A DNA stretch of 64,000 nt, from positions 1-64,000 of the forward strand of contig NZ_LMPZ01000003.1 of assembly GCF_001424025.1 (NCBI RefSeq), written 5' to 3'. The position numbers and the translations under genes are program-made. The stretch is from Brevundimonas sp. Leaf363. GTDB taxonomy: Bacteria; Pseudomonadota; Alphaproteobacteria; Caulobacterales; Caulobacteraceae. Position 1 is the stretch's first letter. Every line of letters starts with the position of its first letter. Shown here in pieces: positions 1-64,000 of the stretch. The notes under the pieces are model-generated. The model was not told the origin of the DNA. It ran no database searches and saw nothing but the letters and a program-made list of their open reading frames with translations.

Positions 1-99
1 CGTGATCGCCGCCGTCAGCGTCGTCTTGCCGTGGTCAACGTGACCGATCGTGCCGATGTTGCAGTGCGGCTTGTTACGTTCGAACTTTTCCTTGGCCAT
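1..99 (-). CDS. tuf: Elongation factor Tu, N-terminal fragment (cut by window edge)
   Basis: Reverse-strand translation from the ATG at 97-99 gives 33 residues starting [20 protein letters not shown], followed by VDHGKTT, the G1/P-loop of EF-Tu. EF-Tu is the GTPase that delivers aminoacyl-tRNA to the ribosome. The rest of the gene lies beyond base 1. It is preceded on the same strand by tRNA-Gly and tRNA-Tyr, an arrangement like the tyrU-glyT-tufB operon of enterobacteria, so co-transcription with the tRNAs is likely. Identity is certain from the conserved N-terminus; nothing can be said about the remaining 90 percent of the protein. Confidence 0.97.
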
Positions 100-159
100 G
101 GCCAAACTCCTGATGGCCCTGGCCCGGAACGGGATGAGGGGCGCTGTGCTTCAAAAAGT

Positions 160-233
160 TGGAGCGGGTAGACGGGATCGAACCGACATCCTCAGCTTGG
201 AAGGCTGCTGCACTACCATTGTGCTATACCCGC
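160..233 (-). tRNA. tRNA-Gly (anticodon TCC)
   Basis: The reverse complement forms a full cloverleaf starting GCGGGTA and ending TACCCGCTCCA. The anticodon loop reads CTTCCAA (anticodon TCC) and the T-arm is GGTTCGATCC. The CCA end is encoded. It sits 60 nt upstream of tuf and 75 nt downstream of tRNA-Tyr, probably in one transcript. Confidence 0.97.
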
Positions 234-308
234 GCAGAGAATGCGGCGGGCGGACCCGTCGCACCCGAACCGGCTTGAAGGTCCGTTTCGCTCGGTCCGA
301 TCATCGCG

Positions 309-392
309 TGGTGGGGGAAGCAGGACTCGAACCTGCGAAGCTTACGCAGGGGATTTACAGTCCCCCCCCTTTGCCGCTCGGGACATTCCCCC
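309..392 (-). tRNA. tRNA-Tyr (anticodon GTA)
   Basis: The reverse complement starts GGGGGAATG and ends TTCCCCCACCA. It has a long variable arm (class II tRNA) and the anticodon loop CTGTAAA, giving anticodon GTA. CCA is encoded. It is the first gene of the tRNA-Tyr, tRNA-Gly, tuf series, with a sigma-70-like promoter about 140 nt upstream. Confidence 0.97.
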
Positions 393-532
393 AGCGCGAT
401 GTCGTGACCGATCGGAACATCCGGGACGGCGTCGGAACGTCGTCTCGAACAAAGGCCTTCTTGATCCGGCAACGCCTGGTTTAGAGGGGGCGCCAGACCC
501 GGAAAGCCCTGGGGCCCCAAATCGGAGCGCGT

Positions 533-561
533 CTTATAGTGTCGTCGAATCGAGAAGGCAA
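533..561 (-). promoter_or_regulatory. Sigma-70-like promoter for tRNA-Tyr/tRNA-Gly/tuf
   Basis: On the minus strand TTGCCT (561-556) is followed, after a 17-nt spacer, by TATAAG (538-533). This is a good match to -35/-10 elements and points towards the tRNA genes. The -10 abuts the GTG start codon of the divergent rlmB gene at 539, so the promoter lies inside the rlmB coding start. Inferred from sequence only. Confidence 0.5.
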
Positions 562-1441
562 CGACCGGAAACGCGGTCCGAAAGGCCCGCCTCGCGGCCC
601 TGCTTCCGGGCCCAAAGGCGGCGCGCGCGAGCGCGGCTGGACCCCGACCCCGCAGGGCGCCCAAGGGCCGCGCGGCGCCGACAAAGGCCCGCCGCGTGGG
701 GATCGGGGCGGCAAAACCGATCCGTCGAACTGGCTGTGGGGGCGTCACCCGGTGATCGCCGCTCTGGCCAATCCGGCGCGCAAGGGCATGGGCCGCCTGC
801 TGGTCACCGAAGATCGCGCCGCCGAGTTCGACGATCCCGCCCTGACCCCGCACGGCCACCGGCCGGAGCGAATCGACGGCGTGGCCCTGACCCGCATGCT
901 GCCGGCCGGCGCCGTGCACCAGGGCATGGCCTTCAAGGTCGCGCCGCTGGAGGGCGTGTCGCTCGAAGACCTGGCCGACCCGGCGCAAGGCATCATCGTC
1001 ATGCTGGACCAGGTGACCGACCCCCAGAACGTCGGCGCGGTCTTCCGCTCGGCCCTGGCCTTCGGCGCGCGCGGCATCGTGGTGCAGCACCGGCACTCGC
1101 CCGAGCTGGCCGGCGCCCTGGCCAAGGCCTCGGCTGGCGCCACCGAACGCCTGCCCTGCGCGCGGGTGACGAACCTCAGCCGCGCGCTGGAGCGCCTCGC
1201 CGACCTGGGCTGGCGCGCCGTCGGTTTGGACGGATCGGCGACCGAGACGCTGGAAGGCGCGCTCGACAACCGCCCCACCGTCATCGTCATGGGCTCGGAA
1301 GGCGAAGGCATCCGCCGCCTGGTCGCCGAGCACTGCGACGTCCTGGCGAAGATCCCCATGCCGGGCGGCTTCGAGAGCCTGAACGTGTCGAACGCGACGG
1401 CCATCGCCCTGTACGAAGCGGCGCGGGCTCAGGGGCGGTAA
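539..1441 (+). CDS. rlmB: RlmB/TrmH-type 23S rRNA 2'-O-ribose methyltransferase
   Basis: A 300-residue SpoU-family methyltransferase expected to 2'-O-methylate a guanosine in rRNA or tRNA using S-adenosylmethionine. Residues 1-62 are a disordered basic Gly/Arg/Lys/Pro-rich tail. The substrate-binding domain starts at NWLWGRHPV (64-72). The SPOUT catalytic region carries DQVTDPQN (157-164), VMGSEGEGI (about 250-258) and the C-terminal knot motif IPMPGGFESLNVSNA. The only upstream start is the GTG at 539, which touches the -10 of the divergent tRNA promoter. The low-complexity tail is longer than in E. coli RlmB. RlmB is more likely than the tRNA enzyme TrmH, but the exact target nucleotide cannot be read from sequence. 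Confidence 0.88.
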   Translation: MSSNREGNDRKRGPKGPPRGPASGPKGGARERGWTPTPQGAQGPRGADKGPPRGDRGGKTDPSNWLWGRHPVIAALANPARKGMGRLLVTEDRAAEFDDPALTPHGHRPERIDGVALTRMLPAGAVHQGMAFKVAPLEGVSLEDLADPAQGIIVMLDQVTDPQNVGAVFRSALAFGARGIVVQHRHSPELAGALAKASAGATERLPCARVTNLSRALERLADLGWRAVGLDGSATETLEGALDNRPTVIVMGSEGEGIRRLVAEHCDVLAKIPMPGGFESLNVSNATAIALYEAARAQGR

Positions 1442-1451
1442 GCCCTCCTCA

Positions 1452-1594
1452 CTTTCGTCATCCCCCCGACTTGATCGGGGGACAAGGCGGCGCCGAAGGC
1501 GATCTTCGCGACGGCGGTGGCTGAACAGGTTCGCGCTATCGCGCGCCGCCTGGTCCCCCGGTCTCCGCTTCGCTCCGCCGGAGGATGACGAAAG
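1452..1594. repeat. Palindromic intergenic repeat, family C, copy 1
   Basis: Outer arms CTTTCGTCATCC and GGATGACGAAAG bracket a second inverted pair, CCCCCGACTTGATCGGGGG and the CCCCCGG arm. It lies between rlmB and the TerC gene. A second copy is at 5886-6032. Confidence 0.85.
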
Positions 1595-1643
1595 AGGGAG
1601 TGCGGGCCTTCACCGCCGCCCCTCCCCCCGCTAGGAAGCGCCC

Positions 1644-2447
1644 ATGGAATTCCTGACCTCCCCCGTCTTCGTCAGCCAGCTCACCGCGCTCGGCCAGGTC
1701 CTGATGATGGATCTGGTGCTCGCCGGCGATAACGCCGTGGCCGTGGGCCTGGCCGCCGCCGCCTTGCCGGTTGAACAACGGCGCAAGGCCATCCTGATCG
1801 GTCTGGCCGCCGCCGTGGTCATGCGCATCGGCTTCGCCCTGATCACGGTGCAGCTGCTGGCCCTGGTCGGCCTGCTGCTGGCGGGCGGCGTCCTGCTGCT
1901 CTGGGTGTGCTGGAAGATGTGGCGCGAGCTGCGCGAGGCGGCGACCCACGATCAGGCCGAGGCGCAGAAGGAACTGGAGCTGGCGCTCGCCATCGAGCAC
2001 GGCCATGGCCCCAGCCCGCAGGAGCTGGGCCTGAAGCAGAAGACCTTCGGCGCCGCCCTGCTGCAGATCATGGTCGCCGACATCACTATGAGCCTGGACA
2101 ACGTCCTGGCCGTCGCCGGCGCCGCGCACGAGCATCCGTGGATCATGGTCTTCGGCCTGATCCTGTCAATCGCCCTGATGGGCATCGCGGCGACCTTCAT
2201 CGCCCGCCTGCTCAGCAAGTACCGCTGGATCGGCTACATCGGCCTGGTCATCGTCCTGTACGTCGCGGTCCACATGATCTGGGACGGCGCGCGTCAGGTG
2301 GTGGTGCGGACCGGCAACCTGGAAGAATTCAACGCCGCCGCCCCCGCCTGGATCGAGATCAGTCCCAAGGAAGCCGCCCACCACTGGGGCGACCAGCGCA
2401 GCCCCGACGGCCACACGCCGGCGACGGCCGAGCCGGCGGCGCCGTAA
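1644..2447 (+). CDS. TerC family (YjbE-type) integral membrane protein
   Basis: A 267-residue polytopic protein of the TerC family, whose members are linked to metal (especially manganese) export or tellurium resistance. It has about seven hydrophobic segments. The two family signature repeats are visible: DLVLAGDNAVAVG at 23-35 and DITMSLDNVLAVAG at 145-158, with paired Asp/Asn in membrane helices. A polar cytoplasmic loop (about 95-133) separates the halves. It starts at an ATG after a C-rich leader and converges on metG, with a palindromic repeat filling the gap. Substrate is not deducible; manganese is the likeliest by family analogy. Confidence 0.85.
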   Translation: MEFLTSPVFVSQLTALGQVLMMDLVLAGDNAVAVGLAAAALPVEQRRKAILIGLAAAVVMRIGFALITVQLLALVGLLLAGGVLLLWVCWKMWRELREAATHDQAEAQKELELALAIEHGHGPSPQELGLKQKTFGAALLQIMVADITMSLDNVLAVAGAAHEHPWIMVFGLILSIALMGIAATFIARLLSKYRWIGYIGLVIVLYVAVHMIWDGARQVVVRTGNLEEFNAAAPAWIEISPKEAAHHWGDQRSPDGHTPATAEPAAP

Positions 2448-2449
2448 TT

Positions 2450-2587
2450 CTCCCTCTCCTTCATGGGGAGGGCAGGCCGCGAAGCGGTCGAGGGTGGGGT
2501 TCGAAAGGGCATCCACGACCGCGCTTCCGAACGGCCCCACCCGGGCTTCGCTACGCTGCGCCGTCCCTCCCCATGAAGGGGAGGGAG
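2450..2587. repeat. Palindromic intergenic repeat, family A, copy 1
   Basis: Arms CTCCCTCTCCTTCATGGGGAGG and CCTCCCCATGAAGGGGAGG with an inner inverted pair (GGTGGGGTTCG / CGGCCCCACC). It fills almost exactly the gap between the convergent TerC and metG stop codons, where it could act as a bidirectional terminator. Confidence 0.85.
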
Positions 2588-2588
2588 A

Positions 2589-4289
2589 TCATTCCGCCCC
2601 GCCGAAGCGTTCCGACCATTCCGCCACCTGGGCGTCCTCGATCTTCCTGAACAGCACTTCGGGCGCATGCACCGCCTGCCCGGCCGGCACGCGGTCGAAC
2701 AGCGACGCGTCCGCCCCCGGCCACGTCAGGTCCCGAGACCCGACCGTCTCGGCGATCCTCTGCGCCGTGAACGGCATCACCGGCGCCGCCAGCCGCGCGA
2801 ACAGCGCCACCAGGTTCAGGCCGGTCCGCACGCCCACCGCCGCGCGGTCGCGATCGGTCTTCAGCGCGGTCCAGGGCGCCGCGACCTGCAGATATTCATT
2901 GCCCAGCACCCAGACGGCCCGCAGCGCCTGCGCCGCCTTGCGGAACTCCATGGCCTCGAACTGCGCCGTGGCCTCGGCGATCCCGGCGCGGATGTCGGCC
3001 TCCAGCTTGGCTTCCAGTTCGCCCGGCTCGCCGCCCTCGGGAACGACGCCGTCGAACTTCGACTCGGCGAACTTGACGATGCGGTTGACGAAATTGCCCA
3101 GCACGTCGGCCAGGTCCTTGTTCGTCGTCGACTGGAACTGCTCCCAGGTGAAGGCTGCGTCCGAATGCTCGGGCCCGTAAGCCGTCAGGTGCCAGCGCCA
3201 GTAATCGGCCGGCAGAAGCTCCAGCGCCTGGTCCATGAAGACGCCGCGCTTCTGTGACGTCGAGAACTTCCCGCCGTACCAGTTCAGCCAGTTGAAGGCC
3301 TTCAGCTGGTCCACCGTCTTCCACGGCTCGCCCGAGCCGATGATCGTCGCGGGGAAGCTGACGGTGTGGAACGCCACATTGTCCTTGCCCATGAACTGGA
3401 CGTAGCGGACGTCATCCGCCCCCTCGTCCAGCCGCCACCAGTCGCGCCACGTCGCGCCCGTGCGCCCGGCCCATTCCTCGGTCGCGCCGATGTATTCGAT
3501 GGGCGCGTCGAACCAGACGTAGAAGACCTTGTCCTCCATGCCCGGGCGCGGAAAGCCGTCCTTGGTGACCGGGATGCCCCAGGCCAGGTCGCGCGTGATG
3601 CCCCGGTCGATCAAGCCCTCGTCCAGATGCTTGTAGGCGATGGACTTGGCCAGCGGCTGCCAGTCGGTCTTCGAGTCGACCCAGGCGCGGATCTCGTCCG
3701 CGATTTTGGTCTGCAGCAGATAGAGGTGCCGCGTATCCCGAACCTCCAGGTTCCGCGACCCCGACACCGACGAATAAGGATCGATCAGGTCGACCGGGTC
3801 CAGCAGTCGCCCGCAGTTGTCGCACTGGTCCCCGCGCGCCTTGGGATAGGCGCAGTGCGGGCACGTTCCCTCGACATAGCGGTCGGGCAGGAAGCGCCGG
3901 TCATCGATCGAATAGATCATTCGATCCACCCGTTCCTCGATCAGGCCGTTGGCCTCCAGAGCCTCGGCGAAATGCTGGGTCAGGCGATGATTCGGCGGGT
4001 TCGACGACCGCCCGAACCAGTCGTAGCTCAGCCCGAACGCCTCGCCCGCCGCCTTCTGCACCGCGTGCTGCTCGTCGCAATAGGCGCGCACATCCTGACC
4101 GGCGGCGGCGGCGGCCAGCTCGGCCGGGGTGCCGTGCTCGTCGGTGGCGCAGATATACAGCACATCATGCCCCTGCCCCCGCTTGAACCGCGCCCAGACA
4201 TCGGCGGGCAGCATCGACCCGGCCAGGTTCCCCAGATGCTTGATGCCGTTGATGTACGGCAGCGCCGAGGTGATGAGGATGCGGGCCAT
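2589..4289 (-). CDS. metG: Methionyl-tRNA synthetase
   Basis: A 566-residue class I aminoacyl-tRNA synthetase that charges tRNA-Met. The start [15 protein letters not shown] was chosen because it is the universal MetRS N-terminus; the in-frame upstream extension lacks homology. Visible motifs: the HIGH-like HLGN at 18-21, a zinc knuckle with Cys143, Cys146, Cys156 and Cys159, the [10 protein letters not shown] substrate pocket near 260, and the KMSKS-equivalent KFSTSQ at 341-346. The C-terminal anticodon-binding helical bundle is complete, with no EMAP-II/Trbp extension. It converges with the TerC gene and lies downstream of a MATE gene on the same strand. Confidence 0.97.
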
Positions 4290-4360
4290 GAGAATCCGGG
4301 TCGTCAGGGAGCCGCCCATATAGAGAGCGCCGCCGGAGACGGCAAAGGCCGCACACACAC

Positions 4361-4484
4361 CGTCATTCCGGGACGCTCGCAGAGCGAACCCGGAACCCAG
4401 GGGACTGGGTGCAAGGATAGCCGTCGCCGAGGTTCAGCTTGATCCCCTGGGTTCCGGGTTCCGCTACGCGGCCCCGGAATGACG
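4361..4484. repeat. Palindromic intergenic repeat, family B, copy 1
   Basis: Outer arms CGTCATTCCGGG and CCCCGGAATGACG, inner arms GGAACCCAGGGGA and CCCCTGGGTTCCGGG. It lies between metG and the MATE gene and ends one base before the MATE stop codon. Confidence 0.88.
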
Positions 4485-4485
4485 A

Positions 4486-5826
4486 TCAGCGCGCCAACCG
4501 CCCCGCCACTCGCAAAAACCGCCCCGTCAGCAGCGTCGCGCTGATCAGGCTGGCCAGGATCACCGCCCACACCAGTCCATCCACCCCCACCCGGTGCGCC
4601 AGCACCCAGCCCAGCGGCGTCATCACCGCGCCGTACGCCACCACGTGCATGATCGTCGGCCACCACACATCGCCCGCCGCGCGATTGCACTGGGCCGCGA
4701 TCACCTGGATGGCGTCGGCGACGAAGAACAGGCTGGCCAGGGCCAGGGCGGGCGCCGCCACCGCGATCAGGGCCGCGTCCCGCGTGTAGGCGCTCGCCAT
4801 CCCGTGCGCGCCCGGCCAGACGATCAGGGCCACCACGGTCGTCAGCACCGCCGCGACCCCCAGCCCGACCAGCCCGGCCCTCAGCACGCCGGCGCCGTCC
4901 CCGGCCCCATACGCCCGCCCGACCAGCACCGACGTCGCCGCCGACAGCCCCATCGGGATCATGAAGACGATGGCCGAGATATTCAGCACGATGGTCCAGG
5001 CCGACGTCTCCACCGCGCCGAGCTGGCCGGCGAAGAAGGTCATGGCCCCGAAGGCGCCGACCTCGATGAAATAGCTTGAGCCGGCGCCCAGCCCCACCTT
5101 GCGCTGCTGGCCCGCCGCCTCGGGATCGCGCGCCGGCTTGTCGAACACGCCCAACGCCCGCGCCTCGGGCAGGCGCCAGATGTAGATCAGCAGGAACACC
5201 GCCAGCGACCCGCGCGCCGCGAAGGTCGCCCAGGCGGACGCGACGGCGCCGCTCTGCCCCAGACCCAGCAGGTCGGGCACCAGCACCAGGTTCAACAGCA
5301 GGTTGATTCCGTTGGCGATCCACATGGCCCACATGCCGGCGCGCGGCCGGCCGATGGCCTCCAGGAACAGCTGGCACGCCACCGAGATCAGATAGGCCGG
5401 CATGGACAGGGCGAAGACCCGCAGCGCCGGCCCCGCCCCCTCGCCCAGCCCCTCGGCCAGATTGGCGTGCCGCAGCGCCCACGGCCCCAGGATCATCAGC
5501 CCGACCATGGAGACGAAGCCGATCTGCGCCGCATAGGTCAGGCCGCGCCGCAGCACCGCCCCCACCTCATGGCGTCGTCCTTCGCCCAGCCGCTGGGCGG
5601 TCAGCACCTGCACCCCCTGCATCAGCCCGACCGCCGTCGTCACCACGATGGCCGTCGGCGCCCAGGCCAGCGCATGAAACGCCAGCTCCTCGCCGGAATA
5701 ATGCCCCACCACGATGGCGTCGGTCAGCCCCATGGTCAGAATGCCGATCCGCGCCAGCACCACCGGCCACGCCAGCGTCAGCAGCTCGCGCAGGGTGCGG
5801 TGGGTGTGGGGGCTGAAGGCGAACAT
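4486..5826 (-). CDS. MATE family multidrug efflux transporter (NorM-like)
   Basis: A 446-residue inner-membrane antiporter with about twelve hydrophobic helices in two similar halves, typical of the NorM branch of the MATE family. Family members export cationic drugs or metabolites in exchange for sodium or protons. The N-terminal half has LAWPVVLARIGILTMGLTDA, a usual first-helix sequence, and the length matches the family (about 450). No dedicated regulator is adjacent. The specific substrate cannot be inferred. Confidence 0.9.
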   Translation of the reverse strand: MFAFSPHTHRTLRELLTLAWPVVLARIGILTMGLTDAIVVGHYSGEELAFHALAWAPTAIVVTTAVGLMQGVQVLTAQRLGEGRRHEVGAVLRRGLTYAAQIGFVSMVGLMILGPWALRHANLAEGLGEGAGPALRVFALSMPAYLISVACQLFLEAIGRPRAGMWAMWIANGINLLLNLVLVPDLLGLGQSGAVASAWATFAARGSLAVFLLIYIWRLPEARALGVFDKPARDPEAAGQQRKVGLGAGSSYFIEVGAFGAMTFFAGQLGAVETSAWTIVLNISAIVFMIPMGLSAATSVLVGRAYGAGDGAGVLRAGLVGLGVAAVLTTVVALIVWPGAHGMASAYTRDAALIAVAAPALALASLFFVADAIQVIAAQCNRAAGDVWWPTIMHVVAYGAVMTPLGWVLAHRVGVDGLVWAVILASLISATLLTGRFLRVAGRLAR

Positions 5827-5885
5827 GGGGCGCGCCTTGGGCCATGCGGGAGGCGGAAGGTCAACACCGTTGCCGGGCTACTTTT

Positions 5886-6032
5886 CTTTCGTCATCCCCC
5901 GACTTGATCGGGGGACCAGGCGGCGCGCGCGAGCGCGAACCTGTCGAGCGCGCGACCGCTGAAAGATCGCCTCCGCTACGCTGCGGCGCCGCCTTGTCCC
6001 CCGGTCTCCGCTCCGCCGGAGGATGACGAAAG
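5886..6032. repeat. Palindromic intergenic repeat, family C, copy 2
   Basis: The same outer arms as copy 1 (CTTTCGTCATCC / GGATGACGAAAG) and the same GACTTGATCGGGGGACCAGG core. It lies between the MATE gene and the DUF1489 gene, and its right arm ends just before the DUF1489 stop codon. Confidence 0.85.
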
Positions 6033-6038
6033 ACCAGA

Positions 6039-6434
6039 TCACCACGCCCCCATCTCGCGCAGCTCCCTCACCATATCCTCCGGCAGGTCCGTCTCCCCCA
6101 CCGTGCTCAGGTCCGCCGGCACGTCGGTCTCGAAATACCGCCACCCCTGGAACGGCCGCCGCGCCAGCGGCGCCGTGCGCACCACCTGCGGGGCCAGGGT
6201 GATCTCGCAGCGGCTGGCTTTGCCCTCGCCGAGCGTGCGGATGTCCAGCACCGGCTGCCGGCAGGCGACCGTGCCCTTGATCACCCAGAACAGCGACCCA
6301 CCGTCCTCGACCTCGGCCGCCCGCTTGGGCGTCATGCGGGTGTGGACGATCAGCGGCTGTCCCCCGGCGGCGCGCGTCTCCAGCCATTCGATGTCCGAGA
6401 CGCCGACGCACAGCTTGATCATGTGAAGGGGCAT
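6039..6434 (-). CDS. DUF1489 family protein
   Basis: A 131-residue soluble protein starting MPLHMIKLCVGV, the characteristic opening of the alphaproteobacterial DUF1489 family. It has no signal peptide or membrane segment. Conserved-looking features are HTRMTPKR near residue 31 and the mid-protein WVIKG and FQGWRYF segments. The family is of unknown function. Divergently placed 100 nt away is a small monooxygenase-like gene. The family call is confident; no function is claimed. Confidence 0.8.
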   Translation of the reverse strand: MPLHMIKLCVGVSDIEWLETRAAGGQPLIVHTRMTPKRAAEVEDGGSLFWVIKGTVACRQPVLDIRTLGEGKASRCEITLAPQVVRTAPLARRPFQGWRYFETDVPADLSTVGETDLPEDMVRELREMGAW

Positions 6435-6533
6435 GGGCCGCAGATAGGCCGCGCGGCGCCCCGCTTCAACAATGTTAACGGCTCGGCCTTAACCATCGAA
6501 CCGCGCCTGTCCGCCGGCGTCGGAAGGGCTCGC

Positions 6534-6821
6534 ATGTTTGGTTTGATCACGAAGCTGACCGCCGTGCCCGGTCGCCGGGACGCGCTGGCGCTCAGCCTGC
6601 TCGACCCCGAGGTGAAACGGCCCGGCTGCTGCAGCTACGTCGTCGCCCTCGACCCCGCCGAAGAGCACGCCGTCTGGGTCACCGAGGCCTGGGTCAGCCA
6701 AGACGCCCACACCGCCGCCCTGACGCCCGACGCCCGCGAGCGCCTTCGCCCGGCGCTGGACCTGATCGCCGTGTTCGGCGAGACCACCTATACCCGCCCC
6801 ATCGGTGGCATCGGGCTTTAG
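6534..6821 (+). CDS. Antibiotic biosynthesis monooxygenase (ABM)-domain protein
   Basis: A 95-residue single-domain protein starting MFGLITKLTAVPGRRDAL. The pattern fits the dimeric alpha-beta barrel ABM fold, as in YgiN-type quinol monooxygenases: an N-terminal strand, a helix, VVALDPAEEHAVWVTEAW, then a C-terminal helix. The ATG at 6534 gives the fold-sized protein; longer in-frame starts add residues with no family similarity. Such small proteins oxidise quinols or act as stress-linked enzymes; the actual substrate is unknown. A TTAACCAT half-site at 6491-6498 lies just upstream and could be a CtrA half-site, but this is weak. Confidence 0.75.
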   Translation: MFGLITKLTAVPGRRDALALSLLDPEVKRPGCCSYVVALDPAEEHAVWVTEAWVSQDAHTAALTPDARERLRPALDLIAVFGETTYTRPIGGIGL

Positions 6822-6837
6822 GCGACCCCCTTGCCGT

Positions 6838-6944
6838 GCATCCCGGCGGAAGCCGGGACCCAGTGAGAGCCACGAGCGCGTCGCTCAGGTGATGGCCGGC
6901 GATACCGCGCCGCTCGGACTGGATCCCGGCTTCCGCCGGGATGA
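6838..6944. repeat. Palindromic repeat, family D
   Basis: Inverted arms GCATCCCGGCGGAAGCCGGGA and TCCCGGCTTCCGCCGGGATG flank about 65 nt. It lies between the monooxygenase-like gene and the stop codon of the carboxylase gene on the other strand, so it could terminate both. Confidence 0.8.
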
Positions 6945-6951
6945 GCGGATG

Positions 6952-8952
6952 TCAGGAAGCCTCCACCACCGCCAGCACCGCCCCGTCCGTCGTCTGGTCC
7001 CCCGCCGCGACGTTGACCTCGGTCACCACCCCGTCGAACGGCGCGACCAGGGCGTGCTCCATCTTCATGGCCTCCAGCACCACGACCGGCTGCCCCTTGC
7101 TCACCGCATCGCCCGCCTTCACCGGCGCCGCCACGATGCGGCCGGGCATCGGCGCGCGCAGGGCGCCGTCCGACGCAGTGGAGCCGCCCACAAGGGCAGC
7201 CGCTTTCCAGGGCTCAACGCGCGTGGCGGACCCTTGGTCAAACACGACCACGACGTCGTCATCGACCTCCGTAAAGCCGAAAGCCTGCCCCTCGACGGTC
7301 GCGACCGCGCGCCGTGACGGCGCGGACCGACGCCCGTAGTCGATGCTGACCTTACGCCCCGCCGAAGTCGTAAGGCGTCGCGATTCGCGGTCGCCAATCG
7401 TCAGGCTGCGCTTCTGCCCATCGACCGAAAGCACCAGGGCGGTGTTCTTCTGACCGTTTAGGCGGAATCCACCCAAAGCGTAGGACGAAGGGTCCCAGGG
7501 CGAAGGCTGCTTCTCGTAGTAGCTGTCGTCCCACACGGCGCGATCAAGAAGGACGCCGGCACCCGCCAGGGCGACGTCCTCGGACGCGTCGACGCGGAAC
7601 AGCGCCTCCCCCTCCGCCCCGATCAGCGCCGTATCCACATCCCCCGCCACGAAGCGCGAATGCTCCAGACACCGCTTCAGGAACCCGGCGTTCGTCTTCA
7701 CCGGCCACACCTGGACCGACCCGCACGCCTCGGCCAGCCGCTCCGCCGCCGCTTCCCGCGTCTCCGCATGCACGATCAGCTTGGCGATCATCGGGTCGTA
7801 GAAGGCGCTGACCTCGCCGCCCTGCTCCACGCCGGTATCGACGCGGATGTCGTCCGGCAGGTGGAAATGATCCAGCCGGCCGACGCTGGGCAGGAAGCCG
7901 TTGGCCGGGTCCTCAGCGTAGAGGCGCGCCTCCATGGCCCAGCCGTCGATCGACAGCTGATCCTGCGTCAGCGGCACGGGCTCGCCCGCCGCGACGCGCA
8001 GCTGCCATTCCACCAGATCGACGCCCGTGATGGCCTCGGTCACCGGGTGCTCGACCTGCAGCCGGGTGTTCATCTCCATGAACCAGATGCGGTCGGCCTT
8101 CAGGCCCTCCGACGCATCCGCGATGAACTCGATCGTCCCCGCCCCGACATAGCCGACGGCCTGCGCCGCCCGCACCGCCGCGCCCGTCACGGCCTCGCGC
8201 GTCGCGGCGTCCATGCCCGGCGCCGGCGCCTCCTCGATCACCTTCTGGTGCCGGCGCTGCAGCGAACAGTCGCGCTCGAACAGGTGGACGACCTGACCGT
8301 GGCTGTCGCCGAAGACCTGCACCTCGATGTGGCGCGGGCGGGTGATGTAGCGCTCGATCAGCACGCGCGGATCGCCGAACGACGCCTGCCCCTCGCGCTG
8401 GGCGCTGGCCAGGGCGTCGGCGAATTCGGCCGGATCGTCGACGCGCCGCATTCCCTTGCCGCCGCCGCCCGCCACCGCCTTGATCAGCACCGGATAGCCG
8501 GTCTTCGCCGCCTCGGCCGCCAGCGTCTCGCCCGACTGGTCCTCGCCTTGGTAACCCGGCGTCACCGGCACGCCCGCCGCGATCATCCGCGCCTTGGCCG
8601 CGTCCTTCAGCCCCATGGCCCGGATCGCGGACGCCGGCGGCCCGATCCACACCAGGCCCGCCGCGATCACCGCCTCGGCGAAGTCCGCGTTCTCGCTGAG
8701 GAAGCCGTATCCGGGATGGATCGCCTCGGCGCCCGTCGCCTTGGCGGCGGCCAGCACCTTGGCCCCGTCCAGATAGCTCTCGCGCGCCGGCGCCGGCCCG
8801 ATCAGCACCGCCTCGTCGGCTTCACGCACATGCAGCGCCTGCGCGTCCGCCTCGGAATAGACGGCGACGGTGCGCAGCCCCATCCGCTTGGCTGTGCGGA
8901 AGACGCGGCAGGCGATCTCGCCGCGATTGGCGACTAGGACAGAGGTGAACAT
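6952..8952 (-). CDS. liuD: Methylcrotonyl-CoA carboxylase, biotin-carrying alpha subunit
   Basis: A 666-residue biotin-dependent acyl-CoA carboxylase subunit. It begins MFTSVLVANRGEIACRVFRT, the biotin carboxylase N-terminus, carries the ATP-grasp loop GGGGKGMR (about 160-170) and ends with a biotinyl domain whose acceptor lysine lies in EAMKMEH about 40 residues from the C-terminus. It carboxylates 3-methylcrotonyl-CoA in leucine catabolism together with the beta subunit encoded at 11465-13072. That pairing and the adjacent enoyl-CoA hydratase decide between methylcrotonyl-, propionyl- and geranyl-CoA carboxylase; geranyl-CoA cannot be fully excluded. It is separated from the upstream DUF3667 gene by a family B repeat. 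Confidence 0.88.
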   Translation of the reverse strand: MFTSVLVANRGEIACRVFRTAKRMGLRTVAVYSEADAQALHVREADEAVLIGPAPARESYLDGAKVLAAAKATGAEAIHPGYGFLSENADFAEAVIAAGLVWIGPPASAIRAMGLKDAAKARMIAAGVPVTPGYQGEDQSGETLAAEAAKTGYPVLIKAVAGGGGKGMRRVDDPAEFADALASAQREGQASFGDPRVLIERYITRPRHIEVQVFGDSHGQVVHLFERDCSLQRRHQKVIEEAPAPGMDAATREAVTGAAVRAAQAVGYVGAGTIEFIADASEGLKADRIWFMEMNTRLQVEHPVTEAITGVDLVEWQLRVAAGEPVPLTQDQLSIDGWAMEARLYAEDPANGFLPSVGRLDHFHLPDDIRVDTGVEQGGEVSAFYDPMIAKLIVHAETREAAAERLAEACGSVQVWPVKTNAGFLKRCLEHSRFVAGDVDTALIGAEGEALFRVDASEDVALAGAGVLLDRAVWDDSYYEKQPSPWDPSSYALGGFRLNGQKNTALVLSVDGQKRSLTIGDRESRRLTTSAGRKVSIDYGRRSAPSRRAVATVEGQAFGFTEVDDDVVVVFDQGSATRVEPWKAAALVGGSTASDGALRAPMPGRIVAAPVKAGDAVSKGQPVVVLEAMKMEHALVAPFDGVVTEVNVAAGDQTTDGAVLAVVEAS

Positions 8953-9029
8953 GGGGGTGTTCTAAAGTGGCGGGCGCCGAGTGGCGAGTGGCGCCGGTCA
9001 ATCGCGGGTGCGGGACGGCATGACCCGGT

Positions 9030-9153
9030 TCGTCATCCCGGGGCCGCGCAGCGGAACCCGGGACCCAGGCGACTGGGCTCACGGTGGCGACGGCCAAGTG
9101 GGTACCCAGTCCCCTGGGTTCCGGGTTCGCTCTCTGAGCGCCCCGGAATGACG
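9030..9153. repeat. Palindromic intergenic repeat, family B, copy 2
   Basis: Arms CGTCATCCCGGGGC and GCCCCGGAATGACG with inner GGGACCCAG / CTGGGTTCCGGG. It lies inside the putative liu transcription unit, between the DUF3667 gene and liuD, where a hairpin could stabilise or segment the mRNA. Confidence 0.88.
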
Positions 9154-9161
9154 GTGAAGAG

Positions 9162-10268
9162 CTAGTGCCCCGCCATCTCGTTGAACCCGAGATACAGCCA
9201 CACCGCCGCCAGCAGGCTGAACGTCACGGTCGTCAGCACGAACAGCGCGCTCATCCGCGCCAGCGTCCCGATCGTGCTGCGCTGATACGTCCCCTTCATG
9301 TGCATGAACAGGTGCACCGGCATCAGCAGCACCAGCCCCCACGCCCACCCCCCGACCAGCAGCGACGCCAGGAAGATCACCGTCAGCAGCAGCAGCTGGA
9401 ACGACAGGCTGTGCATCGAGAAGATCAGGTGGTCGAACACGAAGAAGCGCCGGTTGAACGCAAACAGCAGCGTCAGCATCAGCGCCGAGACCGGCAACGC
9501 CAGGATCGCAATCCGGTGGCCCCAGATCTCCAGGATCAAGGCGAAGCGCTCGGGGTCGTCGCGCACCGCCTGGATGCGCGCCTCGGCCCAGTGCTTGAAC
9601 GCGGCCACCCGCGCCGAATCGCCGGGCTCCGACAGATTGACCTCGCCCCGCGCGGCTTGAGCGGCCTTTTCCGCCGCGATCTGATCACTCAGCGACCGGC
9701 CAAACCCGGCGAAGTCGCCGTTGGCCAGGGCGATGGCCGAGGCCTTTTCCTGGGCGCTCATGGTGGGATCGGCCTGGATTTCCGCGATCGCCTCGTCACG
9801 ACCCGTGACCGTCATGCCGTTGGCGCGCGTCTCGACCCCGTGCGCGCCCGCCGCCGCCTCATGCCCCCCCTCGGGCTCATGATGCTTGCCCGCCTTGGAC
9901 GCCAAGTGGCCGGTGAAGAAGGCGACCAGCAGGATCACCAGGAACATCCGGAACGGCGCGACCTGGCTGGCCCGCTTGCCGTCCAGATAGTCGCGCGTCA
10001 GCTGGCCGGGCCGCTTCACCAGCGGCGGAATGGTGCTGAACAGCCGCCCGTCCAGGTGCAGCAGGCTCTCGACCGCCTCGACCAGCAGCTTCCAGCTGGA
10101 CTTGTGGAAGTCCTCCGCCTCCTGCCCGCAGACGTGGCAGTAGGTCCCCTGAAGCTCGGTCGCGCAGTTGGCGCACGGCGTGCCCGGCGGGATCTCCGCG
10201 TGCTTGCGCTTCCAGCTCAGCCAGCCGCCGACAGACGCCAGCCCCGCGGTTTCCAGTTCCCCCGACAT
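9162..10268 (-). CDS. DUF3667 family membrane protein with zinc ribbon
   Basis: A 368-residue protein with an N-terminal zinc-ribbon-like knuckle (Cys32, Cys35, Cys44, Cys47) followed by a short amphipathic region and a first membrane helix near 105-122 (FRMFLVILLVAFFTG). A long polar loop rich in His, Glu and Ala covers about 125-240, and three further membrane helices fill 245-365. This matches the DUF3667 family, of unknown function. It sits 40 nt downstream of the hydratase gene and before liuD, all on one strand, so it is probably co-transcribed with leucine catabolism genes. That may be chance insertion rather than a functional link. Confidence 0.78.
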   Translation of the reverse strand: MSGELETAGLASVGGWLSWKRKHAEIPPGTPCANCATELQGTYCHVCGQEAEDFHKSSWKLLVEAVESLLHLDGRLFSTIPPLVKRPGQLTRDYLDGKRASQVAPFRMFLVILLVAFFTGHLASKAGKHHEPEGGHEAAAGAHGVETRANGMTVTGRDEAIAEIQADPTMSAQEKASAIALANGDFAGFGRSLSDQIAAEKAAQAARGEVNLSEPGDSARVAAFKHWAEARIQAVRDDPERFALILEIWGHRIAILALPVSALMLTLLFAFNRRFFVFDHLIFSMHSLSFQLLLLTVIFLASLLVGGWAWGLVLLMPVHLFMHMKGTYQRSTIGTLARMSALFVLTTVTFSLLAAVWLYLGFNEMAGH

Positions 10269-10308
10269 CTCATCCCCTCAAGACCCGAATCCCCGCGGGT
10301 CGCTGCGG

Positions 10309-11205
10309 CTACTCCGACCAGACCGGCTTGCGCTTGTCCAGAAACGCCCGCACGCCCTCCTGCCCTTCGACCGACACACGCGCCCGCGCGATACGCTTGG
10401 CGGTGTCCTCCATCAGGCCGTGGTCGATGTGTCGCCCCGCCACCTCGTTGACCAGCCGCTTGGCGTCGCCCATCGCGCCGGGCGCATTCACGCTGACGCT
10501 GTCGCTCAGCATCGAGATGAACTCGTCCACCGACCCCTCGGGCAGGATCATGTCGATCAGGCCGGCGTGCGCCGCATAATCGGCGTCGAAGATGTTCGCG
10601 GTCAGGAACAGCTGGCGCGCGCGTCGGGCGCCGACGGCCTCGATCACATAGGGGGCGATGGTCGCCGGGATCAGGCCCAGCTTGACCTCGGAAAAGGCGA
10701 AGCGCGCGCCCTCGACCGCCACCGCCATGTCGCACGCGGCGACCATGCCCGCGCCGCCGCCCATGGCCGATCCCTCGACCAACGCCACCGTCAGCGCCGG
10801 AATGTCCCGCAGCGCCTTCAGCATGTACGCCAGTTGCATCGCGTCGTCGCGATTGTCGCCCTCTGACCAGTCGGCCGCGTCGCGCATCCACCCCAGGTCG
10901 GCGCCGGCGCTGAACGTGCCGCCCGCCCCGCGCAGGAACACCAGCCGCACATGATCGGCGCCGTGCAGCGTCTCGAACGCCTCGCGCAGCGCCGCGATCG
11001 TCGGCCCGTCAAAGGCGTTCTTCTTGGCCGGCCGGTTGATCGTCACGAACACCACGCCGTCGGGCGTGGACCGGATCTGCACCAGGTCGTCGTTCGCATC
11101 CGGCGCCGCGTCGGGCACCAGCGGCTGCGCGATGCTGTTGATCTCCACCGCCTCGGCGTCGGTGACGTCCAGGGCGTTGAGGTCGGATTGGGTGGGATCG
11201 GCCAT
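10309..11205 (-). CDS. liuC: Enoyl-CoA hydratase family, probable methylglutaconyl-CoA hydratase
   Basis: A 298-residue crotonase-fold protein. Core motifs: NRPAKKNAFDG (about 57-67), the oxyanion-hole region FSAGADLGWM and the catalytic region VEGSAMGGGAGMVAACDMAVA. Hydration of 3-methylglutaconyl-CoA is the step after methylcrotonyl-CoA carboxylase, and the gene lies between the two carboxylase subunits, which supports the assignment. An N-terminal extension of about 40 residues (Asp/Ala-rich) precedes the usual crotonase start; the ATG at 11205 has an AGGAG-like site (GGAGACCTCC region) and was kept. Other enoyl-CoA hydratase activities are possible. Confidence 0.8.
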   Translation of the reverse strand: MADPTQSDLNALDVTDAEAVEINSIAQPLVPDAAPDANDDLVQIRSTPDGVVFVTINRPAKKNAFDGPTIAALREAFETLHGADHVRLVFLRGAGGTFSAGADLGWMRDAADWSEGDNRDDAMQLAYMLKALRDIPALTVALVEGSAMGGGAGMVAACDMAVAVEGARFAFSEVKLGLIPATIAPYVIEAVGARRARQLFLTANIFDADYAAHAGLIDMILPEGSVDEFISMLSDSVSVNAPGAMGDAKRLVNEVAGRHIDHGLMEDTAKRIARARVSVEGQEGVRAFLDKRKPVWSE

Positions 11206-11300
11206 GGAGGTCTCCTTCGCGTGGGCCCCTATAACGCGCCAGGCGCCGAACGGACATGGCGCTGAAGGGACATGGCGCCGCTGCGGACGCCTCCGTCATT

Positions 11301-11447
11301 CGTCATTCCGGGGCTGCGCAGCAGAACCCGGACCCGAAGGGCGGCGCGAAGCGTCGACCCAGGAGGTCACGCACCACCGTCAACGCCGCCCCGTCGCATC
11401 CAATCTCCTGGGTTCCGGGCTCGCTCTGCGAGCGCCCTGGAATGACG
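11301..11447. repeat. Palindromic intergenic repeat, family B, copy 3
   Basis: Arms CGTCATTCCGGGGC and GCCCTGGAATGACG. The core is longer than in other copies because of an inserted GGGCGGCGCGAAGCGTCGACC block, also found in copy 9. It lies between liuC and liuB. Confidence 0.87.
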
Positions 11448-11464
11448 AAACGAAACGTCGGCCC

Positions 11465-13072
11465 TCACATCCGGAACACGCCGAAGGTGGTCTCCGGGAT
11501 CGGCGCGTTCAGCGACGCGCTGATGGCCAGCCCCAGGACATCCCGCGTCTGCGCCGGGTCGATCACCCCGTCGTCCCACAGCCGCGCCGTGGCGTAGAAT
11601 GGATTGCCCTCGTCCTCGTACTTCTGGCGGATCGGCGCCTTGAAGGCCTCGGCTTCCTCGGGCGACCACTTGCCGGCGTCGCGGTGGACCGTGGCTAGCA
11701 CGGACGCCGCCTGCTCCCCGCCCATCACGCCGATGCGGCTGTTCGGCCAGGTGAACAGGAAGCGCGGCGAATAGGCCCGCCCGCACATGCCGTAGTTGCC
11801 GGCGCCGAAGCTGCCGCCGATCAGCACCGTGAACTTCGGCACCTCCGCCGACGCCACCGCCGTCACTAGCTTGGCGCCATGCTTGGCGATGCCCTCGGCC
11901 TCGTACTTGCCGCCGACCATGAAGCCCGAAATGTTCTGCAGGAACAGCAGCGGAATCTTCCGCTTGCAGGCCAGCTCGATGAAGTGCGCCCCCTTCTGCG
12001 CGCTCTCCGAGAACAGCACGCCGTTGTTGGCCAGGATCGCCACCGGATAGCCCCAGATGCGGGCGAACCCGCACACCAGGCTGGACCCGTAATCCCGCTT
12101 GAAGGCGTCGAACTCCGACCCGTCCACCAGCCGCGCGATCACCTCGTGCACGTCATAGGGCGCGCGCACGTCCTCGGGCACGACGCCGTACAGCTCCTCG
12201 GTGGCAAAGGCCGGCGGACGCGGCTCGCGCACGTCCATATCGACGCGCTTGACCGTATTCAGATTGGCCACGATGGACCGCACGATCTCCAGCGCGTGTT
12301 CGTCATTCTCGGCCACATGGTCGACCACGCCGCTGCGTCGCCCGTGGGTGTCCGAGCCGCCCAGATCCTCGGCCGAGATCACCTCGCCCGTCGCCGCCTG
12401 CACCAGCGGCGGTCCGGCCAGGAAGATGGCCCCCTGATTGCGCACGATCACCGTCTCGTCCGACATGGCCGGCACATAGGCCCCGCCCGCCGTCGACAGG
12501 CCCATGACGCAGGCGATCTGGGGGATGCCCGCCGCGCTCATCCGCGCCTGGTTGAAGAAGATGCGCCCGAAATGCTCGCGGTCAGGAAACACCTCGGCCT
12601 GGTGCGGCAGGTTCGCCCCGCCGGAATCGACCAGATAGACGCACGGCAAGCGGTTCTGCTGGGCGATCTCCTGCGCCCGCAGATGCTTCTTCACCGTCAG
12701 CGGAAAGTATGCCCCGCCCTTCACCGTCGGGTCGTTGCAGACGATCATGACCTCGCGGCCCGATACCCGGCCGATGCCGCAGATCAGCCCGGCGCCCGGC
12801 GCGCCCTCTGGATCGCGCGCATCGCCATACATTCCGTTCGCCGCCAGCTGGCCGATCTCCAGAAAGGGCGAGCCGGGGTCCACCAAGCGCTCGACCCGGT
12901 CGCGCGGCAACAGCTTGCCGCGCCCGACGTGCCGCTCCCGCGACGCCTCCGACCCGCCCAGCGCCGCCTGCGCCACCCGCGCGCGCAGATCCTCGGCCAG
13001 GGCCCGGTTGTGTTCCGCCAGGCGTTTGAAGGTCGGGCTTTGGGCGTCCACCGCCGAGGTCAGCTTGGGCAT
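11465..13072 (-). CDS. liuB: Methylcrotonyl-CoA carboxylase, carboxyltransferase (beta) subunit
   Basis: A 535-residue carboxyltransferase of the acyl-CoA carboxylase beta family. It transfers the carboxyl group from biotin on the alpha subunit to 3-methylcrotonyl-CoA. Features include the N-terminal crotonase half with [17 protein letters not shown], the acyl-CoA pocket [17 protein letters not shown], and the C-terminal half with [13 protein letters not shown] and [16 protein letters not shown]. These are hallmark MCC-beta strings, distinct from propionyl-CoA carboxylase. Length matches MccB/LiuB (about 535). It is probably the first gene of the liuB-liuC-DUF3667-liuD unit and is divergent from the patatin gene. 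No LiuR-type regulator gene is visible nearby. Confidence 0.93.
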
Positions 13073-13177
13073 CCCGTCCGTTTAGGAGGCTTCGCGCACG
13101 CCGGGAACCCCGCAGTCGGCTGACGTGCTTTGCATCCCCCCTTGCCAAGCGTCGCCGTCAGGCGAAAACAGGCGTCA

Positions 13178-14929
13178 GTGACTGTCACCCGATCCGACAC
13201 ATTGGAAGCCGCCCTGGCGCGGGTCTTCGAAGGCCCGCTCGTGGACCGGGCCAGCTGGTTCGCGCTGACGGGCGGCGAGCCCCTGTTCGCGCGCGGCGAC
13301 CCGGCCGACACCCTGTACCTGCTGCGCTCCGGCCGCCTGGGCGTCTATCGCCCGGATGAGGCGGACCGCCCGCACCTGCTCGGCGTCGTCCGACCGGGCG
13401 AGCCGGTGGGGGAAATGGCTCTGCTGGCCGGCACCGCCCACACCGCCACCGTCGTCGCCCTGCGCGACAGCGAGATCCTGGCCCTCCCCCGCGACGCCTT
13501 CTTCGAGGCCGCCCGGCACGAGCCGGACCTGATGGTCGAGCTGTCGCGCCTCATGATCCTGCGCGCCCGCGACGATCGCGCCGGTTCGGCCGAGCCCAGC
13601 GTCTTCGGCTTCGTCGCCGTACGCCCCCGCCCCATCCGCGCCTTCGTCGAGCGAATCGCCGCCGCCGTCATCGCCTCGGGCTTCACCTGCCAGGTGATCG
13701 ACCATTCCGCCCTGTCGTCGGCCGCCGAATGGTTCTCGCGCGTCGAGGACAGCCACGACTACGTCCTCTATGTCGCCGAGCAGGACGAACCCGCCTGGGC
13801 CAGTCTGTGCGCGCGCCAGGTCGACCGGCTGTTCCTGGTCGGCAACGCCCTGCTGACGCCCCCGTCCAACCTCGACTATCGCCGCGGCCGCTCGGACGAG
13901 GTCGATCCCGTCGACCTGATCCTGCTGCGCGACCCGCGCATGCGGTCGCCGGCCAACACCCGCGTCTGGCTGGACGCCGTCAATCCGGGCCGCTGGTTCC
14001 ACGCGGTCGAGGGCGCGGCCGGCGACGCCCAGCGGATGGCGCGGATCATCACCGGCTCGTCGGTCGGCGTGGTGCTGTCCGGCGGCGGCGCCCGCGCCTA
14101 CGCCCACATCGGCGTTCTGCGCGCCCTGCACCAGGCGAACGTGCCGCTCGACTTCATCGGCGGCTCCTCGATGGGCGCCGTCATCGGCGTGGGCCCGGCC
14201 CTGGGCTGGGGCGACGACGAGCTGGAGCGCCAGATGAAGCGCGCCTTCGTCCAGTCCGACCCCCTGTCCGACCTGGCCTTTCCGATGATCGCCATGACCC
14301 GCGCCGGCAAGGTCGCGCGCCTGCTGGAGGCCGCTTACGGCGACATCGACATGGCCGACCTGGCCATTCCCTTTTTCGCCGTCTCGTCCAACCTGACCAC
14401 GGGCGGGATCGAGGTCCACCGGCGCGGTCTGCTGCGCCGGGCCATGCGCGCCACCATCTCCATTCCCGGCGTCATGCCGCCGGTCGTCATGGACGGCCAG
14501 GTGCTGGTCGACGGTGCGGTGCTGAAGAACTTCCCCACCGACGTCATGCGCCGCCTCAACCGCGGCCCCATCGTCGGCAGCGACATGAGCCAGGCGCGCG
14601 GCGTCGATCCCAAGACGCTGGAAAACCCGCCGTCATGGCTGAAATGGATCATCTCGGGCGCCTGGAAGAAGGGTCCGCCGATCGTCAGCATCCTGATGCG
14701 CGCCGCCACCATCACGACGGACGCAGAGCTGGACCGTTCGCGCGCGGACACCGACCTGCTCATCCTGCCCCAGCCCGAGGGCATGGATATCCGCGACTGG
14801 AAATCCTACGACATCCCCGTCGCGGCGGGCTACGCGGCGGCCAACGAGGCCCTGGGCGCGCTGGACCGCCCCGTCGAGGCCCTCCGGCGCGCGCCCAAGG
14901 AAGCGGCGGAAAAGACGGAAGCGGCCTGA
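13178..14929 (+). CDS. Patatin-like phospholipase with N-terminal cyclic-nucleotide-binding domain
   Basis: A 583-residue protein of the neuropathy-target-esterase type. Residues 15-120 form a cNMP-binding beta-roll (GEPLFARGDPADTLYLL, then GEPVGEMALLAGTAHTATVVAL). A linker follows, and the patatin domain begins near residue 300 with GVVLSGGGARAYAHIGVLRAL. The nucleophile elbow is GGSSMG and the catalytic Asp lies in VDGAVLKNFP. It probably hydrolyses phospholipid or lysophospholipid esters at the membrane, perhaps gated by a cyclic nucleotide. The GTG at 13178 was chosen because the longer TTG start at 13130 has no ribosome-binding site; this choice is uncertain. Confidence 0.88.
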   Translation: MTVTRSDTLEAALARVFEGPLVDRASWFALTGGEPLFARGDPADTLYLLRSGRLGVYRPDEADRPHLLGVVRPGEPVGEMALLAGTAHTATVVALRDSEILALPRDAFFEAARHEPDLMVELSRLMILRARDDRAGSAEPSVFGFVAVRPRPIRAFVERIAAAVIASGFTCQVIDHSALSSAAEWFSRVEDSHDYVLYVAEQDEPAWASLCARQVDRLFLVGNALLTPPSNLDYRRGRSDEVDPVDLILLRDPRMRSPANTRVWLDAVNPGRWFHAVEGAAGDAQRMARIITGSSVGVVLSGGGARAYAHIGVLRALHQANVPLDFIGGSSMGAVIGVGPALGWGDDELERQMKRAFVQSDPLSDLAFPMIAMTRAGKVARLLEAAYGDIDMADLAIPFFAVSSNLTTGGIEVHRRGLLRRAMRATISIPGVMPPVVMDGQVLVDGAVLKNFPTDVMRRLNRGPIVGSDMSQARGVDPKTLENPPSWLKWIISGAWKKGPPIVSILMRAATITTDAELDRSRADTDLLILPQPEGMDIRDWKSYDIPVAAGYAAANEALGALDRPVEALRRAPKEAAEKTEAA

Positions 14930-14937
14930 CGTCGCCC

Positions 14938-15061
14938 TTCGTTATCCCGGGGCGCTTGCAGTGAACACGGGACCCAGGCGACCGGCCGCACGCGCCGCGA
15001 CCTCCACCGCTCGAAATGACCACCTCGGTTCCGGGTTCTGCGCCTCGGCTCCCGAATGACG
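14938..15061. repeat. Palindromic intergenic repeat, family B, copy 4 (diverged)
   Basis: Left arm TCGTTATCCCGGGGCGCTTGCA and right arm GGTTCCGGGTTCTGCGCCTCGG...CGAATGACGG; arms are diverged from the consensus but the GGGACCCAGG / GGTTCCGGG core is retained. Confidence 0.75.
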
Positions 15062-15107
15062 GAAGGGCGCGCGTCCAAGAACGGCGGAATCGGCCTGGTG
15101 CCCGCCC

Positions 15108-15232
15108 TCGTCATCCCGGGGCGCTCGCAGAGCGAACCCGGGACCCAGGCGACGGGCTGCCCGCGTCGCCACATCCACCGTTTGAAATGACCACCTCGGT
15201 TCCGGGTTCTGCGCCGCAACCCCGGAAAGACG
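15108..15232. repeat. Palindromic intergenic repeat, family B, copy 5
   Basis: Left arm CTCGTCATCCCGGGGCGCTCG, core CGAACCCGGGACCCAGGCGAC, right arm GGTTCCGGGTTCTGCGCCGC and CCCCGGAAAGACGG. It is in tandem with copy 4. Confidence 0.8.
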
Positions 15233-15260
15233 GGAGGAGAAAAACCGCACACCCGTTTCT

Positions 15261-15387
15261 CGTCGTCCTCGGACTTGATCCGAGGACCCGGCCGTCCGAT
15301 GCGCGATCGACGAAGGCCGAGCCGCCGCGCTTTCAGCCATCCGCGCCCAGCACGCCCACAGCTGATCCTCGGATCGAGGACGACGAC
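15261..15387. repeat. Palindromic repeat, family E
   Basis: Arms CGTCGTCCTCGGACTTGATCC and GATCCTCGGATCGAGGACGACG, with an additional hairpin GGACTTGATCCGAGGACC in the left arm. One copy was seen in the window. Confidence 0.7.
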
Positions 15388-15454
15388 CCCGGCGATGGGC
15401 GATGTGCGATTTTCAGATGAACCCGCTCCGGCCACTCGAAGGGCCGCGAGCGAA

Positions 15455-15531
15455 TGGTACCGCCTCTCAGGCTTGAACTGAGGACCTCCGGTTCCACAAA
15501 CCGGCGCTCTAACCAACTGAGCTAAGGCGGC
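15455..15531 (-). tRNA. tRNA-His (anticodon GTG)
   Basis: The reverse complement runs GCCGCCTTAGCTC to GAGGCGGTACCA. The anticodon loop TTGTGGA gives anticodon GTG. The discriminator (position 73) is A rather than the near-universal C, and position 1:72 is a G-U pair. This is the known loss of the G-1:C73 identity element in a clade of alphaproteobacteria. CCA is encoded. Confidence 0.95.
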
Positions 15532-15612
15532 CCGCTCTCGCGAGACGCGTCCTCTAACGGCGTCGCCGCGACGGGACAAGCAAAAAGCCCGGACGCCTGG
15601 CCCGCAGACAAG

Positions 15613-15644
15613 AAAAAACCGCCCGGGATCGCTCCCGGGCGGTT
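15613..15644 (-). terminator. Rho-independent terminator of the exbB-exbD-tonB operon
   Basis: On the minus strand an 11-bp perfect stem, AACCGCCCGGG (5' arm) / CCCGGGCGGTT (3' arm), closes a 6-nt loop and runs into TTTTTT. It starts about 25 nt after the tonB stop codon. Confidence 0.92.
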
Positions 15645-15669
15645 CTGTCTTTGCGACGGTGTGTTCGAC

Positions 15670-16389
15670 CTACTGGAGGCGGAACCGGACCGTGAAGCGG
15701 GCGCGACCACCTTGGGCCACACCATCGACCGTGCTCGGCGCGAACCGGGCCTGGCGAGCGCCCCGCAGAGCGGCCTGGCCGAAGCCGGCGCCCGCAGGAT
15801 CCTCGGACACGACCTCACAGTTCTGCGCCGCGCCGTTCGGGGCGACCGTGCAGACCAGGGTGGCCGAGCCGGCTTCGATACCGCGGCTCTGCGCGCGTTC
15901 CGGGAAGTCGGCCGTCGGCCGGCGAGCCCAGTCCACGTTGGTGATCACCGAGGGCCGCGGCGGAGCCGGCGGAGCCGGCGGCGGCGGAGGCCCGGGGACG
16001 ATGACCGGGGGACCGACGTATTCCTGACGGTCTTCCTTCTTCGTCGGCTCGATGTTCACCGTCACCGGAGGCGGCTGGACCGGCGAGACCATGGGCTCGC
16101 GGACCTGAAGCTTCGGCGGCGGAGGCGTGTCCGGCGGCGGCGGAGGCGGCGGCGGCGGGGGCGGAGGCGGCGGAATGGGTTCCACCAGCTCCACGTCCAC
16201 GGCGTCATCCGTGTAGTCCATCACCCGGAGCTTGAACTTGGCGCTCTGGAGATAGAACAGCAGGATGGCGAAGAGGATCGAGACGACGAGCAGGCTGAGG
16301 AGCCAGACGCCGATCGACACGCCCATGAAGCCCTTTTTACGCGGGGCGTCATACCGACTGCGGTGATATTCGACGGGTGTATCTGTCAT
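15670..16389 (-). CDS. tonB: TonB-family energy transducer
   Basis: A 239-residue inner-membrane-anchored periplasmic protein that couples the ExbB/ExbD proton channel to TonB-dependent outer-membrane receptors. A single membrane helix lies at about 27-47 (VWLLSLLVVSILFAILLFYL). It is followed by a periplasmic rod with a run of about sixteen prolines near residues 74-90 and further PPP/PAPPAPP stretches to about 145. The C-terminal TonB domain (about 155-239) has ERAQSRGIEAGSATLVCTV and the closing FAPSTVDGVAQGGRARFTVRF. It is the last gene of exbB-exbD-tonB and is followed by a strong terminator. Confidence 0.93.
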   Translation of the reverse strand: MTDTPVEYHRSRYDAPRKKGFMGVSIGVWLLSLLVVSILFAILLFYLQSAKFKLRVMDYTDDAVDVELVEPIPPPPPPPPPPPPPPDTPPPPKLQVREPMVSPVQPPPVTVNIEPTKKEDRQEYVGPPVIVPGPPPPPAPPAPPRPSVITNVDWARRPTADFPERAQSRGIEAGSATLVCTVAPNGAAQNCEVVSEDPAGAGFGQAALRGARQARFAPSTVDGVAQGGRARFTVRFRLQ

Positions 16390-16408
16390 GTGATGTCCCG
16401 TTTCCTAC

Positions 16409-16846
16409 TCACTGCGGAGCCTTGTCTTCACCAACCAGGGCCACGCTGTAGAAGCCGGCGTCCTGCAGAGCGTTCATCGTCTGCATGAAGTCGCCGTAGC
16501 GCGTGTTCTGGTCGGCTCGGATGAAGATCCGTTCCTTCGAGGGATCCCGTGCGCCGATCGCCGCATTGAGCTCGCTGCCCAGGCTACCGAAGCTGGTCTC
16601 ATAGTCCCCGATATAGACCCGGCCTTCCGTGTTGATCGAGATGAACACGGGCTTGGGCGGGTTTTCGGTCGGCTTGGTGGCCGCAACTGGAAGCGTCACT
16701 TCCACCGACACAGTCGCCACCGCAGAGGCGACCATGAAGATGATGAGCAGAACCAGCATGATATCAACGAAAGGCGTTACGTTGATCTCTGCGTTCGCCT
16801 CGACGTGATACTTCCCGCCGCCGCCAGAGTCGAGTTTGGCGGCCAT
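16409..16846 (-). CDS. exbD: Biopolymer transport protein ExbD
   Basis: A 145-residue ExbD/TolR-family protein. The N-terminus has EINVTPFVDIMLVLLIIFMV, containing the essential membrane aspartate in VDIML, a single membrane helix (about 22-44) and a periplasmic C-terminal domain. With ExbB it forms the proton-conducting stator that energises TonB. It lies 5 nt downstream of exbB and 19 nt upstream of tonB on the same strand, so it is the middle gene of the operon. The local gene order favours ExbD over TolR. Confidence 0.95.
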   Translation of the reverse strand: MAAKLDSGGGGKYHVEANAEINVTPFVDIMLVLLIIFMVASAVATVSVEVTLPVAATKPTENPPKPVFISINTEGRVYIGDYETSFGSLGSELNAAIGARDPSKERIFIRADQNTRYGDFMQTMNALQDAGFYSVALVGEDKAPQ

Positions 16847-16851
16847 GGGTC

Positions 16852-17739
16852 TTACGCCCCCTTGTCGAGCTGACGCGAGATGGCGTTCAGCAGTTCAGCG
16901 GCGAAACCGTCCGAACGGGTGCCGTAAGCGGCGATGCGGGTGTTGAAGTAGTTGTAGAACACCACCGACGGGATAGCGGCGAACAGGCCGATACCGGTCG
17001 CCAGCAGGGCCTCGGCGATGCCGGGGGCCACGGCGGCCAGGTTGGTCGTGTTCGATTCCACGATCCCGATGAACGAGTTCATGATGCCGTACACGGTGCC
17101 GAACAGACCGACGAACGGACCGGTCGAGCCGACCGAGGCCAGGAACTGCTGGCCGCCCGAGAGGCGCTTGGCCAGACCCGATTGAACGGCGGCGACGGCG
17201 GCCTGGGCGCGGTTCAGCGCCGAGTCGCGGTGATCGCCGGTGACCGACAGACCGGCCTGGCGGGACAGTTCGATTTCTTCGGTCGCCGCGGCGGCCATGT
17301 CGGCCAGCGGGTTGCCGTCGAATTCGTCCGAGGTCGCCACGCGGCGCATGTCCGCGATGGTGCGGGTGCCGCGGAAGGCTTCCAGGAACTGGTCGGTCTT
17401 GCGGTTCAGGCCGCCGAACTCGAACAGCTTGATGAGCAGCAGGGTCCAGGAGAAGACCGAAGCCAGCAGCAGGCCGATCATCACGACCTTAACGACCAGG
17501 GTCGCTTCCATGAACATGGAGATCGGGGTGATGGAGCCGTGCGAGGCGGCCGGGGCTTCTTCCGCCGGAGCGGCTTCAGCGGCCGGAGCCGGGGTCGGAG
17601 CCGCGGTGTCAACCGGGGCGGCGGTGGTGGCCGTGGCCGGAGCCGGCGCAGCCGGATCCTGGGCCAGGGCCGGCGAGCTCGCCATCAGGACGGCGGCGCC
17701 GGCCATGGCGAGGAGGATGTTCTTCTTGCTGTCGAGCAT
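16852..17739 (-). CDS. exbB: ExbB/TolQ family proton channel subunit with cleavable leader
   Basis: A 295-residue MotA/TolQ/ExbB-domain protein. The start MLDSKKNILLAMAGAAV was chosen because it opens a signal peptide (cleavage after SSPALAQ, about residue 27); the longer in-frame extension lies in upstream DNA. Residues 28-75 are Ala/Pro-rich periplasmic linker. Three membrane helices follow: about 88-110 (VVKVVMIGLLLASVFSWTLL), about 200-225 (FLASVGSTGPFVGLFGTVYG) and about 245-270. The STGPFVGLFGTVWG-like motif is diagnostic. It is the first gene of exbB-exbD-tonB and makes the pentameric proton channel in the inner membrane. Confidence 0.93.
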   Translation of the reverse strand: MLDSKKNILLAMAGAAVLMASSPALAQDPAAPAPATATTAAPVDTAAPTPAPAAEAAPAEEAPAASHGSITPISMFMEATLVVKVVMIGLLLASVFSWTLLLIKLFEFGGLNRKTDQFLEAFRGTRTIADMRRVATSDEFDGNPLADMAAAATEEIELSRQAGLSVTGDHRDSALNRAQAAVAAVQSGLAKRLSGGQQFLASVGSTGPFVGLFGTVYGIMNSFIGIVESNTTNLAAVAPGIAEALLATGIGLFAAIPSVVFYNYFNTRIAAYGTRSDGFAAELLNAISRQLDKGA

Positions 17740-18156
17740 TGTTCGCCAGTTCCTGCTTGGTCTGACCATGAGAAGCGAGGCCCCGGCGGAGCCCCCGTGA
17801 AAGTCTGACGTCGATCGGGGGCCAGAGGGGCCCGTCTCGACGAAACGCCGTCCTACCTGACCCGTTGCCAGAACGGAAACAAGACGTGAAATCGAAGATG
17901 CTTCGAGAACACGTCTCGTCGCAGTCCGGTCCACGCGGAAGAAGGCGGTCAAGCTCTCTTGGCGGCTGGACTTGGGAGCGTCAAGCAAGAACACGGCCTT
18001 TTCGCCCGAACGGGGAAAGCCATGCCCCACTCCGGCCGAACGGCGAGAGAAAACGGCGTTTTCGTGAAGCTTGACCGCAGGAAATGCGACAATCTTGCGC
18101 GGGAACCGCGGCAGAGGCCTGTCACTGTCGGGAACCGGACGGAGCCGGCGGCGGGA
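17740..18156. other. Long upstream region of exbB, no gene recognised
   Basis: About 417 bases between exbB and tRNA-Phe have no convincing coding region. A minus-strand TTGACCGCC (17952-17944) resembles a Caulobacterales -35 element and could drive exbB, but I see no good -10 at the right spacing. No palindromic repeat family is present here and I see no Fur-box-like sequence. Confidence 0.4.
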
Positions 18157-18232
18157 TGGTGCCTGGGGGCGGGTTCGAACCACCGACACGCGGATTTTCA
18201 ATCCGCTGCTCTACCAACTGAGCTACCCAGGC
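18157..18232 (-). tRNA. tRNA-Phe (anticodon GAA)
   Basis: The reverse complement starts GCCTGGGTAGCTCAG and ends CCCCCAGGCACCA. The anticodon loop TTGAAAA gives anticodon GAA, and the T-arm is GGTTCGAAC. CCA is encoded. Confidence 0.97.
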
Positions 18233-18306
18233 AAGCCGCCGCCCGTTCGGGAGCGGGGTCCATAGCCGAGGTCATCCGGGGTGTCCAGCGGGTGATGACC
18301 CTTCCG

Positions 18307-18453
18307 CCTTCCCTTCATGGGTAGGGCAGGCCCCGAAGGCGGCGGGGTGGGGCTTGAGCGGGCATTCACCGCCCCAAAAGCAAAAGCCCGGGGACATCCT
18401 TTCGGACCCCGCCCGGGCTGACGTCGTTCGCCGTCCCTCCCATGAAGGGGGAG
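18307..18453. repeat. Palindromic intergenic repeat, family A, copy 2
   Basis: Arms TTCCCTTCATGGGTAGGG and CCCTCCCATGAAGGGGGAG with an inner GGGTGGGG / CCCCGCCCGGG pair and a loop carrying AAAAGCAAAAGCCCGGG. It lies between tRNA-Phe and yacG. Confidence 0.82.
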
Positions 18454-18460
18454 GCCCGCC

Positions 18461-18622
18461 CTACTCCCGCTCTTCCGGCGCCTGCTCGTCCGCCGGCTCG
18501 CCCGGCAGCACATAGCCCCCGCTCAGCCAGCGCTGCAGATCCACATCGGCGCAGCGGCGCGAACAGAAGGGCCGGTGTTCCGGCGTGGTCTCGTTCTTCT
18601 TGCAGATGGGACAGGTGGCCAT
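18461..18622 (-). CDS. yacG: YacG, zinc-binding DNA gyrase inhibitor
   Basis: A 53-residue protein with a complete zinc finger: Cys4, Cys7, Cys20 and Cys24 in MATCPICKKN and HRPFCSRRC. This matches YacG, which in E. coli binds GyrB and inhibits gyrase. The C-terminal tail is acidic (DEQAPEERE). The start at 18622 follows the RNase gene stop by one base (TGA C ATG), indicating translational coupling; longer in-frame starts would overlap the RNase gene and lack family similarity. It is the last gene of the murA-to-yacG housekeeping run. Confidence 0.92.
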   Translation of the reverse strand: MATCPICKKNETTPEHRPFCSRRCADVDLQRWLSGGYVLPGEPADEQAPEERE

Positions 18623-18623
18623 G

Positions 18624-19637
18624 TCAGCCCATGTCGATGCGGAAGCGCCCGACCGCAAGGGCCGGGTCCGCCGTGACGGCCGCGCGCGGTCCCAGACGGG
18701 CGGCCAGCGGCGCGATGCGCTCCAGATCGGCGGACGCACACGCCAGGGTCACGCGCGGCGTGGCCGTGTCGGACAGAATCGCCTGCCTCAGCCGCCGCAC
18801 CGCCTCGATCGCCCGCGTCATCGCCGGATCGGCGCCCAGCACCTCTTCCACCGGCGTCTGCGTCCACGGCAGGCTCAGCTGCAGCACGCCGAACCGGCTC
18901 AGCGGCCCGAACGCGGCCCCCGGTTCGGTGAAGGCCGCGCGCGCCTCCCTCAGAATCACCTCGCCGTTCAGCCCGGCCCCGACCAGATCGATCGCCACCA
19001 GCCCGCCCCAGCCCTTCAGCCGGATCAGGCGAGCGGCCTGCGCCATCCCCTCGCGATTCGCGGCCGCACGACCCTTGCCGGCGTCCCGTCCGGCCATGGC
19101 GGCGAAGTCGATGTCCACTGCCACCATCGCCCGGGTCCGCTCGACCGCCAGATCCAGCGCCCATGACGCAAAAACGGTCGTCGTCGCCCGCGCCTCTTCC
19201 TCGGCCTCCAGGCTGGCGGCGATGGCGTCGCGTCCGGTCTGGATCTCGGCGCCCGGCGCGATCGTCGCCAGCCGCGTCGCCACATCGGGCCCGGCCGCCA
19301 GCAGGCGCGGCGTCCCCTCCCCGGCCTCCAGCCGTTTCAGCGTCGGCCCCTTGCCGGCGCGCGGCTCGGCCGTGATCTCGACCTCGATCCGGTCGCCCTG
19401 TTTCACCGCCTTGCCGGGCAGGAAGCCGAACGGCTCACCCGCGCCCAGATCGACGAAGGCCGCGCCGAACGCCGGCTCCACCGCCGCCACGCGCCCGGCG
19501 CAGCGCGCGCCCAGCCGGTGCTGGGGCGTCGCGTCCTCACGATGAATGATCAGGCGCTCATACCGCCCGCCGCGCGCCACGATCCCGCGCGTCTCGCCCG
19601 GCGTGTCGTCGAGGAAGACCTCGACCAACCCGTTCAC
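18624..19637 (-). CDS. Ribonuclease E/G family protein (short RNase G-like)
   Basis: A 337-residue protein of the RNase E/G family but much shorter than RNase E (over 900) or RNase G (about 490). The N-terminal part has an S1-like oligonucleotide-binding region (GARCAGRVAAVEPAFGAAFVDLG), and two candidate catalytic aspartates occur in MVAVDIDFAAM (about 191-201) and GGLVAIDLVG. No Zn-link cysteines or C-terminal degradosome scaffold are seen. It overlaps maf by 4 bp and is followed by yacG after one base; the maf-rng-yacG order is conserved in alphaproteobacteria. It probably processes rRNA or mRNA, but activity of the shortened form is not proven. Confidence 0.82.
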   Translation of the reverse strand: MNGLVEVFLDDTPGETRGIVARGGRYERLIIHREDATPQHRLGARCAGRVAAVEPAFGAAFVDLGAGEPFGFLPGKAVKQGDRIEVEITAEPRAGKGPTLKRLEAGEGTPRLLAAGPDVATRLATIAPGAEIQTGRDAIAASLEAEEEARATTTVFASWALDLAVERTRAMVAVDIDFAAMAGRDAGKGRAAANREGMAQAARLIRLKGWGGLVAIDLVGAGLNGEVILREARAAFTEPGAAFGPLSRFGVLQLSLPWTQTPVEEVLGADPAMTRAIEAVRRLRQAILSDTATPRVTLACASADLERIAPLAARLGPRAAVTADPALAVGRFRIDMG

Positions 19638-20209
19638 CGCGTCCAGCCCGCGCCGGTCAGCAGATTGACGGCCTCGAACAGCGGCAGGCCCATCACCGAT
19701 GGATGGCTGCCGACGATGCGCGTGACAAAGGCGCCCGCCGGCCCCTGGATGCCGTAACCCCCCGCCTTGCCGCGCCAGTCGCCGGAGGCGACATAGGCGG
19801 CGATCTCGGCGTCGGACAGCACCTTGAACGACACGCGCGTCTCGTTGACCCGCGTGGCGATCCGGTCGCCCCGCGCCACGGCCACGCCGGTGTAGACCCG
19901 GTGTCCCCGACCCGACAGCAGCCGCAGGAAGCGCTCGGCCTCCGTCTCGTCCGCCGCCTTTTCCAGGAACCGCCGCCCGACCGACACCACCGTATCGGCG
20001 GCCAGCACGACAGCGTCCGGCGCGCGCGCGGCGACGGTCAGCGCCTTCGTCCGCGCCAGCCGTTCGGCCAGGCGCGGCGGCGTCTCGCCCTTCAGGGGCG
20101 TCTCGTCGATATCGGCGGGATCGATGCGGTCGGGCGTGATCCCGACCTGCGCCAGCAGTTCGATGCGGCGCGGGCTGGCCGAAGCCAGCACCAGTTCAGG
20201 ACGGCTCAT
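19634..20209 (-). CDS. maf: Maf family nucleoside triphosphate pyrophosphatase
   Basis: A 191-residue house-cleaning pyrophosphatase that hydrolyses non-canonical NTPs (dTTP/UTP or methylated nucleotides). The opening LVLASASPRRIELLAQVGI is the substrate-binding motif. The catalytic VVLAADTVVSVGRRFLEKA and LSGRGHRVYTGVAV follow, and the conserved GKAGGYGIQG loop is near the C-terminus. It overlaps the downstream RNase gene by 4 bp (ATGA) and lies 13 nt after infA. Which Maf subclass (YhdE or YceF) is not decided here. Confidence 0.93.
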   Translation of the reverse strand: MSRPELVLASASPRRIELLAQVGITPDRIDPADIDETPLKGETPPRLAERLARTKALTVAARAPDAVVLAADTVVSVGRRFLEKAADETEAERFLRLLSGRGHRVYTGVAVARGDRIATRVNETRVSFKVLSDAEIAAYVASGDWRGKAGGYGIQGPAGAFVTRIVGSHPSVMGLPLFEAVNLLTGAGWTR

Positions 20210-20222
20210 CGCGAGCCCGCCC

Positions 20223-20441
20223 TTACTTGAAGCGATAGGTGATGCGACCCTTGGTCAGATCGTACGGCGTCATCTCGACCAGGACCTTGTCGCCGGCCAG
20301 CACGCGGATGCGGTTCTTGCGCATCTTGCCCGCCGTGTGGGCGATGATCTCGTGGTCGTTCTCGAGCGTCACCCGGAAGGTGGCGTTCGGCAGCAGTTCG
20401 CTGACCGTACCGGGAAACTCGAGCAGTTCTTCCTTAGCCAT
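20223..20441 (-). CDS. infA: Translation initiation factor IF-1
   Basis: A 72-residue OB-fold protein that binds the 30S A site during initiation. The sequence from [19 protein letters not shown] to [12 protein letters not shown] matches IF-1 over its full length. The start at 20441 is fixed by homology; the longer in-frame reading adds only non-homologous sequence. It lies between the repeat-bearing gap after the UPF0262 gene and maf, in the usual alphaproteobacterial infA-maf-rng-yacG order. Confidence 0.98.
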
Positions 20442-20566
20442 GCGGCCTCTCGCGCCCTTGAAAACAGCATACGGCCCGCGCCGGGCGTGGGCGAGGGCCG
20501 TGAGTGGCGGGCCTAATGCCCGAAAACGCGCGGATAGTCGAGAGAAGCGGCGTTCTCCCCCTGCTT

Positions 20567-20690
20567 CGTCATTCCGGGGCTGCGCAGCAGAACCCGGAAC
20601 CCAGGGGATCACGCCGGACCCAGGCTATCTCGGCGCTCGCACCTGGTCACCTGGGTTCCGGGTTCGCTCTGCGAGCGCCCCGGATGGCGG
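20567..20690. repeat. Palindromic intergenic repeat, family B, copy 6
   Basis: Left arm CGTCATTCCGGGGCTGCGCAG, core GAACCCAGGGGATCACGC, right arm CTGGGTTCCGGGTTCGCTCTG and GCGCCCCGGATGGCG. It fills the UPF0262-infA gap, where other alphaproteobacteria often have a low-molecular-weight phosphatase gene. Confidence 0.86.
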
Positions 20691-20701
20691 CGGAGGTGGT
20701 T

Positions 20702-21166
20702 CTATCCCCGCCGGTACAGCGCGCAGATCAGCGTAAACAGCCGCCGCGCCGTCTCGTGGTCGATGGCGATCTTGCCGTCCAGGCGCGCCTTCAGCAGGTC
20801 GGCGCCTTCGTTGTGCAGGCCGCGCCGGCCCATGTCGACCGCCTCGATCTTGGAGGCGTCCACGCCGCGCAGCACCTCGTTATAGCTGTCGCAGATCATC
20901 AGATAGTCGCGCAGCACGCCCTTCAGCGGCGTCAGTGACAGCACGTGCGTCCGCGCCAGCTGCGGCCCGCTCACCTCGAACACCAGCCGGCTGTCCGACT
21001 GCGACAGCTTCAGCGCATAGGGGCCGCCCGCCGCCTCGATCGGCTCGAACACGTTCTTTTCGACCAGGTCGAAGATCGCCACCCGCCGCTCGTGCTCGGC
21101 CTCCGCCGTCCCGGCCGGCAGGGTCGCCGAATCGATCTCGACCGAGGCCAGGCGGTGGGTGCTCAC
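20702..21166 (-). CDS. UPF0262 family protein
   Basis: A 154-residue soluble protein matching the alphaproteobacterial UPF0262 family, with the typical [12 protein letters not shown] start, KNVFEPIEA, LKLSQSDSRLVFEV and LTPLKGVLRDYLMICDSY segments. Its start overlaps the end of the DUF2948 gene by 4 bp, so it is translationally coupled. The family is of unknown function and normally sits near hisD and murA. Confidence 0.87.
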   Translation of the reverse strand: MSTHRLASVEIDSATLPAGTAEAEHERRVAIFDLVEKNVFEPIEAAGGPYALKLSQSDSRLVFEVSGPQLARTHVLSLTPLKGVLRDYLMICDSYNEVLRGVDASKIEAVDMGRRGLHNEGADLLKARLDGKIAIDHETARRLFTLICALYRRG

Positions 21167-21666
21167 GGCTGCTCGCCTCTCGGTTCGTCATCATGCGCCG
21201 GCTCGCCCGACGCCGGCCACCGCTCCGACAGGTCCACCAGCACGGCGTCCAGGCACTCCACCCGGATGCGCATGTCGCCCCCGCCGGCGAACATCAGGAT
21301 CACGTCCCCGCCCGGCGCCTCGCCCGGCTGGAACCCCACCGCCAGCAGCAGCAGCGGCGCGTCCGGCGCGCGCGGCAGATCGCGGCTCTGCACCGCCTCG
21401 ACGTCGCCGAACTGCAACGCCGAGCGCACCCGCTCGCCCCCGCATTCCCAGCAGAACCGGCTCAGCGTCACCGTCACCCGCCGCGACGCCTTCTCCCAGC
21501 GGATGTCCACCGGCCGCAGGATCGCGTCCTGCAGCGCCGCCGAGATGATCTGCAGGTCCTCGCCATCCTCGGCCAGCAGGCGCAGCGGGTCGGACGGAAC
21601 CACGTGCCCCGTGATCTCCAGCATCTCGTCCGGCAGCACCTCTTCGGATCGGGCCTCAGTGCTCAT
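21163..21666 (-). CDS. DUF2948 family protein
   Basis: A 167-residue soluble protein with the DUF2948 signature [20 protein letters not shown] near the N-terminus, then VTLSRFCWE. The start at 21666 (MSTEARSEE) gives an 11-bp overlap with the end of murA; the longer in-frame start would lie well inside murA. Function is unknown. In relatives this gene lies between murA and hisD; here it runs directly into the UPF0262 gene with a 4-bp overlap. Confidence 0.8.
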
Positions 21667-22945
21667 CAGCCGCGCCCCTGATGCGCCGTATCCGGGCCCC
21701 GCAGGCGCCCAGCTTCTCTTCCAGCCGCTCGAACCCACGATCCAGGTGATAGACCCGGCCCACCGTCGTCTCGCCCTCGGCGACCAGACCGGCCATGATC
21801 AGGCTCATCGACGCGCGCAGGTCCGTCGCCATCACCGGCGCGGCCTTCAGCGTCTCGACCCCGTGCACCCGCGCCTCGTTGCCGTGCACCTCGATGTGCG
21901 CCCCCAGGCGCGCCAGCTCCGGCACGTGCATGAACCGGTTCTCGAAGATCGTCTCCCGCACCACCGATTCGCCCTCGGCCACCGTCATCAGCGCCATGAA
22001 CTGCGCCTGCAGGTCGGTGGCGAAGCCGGGATAGACCTCGGTGGTGATGTCCACGGCCTTCAGCCGCCTGACGGGATCGCGCCGCACGATGACGTCCTGG
22101 CCGTCGATCTCGATCTCGACGCCGGCCTCGATCATCTTGTCGGTCAGGGCGGCGATCAGCTCGGGCCGTCCCTTGGTCAGCCGCACCTCGCCCCCCGCCA
22201 TGGCGGCGGCGACGGCGTAGCTGCCCATCTCGATCCGGTCCGGGATCACCGACCACGTTCCGCCGTTCAGCCGCTCGACCCCATGGATCGTCAGCTCGTC
22301 GGTATCCAGCCCCTCGATCCGCGCGCCCATCATCGTCAGGCACTGCACCAGATCGCCGATCTCCGGCTCGCGCGCGGCGCGCTTCAGCACCGTCGTCCCC
22401 TTGGCCAGGGTCGCGGCCATCAGGGTGTGCTCGGTCGCCCCGACCGAGACGAACGGAAACTCGATCACCGCCCCGCGCAGCCCGCCCGGCGCCGTGGCCG
22501 AAACATAGCCCTCGTCCAGCTCGATCATCGCGCCCAGGCGCGTCAGGGCGTCGATGTGCAGGTCGACCGGCCGCGCCCCGATGGTGCATCCGCCCGGCAG
22601 CGACACCTTGGCGTGCCCCGTGCGCGCCAGCAGCGGCCCCAGCACGTTGAAGCTGGCCCGCATCTGCCGCACCAGGTCATAGGGGGCGAAGGTCGAGGTG
22701 ATGTCGCCGGCGTCGAACAGCGTCTCCTGCCCGTCCTCGCCGTGCCCTTCCGTCACCGACACTCCAAAGTGCCGCAGCAGTTCGCCCAGGAACCGGGTGT
22801 CCGCCAGGCGCGGCATGTTCGTCAGCCGCAAGGGCTGATCCGTCAGGATCGACGCCGCCATCAGCTTGATGGCGGAATTCTTGGCGCCGCTGACCGGAAT
22901 GCTTCCGTTCAGCCGGGCGCCGCCTTCGATGGCGATGCTGTCCAT
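21656..22945 (-). CDS. murA: UDP-N-acetylglucosamine 1-carboxyvinyltransferase
   Basis: A 429-residue EPSP-synthase-fold enzyme that transfers enolpyruvate from PEP to UDP-GlcNAc, the first committed step of peptidoglycan synthesis in the cytoplasm. The start [25 protein letters not shown] is the standard MurA N-terminus. The fosfomycin-target cysteine is present in [16 protein letters not shown] (near residue 125), so it is the Cys form. The ending [21 protein letters not shown] is also typical. It is the first gene of a tightly overlapping murA-DUF2948-UPF0262 set. Length and motifs are complete. Confidence 0.97.
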
Positions 22946-23055
22946 GACGTCCTTGAGGGTCCGGCGTCGCGTCGCCGGGCCGGTTATCTAGCAAGCCTGC
23001 CCCCACGGACGAAAGGGTGCATGCGGTCGCTGTAATGGGGGTTGATCCCCCGCCT

Positions 23056-23179
23056 CGTCATTCCGGGGATGCGCAGCAGAACCCGGAACCCAGGTGATCG
23101 CGCTCGACCTTGGCTGCATCCACCCCTGCACCCCATCCCCTGGGTCCCGGGTTCGCTCTGCGAGCGCCCCGGGATGACG
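23056..23179. repeat. Palindromic intergenic repeat, family B, copy 7
   Basis: Left arm CGTCATTCCGGGGATGCGCAG, core GGAACCCAGGTGATCGCGC, right arm CCCTGGGTCCCGGGTTCGC and GCCCCGGGATGACG. It lies between murA and the small gene at 23204. Confidence 0.86.
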
Positions 23180-23203
23180 GGGCGGTCAATGCTTAGGAGA
23201 GGA

Positions 23204-23371
23204 TCAGTTCTTCTCCGGCCCGACCCGCCCGACCTTCCGGCGCCGCAGATTCTCCCGCAGCGCCGCGGCCAGCCGTTCAGCCCTCGCCTTGCGTTCGGCG
23301 TCCCGCACCGGCTGGGGCCGCGATGACGGCGGGGCGGCCGGCTCGGAAGGATCGGAGGGTTCTTCGGACAT
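23204..23371 (-). CDS. Small conserved-looking basic protein
   Basis: A 55-residue protein, MSEEPSDPSEPAAPPSS then a basic helix ending RAERLAAALRENLRRRK. The C-terminal ALRENLRRRK pattern is one I recall from short alphaproteobacterial proteins encoded near murA, which supports it being a real gene. No membrane segment or known domain. The internal ATG at 23371 was preferred over the longer in-frame start. Function unknown. Confidence 0.55.
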   Translation of the reverse strand: MSEEPSDPSEPAAPPSSRPQPVRDAERKARAERLAAALRENLRRRKVGRVGPEKN

Positions 23372-23470
23372 CGCCGTCACATGACCCCGCCCAAAGGATT
23401 TATTCAAGCGTGCGAAACGGGGCTTCCCCCGACCCGGACCTTTGGCTATACGGCCGCTTCCTCAGATTCC

Positions 23471-23545
<75 letters not shown>

Positions 23546-23554
23546 TCTGAAACG

Positions 23555-23586
23555 AAAAGGCCCGGCGCATCGCGTCGGGCCTTTTT
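23555..23586 (+). terminator. Rho-independent terminator of tRNA-Thr
   Basis: The stem AAAAGGCCCG / CGGGCCTTTT encloses a loop and is followed by TTTTTGC on the plus strand. The A-rich 5' flank means it might also terminate the minus strand. Confidence 0.85.
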
Positions 23587-23598
23587 GCTTCGTCGGCT

Positions 23599-24105
23599 TC
23601 AGTCCTCGTCGTCGGCGTTCCAGCGGAAGCTGGCGCTGGCCGAGCGGCGGCTCTCGCCGATCCCGAACGGACTGGCGTAGCCGTAGCCATATCCCGGTCC
23701 GCCCCGGCCATAGCCGTCGTAGTAGCCGTAGCCGTAGTCGTTCTTGCTCTCGCTGTAGCTCAGGCCCAGCCGGGCGTTCTCGCCGATCGGCAGGGAGACG
23801 GCCGCGCCATAGGTGCGATAGCCGCCGGTGCCGATGCCCGCCTCGACCCAGCCGTGCATCTTTCGATCATCGACCGGGCGCTCCGCCGTCTCGATGAAGG
23901 TCGGGCGGTCGCTGTTGCGGGCGGCGATCCAGCGGTCGATCTGCTCGGCCGTCGTCAGGTTGTGCGGCTGGGCGTCGCTGGCCGTAGGCGTGGCGCCCAC
24001 GGCCTCGGCCGGCGCGACCATGGCTTCGGCCACCGCCGAATCACGCGGCGCGGTCGAAACGACCTCGTCCGTCAGGGCCAGGGTCATGGCGAAAGCGAGC
24101 ATCAT
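23599..24105 (-). CDS. Hypothetical secreted Gly/Tyr-rich protein
   Basis: A 168-residue protein with a hydrophobic N-terminus (MMLAFAMTLAL) that may be a short signal peptide. An Ala-rich segment follows, then HNLTTAEQIDRWIAARNSDRPTF. The C-terminal half has alternating strand-like segments (VEAGIGTGGYRTYGAAVSLP, ARLGLSYSES, SASASFRWN) separated by a Gly/Tyr-rich loop of repeated YGYGYYDGYG type. This could be a small outer-membrane or cell-surface beta structure. I do not recognise a family. It converges on tRNA-Thr and its terminator. Confidence 0.6.
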   Translation of the reverse strand: MMLAFAMTLALTDEVVSTAPRDSAVAEAMVAPAEAVGATPTASDAQPHNLTTAEQIDRWIAARNSDRPTFIETAERPVDDRKMHGWVEAGIGTGGYRTYGAAVSLPIGENARLGLSYSESKNDYGYGYYDGYGRGGPGYGYGYASPFGIGESRRSASASFRWNADDED

Positions 24106-24188
24106 GCCGAAATCCTCCGAAGGTGCAGTCTACGCCCGATTGCGGCGAGCGTCAGGCGGTATGATTTCATCACCCTCACCCTTCAGGA

Positions 24189-24680
24189 TCACGCCACCCC
24201 GTCCCCGCGCCCCAGCGGGTCAGGCAGCGGCGATCCTTCCGGCACGAAGCTCAACGCCACCGAGTTGATGCAGTAGCGCAGGCCCGTCGGCGGCGGCCCG
24301 TCCGGGAACACGTGTCCCTGGTGCCCGCCGCACCGCGCGCACACCGTCTCGGTCCGCACCATGCCGTAGGAACGGTCGACGATGGCCGTGACGTGCGCCT
24401 CGTCCACCGGCTGGGTGAAGCTGGGCCATCCGGTGCCGCTCTCGAACTTGGTCCCCTGCTTGAACAACGGCAGGCCGCACTCGCGGCAGCAGAACACCCC
24501 CGCGCGCTTCTCGCCCAGCAGCACGCCGCAGAACGGCGCCTCGGTGCCGTGGCTCAGCAGGACGCGCTTCTCCTCGGCGTTCAGGTCCGCCTCCAGCGCC
24601 ACACGCTGGCTCTCGGACGGCGGCGTCAGGTCATAGCCGGACGGGGAACGCAGGGTCGGATCGGTTTGGGTGTCGGTCAT
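24189..24680 (-). CDS. msrB: Peptide-methionine (R)-S-oxide reductase MsrB
   Basis: A 163-residue repair enzyme that reduces methionine-R-sulfoxide in proteins with thioredoxin. Structural zinc is coordinated by CRECG and CARCGG (two CxxC pairs), FESGTGWPSF is the substrate pocket, and the catalytic cysteine lies in RYCINSVAL near the C-terminus. The start MTDTQTDPTL was chosen because the upstream in-frame reading runs into palindromic repeat DNA. It has no signal peptide, so it is cytoplasmic. No msrA partner is in the window. Confidence 0.95.
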   Translation of the reverse strand: MTDTQTDPTLRSPSGYDLTPPSESQRVALEADLNAEEKRVLLSHGTEAPFCGVLLGEKRAGVFCCRECGLPLFKQGTKFESGTGWPSFTQPVDEAHVTAIVDRSYGMVRTETVCARCGGHQGHVFPDGPPPTGLRYCINSVALSFVPEGSPLPDPLGRGDGVA

Positions 24681-24725
24681 GAGAGGGAAATAGGAAGCGG
24701 AGGGCCCAGGTTCCAGCGCCACCGT

Positions 24726-24790
24726 CTCCCTCCCCTTCATGGGGAGGGACAGCGGCGAAGCCGCAGGGTGGGGCTCGAGAGGGCATCCCC
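24726..24790. repeat. Half of a family A palindromic repeat, copy 3 (truncated)
   Basis: Only the left arm is present (CTCCCTCCCCTTCATGGGGAGGG, GGGTGGGGCTCGAGAGGGCATCC). A family B repeat follows after about 7 bases and no right arm is found. Confidence 0.8.
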
Positions 24791-24797
24791 ACCACTC

Positions 24798-24922
24798 TCG
24801 TCATTCCGGGGCTGCGCAGCAGAACCCGGAACCCAGGGGATCACGCTGAACTTGGCGACGTCATCCCTAGCGCCCCGTCACCTGGGTCCCGGGTTCGCTC
24901 TTCGAGCGCCCCGGAATGACGG
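24798..24922. repeat. Palindromic intergenic repeat, family B, copy 8
   Basis: Left arm CTCGTCATTCCGGGGCTGCGC, core GGAACCCAGGGGATCACGC, right arm CCTGGGTCCCGGGTTCGCTC and GCCCCGGAATGACG. It directly abuts the half family A element, in the gap between msrB and the DUF808 gene. Confidence 0.88.
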
Positions 24923-24934
24923 TCAGGGTCGGCC

Positions 24935-25873
24935 CTACCCCTTCTTCCGCACCACCTTGCCGAGCGCGTGTACCTCCGCCGCCAGCACCGCCCCGACCGC
25001 GACCCCCAGCAGCGCCGACGCCAGCGCCGTGGTCAGCCACCCTGTCACTGGCCCGAACCACCCCGTCGCCCCCGCGACAGCGTGGGCCATATGCTCCACC
25101 GGCTCGGCCGGCCACGCCAGCCCCAGCGTATGCGTTCCGTGCAGCAGGATTCCCCCGCCGACCCACAGCATGGCGCCGGTCCCGATGACGCTCAGCGACG
25201 ACAGCACGATCGGCATCCCCTTCACCAGCAACCGGCCCACGGTCTTGCTGACCTTGGACGACCGCTTCGCCATATGCAGGCCGATGTCGTCCATCTTCAC
25301 GATCAGACCGACCGCTCCATAGACGACCACCGTCATGATCAGGCCGACCACGATCAGAACGCCCGCCTGCGTCAGCAAGGGTTCGCGCGCAACGTCGTTC
25401 AGCGCGATGGTCATGATCTCGGCCGACAGGATCAGGTCGGTCCGCACGGCGCCCGAGATGGTCGCGGCCTCGATGGCGGCCGGGTCGTCGGTCGTCACGA
25501 CCGCTTCCTCGTGGTGGTCGCCGAACGCCTCCATCAGCTTCTCGGCGCCTTCGAAACACAGATAGGCGCCGCCGCACATCAGGATCGGCGTGATGGCCCA
25601 GGGCGCGAACGCCGTCAGCAACAGGGCCGCGGGCAGGATGAAGATCAGCTTGTTTCGCACCGATCCGGCGGCGATCCGTCCGATGATCGGCAGTTCGCGG
25701 CTGGGCGACAGGCCGGTGACGTACTTCGGCGTCACCGCCGCATCGTCGATCACCACCCCCGCCGCCTTGGTCGCCGCCTTCCCGGACGCCGCCCCCACGT
25801 CGTCGATCGACGCCGCCGCCAGCTTGGCGATTCCCGCCACGTCATCCAGAAGCGCGATCAGACCAGACGGCAT
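24935..25873 (-). CDS. DUF808 (YedI-like) inner-membrane protein
   Basis: A 312-residue protein matching the DUF808/YedI family: MPSGLIALLDDVAGIAKLAA is the usual start, then KYVTGLSPSRELPIIGRIA, SVRNKLIFILPAALLL and GGAYLCFEGAEK. Four or more membrane helices follow, with LSAEIMTIALNDV between the second and third. The start at 25873 has GGAACCTCC (AGGTTCC) upstream and removes a non-homologous repeat-derived extension. The family is of unknown function. Confidence 0.88.
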   Translation of the reverse strand: MPSGLIALLDDVAGIAKLAAASIDDVGAASGKAATKAAGVVIDDAAVTPKYVTGLSPSRELPIIGRIAAGSVRNKLIFILPAALLLTAFAPWAITPILMCGGAYLCFEGAEKLMEAFGDHHEEAVVTTDDPAAIEAATISGAVRTDLILSAEIMTIALNDVAREPLLTQAGVLIVVGLIMTVVVYGAVGLIVKMDDIGLHMAKRSSKVSKTVGRLLVKGMPIVLSSLSVIGTGAMLWVGGGILLHGTHTLGLAWPAEPVEHMAHAVAGATGWFGPVTGWLTTALASALLGVAVGAVLAAEVHALGKVVRKKG

Positions 25874-25938
25874 GGAGGTTCCTTGGGTTAGGCCCTGCCA
25901 TGCGGTGAAGGGGCTAACGGGGTCAAGGGCGCCGCACC

Positions 25939-26112
25939 TCTCCCTCCCCTTCATGGGGAGGGCAGACCGCGAAGCGGTCGAGGGTGGGGTCCGAAAGGAC
26001 ATCCACCACGCCACAGGGGCCGACCCCCATAAGAAAAGCCCGGGTGGATGTCCTCTCGGACCCCACCCGGGCTCACTTCGTTCGCCGTCCCTCCCCATGA
26101 AGGGGAGGGAGA
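25939..26112. repeat. Palindromic intergenic repeat, family A, copy 4 (complete)
   Basis: Outer arms TCTCCCTCCCCTTCATGGGG and CCCCATGAAGGGGAGGGAGA form a near-perfect 24-bp inverted pair. Inner pairs are GGGTGGGGTCCGAAAGGACATCCACC / GGTGGATGTCCTCTCGGACCCCACCC, and AAGAAAAGCCCGGG lies in the loop. This is the best-preserved family A copy; it separates the DUF808 and S41-like genes. Confidence 0.92.
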
Positions 26113-26125
26113 AAGCGCCCCTTGC

Positions 26126-27613
26126 TTACTGGAACAGCGTGCCCACCCAGGTGCGCACGGCCGTCTCGTCGGTCGGGTTGCCGGCATAGGCCAGGCCTGC
26201 CGCCGGCTTGTACGGCTGGTTGTTGGCGCGCACGCGCGAGGTCCAGGCCTTGTGGCCGTAGCTCAGGTCCGAATAGTTCGACGGCAGGCGCTGAACGGTC
26301 GGCTCGATGAAGATCGAGTCCGGCGCCGTGGTCGAGCCGGCGATGCGCACGTTCGGCAGCTTGGACAGCAGGTCCAGCGTATCCAAGCAACCGCCCGAGC
26401 AGCCCGCGTCCACCAGGACCACGACAGGGCCCTGAACCGGGTTGGCGGCGCCGGTGTCCGGCGTCGCGGCGCGGCCCGCCAGGGTGAAGGTCGGCTGGCC
26501 CGCGGCGATGGCGGCGTCGTAGGCGGCCACGATGGCGCGGGTGTCCTCGATCACCGGCATGGACTCGGCCACGAACTGCGGGTCGGCTTCCATCCGGCCC
26601 AGGGCGGCGGCGTACCAGTCGCGGTTGCCCTGGGTGGCGCGGTAGGTGATCTCGCCGGCGGCCGGCTGGCGGCTGACGGTGAACTCGGGCGTCCAGATAC
26701 GGTTGGCCAGGCCATAGCCGCGCGCGGTCGACGAGTTGACGCCGCTGCCGGCGGCGCCGCGCAGATCCAGCACGAAGCCGGCGGAGGCGCGGACGGCCGC
26801 GACCTGGCTTTCGACCGCGCCGTTGAACGCGCGCCAGTCGGCCGTGTCGGCGAACGAGTGCACGTGCAGCCACGGGCGGCCGTTGACCGTCTCGATGGCC
26901 AGCGGCTGCGCCGGCGGGGTGTAGACGGTGGCGCGGTAGGCGGCCTCGATGTCGCCGGCGACGATCGGCTGCACCTTGATCTCGAACTCACGCGCGCGGC
27001 GGTTGCCCTGCTGGAAGCTGCAAACCGACGGCACGCTGCCGCTGAACGGGTTGTTGCGGTTCCACAGCAGATACGGCGCCGTGGTGATCCGGCCGGCCTC
27101 GGTGTTCAGGTCGCCTTCCCAGCCGTCCAGGCGGTCGCGGGCGTATTCCTCGATCGGGCGCAGGTTGCACTCGGTCACGATCGATCCGACCGGCGGCGTC
27201 CCGCGCACGCCCGGCTTGACGTAGGTCACGACGTATTTGCCGTCCCGCCAGCCGGTGGTGAAGCCCGGCCAGCTGGTGGCGAAGAAGGGCCCCATGCCCT
27301 CGAATGTCGGCTCCATGCGGATGTTCGAGTCGCGGAAGCCGGTCGCATAGAAGCGCATCAGATAGGCGTGGGCGTCGCCCGAGTTGACGCGGCCGACCTG
27401 GCCCAGCGCCTCCTGCAGACCCGCATCGACCCAGCTGCGGAAGGTGTTGGAGGCCTCGCCCGGCACGGCCACGGCGGGGTGGTTGGCGGCCAGCGCGTCG
27501 TGCGCGGCCTGCAGGTCCTGGCGGGCCAGCGCCTGGAAGTCCTGCGCCGAAGCCGCACCGGCGACCAGGCTGAGGGCGAGGGCCGAGGCGGCGGCGATCA
27601 GGCGTTTCGACAT
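26126..27613 (-). CDS. Secreted S41-like (C-terminal processing type) peptidase
   Basis: A 495-residue exported protein. The signal peptide is MSKRLIAAASALALSLVAGAASAQ, cleaved near residue 23. The central part has GRPWLHVHSFAD and FVLDLRGAAGSG, the latter resembling the S41 LRGNGGG strand. The C-terminal VVVLVDAGCSGGCLDTLDLL aligns with the nucleophile strand, the candidate serine lying between two cysteines. No PDZ domain is obvious. Catalytic residues are less canonical than in CtpA, so it may be a divergent or inactive member. It is a single gene bounded by a family A repeat downstream. Confidence 0.65.
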   Translation of the reverse strand: MSKRLIAAASALALSLVAGAASAQDFQALARQDLQAAHDALAANHPAVAVPGEASNTFRSWVDAGLQEALGQVGRVNSGDAHAYLMRFYATGFRDSNIRMEPTFEGMGPFFATSWPGFTTGWRDGKYVVTYVKPGVRGTPPVGSIVTECNLRPIEEYARDRLDGWEGDLNTEAGRITTAPYLLWNRNNPFSGSVPSVCSFQQGNRRAREFEIKVQPIVAGDIEAAYRATVYTPPAQPLAIETVNGRPWLHVHSFADTADWRAFNGAVESQVAAVRASAGFVLDLRGAAGSGVNSSTARGYGLANRIWTPEFTVSRQPAAGEITYRATQGNRDWYAAALGRMEADPQFVAESMPVIEDTRAIVAAYDAAIAAGQPTFTLAGRAATPDTGAANPVQGPVVVLVDAGCSGGCLDTLDLLSKLPNVRIAGSTTAPDSIFIEPTVQRLPSNYSDLSYGHKAWTSRVRANNQPYKPAAGLAYAGNPTDETAVRTWVGTLFQ

Positions 27614-27773
27614 AAATGCACTCCAGCAGCGTCACGATGGGAGGCGAGTGTTAAACCTTATCCCGCCCGGCCATGCAAAGTGTCACGTCCATAAGGCGTC
27701 CCTGTGACGCGCCCGGTCGCGTGTCCGCCCGCCCGTCGCTTGCCTGCCGGCCCGCCGCGGCCTAACCGAAGGC

Positions 27774-29753
<1,980 letters not shown>

Positions 29754-29777
29754 GGGGCTTCACCGAAGCGGGCGGAT

Positions 29778-29805
29778 GACTGCTTCCGACCCACAGCGGA
29801 CCCTT
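29778..29805. repeat. Hairpin motif flanking the MFS gene, left copy
   Basis: GACTGCTTCCGACCCACAGCGGACCCTT, a short imperfect hairpin. It matches the right copy at 31458-31484 at most positions. Confidence 0.55.
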
Positions 29806-29884
29806 CCAGCTTGGCAACGTAGACCACACCGCCTACCGCCGAGTAGAGGGTACGCGAAGCCTATGGCTGTTTTGGGGACCCTCC

Positions 29885-31432
29885 ATGAGCAACTCGCTGT
29901 TCAGCGATCGCAAGCACACCTGGGCTTTCTGGCTCGGCTGCTTGGCCGTGACAATCGGCGTCGTCCTTCATTTGCCGATGTACTGGATGGGCCGGGACAT
30001 GGGGTTCAGGCTCGTCGGCATGCCCATGGACGCCGGCATGCTGGGCGGCATGGCCTTGATAGTCGCCGGTGCGGCGCTTGCGGGTTTCGGGCTGTTGCCG
30101 CGCGCGGCCGCCGACGATGCGCAGGAGGTTGTAATTCATCCGCCGGAGGACGCCCCGCTGACCAGGGCGCACTGGATGATGTGCGGCCTTCTCGCCCTAG
30201 CGCTGATCATCGACATCATGAAGCCGGCCAGTTTGGGTTTCGTCGTCCCGGGAATGCGGGCCGAGTACGGAGTATCCAACGCTTTGGTGGCTGTCTTACC
30301 GTTCGCGGCGCTGTCGGGCACTGTGGTCGGGTCCTTCGTCTGGGGTTGGCTTGCCGACATCTACGGGCGCAGGGCGTCGATCCTGCTGTCCTCGGTGCTG
30401 TTCGTTGGAACCTCGATCTGCGGCGCCATGCCGGACTTCTGGTGGAACGTCGGCATGTGCTTCCTGATGGGAGCAGCGGCGGGCGGGATGTTGCCTGTCG
30501 CCTATGCCCTGCTCGCCGAGATCATGCCGACCAGGCATCGTGGCTGGAGCCTCGTGTTGGTCGGAGGCATCGGCGCGGTCGGCGGCTATTTCGCCGCCAG
30601 CGCGCTTTCGGCCTGGCTACAGCCTGACTGGGGCTGGCGGATCATGTGGTTCCTGAACCTGCCGACGGGTTTAATCCTGATCGCGTTGAGCCCGCTGCTG
30701 CCGGAGTCGGCGCGATTCCTCATGCATGTGGGGCGATCGGCCGAGGCCAAGGCGACGCTGGCGCGGTTTGGGGCCCACCTGTCCACAACGCCCGTCGCGG
30801 CGAAGACCGACCATTCGCACCTGCCGCCCGTCGAGAAGAAATTCCTCGGCGTCACACTCGCGCTAACGCTTGCGGCGCTGGCTTGGGGGCTGGTCAACTT
30901 TGGCGTCCTCCTGTGGTTGCCCGCCAGCCTTGTGTCAGAGGGCGTTAGCGTCCAGACGGCCTCGGGCATCATCGCGCGCTCCGCGCTGATCGCTGCCCCA
31001 ACTGTGGCGATCTCGGTCTGGCTCTACAGTGCGTGGAGCACGCGAGGCTCGCTCGCGCTGATGCTGGGGGTGACCGCCCTCGGGCTGGCAGGTCTCACGC
31101 TGCGCGGTCTTGGCGTACCGTGGCTGCATGACCCGATCGCGCCGCTCTCGCTGCTGGTCGTCGGGTCCAGCGGCGTGATCTCGATCCTCCTGCCCTATAC
31201 CGCAGAGAATTTTCCGTTGCGCATCCGGGGACGGGCAACAGGCTGGATAGCGGGGTGCAGCAAGCTTGGCGGATTGATCGCCCAGGGCCTGAGCGTCGCA
31301 GGCGCGGCTCCACCCCTGGCCATCGCTGCGGCTGGTGTCGGGCTGATCATGCTGGTGGCGCTGGGAATGCTCGCGATCATGGGTCGCGAGACGCGCGGAC
31401 GGGATTTAAGGGAGCTCGACGCACTGGGCTGA
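29885..31432 (+). CDS. Major facilitator superfamily transporter
   Basis: A 515-residue inner-membrane transporter. Two N-terminal hydrophobic segments (about 13-32 and 48-70) precede an otherwise standard twelve-helix MFS core. The core has the loop 2-3 signature GWLADIYGRR and a second-half WLPASLV segment. The WLADIYGRR and LLPESARFL motifs resemble aromatic-acid/metabolite:H+ symporters, but the substrate is unknown. Third codon positions are visibly less GC-biased than in neighbouring genes, and related hairpin motifs flank the gene (29778-29805, 31458-31484). Both are consistent with acquisition by transfer. The start ATG follows GGGACCCTCC, a poor ribosome site. Confidence 0.82.
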   Translation: MSNSLFSDRKHTWAFWLGCLAVTIGVVLHLPMYWMGRDMGFRLVGMPMDAGMLGGMALIVAGAALAGFGLLPRAAADDAQEVVIHPPEDAPLTRAHWMMCGLLALALIIDIMKPASLGFVVPGMRAEYGVSNALVAVLPFAALSGTVVGSFVWGWLADIYGRRASILLSSVLFVGTSICGAMPDFWWNVGMCFLMGAAAGGMLPVAYALLAEIMPTRHRGWSLVLVGGIGAVGGYFAASALSAWLQPDWGWRIMWFLNLPTGLILIALSPLLPESARFLMHVGRSAEAKATLARFGAHLSTTPVAAKTDHSHLPPVEKKFLGVTLALTLAALAWGLVNFGVLLWLPASLVSEGVSVQTASGIIARSALIAAPTVAISVWLYSAWSTRGSLALMLGVTALGLAGLTLRGLGVPWLHDPIAPLSLLVVGSSGVISILLPYTAENFPLRIRGRATGWIAGCSKLGGLIAQGLSVAGAAPPLAIAAAGVGLIMLVALGMLAIMGRETRGRDLRELDALG

Positions 31433-31457
31433 TGCGAACTTTGATGCTGCCTCGAAA

Positions 31458-31484
31458 GACCGCTTCCCACCCTTTGCGGACCTT
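31458..31484. repeat. Hairpin motif flanking the MFS gene, right copy
   Basis: GACCGCTTCCCACCCTTTGCGGACCTT, with CCGC pairing with GCGG. It aligns with the left copy at 29778 with few differences. It lies just after the MFS stop codon and could also work as a weak terminator. Confidence 0.55.
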
Positions 31485-31507
31485 GGTGACTGCCGCGAGC
31501 AAAGCGC

Positions 31508-33517
31508 TCACACCAGCCGCAACCGCGGCCCCCGCTCCCCCTCCGGCGCATCGATCAGCAGGTCCGTCACCGCCCACACCAGCGCATCCGCGCGGTCCAG
31601 CGACTCCGCCCCCTCCCGCTCTGCGCCGAACGCCATCAGCTCCTCCTCCAGCGCCCGGAACAGCCCGGCGTGCTTCAGCCGCCCCTGCTCATAGAGGGCC
31701 GCCACCGGCTCGGCCCGGACGCGCTTGCCTTGCACGGCCCGCACCTCGCGTACCGGCAGGGTGCAGCCGGCGGTCTTCAGCACCTGGCGCACCATGGCGC
31801 CGCCCTGGTTGACCTCGGCCACCACGGCCCCGGCGCCGACCTCTTCGGCCAGGACCACGGCCCGCCGCGCCCAGGCGTCGGGGCTTAAGCCTCCGGCCGA
31901 GCGGTCGGCCAGCACCACCGCCTCGCGCACCCCGTCCGCCCGCCGCCGCGCCCCCGCCGCCACGATGCCGCACAGGTCGCCGTGCGCGGTGACGCACGGG
32001 TCGATGGCCACGACGATACGGTCGAAGGACCCTGCTCCCCTCGGGGGAGAAGGTGGGCGGCGGAGCCGCTCGGATGAGGGGGCGCTATCCGCGCACTCGC
32101 CGGCCGCCGCGTCGTGTCGGGCCGTCCCCTCATCCGTCTCGCTCCGCGAGCCACCTTCTCCCCCAAGGGGAGAAGGCCATCGGCACGCCGCCATCATCTC
32201 GGCGGTGAACAGCGCCCCGTCCAGGTCCACCACCTGGCCCTCCAGCTCCTGCGCCGCCCGCCGCGTGCCGCCGTACAGCGCCTCGAGCCCCTCCAGAAAC
32301 CCCGCCGCCAGATGCGCCGCATTCTCCTTCGTCGCCGCCTGCGTCACCACGCACGACGCCTCCGCCTTCAACGCCAGCAGCGCCTTCGTCGGCTTGGGCG
32401 TCGTGGTGACAACGAGGCGCGGCGCTTCGCACGGCCCCTCCACCACTGCGTGGTTCCCCTCCCCATCCGAAGAGGATGGGGAGGGAAGCGCAATCTCCTC
32501 CCCACATCGTGGGGAGGGGGACCGCGAAGCGGTGGAGGGGTCCCTCACGCGCAACCCTCCCAACCGCAACCCCATCCGCAACAACGCCAGCGTCTCCCCC
32601 GCCGTCCCCGCCGGCCAGGCGCAGAACTCATCCACCCACGCCGCATGAAACTGCGGCCCGCGCAGGCTCTCCGGGTCCTCGGCCGAGAACGCCCACGCCA
32701 CCGCGCCGCTCTCGAACACCAGCCGCCGCCGCGACGGCTCGTACCGAGGCCGATCCCCGGCGCCCCAGCGCGGCAGGGCCCGCACCCCCGACGCCCCCTC
32801 GATCATCACCTCGCGCACGTCGTGCAGCGTCGGCCCCACCAGCGCCAGCCGCGCCCCGTCCACCGCCTGATCCGCGATCCACGACGCCCCCGCCAGCGTC
32901 TTGCCCGCCCCGCGCCCGCCCAGGAACAGCCACGTCGCCCACGGCCCTTCCGGCGGCCTCTGCGCCGCGCGCAGCACCAGCGGCGCCTCGGCCGGCGCCG
33001 CCTCCACCGCCTCCACCGCCTCTTCGTCGCCATTCAGCCAGCGGATCCGCCCCCGCCGCCAACGCGGCGTCAGCAGGTCGCGCATCCCCTTGGTCACGAC
33101 GATGGCGCGCTGGGTCTCCAGCAGCATCCCGGCCGCCGCATTGCGCTCCACCACATCCAGCGCCGAATGGTCCGTCGCCTCGGGGTCGTCGCGGTCGAAG
33201 GCGATGCTCTGATCGCCGCACGCCACCCGCACCCGCCCGTCCGCCAGCGGCGTCGCCGTCGCCGGCATGGGCCCCTTGCCCCGCCGCACCGCATCCGGCC
33301 GGTCCGCCTTGCGCCGGTCCCACTTCTTCGCATTGTGGTGGATGGCGCCGACCGACACCCCGAACTCGGCCGCCAGCACCCCCACGGCCTCGCCCGCCGC
33401 ATAGCGATCCAGCAGCCCAAACCACCGCCGCCACGTCATCCCCGCCGCGCTCTGCCGCAGCGGCCGATCCAGCTCTTCATCGCTCATCCCATGCATGGGC
33501 GGCAGGATGAAGCGCAC
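31508..33517 (-). CDS. Phage/GTA-type terminase large subunit with N-terminal HTH region
   Basis: A 669-residue DNA-packaging motor protein resembling gene-transfer-agent terminases. Residues 30-72 hold a helix-turn-helix-like segment (LLDRYAAGEAVGVLAAEFGV then SVGAIHHNAKKW), as in small terminases. The ATPase follows: Walker A LGGRGAGKT (199-207), Walker B HAAWVDEF (about 291-298) and the TTTPKPTKALL coupling motif after 360. The RNase H-like nuclease starts at VVAIDPCVTAHGD (about 500). Two insertions, about 321-354 and 448-496, coincide with palindromic repeats and lie between conserved blocks. No portal, capsid or other packaging genes are nearby. It may be a remnant, or part of a dispersed gene transfer agent. 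The start could be Met11 or an internal codon. Confidence 0.82.
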   Translation of the reverse strand: MRFILPPMHGMSDEELDRPLRQSAAGMTWRRWFGLLDRYAAGEAVGVLAAEFGVSVGAIHHNAKKWDRRKADRPDAVRRGKGPMPATATPLADGRVRVACGDQSIAFDRDDPEATDHSALDVVERNAAAGMLLETQRAIVVTKGMRDLLTPRWRRGRIRWLNGDEEAVEAVEAAPAEAPLVLRAAQRPPEGPWATWLFLGGRGAGKTLAGASWIADQAVDGARLALVGPTLHDVREVMIEGASGVRALPRWGAGDRPRYEPSRRRLVFESGAVAWAFSAEDPESLRGPQFHAAWVDEFCAWPAGTAGETLALLRMGLRLGGLRVRDPSTASRSPSPRCGEEIALPSPSSSDGEGNHAVVEGPCEAPRLVVTTTPKPTKALLALKAEASCVVTQAATKENAAHLAAGFLEGLEALYGGTRRAAQELEGQVVDLDGALFTAEMMAACRWPSPLGGEGGSRSETDEGTARHDAAAGECADSAPSSERLRRPPSPPRGAGSFDRIVVAIDPCVTAHGDLCGIVAAGARRRADGVREAVVLADRSAGGLSPDAWARRAVVLAEEVGAGAVVAEVNQGGAMVRQVLKTAGCTLPVREVRAVQGKRVRAEPVAALYEQGRLKHAGLFRALEEELMAFGAEREGAESLDRADALVWAVTDLLIDAPEGERGPRLRLV
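32031..32176. repeat. Palindromic repeat inside the terminase gene, distal copy (A-like)
   Basis: Arms CTGCTCCCCTCGGGGGAGAAGG and CTTCTCCCCCAAGGGGAGAAGG, with inner GGTGGGCGGCGGAGCCGCTCGG / CTCGCTCCGCGAGCCACC and GATGAGGGG / CCCCTCATC pairs. It is translated as terminase residues about 448-496 without breaking the frame. Confidence 0.85.
32456..32557. repeat. Palindromic repeat inside the terminase gene, proximal copy (A-like)
   Basis: Two hairpins (CCCCTCCCCATCCGAAGAGG / GATGGGGAGGG and CTCCTCCCCACATCGTGGGG / AGGGGG), then GACCGCGAAGCGGTGGAGGGG, the same inner text as family A. It is translated as terminase residues about 321-354. Confidence 0.82.
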
Positions 33518-33612
33518 ACGAACCCAGGCAGGCAGATCGGCGCGAGACCGGGACGGACGGCGTTAGATCAGAGGGTTACGACCATCTCGCATCCTATCAA
33601 TGTCAATCGTCC

Positions 33613-33770
33613 CGTCATTCCGGGGCTGCGCAGCAGAACCCGGACCCGGAGGGCGGCGCGCAGCGTCAACCCAGGGGACCGCGCTCGACATCGACGACGG
33701 CAGACGGCGCAGCCCAATCACCTGGGTTCCGGGTCCTCCGCTTCGCTCTGCCCCGGACTGCCGGCGTCAG
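33613..33770. repeat. Palindromic repeat, family B, copy 9
   Basis: Left arm CGTCATTCCGGGGCTGCGCAG with the extra GGAGGGCGGCGCGCAGCGTC block shared with copy 3; right arm CCTGGGTTCCGGGTCCTCCG and TGCCCCGGACTGCCGG (diverged). The right arm overlaps the 3' end of the GIY-YIG reading frame. Confidence 0.82.
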
Positions 33771-34073
33771 GTTCCTTGAACCAGTCTTCCGCCAGATTTA
33801 GCCATTGAGGATTCTTTTCCTCGATCAGCGCCAGCTTCCACGCCCGCCGCCACTTCTTAATCTGCTTCTCGCGGCCGATCGCCGCGTCGATCCGCTCGTG
33901 CAGCTCGAACCAGACGAGTGTTTACAGCCGTAATCCTTGGTGAAGCCCTGGATTGCTCCAGCCCGATGCTGCGCAACCCGCGCCACCAGCTGTCCGCTGA
34001 CGCCTGTGTAGATCGTACCGTTGCGCCGACTGGCCATGATGTAGACGCCGATGAGGTGGTCCGGATCGCGCAT
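33718..34073 (-). pseudogene. GIY-YIG nuclease family gene, frameshifted
   Basis: The minus-strand frame from ATG at 34073 reads MRDPDHLIGVYIMASRRNG then TIYTGVSGQLVARVAQHRAG and FTKDYGCK, a standard small GIY-YIG (YhbQ-like) domain. It then loses similarity. In the next frame the domain resumes exactly as TLVWFELHERIDAAIGREKQ, IKKWRRAWKLALIEEKNPQW and LNLAEDWF, running to a stop at 33718. The shift lies at about 33920-33924 in an AAA run that needs one more A (TGT AAA ACA expected, TGTAAACAC found). Such genes encode small structure-specific endonuclease-like proteins. Either a real frameshift or a sequencing error; the last ~17 codons are repeat-derived. Confidence 0.85.
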
Positions 34074-34130
34074 GAGGCCTCCAAGCTTGGCCACAACCGT
34101 GGATCGTTTTCGACCGGCGCTCAACCCTTG

Positions 34131-34254
34131 TCGTCATCCTGGGGCGCTCGCAGAGCGGACCCGGGACCTAGGGGACCGGATGCGAGGGCGGCACGTTGCC
34201 ACCGTCCAGTGTGGTCTCCTGGGTTCCGGGTTCTGCTTCGCAGCCCGGAATGAC
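34131..34254. repeat. Palindromic intergenic repeat, family B, copy 10
   Basis: Left arm GTCGTCATCCTGGGGCGCTCG, core CGGACCCGGGACCTAGGGGAC, right arm TCCTGGGTTCCGGGTTCTGC and GCCCGGAATGACG. It lies between lipB and the GIY-YIG gene. Confidence 0.85.
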
Positions 34255-34263
34255 GATTTGAGG

Positions 34264-34953
34264 TCAGTCCACCGCCCCGAACACGCGCCGGAAGCTGGCC
34301 TTCAGCGCCGCGTCCGCATCGTCCATCGAGGCCGGCACCCCCAGGTCCATCAGGCTTGTCACCCCGTGCTCGGCGATGCCGCAGGGCACGATGCCGCCGA
34401 AATGCCCCAGGTCCGGCTCCACATTCAGGCTGACCCCGTGGAAGCTGACCCACTTCCTCACCTTCACCCCGATCGCCGCGATCTTGTCCTCGCGCGACCA
34501 GCCTGGGCCCTTCCGCTCGACCCAGACGCCTACCCGCCCCTCGCGCACATCGGCCGGCACGCCGAACTCCGCCAGCGCGCCGATCAGCCACTGCTCCAGC
34601 CCGCGCACGAAGCCGCGCACGTCGCGGCCGCGCTGCGTCAGGTCCAGCATCACATAGGCCACCCGCTGGCCCGGCCCGTGATAGGTGAACTGTCCCCCCC
34701 GGCCCGTCTGGTGCACCGGGAACCGGCCCGCATCCAGCAGGTCGCCCTCCTTGGCCGAGACGCCGGCGGTGTAGAGCGGCGGGTGTTCGACCAGCCAGAC
34801 CCGCTCGGGCGCCTCGCCGGCCGCGATCCGGGCGACGCGCGCCTCCATCTCGGCGACGGCCGCCTCGTAGCCGGTCAGCCCCTGCGCGACGACCCATTCG
34901 ACAGCGGCGCCGTCGGGGCGAATCAGGGCGGAACTTAACGGCTCGGTAGGCAT
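34264..34953 (-). CDS. lipB: Octanoyl-[ACP]:protein N-octanoyltransferase
   Basis: A 229-residue enzyme that moves octanoate from acyl carrier protein to lipoyl domains, the first step of lipoate synthesis. Visible motifs: [40 protein letters not shown] (substrate tunnel, with conserved His), the [20 protein letters not shown] block with the catalytic lysine, and [14 protein letters not shown] containing the catalytic cysteine. The full family length is present and the start MPTEPL is the first in frame. It is divergent from a FliN-like gene 12 nt away. Confidence 0.96.
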
Positions 34954-34965
34954 GGCGACCCCAAT

Positions 34966-35256
34966 GTGGCGTGGGGCCGCCCCCGCGCAAGTTTAGAGTC
35001 CGCCTTGAGCCAGATCGACGCCGTCGACATAGAGATTTCCGTCGTCCTGGGCCGTTCGGTCCTGCCGATGAGCCAGCTGCTGCGCATGGGCCGGGGCGCC
35101 GTGATCCCGCTGGACGCCTCGGAATCGGACGAGGTCTGGATCCTGGCCAACAACCATCCGGTCGCCCGCGGCGAGATCGAAATCCGCGAAGACCGCATCG
35201 CCATCACGGTCACGCGCCCGGCCGACGCCTACGACTTCATGGCTGGCGCCGCCTAA
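34966..35256 (+). CDS. FliM/FliN family (SpoA-domain) protein
   Basis: A protein of up to 96 residues with one SpoA/FliN C-ring domain: [40 protein letters not shown], then [20 protein letters not shown]. This is the pattern of FliN, which forms the flagellar switch ring with FliM. It is short, lacking the acidic N-terminal tail of typical FliN, and is isolated from other motor genes. It may be a secondary or accessory FliN. The start is uncertain: GTG at 34966 or TTG at 35005 (giving LSQIDAVD); neither has a strong ribosome site. Confidence 0.8.
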
Positions 35257-35309
35257 GCCCCTTCCCTTTCGCCCCGCGCCACGCTATCTGCGCCCCCCTC
35301 CGGATGCGA

Positions 35310-35394
35310 GCGGTCGTGGCGGAATTGGTAGACGCGCAGCGTTGAGGTCGCTGTGGGGCAACCCGTGGAAGTTCGAGTCTTCTCGACCGCACCA
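35310..35394 (+). tRNA. tRNA-Leu (anticodon GAG)
   Basis: GCGGTCGTGGCGGAATTGGTAG to TCTCGACCGCACCA, class II with a variable arm. The anticodon stem CAGCG/CGCTG encloses loop TTGAGGT, so the anticodon is GAG. CCA is encoded. Confidence 0.96.
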
Positions 35395-35465
35395 TCCGGA
35401 ACTGTTTTCAAAGGCGAATCTGCGTCAGACTCCAACGAGAAGACTACAACAAGGGGGGCGACCGC

Positions 35466-36866
35466 GTGACCAGCACCGTTGCCCGGCCCGACGCCGAGGA
35501 CCACGTCGCCCTCGATGAGGACTACGTCCTCACCGCCGCCTTCGTCGAGAAGGTGGTCGACGCCGCCGACGCCGCCGACGGCATGGGCCTGCGCGGTCTG
35601 CTCGAAGACCTGCACCCCGCCGACGTCGCGGACCTGATGGGCTTCCTGACGGCCGAGCACCGGGGCGTCGTCGTCCTGTGGCTGCCGCCGGAACTGCTGG
35701 CCGAGACCCTGCCCGAGCTGGACGACGGCATCCGCGAAGAGGTGCTGGAGCGCGTCCCCCACGGCACCCTGGCCGAGGCGCTGCAGGAGCTGGACTCCGA
35801 CGACGCCGCCGCCGTGGTCGAGGATCTGGAAGACGACCAGCGCGAGCGCGTTCTGGCCGCCATGCCCGAGACCGACCGCGCCGCGATCGAAAGCTCGCTG
35901 GGCTATGCGGAAGACTCCGCCGGCCGCCTGATGCAGCGCGAGGTGATGGCCGCGCCCCAATTCTGGACCGTCGGCGACACCATCGACCACGTCCGGCTTC
36001 AGGGCGACGACCTGCCCGAGCTATTTTTTGACGTCTACGTCGTCGATCCGCTGAACCGTCCCGTCGGTGGCATCCCCGTCAGCGGCCTGCTGCGCGCCGC
36101 CCGCGAGGCGCGCCTGACCGACATCATGGAGCCGATCAACGAGATCGCCGTCGATCAGGACCAGGAAGAGGTCGCCTACATTTTCGAAAAATACCACCTG
36201 ATCTCGGCGCCCGTCATCGATGCGGCGGGCCGTCTGGTCGGCCAGGTGACGGTCGACGACATCGTCAACATCATCCAGGAAGAGAACCGCGAGGACATCC
36301 TGCGCCTGGCCGGTGTGCGCGACGAGGATCGGGGCTCTTCGGTGGTGGAGATCGTCCAGGGCCGCGTGCCCTGGCTGGCCATCAACCTTTTCACCGCCGT
36401 CATCGGCGCCAGTGTGATCGGATGGTTCGAAGGCACGATCCAGCAGATCGTCGCCCTGGCGATCCTGATGCCCATCGTCTCCGCCATCGGCGGCAATGCG
36501 GGGACGCAGGCGCTGACCGTCACGGTGCGGGCGCTGGCGACGCGCGAGCTGAACAGCTCGAACGCCATGCGGACCTTCCTGCGCGAGCTTGTGGTCGGGG
36601 TGGCCAACGGCCTGATCCTGGCGCCCCTGATCGGTCTGGCCACCGCCCTGTGGTTCCGTGACGAGAATTGGCGCATCGGACTGGTCATCGGCGCCGCCAT
36701 GGTGCTGAACCTGGTGGTGGCGGCGACCGTAGGCGTTCTGACGCCCGTGACCTTGTCGAAACTGAAATTCGACCCGGCCGTCTCGTCGGCCGTCTTCGTC
36801 ACCGCGACGACCGATTTCTTCGGCTTCCTGATCTTCCTTGGCCTGGCGACGATTGTGTTGCTCTAG
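35466..36866 (+). CDS. mgtE: Magnesium transporter MgtE
   Basis: A 466-residue Mg2+ channel. The N-terminal superhelical domain (about 20-145) contains LHPADVADLMGFL. Two CBS domains follow (about 150-280; AEDSAGRLMQREVMAAPQFW and DQEEVAYIFEKYHLISAPVI), which sense cytoplasmic Mg2+. The C-terminal part has five membrane helices, with the pore-type motif PIVSAIGGNAGTQALTVTVR. The start is the GTG at 35466 after an AAGGGGGGCGACC ribosome site. It is a single gene with no visible M-box leader; the 70 bases upstream are the end of tRNA-Leu and a short spacer. The family assignment is firm. Confidence 0.96.
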   Translation: MTSTVARPDAEDHVALDEDYVLTAAFVEKVVDAADAADGMGLRGLLEDLHPADVADLMGFLTAEHRGVVVLWLPPELLAETLPELDDGIREEVLERVPHGTLAEALQELDSDDAAAVVEDLEDDQRERVLAAMPETDRAAIESSLGYAEDSAGRLMQREVMAAPQFWTVGDTIDHVRLQGDDLPELFFDVYVVDPLNRPVGGIPVSGLLRAAREARLTDIMEPINEIAVDQDQEEVAYIFEKYHLISAPVIDAAGRLVGQVTVDDIVNIIQEENREDILRLAGVRDEDRGSSVVEIVQGRVPWLAINLFTAVIGASVIGWFEGTIQQIVALAILMPIVSAIGGNAGTQALTVTVRALATRELNSSNAMRTFLRELVVGVANGLILAPLIGLATALWFRDENWRIGLVIGAAMVLNLVVAATVGVLTPVTLSKLKFDPAVSSAVFVTATTDFFGFLIFLGLATIVLL

Positions 36867-36941
36867 TTTCCAACCGGCCCGGCCTTTGCTGGCCGTATGA
36901 CGCGGGCTCTCGGCCCGTCTCGATTTGGAACAAGGTCTGCC

Positions 36942-38552
36942 GTGTCGGACACGACTGAAAAGCGTCTGAAGGTCTCGCGAGAAGGCGTCGTGCTCATCAA
37001 GAGCTTCGAGGGCTTCCGCGCCAGCGCCCAGCCGCGCCCCGACGGCGGCTGGGTCATCGGCTACGGTCACACCCGATCCGCGCGCGAGGGACTGACGGTC
37101 AGCGAGGCCGACGCCGAGTTGCTGCTGCAATACGACCTGATTCCGGTGGTGGGAACGCTGAACGACCGGGCGCCCGTCTGGATCAACCAGCACCAGTTCG
37201 ACGCGCTCGCCAGCTATGCCTTTTCCGTGGGGCTGGACCGCTTTGAGACCTCCCCGGTGCTTGAGCGGCTGCGCGCCGGGTCGGCCGACGAAGCCGCCGA
37301 CGCCATGGTCGGCTCGCCCGAGATCGCTCCGCCCGACGCCGTGTTGCGCCGCCGGGCCGCCGAGCGCGCCCTGTTCGTCGCCGACGCCGCCAGCCCAGTC
37401 ACCCTGGCCCAGTTGATGGCGGCGCCGCTGCCTCTGCCTGCCCCTCCGTCTCTCGCGGTGATCGAGCCCGCGCATGAGGAGACGCCGGTTTCGGAAGCTG
37501 CGGTCGCAGAGGACGCGGCCCAGACGTCGACCGAAGACGCACCGGCCGCCCCGGACGTCGAACCGGTCGTGACCCTTCCGGTCGAGGCGGAAGCTGAAGT
37601 CGCCACCTCTTCGACCGACGACGCTCTGGAAATCGCCGAAGCCGAGGTCACGCCCACGGTTCAGCCGGCGGAACCTCCGGCCGACGAGCCGGCAGCGATC
37701 GAAGAAGATGCGCCCGCCGAGACGACGCCGGAACCGACCGCAGAAGCTGTGATCCCGGATACCGGCGGCGAGGTCGAAGCGGACGCTGAGCCGGCCGTTG
37801 CAGACGCGACGCCCGCTGGAGCGCCCGTGGAAGCCGCGCTCGAGGCTGAGCCGATGGTCGACGCCATATCGTACGCAGCGCCCGAGATGGACACGCTCGT
37901 CGAGACCGAAGCCTCGTCGGCGCCTCTCGCCGCCTCGGCTTCGGCCAGTCTGCGGATGTCGCCCTACGCCGGCGTCCTGATCGGGCCGATCCCAGGACTG
38001 GATGGCGCCATGAGCGCGATCTCGCCGGCCCCGGCCGCCGGTCTGCAGGAAGCCGAGGCTCCGCCCGAGACGTCGGAACCGGTTGCGGTCGAAGACGTGA
38101 TCGAGGTCGAGACCAACACCTTCGAAAGCGCGCCGGACGCGCCCGTCTTGGATGCGCCTCGCCTGGTTCTGACCCCGCCCGACGAGGATGACTCCCCGAT
38201 CCTGCGCCCCCTGTGGTCCGAGGTTGACCGCGGCATCACCACCGCTGATGAATCGCCGCTTTTCGAAGAGGTGCTGCATCCGGCCTCCGCCTCTGTCCTG
38301 CGCCATGAGGCGGAGATCGCGCCGCGCCGGTCGGATTGGCCCGAGTTCGGCGCGTTTGCAGCCATGGGCGGGATCGGCCTGGTGTCCTTCGGCGCCGCTG
38401 TCGCCGGCTTCCGCAAGGCGGCCGAGGAAGGTCCTGACGGGGCCCAGCTGGCCATGGTCGGATGGGTTCTGCTGCTGATCGCCCTGGTCTGCGTGGGCGT
38501 GTCGGGCTACAACCTGTTCCGGGCATGGACAGCCGACCGCAAGGCCAACTAG
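36942..38552 (+). CDS. spmX: SpmX-like muramidase-domain developmental membrane protein
   Basis: About 536 residues. The N-terminal GH24 phage-lysozyme-like domain covers residues 8-140: [15 protein letters not shown] (equivalent of the catalytic Glu), [20 protein letters not shown] and [15 protein letters not shown]. Next comes a very long acidic Ala/Pro/Glu/Val-rich disordered region (about 155-440). Two C-terminal membrane helices follow (about 465-487 and 505-530). This order (muramidase, disordered region, two helices) is that of SpmX, which in Caulobacter localises and activates the kinase DivJ at the old pole and in Asticcacaulis positions stalks. The GTG start at 36942 was preferred to an ATG 15 codons upstream. 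The alternative is a generic lysozyme-family membrane protein. Confidence 0.85.
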
Positions 38553-38593
38553 CCTGCTTTGACCGGCCCTCGCAGGGTGCTAACCCCACGGGC

Positions 38594-39757
38594 ATGAGCA
38601 TTCCCAACGCACCCCAAAGCATGGAATTCGGCCTCGGCGAGAACGCCGACGCCATCCGCGAGACCACCGCCCGCTGGGCTGCCGACCGTCTGGCGCCGCG
38701 CGCCGCGGAAATCGACGAAACCAACACGTTCGCCCGCGACCTGTGGCCCGAGATGGGCGAACTGGGCCTGCACGGCATCACCGTCGAGGAAGAATACGGC
38801 GGCCTCGGCCTCGGTTATCTCGAACACGTCGTGGCGATGGAGGAGGTGTCGCGCGCCTCGGCCTCGATCGGCCTGAGCTACGGCGCCCACTCCAACCTGT
38901 GCGTCAACCAGATCCGGCGCTGGGGCACGCCCGAGCAGAAGGCGAAATATCTGCCCAAGCTGATCTCGGGGGAGCATCTGGGGTCGCTGGCCATGTCGGA
39001 GGCCGGCTCCGGCTCCGACGTCATGTCGATGCGCACCCGCGCCGAGAAGAAGGGCGACCGCTACGTCCTGAACGGCACGAAATTCTGGATCACCAACTCG
39101 CCCACCGCCGACACCCTGGTGGTCTACGCCCGCACCGGCGAGGGCAACGGCGGGGTCACCACCTTCCTGATCGAGAAGGGGATGAAGGGGTTCAGCGTCT
39201 CCAAGAAGCTGGACAAGATGGGCATGCGGGGGTCGGACACCGCCGAGCTGGTGTTCGAGGACTGCGAAGTGCCGGAAGACAACGTCATGGGCCCGCTGGG
39301 CGGCGGCGCCGGCGTGCTGATGAGCGGCCTGGATTATGAACGCACGGTCCTGTCCGGCGGGCCGCTAGGCATCATGCAGGCGGCGCTGGATGTCGTGCTG
39401 CCCTACGTCCGCGACCGCAAGCAGTTCGGCAAGGCCATCGGCAGCTTCCAACTGATGCAGGCCAAGGTGGCGGACATGTACGTCGCCCTGAACAGCGCCC
39501 GGACCTATGTCTACGCCGTCGCGCGCGCCTGCGACGCGGGTCGGACGACGCGATACGATGCGGCGGGCGCCATCCTGCTGGCGTCCGAGAATGCGGTGAA
39601 GGTGACGCTGGAGGCCGTTCAGGCTCTGGGCGGCGCCGGCTATACCAAGGAATGGCCGGTCGAACGGTTGGTCCGGGACGCCAAGCTCTACGACATCGGC
39701 GCGGGCACGAACGAGATCCGGCGGTTCCTGATCGGGCGGGAGCTGGTGGGCGGGTGA
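38594..39757 (+). CDS. ivd: Isovaleryl-CoA dehydrogenase
   Basis: A 387-residue FAD-dependent acyl-CoA dehydrogenase that makes 3-methylcrotonyl-CoA from isovaleryl-CoA in leucine catabolism, the step before the carboxylase encoded at 7-13 kb. Markers: [40 protein letters not shown] (typical of the IVD subgroup), [20 protein letters not shown] and the C-terminal [20 protein letters not shown]. The catalytic Glu lies in GLDYERTVL, as in IVD, where it is located in helix G. The start [12 protein letters not shown] at 38594 was chosen by family length. Its stop overlaps the next gene by 4 bp. Confidence 0.93.
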
Positions 39758-40362
39758 CCACCTCGGCGGACAGGCTGGCGCGGGTTCCGGAGCCGGTTCT
39801 GGCCGACCTGCGTCGCCGCTACGCCGAGCCGCAGCGCGCCTATCACACCTGGGCCCACATTGCGGCGCTGCTGGGCTGGTTCGACCAGCGGGCGGACGGC
39901 TTGCGGGACGCCGATGCCGTCTTCCTGGCCATCCTGTTCCACGACGCGGTCTACGATCCGCGCGCCAAGGACAATGAGGCGAGAAGCGCGGCGCTGTTGG
40001 CGCAGAGCGCCCTGCCCGGTTTCGACGCCGCATCGGCGGCCAAGGCCGTTCGGCTCACCGAGGCGACGGCAGCGCATCGCATCCCCAATGGCCTCGCTGT
40101 TGATGAGACAGACGACATGGCCGAGTTCCTCGACATGGACCTGTCGATCCTGGCCGTGCCGTCGCGTGTGTTCAAAGCCTACGACCGAGCCATCCGGCGA
40201 GAGTACCGCCATGTGTCCTGGCCCTTCTATGGAATGGCGCGTCGACGCATCCTGAAGAGCTTCCTGGCGCGGCCGACGCTCTATTTCAGCGACTGGGGCC
40301 GGGCGACCTTTGAAGAAGCAGCGCGCGCCAACCTGCGTCGCAAGCTGCGTATCCGTGGCTGA
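39754..40362 (+). CDS. Predicted metal-dependent HD-superfamily phosphohydrolase
   Basis: A 202-residue soluble protein. It starts at GTG 39754, overlapping the ivd stop (GTGA). HD-domain metal ligands are recognisable: [24 protein letters not shown] and [19 protein letters not shown], with a C-terminal helical tail. It fits the COG4339 group of predicted HD phosphohydrolases of unknown substrate. Its end overlaps the start of the acetyltransferase gene by 8 bp, so ivd, this gene and the next may be one operon. Confidence 0.82.
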
Positions 40363-40846
40363 CAGTCTGATCCGCCCCCTGACCCCGGCCGACCTGCCTG
40401 CCGCTCTGGCGTTGCAGGCGGACGGCTATCCGGAGGCGTTGTGGGACGGCGAAGAGGCCTTCGTCAGCCGGATAGCCGTCGCCCCGGACTGGTGCTGGGC
40501 GCTGGAGCGGGAGGGGCGGCTGGAGGGGTATCTGCTGAGCCATCCCTGGACGTCGATGAGCCCGCCCGTGCCGGACACGACGCTCGAGCGGGCCGAGGGC
40601 GACATCTGGTACATCCATGATCTATCGACGGCGCGGGCGGCGCGCGGGCGCGGCGTCGGGCGTGCGCTGCTGGCGGCGTGCGAGGCGGCGCATCCGCAGA
40701 TCCGGCGCTCGGAGCTGGTGGCGGTGGACGGGGCCGAGCCTTTCTGGCGCCGGCTGGGGTGGCGGCCGGCGATGATCGGACCCGTCGTGGCCAAGGTCGC
40801 AAAGTACGGGCCGGCGGCGATCTATATGGCGCGCGATTGGGGCTGA
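40355..40846 (+). CDS. GNAT family N-acetyltransferase
   Basis: A 163-residue acetyltransferase. The N-terminus SLIRPLTPADLPAALALQ is GNAT-like, and the acetyl-CoA loop is seen in IHDLSTARAARGRGVGRALL (R/Q-x-x-G-x-G/A type). The C-terminal PFWRRLGWRP matches the usual final strand. The GTG at 40355 (VADSLIRPL) gives the family-sized protein and an 8-bp overlap with the upstream HD gene. The substrate is unknown. Confidence 0.88.
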   Translation: MADSLIRPLTPADLPAALALQADGYPEALWDGEEAFVSRIAVAPDWCWALEREGRLEGYLLSHPWTSMSPPVPDTTLERAEGDIWYIHDLSTARAARGRGVGRALLAACEAAHPQIRRSELVAVDGAEPFWRRLGWRPAMIGPVVAKVAKYGPAAIYMARDWG

Positions 40847-40895
40847 TCGGAACGGCGCCGGGCCTGGTCGGTTAGCCTCCGACAAGGAGACGCCC

Positions 40896-41084
40896 ATGCC
40901 CGCCAAATCCGCCGCCCAGCAGAAGGCCGCCGGCGCAGCACTCAGCGCCAAGCGCGGCGAGACGCCCAAGTCCGAACTCAAGGGCGCGTCCAGGCAGATG
41001 GTCGATACGATGACCGAAAAGCAGCTCGAGGACTTTGCGCACACCCAGCGCAAGGGAAAGCCCGAGCATGTCGGCGACCGCTGA
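40896..41084 (+). CDS. DUF3008 family small protein
   Basis: A 62-residue polar, basic protein, MPAKSAAQQKAAGAALSAKR, then a helix ending DTMTEKQLEDFAHTQRKGKP. It matches the DUF3008 family of short proteins of unknown function. An AAGGAGA ribosome site lies 8 nt before the ATG. It stands between the acetyltransferase and the ExoD-like genes. Confidence 0.85.
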   Translation: MPAKSAAQQKAAGAALSAKRGETPKSELKGASRQMVDTMTEKQLEDFAHTQRKGKPEHVGDR

Positions 41085-41124
41085 TCGGATGACAAACGTC
41101 GCGTTTCGCGCGTAACTCGATCCC

Positions 41125-41760
41125 ATGCGCCAGTGCGAAACCTCGACCGGGCGTCCGCGCGAGTTCTCCGCTGTGCTGGAGCGCATCGGCGCTCGCCCGG
41201 GCCAGAAACTGTTTCTGGGCGAGGTGGTCGAGGCGTTCGGGGAGCGCGCGTTCGGCGCCGTGATGCTGCTGTTCGCCATCATCAACATGCTGCCCTGGCC
41301 GCCCGGCGGCACGACGATCACCGGCGCCCCCTTGCTGTTTCTGTCGATGGAGCTGGCTTGGGGGCGCGACAGCCTGTGGCTGCCAGGGTGGATCGAGCGG
41401 GCGTCCATCAACCGCAAGACCTTTCGCGACCTGTCAGCCCACTTCATGAAGGCGATCCGCTTGAGCGAGAGGCTGTCTAAACCCCGGCTGGCTTTTCTGA
41501 GCGGGCCGTTCGGGCAGGGCCTGGTCGGGCTGGCGTGCCTGTTTCTGTCCATCGTCCTGGTGCTGCCGGTGTGGGGTGGCAACCTGGTCCCCGCGATCGC
41601 CATCGGCCTGTTTTCACTGGGGATCATGCAGCGAGACGGGCTTGCGATCATCCTGGGCTGGATCGTCACGGGGATCTCCGCTGCGATCATCGTCCTGGCC
41701 TGGCGCCTGATCGTCGGCGTCTTCGTCGAGGGCTGGGATTGGGTCCAAAATCTGGTTTGA
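41125..41760 (+). CDS. ExoD family membrane protein (paralogue 1)
   Basis: A 211-residue inner-membrane protein of the ExoD family, linked in rhizobia to exopolysaccharide synthesis and alkali tolerance. The family signature GEVVEAFGERAFGAVMLLFA lies at about 32-51, then INMLPWPPGGTTITGAPLLF. Four to five hydrophobic helices are predicted. It is followed 77 nt downstream by a second ExoD-like gene of similar length, so the pair arose by tandem duplication. The role in polysaccharide production is inferred from the family only. Confidence 0.87.
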   Translation: MRQCETSTGRPREFSAVLERIGARPGQKLFLGEVVEAFGERAFGAVMLLFAIINMLPWPPGGTTITGAPLLFLSMELAWGRDSLWLPGWIERASINRKTFRDLSAHFMKAIRLSERLSKPRLAFLSGPFGQGLVGLACLFLSIVLVLPVWGGNLVPAIAIGLFSLGIMQRDGLAIILGWIVTGISAAIIVLAWRLIVGVFVEGWDWVQNLV

Positions 41761-41837
41761 GACTTACCGATCGTTCAGTGGCGCTGCGTCCCGGCAACGC
41801 CTAGATGCACGTCACCCAATCGCGAGCGCCTCCGGCC

Positions 41838-42479
41838 ATGCCCGACTACGACTATCAGGCTGACGCGCGACCCTTCTCGAAGGTGGTCGCGGACATCGGC
41901 GGTCAGGACGATCCCAAGCTCTACCTGGGCGAATTGGTGAACGCGTTCGGCGAGCGCGGCATGGGTGCGATGATGCTGTTCTTCGGCCTGCTGAACCTGA
42001 TCGCCGGGGCAGTGCCGGGATCGACGACCATTCTGGGCATCCCGCTGCTGGTGGTTTCGATCCAGTTGGTGTTCCGCGGCGACCAGCTGTGGCTCCCGCG
42101 CTGGGCGTTGAGGCGCAGCATCGACCGCTCGACCTACCGCCGAGCGGTGGGACGCGCCCTACCCGCCCTCAGAAAGATAGAGCGCCTGACACGGCCACGC
42201 CTGTCGATCATGACCAGCGATGCATCGGAAATCCTGATCGGCGTGGTCAGCAGCGTGCTGTGCGTCATCCTGATCCTGCCGATCTGGGGCGGCAATCTGG
42301 CGCCGGCGCTGATCGTCGCCACGTTCGGCTTCGGCCTGATGCAGAGGGATGGCGCTCTGGTCATTGTCGGTTGGCTGATGTTCGCCGCCGCCGGGATCGC
42401 GGTGTGGCTGGCCTGGAACATCGTGTCCGAATTTCTGTTCGCCGGGCTTACCTGGGCCGGCAATCTGATCGGCCGGTAA
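41838..42479 (+). CDS. ExoD family membrane protein (paralogue 2)
   Basis: A 213-residue protein with the same architecture as its upstream neighbour: LGELVNAFGERGMGAMMLFF, GAVPGSTTILGIPLLVVSIQ, a basic middle (RRSIDRSTYRRAVGRALPAL) and two C-terminal hydrophobic segments including LPIWGGNLAPALIVATFGFG. The ATG at 41838 was chosen as the family-like start. The shared LPxWGGNL-PA motif in both paralogues supports duplication. Its stop codon directly abuts a terminator on the opposite strand. Confidence 0.87.
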   Translation: MPDYDYQADARPFSKVVADIGGQDDPKLYLGELVNAFGERGMGAMMLFFGLLNLIAGAVPGSTTILGIPLLVVSIQLVFRGDQLWLPRWALRRSIDRSTYRRAVGRALPALRKIERLTRPRLSIMTSDASEILIGVVSSVLCVILILPIWGGNLAPALIVATFGFGLMQRDGALVIVGWLMFAAAGIAVWLAWNIVSEFLFAGLTWAGNLIGR

Positions 42480-42481
42480 AG

Positions 42482-42514
42482 CAAAAGGGCCGCCGCGTCG
42501 CTGCGACGGCCCTT
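42482..42514 (-). terminator. Rho-independent terminator of the candidate small transcript
   Basis: On the minus strand AAGGGCCG (5' arm) and CGGCCCTT (3' arm) pair, with an inner 3-bp extension around a short loop, followed by TTGCTTT. The U-tract is on the minus strand, so it terminates RNA made from the 42.6 kb side, not the exoD genes. Confidence 0.75.
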
Positions 42515-42556
42515 CATTGTCTGATCGCGCTGCGATCGAAACCTTGCCTGAAAGGA

Positions 42557-42619
42557 TCAGGCCCGGGCCTCCAACGAGGTCCAGGTCGCGGCCGCTCGCG
42601 ATTGATGACAATGAGACAC
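42557..42619 (-). CDS. 20-codon ORF with 17-nt Shine-Dalgarno match
   Basis: It starts at GTG 42619 and stops at TGA 42559-42557. The peptide begins MSHCHQSRAAA and ends WTSLEARA; it is His/Arg/Ala-rich with one Cys and one Trp. The upstream GAAAGGAGGTGATCCAG is complementary to the last 17 bases of a standard 16S rRNA 3' end (CTGGATCACCTCCTTTC), far beyond a normal 5-7 nt match. The aligned spacing is close because the match runs into the start codon. The TGA is immediately followed by the anti-Shine-Dalgarno element. It may be a leader peptide, or the match may serve ribosome binding rather than peptide production. Confidence 0.5.
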   Translation of the reverse strand: MSHCHQSRAAATWTSLEARA

Positions 42620-42670
42620 TGGATCACCTCCTTTCAGATACGCGGCGCAAAGTCTGCCGCACGCACGGAG

Positions 42671-42697
42671 AGTTAGGCCGATCGGGCCGCTTGGCAA
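42671..42697 (-). promoter_or_regulatory. Weak candidate promoter of the small transcript
   Basis: Minus-strand TTGCCA (42697-42692) and CTAACT (42676-42671) are 15 nt apart. The pair resembles the Caulobacter housekeeping consensus (TTG... and GCTANAWC-type). Spacing and -10 are imperfect. Confidence 0.35.
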
Positions 42698-42726
42698 GCG
42701 CCCATATCAATAACGCCGGAACGCGA

Positions 42727-42758
42727 AAACGCCGGGAGGGGCGTCCCTCCCGGCGTTT
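42727..42758 (-). terminator. Rho-independent terminator of the flagellin gene
   Basis: A 14-bp perfect stem AAACGCCGGGAGGG / CCCTCCCGGCGTTT with a 4-nt loop. On the minus strand it is followed by TTTTCGCG, 19 nt after the flagellin stop codon. Confidence 0.92.
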
Positions 42759-42776
42759 CTTCGAACCCGAAGTGAT

Positions 42777-43607
42777 TTACTGGAACAGCGACAGAACGAG
42801 CTGCGGCGTCTGATTGGCGATGCTGAGCGCCTGGACCCCCAGCTGCTGCTTTGTCTGCAGGGCCTGGAGCTTCGCGCTTTCCTTCGCCAGATCGGCGTCC
42901 ACCAGGTTGCCGACGCCGGATTCCAGCGCGTCCGACAGCTTGCCCACGAAGGTGGTGTGGGTTTCCAGAGCCTTCGACTTGGTGCCCAGACGCGCCAGGG
43001 CGCCGGAGACATTGTCGATGGACTCATCCACATCCGTCAGGGCGGCCTGGGCCGCTGAAAGCGTGTCGATACCCTGCGAGGCGGTCACGGTGACGGTTGT
43101 GGACCCCAGCGACATGTCTTCGGCCGAAACCGTCAGGGACGAAGTCCCGTCGGCGTTGGCCAGAGCCTGGAAGCCGGTCGCGCTTTGTTCGAGCAGGTTG
43201 ACCCCGTTGAACTCGGCGTTGGCGGTGACGCTGGCGATCTGGTCGCGCAGCGCCTGGAAGTCCTCGTTCAGCGCCGTGCGCGCCGCGGAGCTGAGCGACT
43301 CGTCGGTCGCTGCAAGGGCCTTCTCCTTCATCTGCAGCAAGAGGTCGGAGACCGTCTCGCCCGCCGCCAGCGCCACATCGACCGCGGCGACACCACGATC
43401 GAGCGACTGTTTCACCGCGCTCAAGGCACCGATGTCGGAGCGTTGGCCCTGGGCAATCGCCCAGATGGCCCCGTTGTCCTTGGCTGAAGCCACCTTCTTG
43501 CCGGTGTTGATCCGGTTTTGGGTGATCTGCAGTTCGGTGTTGGTCGCGTTCAGGTTCTGGAGCGCGATCATCGCGCCCACGTTGGTGTTCACCGAGCTCG
43601 AGAGCAT
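42777..43607 (-). CDS. Flagellin
   Basis: A 276-residue flagellin, the filament subunit exported by the flagellar type III system. The N-terminal D0/D1 region (SVNTNVGAMIALQNLNATNT, QNRINTGKKVASAKDNGAIW) and the C-terminal region (LQALQTKQQLGVQALSIANQ) are conserved, and it ends LFQ. The variable central domain is minimal, which gives the short length typical of Caulobacterales (FljK/FljM type). It has a sigma-54 promoter, a strong terminator, and flaF, flbT and flmG upstream. No transport signal peptide is expected. Confidence 0.96.
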   Translation of the reverse strand: MLSSSVNTNVGAMIALQNLNATNTELQITQNRINTGKKVASAKDNGAIWAIAQGQRSDIGALSAVKQSLDRGVAAVDVALAAGETVSDLLLQMKEKALAATDESLSSAARTALNEDFQALRDQIASVTANAEFNGVNLLEQSATGFQALANADGTSSLTVSAEDMSLGSTTVTVTASQGIDTLSAAQAALTDVDESIDNVSGALARLGTKSKALETHTTFVGKLSDALESGVGNLVDADLAKESAKLQALQTKQQLGVQALSIANQTPQLVLSLFQ

Positions 43608-43682
43608 GGCGTAGTCCTTCCATTCTGGAATAGGTCAAACGGCCTTCTGGCCGCAGAACCGGTTCTGGTTCGCTGAAGGACA

Positions 43683-43700
43683 CAGCAAGGAGCGGGCCGC
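43683..43700 (-). promoter_or_regulatory. Sigma-54 promoter of the flagellin gene
   Basis: The minus strand reads GCGGCCCGCTCCTTGCTG. The invariant GG (43698-43697) and GC (43686-43685) are 10 nt apart, and the -12 element TTGC is perfect. The initiation site would be near 43673, about 66 nt before the flagellin ATG. RpoN/FlbD control of flagellins is established in Caulobacter. Confidence 0.75.
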
Positions 43701-43834
43701 GCGGAGTGCGCACAACCCTTTGCATCTGTTGAGTTATCGATGATCGTGCAGATGTCGCCCGGCAGGAATTGCCAAGGGCGGGTCGAGGCTTTTGCCTAGC
43801 AGCGGATCAGGGGTGGCGGCTCAGGGGTTGGGGC

Positions 43835-44206
43835 TCAGGCCGCCTGCTGGGCGGCGGGCGTCGGCGCCAGGCCCTGCATGATCGAGCGGTTGATGTCGAT
43901 CAGGGGACCGAAGTCCTCGTCGCCGCGCATCACGGCCGACGAGTGCCGGCTGACGAACAGGCTGATGGAGATGATCTGGGCGCGCATCGGCTTGGCCAGC
44001 GCGTTGTCGGGGTCGCTGCAATCGGTGGCGAGGGTCGTCCAGAGACGACGGTTCCAATCCAGGGCGTCGATGCGGGTCTTGACGTCCGTCGGGTGCGCCT
44101 CGGCGGCGCTCATCAGGGCGCGGGTCACCTGTCCGAACAGGCGATACTCCAGCTCCCGCGGCGTTTCAGTCCTGCTCGCCGCCGCCTTGTAAGCCTGAAG
44201 CGACAT
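43835..44206 (-). CDS. flaF: Flagellar biosynthesis regulator FlaF
   Basis: A 123-residue helical protein matching Fla[21 protein letters not shown] at the start, [15 protein letters not shown] in the middle, then LRAQ-like [12 protein letters not shown]. FlaF is needed for flagellin secretion and translation and opposes FlbT in Caulobacter. Its start overlaps the end of flbT by 41 bp, implying coupled translation. It lies between flbT and the flagellin gene on the same strand. Confidence 0.93.
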
Positions 44207-44588
44207 GGCCCAGTCCCTCTTCGTAATCGACCAGTTTCCGGGCCGCCATCAGCGCCTTGTAGTATTCGCGGGCCAGCACGTGCCGCGACGCGGCCACACA
44301 ATCCGCCATTGCCTGCGGGTTGCGCGTCGCGCTCATGAACTCTGACACCCGACGGGTAAACTCGTCGTAAAATTTCGGCGCGGCGTTCTCGTCCAGGTAC
44401 ATCATCATGACGGGGAAATAGATCCGGGTGGCCGGCGACACGACGTCGGACGCCTGCATGATGTCCTTCTCGCGCAGGACGCTGGCCTTGTTCTGAAGGA
44501 TCAGCACACCGCGGCGGTCGCCGTTCTGGACGACGGCGCCGTTCAGGACGAACTTCTCGCCCGGGCGCAGCGACAATTTCAGGGGCAT
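44166..44588 (-). CDS. flbT: Flagellin mRNA regulator FlbT
   Basis: A 140-residue RNA-binding post-transcriptional regulator that binds the 5' UTR of flagellin mRNA and promotes its decay in Caulobacter when the hook is incomplete. The start [20 protein letters not shown] is a near-exact FlbT signature, then [16 protein letters not shown] and [10 protein letters not shown]. It overlaps flaF by 41 bp. The flbT-flaF-flagellin order on one strand lets regulator and target be co-inherited. It is divergent from flmG. Confidence 0.96.
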
Positions 44589-44653
44589 GACGGGTCTCCG
44601 GCCGCGACCTTCGATCGCGCGACGCAGGCAAAGCTAAACGAGCGTGGTTAACC

Positions 44654-46516
44654 ATGTCTTGTGGAACGCCCCGGATGATGACGAACCACGCTGACACGGA
44701 CCGCCTCATGTCTCTGGACACCCTGCCGCCCGACGCCGACGCGGCCGAGGTCGGCTTTCAGCCGACGGTTCAGGACGCCACCGGCGACGCCGCCTCGCCC
44801 GAGGCGCTGGGCCGGCTGACACGCGCGCTGGCCAAGCCGACCAAGACCACCGTCAAGCAGCAGAAGAAGCTGATCGAGCGGCTGCGGGCCAGTGTCGCGG
44901 GCATCAAGACCCACCAGTACGGTGCAGCGAGTGCGGCGGCGCTGGAGGCGCTGAAGATCGATGACCGAAGCGGCCTGGCCTGGCACATCCTGGCCATCGC
45001 CCAGGAGAAGGAAGGCCGCGTCGCCCAGGCCTTGAGCGCCTACCAGGCGGCGGTGAGGCTGCTGCCGGACGAGACCGACGTGGCTCAGGATCTGGCGCGC
45101 CTGGCGCAGCGACTGGGCTATCTGGAAATCGCCGAGAAGCTGCTGCGAAAATTCCTGGCCAACCACCCCGGGCACGTCGAGGCGTCGAACAACCTGGCCT
45201 GCAGCCTGCGCGACCAGAAGCGCTATGGCGAAGCGATCGGCCTGCTGCAGCAGATGATCGCCCTGGAGCCGACCAGCCCCATCCTCTGGAACACCGTCGG
45301 CACGGTGATGAGCGATCAGGGCGAGAGCGCCAAGGCCCTGCCTTTCTTCGAGGAGGCGCTGCGTCTGGACCCTGCCTTCGCCAAGGCCCGCTACAACCGC
45401 GCCAACGTCCGCTTCCCTCTGGGCGACGCGCAGGGCGCGCTGGAGGATCTGGAGGCGGCGGCGTCGGGCGCGGAGGGCGGCTACGAGACCGCCATGATGA
45501 AGATGGCGCACGCCATGCAGTTGATGGCCATGGGCCGGATCGGCGAGGGCTTCGCGGCCTATGACGTGCGCCTGGACCCTGCCCTGCCCGACGCCGTGCG
45601 CCCGGTCATCGACGCGCCTCGCTGGGACGGGGCGACGCCGCTGGAAGGCCGGCGCATTCTGGTGCTGGGCGAACAGGGCCTGGCCGACGAGATGGTGTTC
45701 GGCAGTTGCCTGCCGGACCTGATCGACGCTGTCGGACCGACCGGCCAGGTTTATGTGTCGGTCGAGAAGCGACTGGTGGAGATGTTTCAACGCAGCTTCC
45801 AAGACGCCATTGTCGGCGCGCACCGGGCGGTGCGGCTGGAGGGCCGACTGACCCGCTTCGTCCCCTTCGCAGAGGACGCCGCCAAAGCCGACGGCAGGCT
45901 GGACGCCTACATTCCGATGGGCAGCCTGATGGCTGCGTTCCGGCCGGACATCGACAGTTTCCCCGACCGCGACGGCTACCTGGTCGCCGACCCAGTGCGA
46001 GTGGAGCGCTGGCGGACCTGGCTGGACGACCTGGGGCCGGGCCTGAAAGTCGGCCTGCATTGGAAGAGCCTGGTGCTGACCGGCGTGCGCGCCCGCTACT
46101 TCTCCAGCTTCGAGCGGTGGAGCCCCGTCCTGACCACGCCCGGCTGCGTGATGATCAACCTGCAGTGCGGCGACACCGAAGCGGATCTGGCCGAGGCAGC
46201 AGCGGCGGGCGTCGTCATCCATACGCCCCCGATCAATCTGAAGGACGATCTGGAGGACGTGGCCGCCCTGTCTGTCACGCTGGACCTCGTGATCGGACCG
46301 GGCATCGCGGGGACCAACATCGCCGCCGCGGTCGGGGCGCGCACCTGGATGATCCATGCGCCGGACGACTGGCACCTGCTGGGGACCGACCGCTATCCCT
46401 TCTATCCGCGCATGCGCACCTTCGCGACCGGAGGCTTCAACGGTTGGCCAGGAGCGATCGACCGGGTGCGGGCGGCGCTAGATAAGGCTGTCTCCGGACA
46501 CTGGAACACGGCCTGA
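44654..46516 (+). CDS. flmG: FlmG-like flagellin glycosyltransferase (TPR plus GT domain)
   Basis: About 620 residues. The N-terminal half carries at least five tetratricopeptide repeats (about 75-275; for example LGYLEIAEKLLRKFLANHPG, ALPFFEEALRLDPAFAKARY). The C-terminal half (about 310-600) is a GT-B-like transferase with LVLGEQGLADEMVFGSCLPD, LDLVIGPGIAGTNIAAAVGA and a WMIHAPDDWHLLGTDRYPFY ending. This is the FlmG layout: in Caulobacter the TPRs bind flagellin and the GT domain attaches pseudaminic acid. The neighbours support it. The start is uncertain (44654, 44675 or 44708). A TTAACCAT CtrA-type half-site (44648-44655) overlaps the first, arguing for a later start. Confidence 0.85.
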   Translation: MSCGTPRMMTNHADTDRLMSLDTLPPDADAAEVGFQPTVQDATGDAASPEALGRLTRALAKPTKTTVKQQKKLIERLRASVAGIKTHQYGAASAAALEALKIDDRSGLAWHILAIAQEKEGRVAQALSAYQAAVRLLPDETDVAQDLARLAQRLGYLEIAEKLLRKFLANHPGHVEASNNLACSLRDQKRYGEAIGLLQQMIALEPTSPILWNTVGTVMSDQGESAKALPFFEEALRLDPAFAKARYNRANVRFPLGDAQGALEDLEAAASGAEGGYETAMMKMAHAMQLMAMGRIGEGFAAYDVRLDPALPDAVRPVIDAPRWDGATPLEGRRILVLGEQGLADEMVFGSCLPDLIDAVGPTGQVYVSVEKRLVEMFQRSFQDAIVGAHRAVRLEGRLTRFVPFAEDAAKADGRLDAYIPMGSLMAAFRPDIDSFPDRDGYLVADPVRVERWRTWLDDLGPGLKVGLHWKSLVLTGVRARYFSSFERWSPVLTTPGCVMINLQCGDTEADLAEAAAAGVVIHTPPINLKDDLEDVAALSVTLDLVIGPGIAGTNIAAAVGARTWMIHAPDDWHLLGTDRYPFYPRMRTFATGGFNGWPGAIDRVRAALDKAVSGHWNTA

Positions 46517-46553
46517 TAGCTGGGCGTTGCGTCCCGTACAGAGGAGTAGCGCC

Positions 46554-46994
46554 ATGGCCGAAATCGAAAACACAGCCGACGAGCAGGATCAGTCGGAGAT
46601 GTTCGACGAAACCCATCTCGACGACGAGGGGGACGCCGAGTTCCTGCTGGACGAGGCGGACGACGTTCTGGACGTCACACAGGCCGACGGCGACGCTGAT
46701 GAAGAGGCGTTCGACGAGGACGATCTGAACATCGATGACCAGTTGGCGCTGGACGGGATCGAGGCCGAGGCCGACGCCCTGCTGGGCGTGGACGCGGGTC
46801 GGATCAGCGAAATCGACACAGAAAGCACAGGCCAGCGCGGTCCGGACGAAGTCGAGCTGGTCTATTCCGGACTGATGGAAAACGAGCGCGGCGCACAGGC
46901 CAGCGCGGCCCATTGGGAATCCAAGACGCTGTCGGACGACGACATCGAAGACCTGGGCTACGGCCCTGACGACAAGCAGGAGGAACTGCGATGA
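46554..46994 (+). CDS. Highly acidic hypothetical protein
   Basis: A 146-residue protein with very high Asp/Glu content (for example QADGDADEEAFDEDDLNIDD) and almost no basic residues in the first 90 positions. There is no membrane helix and no recognised domain. A GAGGAG ribosome site precedes the ATG at 46554. It overlaps the next gene by 4 bp (ATGA). Strongly acidic disordered proteins can bind basic partners or act as chaperones; no such role can be shown. It may be conserved in related Caulobacterales, but this could not be tested here. Confidence 0.7.
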   Translation: MAEIENTADEQDQSEMFDETHLDDEGDAEFLLDEADDVLDVTQADGDADEEAFDEDDLNIDDQLALDGIEAEADALLGVDAGRISEIDTESTGQRGPDEVELVYSGLMENERGAQASAAHWESKTLSDDDIEDLGYGPDDKQEELR

Positions 46995-47182
46995 GCGCCC
47001 ATAAAGAAGACCACAACCCTGAGACGCCGCACGCCCGCCGTGCGGAGCCCGAGGTCGGCAAGCCCGATCAGCTGAAGGACAAGACGAAGCACGCCGAAGA
47101 CCGCCAGGAAGCCCTGCTGGATGAAGGCATCGAAGAATCCTTCCCGGCGAGTGACCCGGTTTCGGCCAAGCGCATCACCTGA
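46991..47182 (+). CDS. Small polar protein with ESFPASDP motif
   Basis: A 63-residue protein, translationally coupled (ATGA) to the acidic gene upstream. The N-terminus is His/Glu/Lys-rich and the C-terminus has LLDEGIEESFPASDPVSAKR. The ESFPASDP motif recurs in many short bacterial proteins of unknown function. There are no membrane or signal sequences. It may be a stress-related small protein; a role is not inferred further. Confidence 0.72.
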   Translation: MSAHKEDHNPETPHARRAEPEVGKPDQLKDKTKHAEDRQEALLDEGIEESFPASDPVSAKRIT

Positions 47183-47248
47183 TCGCTATTCTTCGCCGAC
47201 CCACGATGCGATAGCTGCTCCGTCATTTCGTGACGGAGCAGTTTTCGT

Positions 47249-48106
<858 letters not shown>

Positions 48107-48162
48107 AGGCGGGTTACCGCGATTTCACTGGCATGGCGGGCGTCATGGGGGACAATACCGGC

Positions 48163-49032
48163 ATGAAGACGAGCCTGATCCTTGCAACGCTTCTCGGCGC
48201 CGGCGCCCTCGGCGGCTGCGACGGCGAGCGTGTGGTCCGCATCTCCACCAGCAACTCCGAAGACACGGGCAGCGGCGTTCTCAAGGTCGTCGACACGCTG
48301 CAGTGTCCGGACACCCAGGGCGGCCTGACCCGCAAGGGCGCGGTGTCGCCGGATGGGACCATCTGCACCTATGGCGGGCCCAAGGGGGCGGAGATCACGC
48401 TGCACCTGGTCAAGCTGGACGGCATGACGGCCGAACAGGCCCTGAAGGCGTTCGAGGAGCGTCTCGGCCGCGATTTGCCGGAGGCGGCCGACAAGGTGCG
48501 CGCCCAGGAGACATCGACCCAGGAGGCGATGTCCGGCAGCAGCTCGGAAATGGCCACGGGCAGCGACGCCGCCCACATCAGCGCGCCCGGCATGCACATC
48601 GATGCGAAGGACGATCAGGCCTCGGTGCGCCTGCCCGGTCTTCGGGTCGAGGCGGACGGCGATCGCGCCAGTGTCCGCATCGCCGGCTTCCAGATCCGAG
48701 CCGACGACCACGGGGCCGCGGCCCAGTCGAGCACCGGTTCGTCCGCCCCGGCCACGCCGACCCCACCCCCGACCAATCAGGGCGGCGTCACCATCAACGC
48801 CCGTGACGACGCTACCGAGGTGCGGACACGCGCGGGCGGCGAGGCGGTGCGCATGACCTATGTCCTGACCAACAACCAGGCCTCGGCCGCCGGCTGGCGC
48901 ATGGTCGGCTATGAAGCGCGCGGCCCGGCTGGCGGTCCGCTGGTCGTCGCCACGGTGCGGGCCAAGAGTGAGCGGGTCGATCCCGTCTTCCGCGACGCCA
49001 AGCGTCTGGTCAGCCTGAACGTTGGGGACTGA
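48163..49032 (+). CDS. Putative lipoprotein
   Basis: About 289 residues. The start MKTSLILATLLGAGALGGCD gives a lipobox (LGGC), so the mature protein probably carries an N-terminal lipid on Cys19. The rest is soluble: an N-terminal segment with two cysteines (TLQCPDTQ, TICTYGG), a Thr/Ser/Ala-rich low-complexity stretch (ATGSDAAHISAPG), and a C-terminal strand-rich part ending KSERVDPVFRDAKRLVSLNV. Several repeated DxASVRxxG-type strands occur around 155-180. No family is recognised. The upstream ATG at 48145 is an alternative start. It follows the MoxR gene by 56 nt. Confidence 0.68.
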   Translation: MKTSLILATLLGAGALGGCDGERVVRISTSNSEDTGSGVLKVVDTLQCPDTQGGLTRKGAVSPDGTICTYGGPKGAEITLHLVKLDGMTAEQALKAFEERLGRDLPEAADKVRAQETSTQEAMSGSSSEMATGSDAAHISAPGMHIDAKDDQASVRLPGLRVEADGDRASVRIAGFQIRADDHGAAAQSSTGSSAPATPTPPPTNQGGVTINARDDATEVRTRAGGEAVRMTYVLTNNQASAAGWRMVGYEARGPAGGPLVVATVRAKSERVDPVFRDAKRLVSLNVGD

Positions 49033-49073
49033 TCGGGGCCCGGATCGGGCTATGCCTTGATCCTGAAGCGACT

Positions 49074-49730
49074 ATGGGTCACCTGACGGCCGTGTCCCGT
49101 CCGTCCGCAAAATCCGCCCCGCGCGCCTGGCAGAGAATGCTGTCGGGGCGTCGGCTCGACCTGCTGGACCCTTCGCCGTTCGACATCGAGGTCGAGGACA
49201 TCGCCCACGGCCTGGCCCGCGTCGCGCGCTGGAACGGCCAGACGATCGGCGAGCACGGCTTCTCGGTCGCCCAGCACAGCGTCGTGGTCGAAGAAATCGC
49301 GGCCCACATCAGGCCGGGGCTCGAGCCCAAATGGCGTCTGGCGGCGTTGCTTCACGACGCGTCCGAATACGTCATCGGCGACATGATCTCGCCGTTCAAG
49401 GCGGCGCTGGGCGTTAGCTACAAGACCTTCGAGGCGCGGCTGGAGGACGCCATTCACGTCCGCTTCGGCCTGCCGCCCAAGACCCCGCCCGCGATCAAGA
49501 AACTGATCAAGTCGGCCGACAAGGCCTGCGCCTATTTCGAGGCGACCCAGCTGGCCGGCTTCACCCGCGCCGAGGCGCTGAACTTCTTCGGATCGCCGCC
49601 ACCGGGCTATGATCTGGTCATCGACCCCCTGCCGGTCGCCCAAGCCCAGGCGCGGTATCTGGAGCGCTACAAGGTGCTGGCCGGCGCCATCGGCATCATC
49701 CCGGCGCCCGACGCCTGGCACACCGAGTGA
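49074..49730 (+). CDS. HD-domain phosphohydrolase (YfbR-like)
   Basis: A 218-residue soluble HD protein. The motif IGEHGFSVAQHSVVVEEIAA (first His), LAALLHDASEYVIGDMISPF (His-Asp) and KSADKACAYFEATQL (third ligand) match HD phosphohydrolases such as YfbR (5'-deoxynucleotidase). The substrate is probably a nucleotide, but this is not proven. The final bases overlap the next gene by 4 bp (GTGA), so its product and the Nudix-like regulator are made together. Confidence 0.85.
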   Translation: MGHLTAVSRPSAKSAPRAWQRMLSGRRLDLLDPSPFDIEVEDIAHGLARVARWNGQTIGEHGFSVAQHSVVVEEIAAHIRPGLEPKWRLAALLHDASEYVIGDMISPFKAALGVSYKTFEARLEDAIHVRFGLPPKTPPAIKKLIKSADKACAYFEATQLAGFTRAEALNFFGSPPPGYDLVIDPLPVAQAQARYLERYKVLAGAIGIIPAPDAWHTE

Positions 49731-50659
49731 TCGCCCCGCCGGACACCGCGAGCGGCGGCGTCCGCATCAGCCTTTCGGCCGTGGTCGTGGCCCTGCGCGA
49801 CGGCGAGGCGGCGGTCCTGACCTCGCGCGGCGAAGGCGAGGCCGCCCTGCCCTCCGGCCCGTTCGATCCCTTGAGCGACCGCACCTTCGAATTGGCCCTG
49901 CGCGCCTTCGTGACCACCCAGACCGGCTTCGGCCTGGGCTTCGTGGAACAGCTCTACACCTTCGGCGACGCGGGCCGGTCTTCGCCCAAGGCCACGCAGG
50001 GCCCCGAGCGCCGGCGCGAAGTCTCCGTCGGCTATCTGGCTTTGACGGCCGAGCCGGGCGCCGCGAGCGCCGATCGCTGGAGCCCCATTTTCGATCACTT
50101 CCCTTGGGAGGACAGGCGCGGCGCGGGGCTGGACCCGGCACTGCTGGAAGCGCTGGACGCCTGGGCCGGGCGTGACCCGCGCCGGCGCGCCCGCATCGAG
50201 GCCCTGTTCGCGCTGGGCGGCCGCCGGTGGAACGAGGAGCGGGCGCTGGAACGCTATGAGCTTCTCTACGAGGCCGGGCTCGTGGCCGAGGCGGCGCGCG
50301 ATCAGGACCGCCCTGCCCAAGATCTGCCGACCGGTCGGCCGATGGCGTCTGATCACCGCCGCATCCTGGCGACCGGACTGGGGCGCCTGCGCAGCAAGCT
50401 GAAGTACCGGCCCGTCCTGTTCGACCTGACGCCCGAGACCTTCACCCTGTCGCAGCTGCAGGCGGCGGCCGAGGCGGTGACGGGCCTGACGCTGCACAAG
50501 CAGAACTTCCGCCGGGGCGTCGAGCGCACCGGCCTGGTCAAGGCGACCGGCGCCCTGGCCTCCGCGACCGGCGGACGTCCGGCGGAGCTTTATCGATCGG
50601 TCGGGGCCGATCCCCTGGCGGGCGCGACCCTGGGCCTGACCCTGCCCGCCCAGCGTTGA
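49727..50659 (+). CDS. Degenerate Nudix domain fused to winged helix (NrtR-like regulator)
   Basis: A 310-residue two-domain protein. Residues about 10-150 have a Nudix-like fold (VRISLSAVVVALRDGEAAVL, then RREVSVGYLALTAEP). The catalytic Nudix box (GX5EX7REUXEEXGU) is missing: the corresponding stretch ALRAFVTTQTGFGLGF lacks the acidic residues. The C-terminal part (about 215-310) has the NrtR-like helix-turn-helix TFTLSQLQAAAEAVTGLTLH and KQNFRRGVERTGLVKATG. This is the layout of NrtR, a repressor of NAD metabolism that senses ADP-ribose with an inactive Nudix domain. The GTG start overlaps the upstream HD gene by 4 bp. No NAD biosynthesis gene is adjacent. Confidence 0.8.
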   Translation: MIAPPDTASGGVRISLSAVVVALRDGEAAVLTSRGEGEAALPSGPFDPLSDRTFELALRAFVTTQTGFGLGFVEQLYTFGDAGRSSPKATQGPERRREVSVGYLALTAEPGAASADRWSPIFDHFPWEDRRGAGLDPALLEALDAWAGRDPRRRARIEALFALGGRRWNEERALERYELLYEAGLVAEAARDQDRPAQDLPTGRPMASDHRRILATGLGRLRSKLKYRPVLFDLTPETFTLSQLQAAAEAVTGLTLHKQNFRRGVERTGLVKATGALASATGGRPAELYRSVGADPLAGATLGLTLPAQR

Positions 50660-50706
50660 CTCTGGTCGGCCGGGCCGGGACTGTCGCCAAAAGCCCGGAG
50701 GGACCC

Positions 50707-51732
50707 ATGTTCACACGCCGCCTGATCGGCCTCGCCGCCCTCCTGCTCGCCGGCGGCTGCGCCGCGCCCGCTTTGGCGCAGAGCGACCCCTATCTGCCCA
50801 TATCGGCCGAGGCCCAGGTCCTGCAGATGCAGCGTGGCGTGAACATCATAGGCTACGACCCGGTCTGGAACGGCGGCGAGGCGCGCTTCCAGCATCGCCA
50901 CTTCAAGCTGATCAGGGACGGCGGCTTCCAGACCGTGCGCATGGTGCTCCAGGCCTTCCGGCACATGGACGCCGGCAACCAGCTGAACCCGCGCTGGCTG
51001 GCCACACTGGACGGCCACGTCGACGCCGCCCTGGCCCAGGGCCTGACCGTCATTCTGGACGAGCACGATTTCAACATCTGCGCCGAGGACGTGGTCGCTT
51101 GCCGCCCCAAGCTGATGGCCTTCTGGGAGCAGATCTCGACCCGCTACGCCAACAAGCCGAACACCGTGGTCTTCGAGTTGATGAACGAGCCGAATGGCGC
51201 GACCGACGCCGTCTGGAACGACTACGCCGCCGAGGCGCTGGCCATCGTCCGGCGCACCAATCCCACTCGCAACGTCATCATCGGCCCAGGGTCCTGGAAC
51301 AGCATAGACCAACTGGAAAACCTGCGCCTGCCGGCCGAGGACCGCCACATCATCGCGACCGTCCACTATTACGGCCCGATGCGCTTCACCCACCAGGGCG
51401 CGTCCTGGACCCCGATGTTCACCGAGACCGGCATTGCTTGGGGCAGCCCCGAGGACCGCGCCGCCGTCGCCGCCGATCTGGACAAGGCCGAAGCGTGGAG
51501 CGAGGCCAATGGCCGGCCTCTGCTGCTGGGCGAGTTCGGCGCCTACGACAAGGCTCCGATGGCCTCACGCGCCGCTTGGACCGACGCCGTCGCGCGAGCG
51601 GCCGAAACGCGCGGCTGGGCCTGGGCCTACTGGCAGTTCGACAGCGACTTCATCGTCTACGATATCCCGGCCGACCGCTGGGTCCAGCCGATCCACGAGG
51701 CCCTGATCCCGGAAATGCGCGACCCCTCATAA
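50707..51732 (+). CDS. Secreted glycoside hydrolase family 5 (cellulase-type)
   Basis: A 341-residue exported enzyme. Its N-terminus MFTRRLIGLAALLLAGGCAA has a lipobox-like AGGC and may be a lipoprotein signal; alternatively cleavage follows ALA. The catalytic TIM barrel has GVNIIGYD near residue 45, VVFELMNEPNGATDAVWNDY (acid/base Glu in the NEP motif) and LLLGEFGAYDKAP (nucleophile Glu). HYYGPMRFTHQGASW is the usual His/Tyr strand. It probably cleaves beta-1,4-glucan or mannan outside the cell; the subfamily was not determined. Length and all catalytic parts are intact. Confidence 0.9.
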   Translation: MFTRRLIGLAALLLAGGCAAPALAQSDPYLPISAEAQVLQMQRGVNIIGYDPVWNGGEARFQHRHFKLIRDGGFQTVRMVLQAFRHMDAGNQLNPRWLATLDGHVDAALAQGLTVILDEHDFNICAEDVVACRPKLMAFWEQISTRYANKPNTVVFELMNEPNGATDAVWNDYAAEALAIVRRTNPTRNVIIGPGSWNSIDQLENLRLPAEDRHIIATVHYYGPMRFTHQGASWTPMFTETGIAWGSPEDRAAVAADLDKAEAWSEANGRPLLLGEFGAYDKAPMASRAAWTDAVARAAETRGWAWAYWQFDSDFIVYDIPADRWVQPIHEALIPEMRDPS

Positions 51733-51800
51733 ACCCTTGCAGCGAGCGCCCCGCTTCATTAGAGAGGCCGCTCGCTCGACCAAGCGTACGACGGCGCCGC

Positions 51801-51890
<90 letters not shown>

Positions 51891-52042
51891 CCGCCGCTCT
51901 CTTGGCGGCTCGTCCCTCGCGACAGGGTTCGTAGTCCGCATCCCCGGCCCCAACCGCCCGTCCCAACCTACATCTGCAGAACCTAAGCCGCGCGCCTGAC
52001 AAGCGTCTTGCGAAGTCAAACGGCGTTGGCGGCTGTCAGCGC

Positions 52043-53143
52043 TTAAGCGCTCATGGCGTCAAATGTGATGGTGGAGCGCATCTCTGCCGATTGCGGGCCG
52101 ATCGCCATCGGACAGACAACCTCCGGCATGGCGACCACGTCGAAAAGTTCGGATATGGCGCCCTCGAGCTTCAGCCACTCCACGATGTCGCCGCTGGCGA
52201 GATCGACCACCAGCACGCCGCACCATGGCTCCGCGTCACGGGCACGCAGGGCGTCGTCGAGGGCCAGGCCGGTGAAGGCGCCGTTGCGGGGTTTCGACAC
52301 TGTCACCAGTGCGAACCCGTCGTGGATGGACAGGCCGCGCAGGAAGCCCGGGCAGAAGGCGACAGTCCGCCGCTCACCGGTATCGAGGTCCACTTGGGCG
52401 ATCTCGCCGCGACCGGAATCGAGCACATAGACCGACCCCGCGTGGACGCGCGGACTATGCGGCATGGACAGGCGATCGGTGACGATCCGTCCGGTGTCCA
52501 CTTCGATAAGGACGCCGCCCTCATGCCGGCGCTCGCGCCAGCCGGTGACGATGTCGCTGCGGCTCACAGCGGTGACATAACGCGGCCGGCCCTCGGCGAA
52601 GGCGACGCCATTGAGATGGCAGCGATCCTCGGGCGCCAGCCGCGAAATGAAGGGTGGCTTCCAGATCGGGCGGAAGCTGTGCACCAGATCCAGCGTCGCC
52701 AGGCAGCTGTACTTGGTGTTGACGAAGATGACCCGGCCCTCGGCGTCCGTGCCGACCTCGTGAATGTCGACGTCGCCGACCGTCTGGGCGTTGCGGGGCA
52801 CGAACGCCATGTCGAACTGGGTGTTGGCGCGCTCGCCCGGCCGCAGCATGTTCTCGAGCCGCCAGACCTGCGACAACGCGCCGAGGTAAAGCCGGCCGGG
52901 CTGGTAGCAGAGACCCATCGCACGGACGAAGTTCTGCTGGTTGAATGACACCGTGCCGTTCGCCAGCAAACCGACCAGGAAGAGTTGTCCGGTCTGGTAG
53001 GAGGAGAAGGCGAAGCTTGTCCTGTGGCGGCGCAACCAGTCCGCCAGCCCGCGCGACACGGTCAATTGCGTGCCACCCTGCGACGCCGAGCCTGTCGTTT
53101 CGCTCGGCGTCAAAGGCGTCGGATCGGCGGGCGCTTCGGCCAT
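52043..53143 (-). CDS. TIGR03032 family protein
   Basis: A 366-residue protein of the TIGR03032 group (hypothetical, beta-propeller-like). Recognisable strings are SRGLADWLRRHRTSFAFSSY, VRAMGLCYQPGRLYLGAL, DIHEVGTDAEGRVIFVNTKY and CHLNGVAFAEGRPRYVTAVS. There is no clear signal peptide or membrane helix. It follows the autotransporter gene by 36 nt on the same strand and probably shares its mRNA. Function is unknown; the linkage suggests a role with a large surface protein, but this is inference. Confidence 0.82.
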   Translation of the reverse strand: MAEAPADPTPLTPSETTGSASQGGTQLTVSRGLADWLRRHRTSFAFSSYQTGQLFLVGLLANGTVSFNQQNFVRAMGLCYQPGRLYLGALSQVWRLENMLRPGERANTQFDMAFVPRNAQTVGDVDIHEVGTDAEGRVIFVNTKYSCLATLDLVHSFRPIWKPPFISRLAPEDRCHLNGVAFAEGRPRYVTAVSRSDIVTGWRERRHEGGVLIEVDTGRIVTDRLSMPHSPRVHAGSVYVLDSGRGEIAQVDLDTGERRTVAFCPGFLRGLSIHDGFALVTVSKPRNGAFTGLALDDALRARDAEPWCGVLVVDLASGDIVEWLKLEGAISELFDVVAMPEVVCPMAIGPQSAEMRSTITFDAMSA

Positions 53144-53179
53144 CAGCTCATGCCTTCCATGAAGCGCCGCGCCTGTACG

Positions 53180-56100
53180 TCAGAAGCGCAGACGAAGACC
53201 GGCGCGGATGCCGGCGCCGCGATAGGAATGACCGAAGTCGCCCTGCCCCTCGACGAAGCCGGTCACGCCATTGGACATCGTCGCATTCACCCCCACCGTC
53301 GCCTGGCCGAACGTCCCCAGACGATCCGCCTGCACAGCAACCGACTGGCCGCCGCTAAGGAAGACGAGACCGCCGTCGCCCTCGAACTCCCTGACGACCG
53401 CGGCGCCGGCGTAGTAGGCCACGTTCGAACCCGCGATGTCGGTGCGTCCGCCGATGCGCACGCCTGCCTTGCCGCGCAGGCCGTCGAACTGATCGTAGTC
53501 CAGGCGGTTCGGCCCCACCTCGAAATCATCGAGCGAGCTGCGGCTGTAGGCGAGGCTGACCAGGGGCTCGGCGAAGAAGGCGGGCGATCCCAGGCGGATG
53601 CCGGCCTCCACCTTGGCCCCAACGGCCTCGGCGTCGTCCTCACGGTCGAAGCCGCCAACGTCGCTCTGCCGGTCGACCGTGTAGCGGTCGTACTTCGCCA
53701 AGGCGTCGATGAAGACGGCTCCGCGGCGATAGCCCGCGAAGCCCCCGACGTTGAACGCCTGCACGTCAAAGCGATCGCCCAAGACCGCGTCGAAGCGCGT
53801 CGTGGAGGTGATGTAGCCTGCGGTCAGACCGGCGAGCAGGCCGTCGTCGCCGGGACGGCCGACCAGGTCGAAGCCGACCTGCAATCCGGCTGCGTCCTGC
53901 TTGTAGGCGATGTCGATGCCCGCGCCGTCCTGGTCGCCGGCGCCCTGATCCGCCCTGCCCTTGCGGCTATTGGTTTCGGCCAAGGCCTGGAACCAGACGG
54001 GGCCCAGATCGGCGCCGGAGCCCATGGCCCAGGATGCGTCCCGATCGGCTGCGAAGCGGGCGGTCACCGCGTCGGCGGAGCGGTTCCACAGTGTGGTGAC
54101 GGCCTCACCGAGCTGGGCCTGGCGGTAGACGGCCGCACCCGGCGCGCTGATGAGCTGATAGGCGCCGTTCTGACCCGAGTAACGGAGGCGGAGCGCGATC
54201 AGACCGCGCTCGCTCGAATCGTCCTCCAGAACGAAGGCCGAGGCGGCCGACGCTGCATCGACATCGACGAGGGTGACCGGCGCGAACAGCGTGCCGGCCC
54301 CGGTTGTGTTCAGGCTGATACGAGACGTGCCGGCGGCGGACCCGAAGACGACGGTGTCGGCGGTCGCCGCGCCGTTGGCGATCTGCACGTCCAGACCCAG
54401 GGTCGCGTCGCCGCTACCCTGATAGGCGGCGCCGCCGAACGCCAGGCGGTCGCCCGCGACGCCGTTGCGCAGGTCGATGGACCCGGTGTTCGTCAAAGCC
54501 TCCAGACCCGTGACCGTGGCGGTCTGCGGCGACGTCGCCGCTGTCAGCCGGATGACTCCGCTGTTAAGCAGCGTGTCGTCACCGGCCCCGAAGTCGCTGG
54601 CGCCGGCGAGAGTCAGGCGACCACTGTTGACGAGCGTGTCGTCCGCGTCGGTCAACTGGAACCTGCCGATGATGTCGCCGTAGTTGGCGATCGACGCCGC
54701 CCCGCCCTGGATGTTCAGCGCATAGCCCGAGCCGCTGCGGATCACGCCGGCGTTGTCCACGGTCGCGCCATTGGTGGAGCTGATAACGACGGCATCGGCG
54801 CCGATGGCGGACACCTCGCCCGTGATGGTCACGTCCACATCGCCGCCGCTCAGAGCGAGGGCGGCGGCGTTATCGCCCTGCGTCTTCACGTCATTGACGC
54901 GAACGGTCACCGCGCCCGTGGTGACGGCGAAGACGCCGGAGCCGTTAAGCCCCTGGGTCGAGATCAGGTCCGTCGAGGTGACGGTGATGTCGCCGGTGTC
55001 GCTGGTCGCGTAAATGCCAAACGGCCCGTTGTAGGCGTCGCCCGCGCCCGTCGTGATGATGGTGTCGGCGTTGATCACGGTGTCCGCGGTAAAGCTGGCG
55101 GACAGGATGCCGATGCCGTCGATGCCGCTGATGGCCACCGTGCCGACGTCAATGCTGACCACACCGTTGTTGCTCGAGAACACGTTGACGCCGTGCGAAT
55201 AGTCCCCGCTGACCGTGATGCCGTCGGCCTTCACGACGAGGTCGGCGTTTAGGGGACCGGTCCCGTTCTGGAAGGTCGCCGCCTCGATGGCGGTGCCGAT
55301 CCGGCCACTGGTGCTCACATCCCCGACGTCGACCGTGACGTCCCCCGAGCCCTGGGCCTGAATGCCGCGCGAGTAAGGTCCGGACGTCGTGACGCTCGAG
55401 GCGACGACGGTCGTGTCGCCGCTATAGCCGTTCGCGACGATGCCGCTTGCGCCGCCGCCGCGAGTGACGATCGTACCCGGGCCGCTGATCGAGACGCCAT
55501 CGGAGCCGTAGGCGAAGATTCCGGTCCCGCCTCCCGCCTGGGTGGAGATCGAACCGTTGTTCACCACCGTCGCGAGGCCGTTGACCGCCTGGGCCACGAC
55601 GCCGGCCGAGAAGTAGCCGGCCGTGGCGACATCGCCGTTGATCGTGACGGTCGCATCGTCGCCGAGCGCATAGATGGCGTGCGAACCAAAGCCTGCGGTC
55701 GAGACGTCGTTGACCGTGACGCTGGCGGCGCCCCCGCCCCTGGCGACGGCGAATGCGCCGATGGCGTAGTCGCCCTGCGTCTGGATCGCGCCATCCGAAA
55801 CGATGACAACATCGCCGGCCCCAAGCGTCACGCCGGCCACGGCGGCCGCATAGCCGCCGGTGGCGGATGCATTGTCGACGTTGATGGCGACATCGCCGCT
55901 GTCGCTGACGCCGGCCACGGCGTTTGCTCTGATCCCCGATACACGGACCTCGCCCGCGTCGATCGTCACATCGCCCTGTCCGAGGGCGTAGATACCGGTG
56001 GCGGCTTCGCCCAAAGTGGTCACCTGATCGCCGGAGATAGAAACGGCGCCCCCGCCGATCGCCACGATACCGGCGGCCTGGTCGCCCGCGGTCGAGACCT

Positions 56101-57283
56101 GGCCGAAGGTCACATCGAGCGCGCCGGCGTCAGAGTAGGCGTAAACGCCGCGCGAGCCGGCGCCCTGGGTCTCGACCGTGCCGACGCTCACGGTGGCCGC
56201 GCCGCCATAGTAGGTCTTGACGAGAGCTGCAGTGGCGTTCGCGCCCTCCGTCGAGATGGCGCCCGCGTTGAGGGTCGCGCCGCCGTCGCCCACGCCGAAC
56301 ATCACGGCGCCGTAGCCGTAGTCGCCGCTGGTCGCGATGACGCCTGCGTCCAGCGTCACGCCGCCACCCTGCATCAGGACGGCGGTCGAGCCGAAGCCTT
56401 GCGTTTCGACGGCCCCGACGGTGACCGACACCTCACCTTCGGCCCCGTAGGAGACGGCGCGAACGCCTGTCGAGTAGGCGGCCTCGGTCGAGGCCGTCCC
56501 GAGCGCGACCGTGATGTCGCCTCCCATCGCCGTCAGAACCACGGCGTCGGAGCCGATGCCGTAGACGCTGCCGCCGCCCGTGGTGACGGAGTCGGCGACG
56601 AGGACTAGGTCGCCGTTGCCGACATAGGCGTTCACACCGCCGGCATAGTAGCCGGTCGCCTCAACCGAACCCGCCCGAATGACCACATCCCCCGCATACG
56701 AACCCGCACTGATGCCCAGGCCGCCGTCGCCGGTGACCTGAACTGTCCCGGCGTCGATCGTGATGTCGCCGGAGTAGGAATTCGCGTTGATGCCGCTGCT
56801 GGCGCGTCCGGTGGCGGTCAGGCTGGAGGTGTTGATCGTGATGTCGCCGGCGCTGGTGCTGGCGAGCACGCCGATCGAGCCGGTCCCGGTGACGGCGATG
56901 CTGGCGCCGGACCCGGCGTCGAGCGTCACGGCGCCGTTGTTGAAGCCGATCAGCGCCACCCCCGTACCGTCCGCACGCTCGACCGCGACGCCCGGGTCCA
57001 GGTTGACGGTCAGATCATAGACCGGCGCGGCCGGATCGAGGCCCGGGTCCTGCGTCGGATCGACGGCCGGCGTGACGTACTCGATACCGTCCGAATAGGG
57101 ATTTCCCGTCTCGCTGCAGGTCACGACCCCTTGCTGAGCCGCACCGCACTCATCGGCGGCCAGAACCACGCCCGGCACGAACAGCCCGGCGGCGACGCTC
57201 GCCAAGGCGGTGGTCAGCAGGAGGGACTGCGCCCTGGACAGGCGGACACCACGTGCCGCGCCGGTTCGAAGTGGCTGGTTCAT
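53180..57283 (-). CDS. Autotransporter (type Va) with repetitive beta-helix passenger
   Basis: About 1367 residues. The signal peptide (about 1-42) is SLLLTTALASVAAGLFVPGV-like and ends VVLAAD. The passenger (about 45-1080) is built from many imperfect repeats of the pattern GDVTVDAGxVxTxGxYAxGI, each 25-35 residues, typical of a parallel beta-helix. An autochaperone-like region follows, then a C-terminal beta-barrel of about 280 residues ending LRLRF, the aromatic outer-membrane ending. The passenger is Gly/Ala/Thr/Ser/Val-rich and almost free of Cys apart from the first 30 mature residues. It is probably displayed at the cell surface; adhesion is likely but unproven. MNQPLRTG at 57283 is the preferred start. 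Confidence 0.93.
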   Translation of the reverse strand: MNQPLRTGAARGVRLSRAQSLLLTTALASVAAGLFVPGVVLAADECGAAQQGVVTCSETGNPYSDGIEYVTPAVDPTQDPGLDPAAPVYDLTVNLDPGVAVERADGTGVALIGFNNGAVTLDAGSGASIAVTGTGSIGVLASTSAGDITINTSSLTATGRASSGINANSYSGDITIDAGTVQVTGDGGLGISAGSYAGDVVIRAGSVEATGYYAGGVNAYVGNGDLVLVADSVTTGGGSVYGIGSDAVVLTAMGGDITVALGTASTEAAYSTGVRAVSYGAEGEVSVTVGAVETQGFGSTAVLMQGGGVTLDAGVIATSGDYGYGAVMFGVGDGGATLNAGAISTEGANATAALVKTYYGGAATVSVGTVETQGAGSRGVYAYSDAGALDVTFGQVSTAGDQAAGIVAIGGGAVSISGDQVTTLGEAATGIYALGQGDVTIDAGEVRVSGIRANAVAGVSDSGDVAINVDNASATGGYAAAVAGVTLGAGDVVIVSDGAIQTQGDYAIGAFAVARGGGAASVTVNDVSTAGFGSHAIYALGDDATVTINGDVATAGYFSAGVVAQAVNGLATVVNNGSISTQAGGGTGIFAYGSDGVSISGPGTIVTRGGGASGIVANGYSGDTTVVASSVTTSGPYSRGIQAQGSGDVTVDVGDVSTSGRIGTAIEAATFQNGTGPLNADLVVKADGITVSGDYSHGVNVFSSNNGVVSIDVGTVAISGIDGIGILSASFTADTVINADTIITTGAGDAYNGPFGIYATSDTGDITVTSTDLISTQGLNGSGVFAVTTGAVTVRVNDVKTQGDNAAALALSGGDVDVTITGEVSAIGADAVVISSTNGATVDNAGVIRSGSGYALNIQGGAASIANYGDIIGRFQLTDADDTLVNSGRLTLAGASDFGAGDDTLLNSGVIRLTAATSPQTATVTGLEALTNTGSIDLRNGVAGDRLAFGGAAYQGSGDATLGLDVQIANGAATADTVVFGSAAGTSRISLNTTGAGTLFAPVTLVDVDAASAASAFVLEDDSSERGLIALRLRYSGQNGAYQLISAPGAAVYRQAQLGEAVTTLWNRSADAVTARFAADRDASWAMGSGADLGPVWFQALAETNSRKGRADQGAGDQDGAGIDIAYKQDAAGLQVGFDLVGRPGDDGLLAGLTAGYITSTTRFDAVLGDRFDVQAFNVGGFAGYRRGAVFIDALAKYDRYTVDRQSDVGGFDREDDAEAVGAKVEAGIRLGSPAFFAEPLVSLAYSRSSLDDFEVGPNRLDYDQFDGLRGKAGVRIGGRTDIAGSNVAYYAGAAVVREFEGDGGLVFLSGGQSVAVQADRLGTFGQATVGVNATMSNGVTGFVEGQGDFGHSYRGAGIRAGLRLRF

Positions 57284-57410
57284 GGCTTTACCCTCGTTAC
57301 GCCGCGTTGGCCTGTATGGAGAAGAATCGAGGCGGGTCAACGTGATAGGTTGAACATCCGCGCAGACATCGCCGATTTGTCGTGCGCAGCGGACGCGGAG
57401 GGCCAGGTCT

Positions 57411-58133
57411 TCATTGGCCCTTCAAGCGCCACCAGGGTCGCCAGGGCTCTTCGTGATGCTGATGGTGTCGGCCGAAATGGAAGCAGGTCAGCAACGACAA
57501 AACGTCGCCGAACTGACTGCTGCGGGCATTGTGATGATCCGCGAACGGCTGATCGCCGGATCGATGCGGCAACCACGTTCCGAAGGTGAACAGCTGCAGC
57601 GCCGAGAGCAGGGCTGGAGCGGCCCAGAAGGCGAGAAGGTTGGGCAGGCGGGCGCCCACCACCAGGGCGGCGACGAGGTAGGCGGTCACGATCGCCATCT
57701 GCCCCCAACCGAAATAGGTGCGAAAGAAGCGGAGAAACCAGGCGCCGAAGGCGCGGGGATTGTCGGGATGAAAGTCGGGGTCGTCCGCTGTCCCGGGCGC
57801 ACGGTGGTGCTCGAAGTGCGCGGCTTTCAGGCGGTCGAAGCGGAAGCCGGCGTAGATCGCCAGGCAGAACCGCCCGATCACGGCATTGAGAGCCGGACGT
57901 CCTGGCGCGAGCGACCCGTGCATGGCGTCGTGGGCCACGATGAACAGTCCGACCGATAGCCAGGTCTGCGCAGCCACACACAATGGCGCGACGAGGATGC
58001 TCCACGCGCTCCATCGGTGCAGGTAGACGCCATAGATGTGCAGCCCCAGCCAGGCGCCGATCAGGGCGGCGGCGAGCACCAAGCCCTTCAGGGCCTGGCG
58101 CGGCGCGACATGGGGTTCTGACGAAGCGACCAT
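57411..58133 (-). CDS. crtW: Beta-carotene ketolase CrtW
   Basis: A 240-residue membrane di-iron oxygenase that adds 4-keto groups to beta-ionone rings, making canthaxanthin or, with a hydroxylase, astaxanthin. The histidine clusters are present: FIVAHDAMHG (HxxxH), AAHFEHHRAP (HxxHH), DHHNARSS and FHFGRHHQHHEEPW. Several membrane helices lie between them. It is divergent from crtY with a 77-bp gap that must contain both promoters. The CrtW family assignment is firm; whether the pathway ends at canthaxanthin depends on a crtZ gene not seen here. Confidence 0.93.
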   Translation of the reverse strand: MVASSEPHVAPRQALKGLVLAAALIGAWLGLHIYGVYLHRWSAWSILVAPLCVAAQTWLSVGLFIVAHDAMHGSLAPGRPALNAVIGRFCLAIYAGFRFDRLKAAHFEHHRAPGTADDPDFHPDNPRAFGAWFLRFFRTYFGWGQMAIVTAYLVAALVVGARLPNLLAFWAAPALLSALQLFTFGTWLPHRSGDQPFADHHNARSSQFGDVLSLLTCFHFGRHHQHHEEPWRPWWRLKGQ

Positions 58134-58210
58134 GGAACAAGACTAGCGCGTCTGTACGTCGCGGTCGTCCGGTTCTTGCCGCGTGTGCGCCCGCATGCGA
58201 CCTGTCCTGC

Positions 58211-59377
58211 ATGCAGCAGTACGCCATCGGCGATCCCGGCCCAGACCTGCTGCTCATCGGCGGCGGCCTCGCGAACGGTCTTCTGGCGCTGAGGCTGGCT
58301 CAGGTCCGGCCGGACCTCGATGTGCGGATCGTGGAAGCCGCCGACCGACTGGGCGGCCAGCACACCTGGTCCTTTTTCGACTCTGATCTGACGGCGGCGC
58401 AGCGGTCCTGGATCGCGCCGCTGATCGAGCATCGCTGGCCCGGTTACGGTGTCCGGTTTCCTCAATTCCAGCGCCGCCTTGCCACCGGCTACAGCACCGT
58501 GACGGCTGAGCGCTTCGCAGCGGTGATCGCAGCCGCACTCCCCGGCCGGATCATGCTGAGTTCGCCGGTGACCGCGCTGAGCCCGCACGAAGCCGTCCTG
58601 GCCGACGGGCGTGGGCTGAACGCGCGCGCGGTGATCGACGGGCGTGGACCGACCGCGACGCCCGACCTGGCCCTGGGCTTTCAGAAGTTCGTCGGTCTGG
58701 AAGTCCGCCTGACCCAGCCGCATGGGCTGACGGAGCCGATCATCATGGACGCCTGCGTCGATCAGGCGGGCGGCTATCGCTTTCTCTACACCCTGCCCTT
58801 CGACGATCGCACCGTGCTGATCGAGGACACGCGCTACACCGACGGCGACGCCCTGGATCGGGACGTCTTTCGTCAGGGCGTCCTGGACTATGCGGCGAGC
58901 CAGGGTTGGGGGATCGAGGCGATCTTGCGCGAGGAGGACGGCGTGCTGCCCGTGGCGCTGGACGGCGACATCGAGGCGCACCTGACCCGCCATGGTCCAG
59001 GGTCGCTGAGCGGGCTACGCGCCGGGCTGTTCCACCCGACAACCGGATACTCGCTGCCCGACGCGGTGCGCCTGGCCGAGCATCTGGCGCAGAGCCTGCG
59101 GGTCGACGATGTCGCAGATGACATCCGGCGATACGCGCGCGACGTATGGAAGGAACGCGGCTTCTATCGGCTTCTGAACCGCATGTTGTTCCGCGCCGCG
59201 AAGCCGCAGGAGCGATACAAGGTGCTGGAGCGGTTCTATCGGCTGCCCGAGCCCCTCATCGAGCGCTTCTACGCGGCCGGCTCGACGCTGGCCGACAAGG
59301 CTCGGATTCTTAGCGGCAAGCCGCCGGTGCCGGTGGGCGCCGCGCTGACCTGCCTGATCGAAAAAGGACGTGCGTGA
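58211..59377 (+). CDS. crtY: Lycopene beta-cyclase CrtY
   Basis: A 388-residue flavoprotein that closes both ends of lycopene into beta-ionone rings. The N-terminal dinucleotide fold is LLLIGGGLANGLLALRLAQV (about 13-32). CrtY-type motifs follow: VIDGRGP, YRFLYTLPFDDRTVLIEDT and LRAGLFHPTTGYSLPDAVRL, with MLFRAAKPQERYKVLERFYR near the C-terminus. The start ATG at 58211 gives family length. It overlaps crtI by one to four bases, so crtY-crtI-crtB are one operon. Confidence 0.97.
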   Translation: MQQYAIGDPGPDLLLIGGGLANGLLALRLAQVRPDLDVRIVEAADRLGGQHTWSFFDSDLTAAQRSWIAPLIEHRWPGYGVRFPQFQRRLATGYSTVTAERFAAVIAAALPGRIMLSSPVTALSPHEAVLADGRGLNARAVIDGRGPTATPDLALGFQKFVGLEVRLTQPHGLTEPIIMDACVDQAGGYRFLYTLPFDDRTVLIEDTRYTDGDALDRDVFRQGVLDYAASQGWGIEAILREEDGVLPVALDGDIEAHLTRHGPGSLSGLRAGLFHPTTGYSLPDAVRLAEHLAQSLRVDDVADDIRRYARDVWKERGFYRLLNRMLFRAAKPQERYKVLERFYRLPEPLIERFYAAGSTLADKARILSGKPPVPVGAALTCLIEKGRA

Positions 59378-60858
59378 TGCGGGCTGCGGTGATCGGGTCG
59401 GGGTTCGGAGGGCTGTCGCTGGCCATCCGGCTGCAGTCGGCGGGCATTCAGACCACCGTCTTCGAGGCGCGCGACAAGGCGGGCGGCCGCGCCTACGTCT
59501 ATGAGGACAAGGGCTATACCTTCGACGCGGGTCCGACGGTCATCACCGACCCGTCGGCGCTGGAGGAACTGTTCGACATCGGCGGCCGCAAGCTGTCGGA
59601 CTATGTGGAGCTGCTGCCTGTCGCGCCCTTCTATCGGCTGTGCTGGGAAGACGGGGACGTGTTCGACTATGTCAACGACCAGGACGAGCTGGACCGCCAG
59701 ATCGTCGCCCGCAACCCGGCCGACAAGGAGGGCTATCGCAAGTTCCTGGCCTATTCGCAGGACCTGTTGAAGGAGGGCTATTTGAAGCTGGGAGCCGTGC
59801 CGTTCTTGGACTTCGCCAGCATGGTCAAGGCCGCGCCCGAACTGATGAGGCTTCAGGCCTGGCGGTCGGTCTACGACAAGGTGGCCAGCTTCATCCAGGA
59901 CGAGCACCTGCGTCAGGCGTTCAGCTTCCACTCCCTGCTGGTGGGCGGCAATCCGTTCGCGACCTCATCGATCTACGCCCTGATCCATGCGCTGGAGCGG
60001 CGGTGGGGCGTGTGGTTCCCGCGCGGCGGAACCGGCGCCCTGATCCAGGGCATGGTGCGGCTGCTGCAGGACCTCGGCGGCGAGGTGCGCCTGAACGCCC
60101 CGGTCGAACGGATCACCATGGCGAACGGCCGGGCGACCGGGGTCGTCGTGGGCGGAGAGGACTTGGCCTTCGACATGGTCGCCTCCAACGCCGACGTGGT
60201 TCACACCTACCAGCGCCTGCTGGGCCAGGAGCCGCGCGGCGAAAAGGAAGGCGCGCGTCTGGCGGCCAAGCGCCATTCCATGTCGCTGTTCGTCATCTAT
60301 TTCGGCCTGAAGCGCGTGCACCCGGAGGTGCGCCACCACACAGTCCTGTTCGGACCGCGCTATCGCGAACTGATCGCCGAAATCTTCAAGGGACCGGACC
60401 TGCCGGACGACTTCTCGCTGTACCTGCACGCGCCGACCCGGACCGACCCGTCCCTGGCGCCCGAAGGGTGCGACGCCTTCTATGTGCTGGCGCCGGTGCC
60501 GCATCTGGCTTCGTCCGACATCGACTGGGCGGTCGAGGGGCCGCGCTATCGCGACCGTATCCTGGCCTATCTGGAAGAGCGCCACATTCCGGGCCTGACC
60601 GCCGACCTCGACACCTGCCGCATCTTCACGCCGATCGACTTCCGCGACCAGCTGAACGCACACCAGGGTTCGGCCTTCTCGCTGGAGCCCATCCTGACGC
60701 AGAGCGCCTGGTTCCGGGTGCACAACCGCGACGATCAGATCCCGAACCTGTACTTCGTCGGCGCCGGCACCCATCCGGGGGCGGGCGTGCCCGGCGTCGT
60801 CGGCTCGGCCAAGGCCACCGCCGGCCTGATGATCGAGGACGCGAGACAGACCGCATGA
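59377..60858 (+). CDS. crtI: Phytoene desaturase CrtI
   Basis: A 493-residue FAD-dependent desaturase that converts phytoene to lycopene in several steps. It starts MRAAVIGSGFGGLSLAIRLQ (Rossmann FAD-binding), and then DKAGGRAYVYEDKGYTFDAG. The C-terminal signature VGAGTHPGAGVPGVVGSAKA is complete. ATG 59377 overlaps the crtY stop (TGATG); the GTG at 59374 adds only one Met. The end overlaps the crtB start by 4 bp. It is the second gene of crtY-crtI-crtB. Confidence 0.97.
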   Translation: MRAAVIGSGFGGLSLAIRLQSAGIQTTVFEARDKAGGRAYVYEDKGYTFDAGPTVITDPSALEELFDIGGRKLSDYVELLPVAPFYRLCWEDGDVFDYVNDQDELDRQIVARNPADKEGYRKFLAYSQDLLKEGYLKLGAVPFLDFASMVKAAPELMRLQAWRSVYDKVASFIQDEHLRQAFSFHSLLVGGNPFATSSIYALIHALERRWGVWFPRGGTGALIQGMVRLLQDLGGEVRLNAPVERITMANGRATGVVVGGEDLAFDMVASNADVVHTYQRLLGQEPRGEKEGARLAAKRHSMSLFVIYFGLKRVHPEVRHHTVLFGPRYRELIAEIFKGPDLPDDFSLYLHAPTRTDPSLAPEGCDAFYVLAPVPHLASSDIDWAVEGPRYRDRILAYLEERHIPGLTADLDTCRIFTPIDFRDQLNAHQGSAFSLEPILTQSAWFRVHNRDDQIPNLYFVGAGTHPGAGVPGVVGSAKATAGLMIEDARQTA

Positions 60859-61787
60859 CCGACGCCGTCCTGGATCACAGTCGTCAGTCCATGGAGCAAG
60901 GCTCCAAGAGCTTCGCGGCCGCGGCACGCCTGTTCCCATCGGCGATCCGGGACGATGCGTGGATGCTCTATTCCTGGTGCCGACATTGCGACGACGAGAT
61001 CGACGGCCAGGTGCTGGGCCACGGCTCGGTCGGCATCGATCCGGTGCTGGCGGGCCAGAAGCTTGACGAACTGCGGGCCCGAACGACTTCGGCCCTCGCG
61101 GGCGAGGTCCAGACGGATCCCGTCTTCACCGCCTTCCAGCGCGTCGCCATCCGCCACGGCATTCCCGTGGACGAGGCCATGGATCTGCTCCGGGGCTTCG
61201 AGATGGATGTGACCGGTCGGCGTTACGACACGCTGGAGGACACTCTGGACTACGCCTACCACGTCGCCGGCGTCGTCGGCGTGATGATGGCCAGGATCAT
61301 GGGCGTCTCGGATGCGCCGACCCTGCAACGGGCCCAGGATCTTGGCCTGGCGTTCCAGCTGACGAACATCGCCCGCGACGTTGTCGAGGACGCGGGCGGG
61401 GGGCGCGTCTATCTGCCGGGCGCGTGGCTGGACGAGGCGGGCGTGCCGCGCGATCAGGTCGCCGCGCCCGAACACCGTGCGGCCGTGGCGCGAACCGCCC
61501 AGAGGCTGGTCGCCGCCGCCGAGCCCTTCTACGCCTCCGCACGATGGGGTCTGCGCGATCTGAACCCGCGCTCGGCCTGGGCCATCGCGACGGCGCGGGG
61601 CGTCTATCGCGCCATCGGACGGCATGTCTCGCGCGCCGGGCCGACCGCATGGGACGGCCGGACGTCGGTCGACAAGGCGGGCAAGCTGGTTCTGCTGGGC
61701 CGCGGCGGTCTGATCGCCCTGTGGTGCAAGACGCTGGACGCCTGGCGCGAACCCCCGCCGCGTCCTGCCCTGTGGACGCACGTCTGA
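60855..61787 (+). CDS. crtB: Phytoene synthase CrtB
   Basis: A 310-residue prenyltransferase that condenses two geranylgeranyl diphosphates into phytoene. The first Asp-rich motif is in SWCRHCDDEIDG (about 41-52) and the second in LTNIARDVVEDAGGGRVYLP; ARLFPSAIRDDAWMLYSW precedes the first. ATG 60855 overlaps the crtI stop by 4 bp. It ends just 3 bases before the convergent permease stop codon, with no room for a separate terminator. Confidence 0.97.
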   Translation: MTDAVLDHSRQSMEQGSKSFAAAARLFPSAIRDDAWMLYSWCRHCDDEIDGQVLGHGSVGIDPVLAGQKLDELRARTTSALAGEVQTDPVFTAFQRVAIRHGIPVDEAMDLLRGFEMDVTGRRYDTLEDTLDYAYHVAGVVGVMMARIMGVSDAPTLQRAQDLGLAFQLTNIARDVVEDAGGGRVYLPGAWLDEAGVPRDQVAAPEHRAAVARTAQRLVAAAEPFYASARWGLRDLNPRSAWAIATARGVYRAIGRHVSRAGPTAWDGRTSVDKAGKLVLLGRGGLIALWCKTLDAWREPPPRPALWTHV

Positions 61788-61790
61788 CCG

Positions 61791-62852
61791 TCAGAGGCGA
61801 CGACGCTCCAGTAGCAGCGCGCCGAGCCATCCGGCGCCGCCCATAGCGCCGAGGACCACCCAGGCGACCGGCACGACAGAGGCGAACTCGCCGCGCCAGA
61901 CCACGGACTGATACGCCTCGATCGCCCACGCATGGGGCGTGGCCCATCCGATGGCCCGGAAGGCTTCGGGCATCAGGAAGCGCGGCGCCATAGAGCCGCC
62001 GAGCGCGGCCAGCAGCAGGACGACGAAGGTGGTCAGCGGCTGCGCCTGATCGCGCGAGCGGCAGGCCGCCGTGAGGACCAGGGCCAGTCCCGCCGCCGCG
62101 ATCCCGACCATGACGGCCGTGACCGCCGCAGCTGTCGCCTGCCAGACGGCGAGGTCGGGCAATCGCGTCCAGGCAGCGGCGAAGACCGCGCCGGTCTGCA
62201 TCACGCCCACCATGGTCAACCACGCCGCGCGGCCTGCGAGGATCGGGGCGAGCCCTCCGCGCGCCAGGGCCAGCCGCGCTTGCAGACCGGACCGCCGCTC
62301 GTCGAGCCCGCCCATGGCGCCGTGCATGGCGGCGAAGAAGACGAACATCACGCTGACGGCGCCCGCGTAGTATGCAGACTGGGCGTCGCCGGCCGGGCCG
62401 ATCTGCTGGACCGACACGCGCGCCGAACGAGGGGCGGACTGCCCCGCCAGCGTGGCCGCCATGGGCTCAAGCCTCGCCTGAAGCCCGGCCGCGGCGACAT
62501 CCCGTCCCGCCGCCAGTACGATGATCAGGCGAGGCGGGCCCCCGGGCGAAGGGCGGATCAGAATCCCGGCGTCCGCCCGGCCGTCGAGCACCGCGCGCTC
62601 GAGCTCCCCTTCGCTGTCGGCCATACGCAGGCGGCGACCCATGTCGCCTTCCAGCGCCCTGCGCATCGCGGCGGTCGCCGGCGTTCGCGCTGCATCATGG
62701 ATAACCGCCGTCGTGTCGATCTCGCCCCGCGCGCCGGCGCCAAAGATGGCGGCGAACAGCAGATAAACGAGCGGCGGCAGCAGCAGCGTCAGCACGACGC
62801 CTGGACGGTCACGCCAGAAACTCCTTGCCCATGCGCGCGCCACGGCGATCAT
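61791..62852 (-). CDS. ABC-2 type transporter permease
   Basis: A 353-residue integral membrane protein with an N-terminal helix (GVVLTLLLPPLVYLLFAAIF), a large extracytoplasmic domain (about 45-170) and five C-terminal helices, the ABC-2 exporter layout. The start MIAVARAWARSFWRDRPG at 62852 overlaps the ATPase stop by 4 bp (ATGA). With the ATPase it would form an export complex in the inner membrane. It is convergent with crtB. Substrate unknown: possibly a carotenoid-related lipid or pigment, judging by context only. Confidence 0.87.
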   Translation of the reverse strand: MIAVARAWARSFWRDRPGVVLTLLLPPLVYLLFAAIFGAGARGEIDTTAVIHDAARTPATAAMRRALEGDMGRRLRMADSEGELERAVLDGRADAGILIRPSPGGPPRLIIVLAAGRDVAAAGLQARLEPMAATLAGQSAPRSARVSVQQIGPAGDAQSAYYAGAVSVMFVFFAAMHGAMGGLDERRSGLQARLALARGGLAPILAGRAAWLTMVGVMQTGAVFAAAWTRLPDLAVWQATAAAVTAVMVGIAAAGLALVLTAACRSRDQAQPLTTFVVLLLAALGGSMAPRFLMPEAFRAIGWATPHAWAIEAYQSVVWRGEFASVVPVAWVVLGAMGGAGWLGALLLERRRL

Positions 62853-63766
62853 GGCTGACGGCCTGACAGATGCGTCACCAGGTCGTCCAGACCGGGACGC
62901 CGCACGATGATCTCTCCATCCTCGGCGTCGACGTCGGGCGCCAGGGCCTGGGCCAGCGTCAGGGCGTCGCTGGTCGACCGGCTCCAGGTCAGACCATCCT
63001 TGCCTTGCACAAGACCAGCTTCTGTCAGCAGACCGGCGCATCGGGACGACGCCGGTCGAGCGAAGCGGATGTCCAGAAGACGATCGGCGCCGAACGCAGT
63101 CTCCACCAGATCCTGCGGCGCACCCTCTGCGATCAAACGGCCCTGCGCCATGACGCCGATGCGGTCAGCGACGTCCGCCACGAAGAGGGCGTCGTGGCTG
63201 ATGAGGAGACATCCCGCGCCGTCGTCCGCCATGGTGCGTAGCGCCTGAGCCAGAACATTTCGCGTGGCGGCGTCCACCCCCTCGGTCGGTTCGTCGGCGA
63301 TCAGCAGCGCAGGTTGTCCTACCAGAGCGGCCGCCAGATTGGCGCGCCGACGCCAACCGCCGGAGAGTGTGCGCACGGGCTGATCGGCGCGGGGGTCGCA
63401 GCCCGTGAGATGCAGCGCACGATCGACCGCCGCCCCGCGCTGGCGGGCCGGAACCCTGCAAAGCTGCGCCGTGACCTCGACGTTTTCTCGGGGGGATAGG
63501 GCGGGAAAGAGCGCGATCTCTTGGGGGGCCAAGCCGATCCGCGCGATCTCATGCGTCCCGCCCCCGATCTGCACGGACCCTCGTCGCGCAGGAAGCAGAC
63601 CGCAGGCCACGCGAACGACCGTCGATTTGCCGGCGCCGTTGGCCCCCAGCAGGGCGTAAACTTCACGGGCCTGGACGGTGAGGTTGAAGCCCTGCAGCAC
63701 CGCCCGACGCTCATAGCCCGCCTCGACCCCGCGCAAGACGAGAGCCGGCGTCGCCTCAGATTCCAA
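62849..63766 (-). CDS. ABC transporter ATP-binding protein
   Basis: About 305 residues, full-length ABC ATPase: Walker A LLGANGAGKSTVV, Q-loop APQEIAL, signature LSGGWRRRANLAAALVG, Walker B LLIADEPTEGVD and the switch His in LLISHDA. The signature has W in place of the usual Q (LSGGW). The start is taken as the TTG at 63766, giving ESEATPALVLRG, which overlaps the crtE stop by 11 bp; earlier in-frame starts lie inside crtE and lack family similarity. It pairs with the permease. The start codon is the least certain part. Confidence 0.88.
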   Translation of the reverse strand: MESEATPALVLRGVEAGYERRAVLQGFNLTVQAREVYALLGANGAGKSTVVRVACGLLPARRGSVQIGGGTHEIARIGLAPQEIALFPALSPRENVEVTAQLCRVPARQRGAAVDRALHLTGCDPRADQPVRTLSGGWRRRANLAAALVGQPALLIADEPTEGVDAATRNVLAQALRTMADDGAGCLLISHDALFVADVADRIGVMAQGRLIAEGAPQDLVETAFGADRLLDIRFARPASSRCAGLLTEAGLVQGKDGLTWSRSTSDALTLAQALAPDVDAEDGEIIVRRPGLDDLVTHLSGRQP

Positions 63767-64000
63767 GGTCGGCCTTCTGGAACAGGTCGAAGACGTAGCG
63801 GGACATGGGACTCTCGTGCCCGACCGCATCCGCCGCCTTCCACAGGCATTGCCGCACCGCGGCGCGGACCCGTCCCTCGCCCCACAGATCGACGAAGGTG
63901 GTCGTTTCGCTGTCCTGGCCGACGTCCTTGCCCAAGGTCTCAGCGGTCGAACAGATATCGAGAAGATCGTCGCAAAGCTGGAAGGCGAAACCGACAGCCT
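63756..64000 (-). CDS. crtE: Geranylgeranyl diphosphate synthase CrtE, C-terminal part (cut by window edge)
   Basis: Minus-strand translation from the window edge reads AVGFAFQLCDDLLDICSTAE then LGKDVGQDSETTTFVDLWGE and ends FDLFQKADLGI before the TGA at 63756. The second Asp-rich motif DDLLD and the KDVGQD-TTFV block are typical of short-chain polyprenyl synthases. CrtE makes geranylgeranyl diphosphate for CrtB. It is translationally coupled to the ABC ATPase gene. Only 80 codons are visible; the first catalytic motif is outside. Confidence 0.9.
   Translation of the reverse strand, partial: AVGFAFQLCDDLLDICSTAETLGKDVGQDSETTTFVDLWGEGRVRAAVRQCLWKAADAVGHESPMSRYVFDLFQKADLGI

Follow-up and report, generated by a model that had tools for sequence, protein, structure and literature searches.

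The minus strand of the analysed DNA of Brevundimonas sp. Leaf363 (one stretch of 64,000 nt, in the following called the window) carries, in the gap between a flagellin-like gene at 42777-43607 and the convergent gene at 41805-42479, a unit of about 180 nt in which an extended Shine-Dalgarno (SD) sequence is followed by an open reading frame (ORF) of only 20 codons. This raises the question whether such a unit is kept for its peptide, for an RNA or for the act of translation itself. A preliminary description had proposed an isolated small RNA gene bounded by terminators, whose ribosome site would be masked by a complementary element directly behind the stop codon. Its coordinates and sequences are correct on direct reading of the minus strand, and both bounding hairpins with their TTTT can be read directly in the sequence. 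Here, we present a comparative analysis of this locus and its relatives, which points, with a probability of about 0.5, to a stand-alone small RNA, gated by its translation, to which 30S subunits dock and which exerts its effect as RNA. The features of the locus are as follows.

42755-42726, minus strand: terminator of the flagellin gene, a perfect 11-bp hairpin, then TTTT (read from the sequence)
42671..42698, minus strand: possible promoter, CTTGCC (42698-42693), 16-nt spacer, CTAACT (42676-42671); picked by eye, unscored
42483..42664, minus strand: probable transcript of about 180 nt, the 5' end deduced from the possible promoter and the 3' end from the terminator
42643-42487, minus strand: RF01867 match, 87.2 bits (gathering score 75)
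42635-42619, minus strand: extended SD GAAAGGAGGTGATCCAG, 17 nt matched to the 3' tail of 16S rRNA, including the G of GTG (from the sequence)
42557..42619, minus strand: 20-codon ORF from GTG (42619-42617) to TGA (42559-42557), VSHCHQSRAAATWTSLEARA
42607..42613, minus strand: 5' strand of helix P1, CATTGTC, codons 3-5 (double changes in 5/7 pairs, 47 sequences)
42546..42562, minus strand: stop-codon hairpin GCCTGA-TCCTT-TCAGGC, predicted in a 30-nt folding window; overlaps TCCTTTCAG
42515..42521, minus strand: 3' strand of P1, GACAATG, abutting the 5' side of the terminator (covariation, consensus fold)
42483..42512, minus strand: intrinsic terminator GGGCCGTCGC/GCGGCGGCCC, then TTTT (read from the sequence)

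The candidate promoter boxes resemble boxes picked by eye 5' of the relatives' copies. A simple scanner of the window found no sigma-70-type consensus at this place, and it missed both terminators, since it demands five T in eight bases.

Assignment to the CC2171 family

The locus is an above-threshold member of RF01867, the CC2171 sRNA, which was named after Caulobacter and is typed by Rfam as sRNA; the match covers the full model (1-159 of 159) with 87.2 versus 75 bits. Besides a conserved 5' block, the Rfam consensus includes P1 and the terminator, and the long-range helix CATTGTC/GACAATG as well as the 3' terminator hairpin are both present in the window copy. Two weak matches elsewhere in the genome (34.2 and 29.3 bits) were considered as paralogues and rejected, being devoid of the SD/start block and apparently driven by terminators. 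The RNA thus belongs to an already catalogued family; what the present analysis adds is the maintained start and stop, the complement to the 16S tail and the range across the class.

Landt et al. 2008 is reportedly the founding paper of the CC2171 sRNA. In the open literature searched, neither a function of this RNA nor a description of its 16S complement was found. The available portions of PMC5082802, PMC2873474, PMC3927594, PMC5988900, PMC11005374 and PMC6943124 do not mention it, that of the Rfam 15 paper tabulates RF01867 among the structures improved by one covarying pair (PMC11701678), and that of a study on sRNAs in Mesorhizobium huakuii assigns MH_s33 to RF01867 (PMC5596092). For Caulobacter ncRNAs, mostly intergenic, ribosome profiling is said in the accessible part of Schrader et al. 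2014 (PMC4117421) to show that the regions are untranslated. This group-level statement counts against translation of the CC2171 RNA, whose inclusion in the group is not visible in that part; for RF01867, the comparative signs of a maintained ORF described below stand against it.

The extended Shine-Dalgarno sequence and the range of the element

The ribosome site had been described as the complement of the last 17 bases of 16S rRNA. This holds on condition that the species' own 16S is alike: GAAAGGAGGTGATCCAG is an exact 17-nt complement if the 3' end matches GGCTGGATCACCTCCTTTC, which is how the 16S end reads where it was found, in five of 21 genomes searched (own and relatives, six loci). 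The 16S gene gave 0 matches in the own assembly. This assembly is rated 99.99% complete, yet the rRNA operons seem to be missing from it. AAAGGAGGTGATCC is present once in the genome, the expectation for a random 17-mer being 0.0004. The computed duplex of the 17 nt with the 16S tail amounts to -32.2 kcal/mol versus -8.7 kcal/mol for GGAGG, which is spaced 6-7 nt from the start codon. The site is also conserved, as had been asked of it: AAGGAGGTG occurs in 66/67 of the RF01867-found elements and the GATCC extension is exact in 44/67, counts that are not independent of the SD, as the model itself covers this region. Since the extension is exact in 44 of 67, full complementarity does not seem to be strictly needed.

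In an order-wide search of 299 genomes, 148 match RF01867 at E<=0.001 and 41 score above gathering; in 17 further loci scanned, 14 of which come from named genomes, the model passes gathering in four and the SD/start block is found in all 17. The exact block (AAGGAGGTGATCC-N-RTG-TC) is present in 34/67 genomes of the class (own included) versus 0/182 others of the phylum, as counted from the kinship column of a phylum sample of 249 genomes. A search of named genomes with the block returned at least 117 stretches, and nearly all of the 117 listed show a short ORF. Among the 80 titled matches listed, two lie outside the Proteobacteria (Virgisporangium and a Thermoproteota MAG), both being long ORFs of other genes, and the remainder are alphaproteobacterial except for three labelled merely Proteobacteria; the orders among the listed matches include Caulobacterales, Rhizobiales, Rhodobacterales, Sphingomonadales, Rhodospirillales and other groups. 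When one mismatch is tolerated, the block occurs in 95/385 genomes of the class, the reversed pattern in 0. The element is usually single-copy; one genome (G310) has two matches, one of them with a mismatch. Within the genus, 8 of 27 genomes (own included) are without an RF01867 match and the block pattern was likewise found in 0/8 of them (positive controls 2/2), so that the element can be lost or is dispensable in some species.

For comparison, 197 distinct elements with SD block, RTGTC and an ORF of at most 40 codons were kept from 220 loci and sorted by N-terminal type. The 23 excluded loci comprise 13 duplicates, two weak matches (L002, L003), one contig end (L079), three without an exact block (L057, L193, L218) and four with longer or open ORFs (L072, L142, L147, L161). 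The 69 RF01867-found loci (L005-L033, L181-L220) were taken regardless of ORF length; the set includes 67 of them, whose ORFs have 18-28 codons, and of the two outside it L193 has a 21-codon ORF and L218 no block match. The joint recurrence of the SD/start block, P1-like pairing in most groups and a terminator argues, at the level of sequence comparison, for one homologous element.

A maintained reading frame with a drifting peptide

The short ORF of the preliminary description is borne out by the relatives, in which the start slot and the stop position are kept and the peptide drifts. With up to two mismatches allowed, the start slot reads GTG or ATG in 104/104 genome matches. When one mismatch at most was tolerated, the class gave 96 matches; the mismatch falls on the start codon in six, all six of them TTG; the five TTG-start loci fetched have ORFs of 24-30 codons and terminators. 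In the CC2171-type elements GTG is used 74 times and ATG 21 times, the search pattern having admitted these two alone.

The first in-frame stop lies at codon 18 in 22/23 Rhodobacterales-type elements (in the 23, TGA 7, TAG 12, TAA 4) and in 28/29 of the sphingomonad-type (in the 29, TAA 14, TGA 14, TAG 1), at codon 26 in 10/10 of the Hyphomonas-type and at codon 14 in 7/7 of the Bradyrhizobium-type, with two or three stop codons used within each of these four sets. In 29 other elements, of the MSS-type, it falls between codons 22 and 36, and every one of the 95 CC2171-type elements has it between 18 and 30, the overall range in the 197 elements being 14-36 codons. In frames +1 and +2 the first stops are scattered, or arise within the first codons from the conserved start block. 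In two congeners (G230, G240), one base inserted after GTG causes the unchanged TCTCATTGTC to be read in another frame; the ORFs then regain the frame and terminate at the usual GAGGTCCGG..TGA. Twenty class loci were fetched, picked for variety; a short ORF of 22-34 codons with a terminator is present in 15 of them, a 56-58-codon ORF with a terminator in three and neither in two.

Beyond codon 6, substitutions at codon positions 1/2/3 number 108/122/105 in 52 disjoint pairs, and the 250 changed codons in these pairs comprise 54 synonymous and 196 nonsynonymous ones. A third-position excess is absent in the 52 pairs, and purifying selection on the peptide is unsupported by these plain pair counts. 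Among the marks of a small protein gene, start, frame and stop are thus maintained and selection on the peptide is not apparent. This pattern is read as selection on translation over a set distance, probably not on the product. RNA structure that holds third positions could also give the lack of an excess and so mask a peptide gene.

That the unit is a small mRNA encoding a short functional peptide, with the extreme SD merely reflecting strong expression, is the alternative that survives best and is nevertheless unlikely. It would explain the conservation of start, frame and stop, and residues do recur within clades (SH.. at the start, and an EQP[LS]-like motif near the end of many MSS-type ORFs). 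However, the peptides differ between clades past the first residues and are without a third-position excess (108/122/105), the N-terminal residues change with the P1 pairing described below (HC, HS, HQ, HR, HL), the N-terminal block is read in another frame in the two congeners with the insertion, and the EQP codons sit in a covarying hairpin. The peptide would gain from four loci with a 56-59-codon ORF, by eye an exported protein with a signal peptide. In these (L147, L230, L231, L242) the SD/start block leads the longer ORF, which is followed by a terminator-like hairpin, and the products look by eye like small exported proteins with a signal-like start and a Cys/Ser/His-containing tail; here the mini-ORF has possibly grown into a real protein.

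A long-range helix across the first codons

The preliminary description had expected a fold that translation would disturb, and to this extent it is supported, the fold being P1, which spans codons 3-5 and shows compensatory changes. The P1 pairing of the CC2171-type elements joins CATTGTC in codons 3-5 to GACAATG, which abuts the terminator on its 5' side, and variants preserve the pairing (CATAGTT/GACTATG, CATTCTC/GAGAATG, CACCAAA/TTTGGTG, CATTGTT/AACAATG). All seven pairs (G-U allowed) are formed with the own partner region in 74% of 90 elements, versus 22% when the partner region comes from an element whose 5' strand differs. RNAalifold recovers P1 unaided. In 47 of the 95 CC2171-type sequences, 97.3% of the P1 cells are paired and double changes occur in 5/7 pairs; doubly changed cells number 18 against a shuffled mean of 3.3, with 0/500 shuffles reaching 18 and no slide coming near, these cells being counts of sequences, not of evolutionary events.

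In 27 MSS-type sequences, P1 reads GTGA/TCAC before the terminator, with 93.5% paired and double changes in 3/4 pairs (five cells), and, close to the ORF end, a hairpin whose loop has four bases shows double changes in 7/7 pairs. In columns 82-99 of the MSS-type alignment (A4), this kind of covarying hairpin has a CAGC-type loop and contains the codons EQP in many sequences; a similar GGGCAGCCC hairpin is seen 3' of the stop in many Rhodobacterales-type elements. Sphingomonad-type elements carry CATGGT(T)CAGC opposite GCTGACCATG at the place of P1, conserved with little variation, too little for the fixed-offset test. This test gave P1 no support in the Rhodobacterales- and Hyphomonas-type sets, and a best-helix search of post-start bases against the 3' region found no excess (11/197 elements with 0/20 shuffles, about 9 expected). 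Terminators were found by one rule in 182/197 elements versus 9/189 control segments.

The attempt to find one start-codon helix common to all clades, with the 3' half of the SD pairing with later codons in a pseudoknot with P1, failed. At a fixed register a 4-bp partner was found in 133/197 elements against a shuffled mean of 104, and for the variable bases the own value was 0.19 versus 0.10 for swapped ones. Consensus folds show a start-codon hairpin in two clades, with little or no covariation because its strands hardly vary. A helix of this kind common to all clades is left as a hypothesis.

Pairing of the Shine-Dalgarno sequence within the RNA

The masking of the SD by the bases behind the stop codon stands in the window copy, where TCCTTTCAG (42556-42548) is the exact reverse complement of CTGAAAGGA (42637-42629), and is weakly conserved beyond it. 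Among 19 loci of the same genus, nine keep at least six Watson-Crick pairs between GAAAGG(A) and the post-stop bases, three of these nine sharing ORF and post-stop sequence with a fourth; in the other ten, G186 reaches six pairs via a different 5' segment and nine have 3-5. Taken as the best SD:post-stop pairing, this means nine pairs in the window copy and G221, eight in G106, seven in two loci and six in four, and 3-6 in the remaining ten, mostly via other segments. The stop-codon hairpin GCCUGA-UCCUU-UCAGGC uses the same bases as TCCTTTCAG; its arms read GUCUGA/UCAGAC in five congeners, and a UCCUU/GCCUU loop is seen in some members of the genus. Pairing of the SD with the 3' UTR shows no excess over shuffles in the 95 CC2171-type elements (mean z -0.15). 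As a general mechanism the SD/TCCTTTCAG switch was therefore rejected, with the pairing kept in part of the genus, at chance level against shuffles and its bases engaged in a local hairpin; in close congeners such a switch is possible. Compensatory changes, for which the preliminary description had proposed to search the relatives, were found in P1, a different long-range helix.

SD:3' UTR pairing is stronger than in shuffles in Rhodobacterales-type elements (-1.64), where CACCTCC/CATCTCC is conserved, and SD:ORF pairing lies above chance in all groups, though not equally so (CC2171-type -0.85, MSS-type -1.34, Bradyrhizobium-type -2.48, sphingomonad-type -0.47). For the best helix of the SD with all downstream sequence, 26/197 elements were unreached by 20 shuffles and about 9 were expected, a modest excess obtained with mono-nucleotide shuffles. 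Accessibility was predicted by folding at most 24 elements of each group. The Rhodobacterales-type is predicted to be closed (SD unpaired 0.20 versus 0.45 in shuffles, start 0.13 versus 0.45), and the start codon is predicted to be more open than in shuffles in the CC2171-type (0.59 versus 0.45) and closed in the Bradyrhizobium-type (0.00 versus 0.35). Because predicted accessibility and SD pairing differ by clade, internal sequestration of the SD appears to be clade-dependent, and one mechanism may not fit all clades. An SD-sequestering switch is plausible in the Rhodobacterales-type clade, and in some clades the SD may be toggled by an internal 16S mimic. In L064, L070, L089, L104 and other Rhodobacterales-type elements, CACCTCC/CATCTCC mimics the 16S tail about 110 nt past the start, in the 3' part of the RNA, and is able to pair with the SD of the same molecule. 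The motif shared by the elements is an SD and not an anti-SD as in sRNAs of the SisA-D type.

Genomic context

The nearest downstream gene lies on the same strand in 76 and on the opposite strand in 117 of 193 cases. Clusters of neighbouring proteins, based on mechanical ORF calling, are mostly clade-specific and none is common to all clades; one cluster of 12 proteins spans the Rhodobacterales- and Hyphomonas-type, and three others include one member from a second clade. Because the neighbours are mostly clade-specific and the downstream strand is mixed, the element does not serve as leader to a conserved operon, in keeping with the convergent orientation of the downstream gene in the window and with the lack of a conserved downstream gene among the clades compared. 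A flagellar link was rejected, as none of the neighbours is shared by all clades and the flagellin neighbourhood looks incidental. The 12-protein cluster, with the sequence shown for L065, presumably resembles ArfB-type ribosome rescue factors, which may be coincidence.

A proposed translation-gated RNA and its alternatives

Comparison supports the view that a near-complete complement of the 16S tail, a frame leading to a clade-fixed stop and P1 are kept in this family and that the peptide drifts. Docking, translation, the two states and the output of the CC2171 RNA are what we infer from these sequence patterns. A 30S subunit requires single-stranded RNA over roughly 15 nt immediately past the start codon, and strong SD sequences can offset structure at the start site by keeping the subunit nearby. 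P1 starts at about +7 and so has to open before initiation; docking can precede this opening, given the computed energies of the 17-nt duplex and of GGAGG. In the proposed course of events, the extreme SD would let a 30S subunit dock while P1 holds the start region folded. Accommodation of the subunit and translation of the short ORF would melt P1 and the stop-proximal hairpin, and P1 would re-form after termination. The RNA would alternate between a closed state, 30S-docked or free, and an open, translated state, as set by ribosome loading. Its output at the RNA level could consist in a 3' segment that is exposed or hidden, in its own stability or in the 30S subunits held. In a bolder version, which we consider improbable, this ancient, usually single-copy alphaproteobacterial RNA would be a monitor of free 30S subunits, docking them via the 16S-tail complement and being opened by product-indifferent translation, and would thereby signal or buffer ribosome availability.

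According to a further alternative, the RNA would be a decoy or sponge that sequesters free 30S subunits or anti-SD-type sRNAs through its anti-16S segment, and the long SD would bring the ORF along as a by-product. The strength of the computed duplex with the 16S tail (-32.2 versus -8.7 kcal/mol for GGAGG) suits this idea; yet a by-product ORF is not expected to keep its stop with interchanging codons, to restore the frame after indels or to limit changes of the start to GTG/ATG/TTG, and the 3' part of the 16S complement is inexact in 23/67 RF01867-found elements, which makes a sponge quite unlikely. Distinctly improbable, too, is an ordinary base-pairing, trans-acting sRNA with a seed in its 3' half, in which translation just tunes activity or lifetime: it fits a stand-alone, terminator-ended RNA of about 180 nt, with no neighbour common to all clades, that is catalogued in Rfam as sRNA CC2171 and, in the available part of the report, as MH_s33 in Mesorhizobium huakuii (PMC5596092), but conservation across clades resides in the SD/start region and P1, not in an obvious unpaired seed, and the middle and 3' regions are clade-specific. 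This alternative overlaps with the translation-gated RNA favoured here.

Several known systems bear a likeness to the translation-gated RNA. In leader peptides and attenuators, e.g. the trp leader or peTrpL of Sinorhizobium, translation alters folding near a terminator, and the act rather than the product is conserved. Like them, the CC2171 RNA has a short ORF that, when translated, would change the fold beside a terminator; unlike them, it is a unit by itself with no downstream gene common to the clades, and its ORFs show by eye no run of regulatory codons. Dual-function sRNAs such as those of the SgrS or Pos19 kind also carry a short ORF in a small RNA. Their peptide is regarded as functional, whereas conservation of the peptide was tested in the CC2171-family ORFs and not found. 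Extended-SD initiation in Staphylococcus aureus, as described in the available part of the source, involves SD pairing close to the start codon and small ORFs (PMC13009471). Start-proximal extended pairing and a small ORF are shared with the present case; in contrast to the staphylococcal sites in that part, the complement here is 15-17 nt long, unique in the genome and situated on a stand-alone, structured alphaproteobacterial RNA.

The maintenance of an ORF without that of its peptide, together with the class-wide range, suggests that this RNA is more interesting than its catalogue name. If the translation-gated reading is true, an sRNA family named after Caulobacter would be a class-wide gene that keeps the act of translation and not its product. 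With no common downstream gene to regulate, it would form a stand-alone counterpart of control by leader peptides and a natural test of the longest possible SD pairing on a structured start site. Some RNAs annotated as non-coding would then carry functional start and stop codons.

Further observations at the locus

The 5' leader of the window copy looks about 13 nt longer than those of the relatives. Many of these (e.g. L005, L018, L069) have a TTCAACA-like motif a few bases 5' of the SD, which the window copy is without. On the plus strand, the tandem ORFs 41125-41760 and 41805-42479, the second of which converges on the sRNA gene, look paralogous to one another, and both look ExoD-like.
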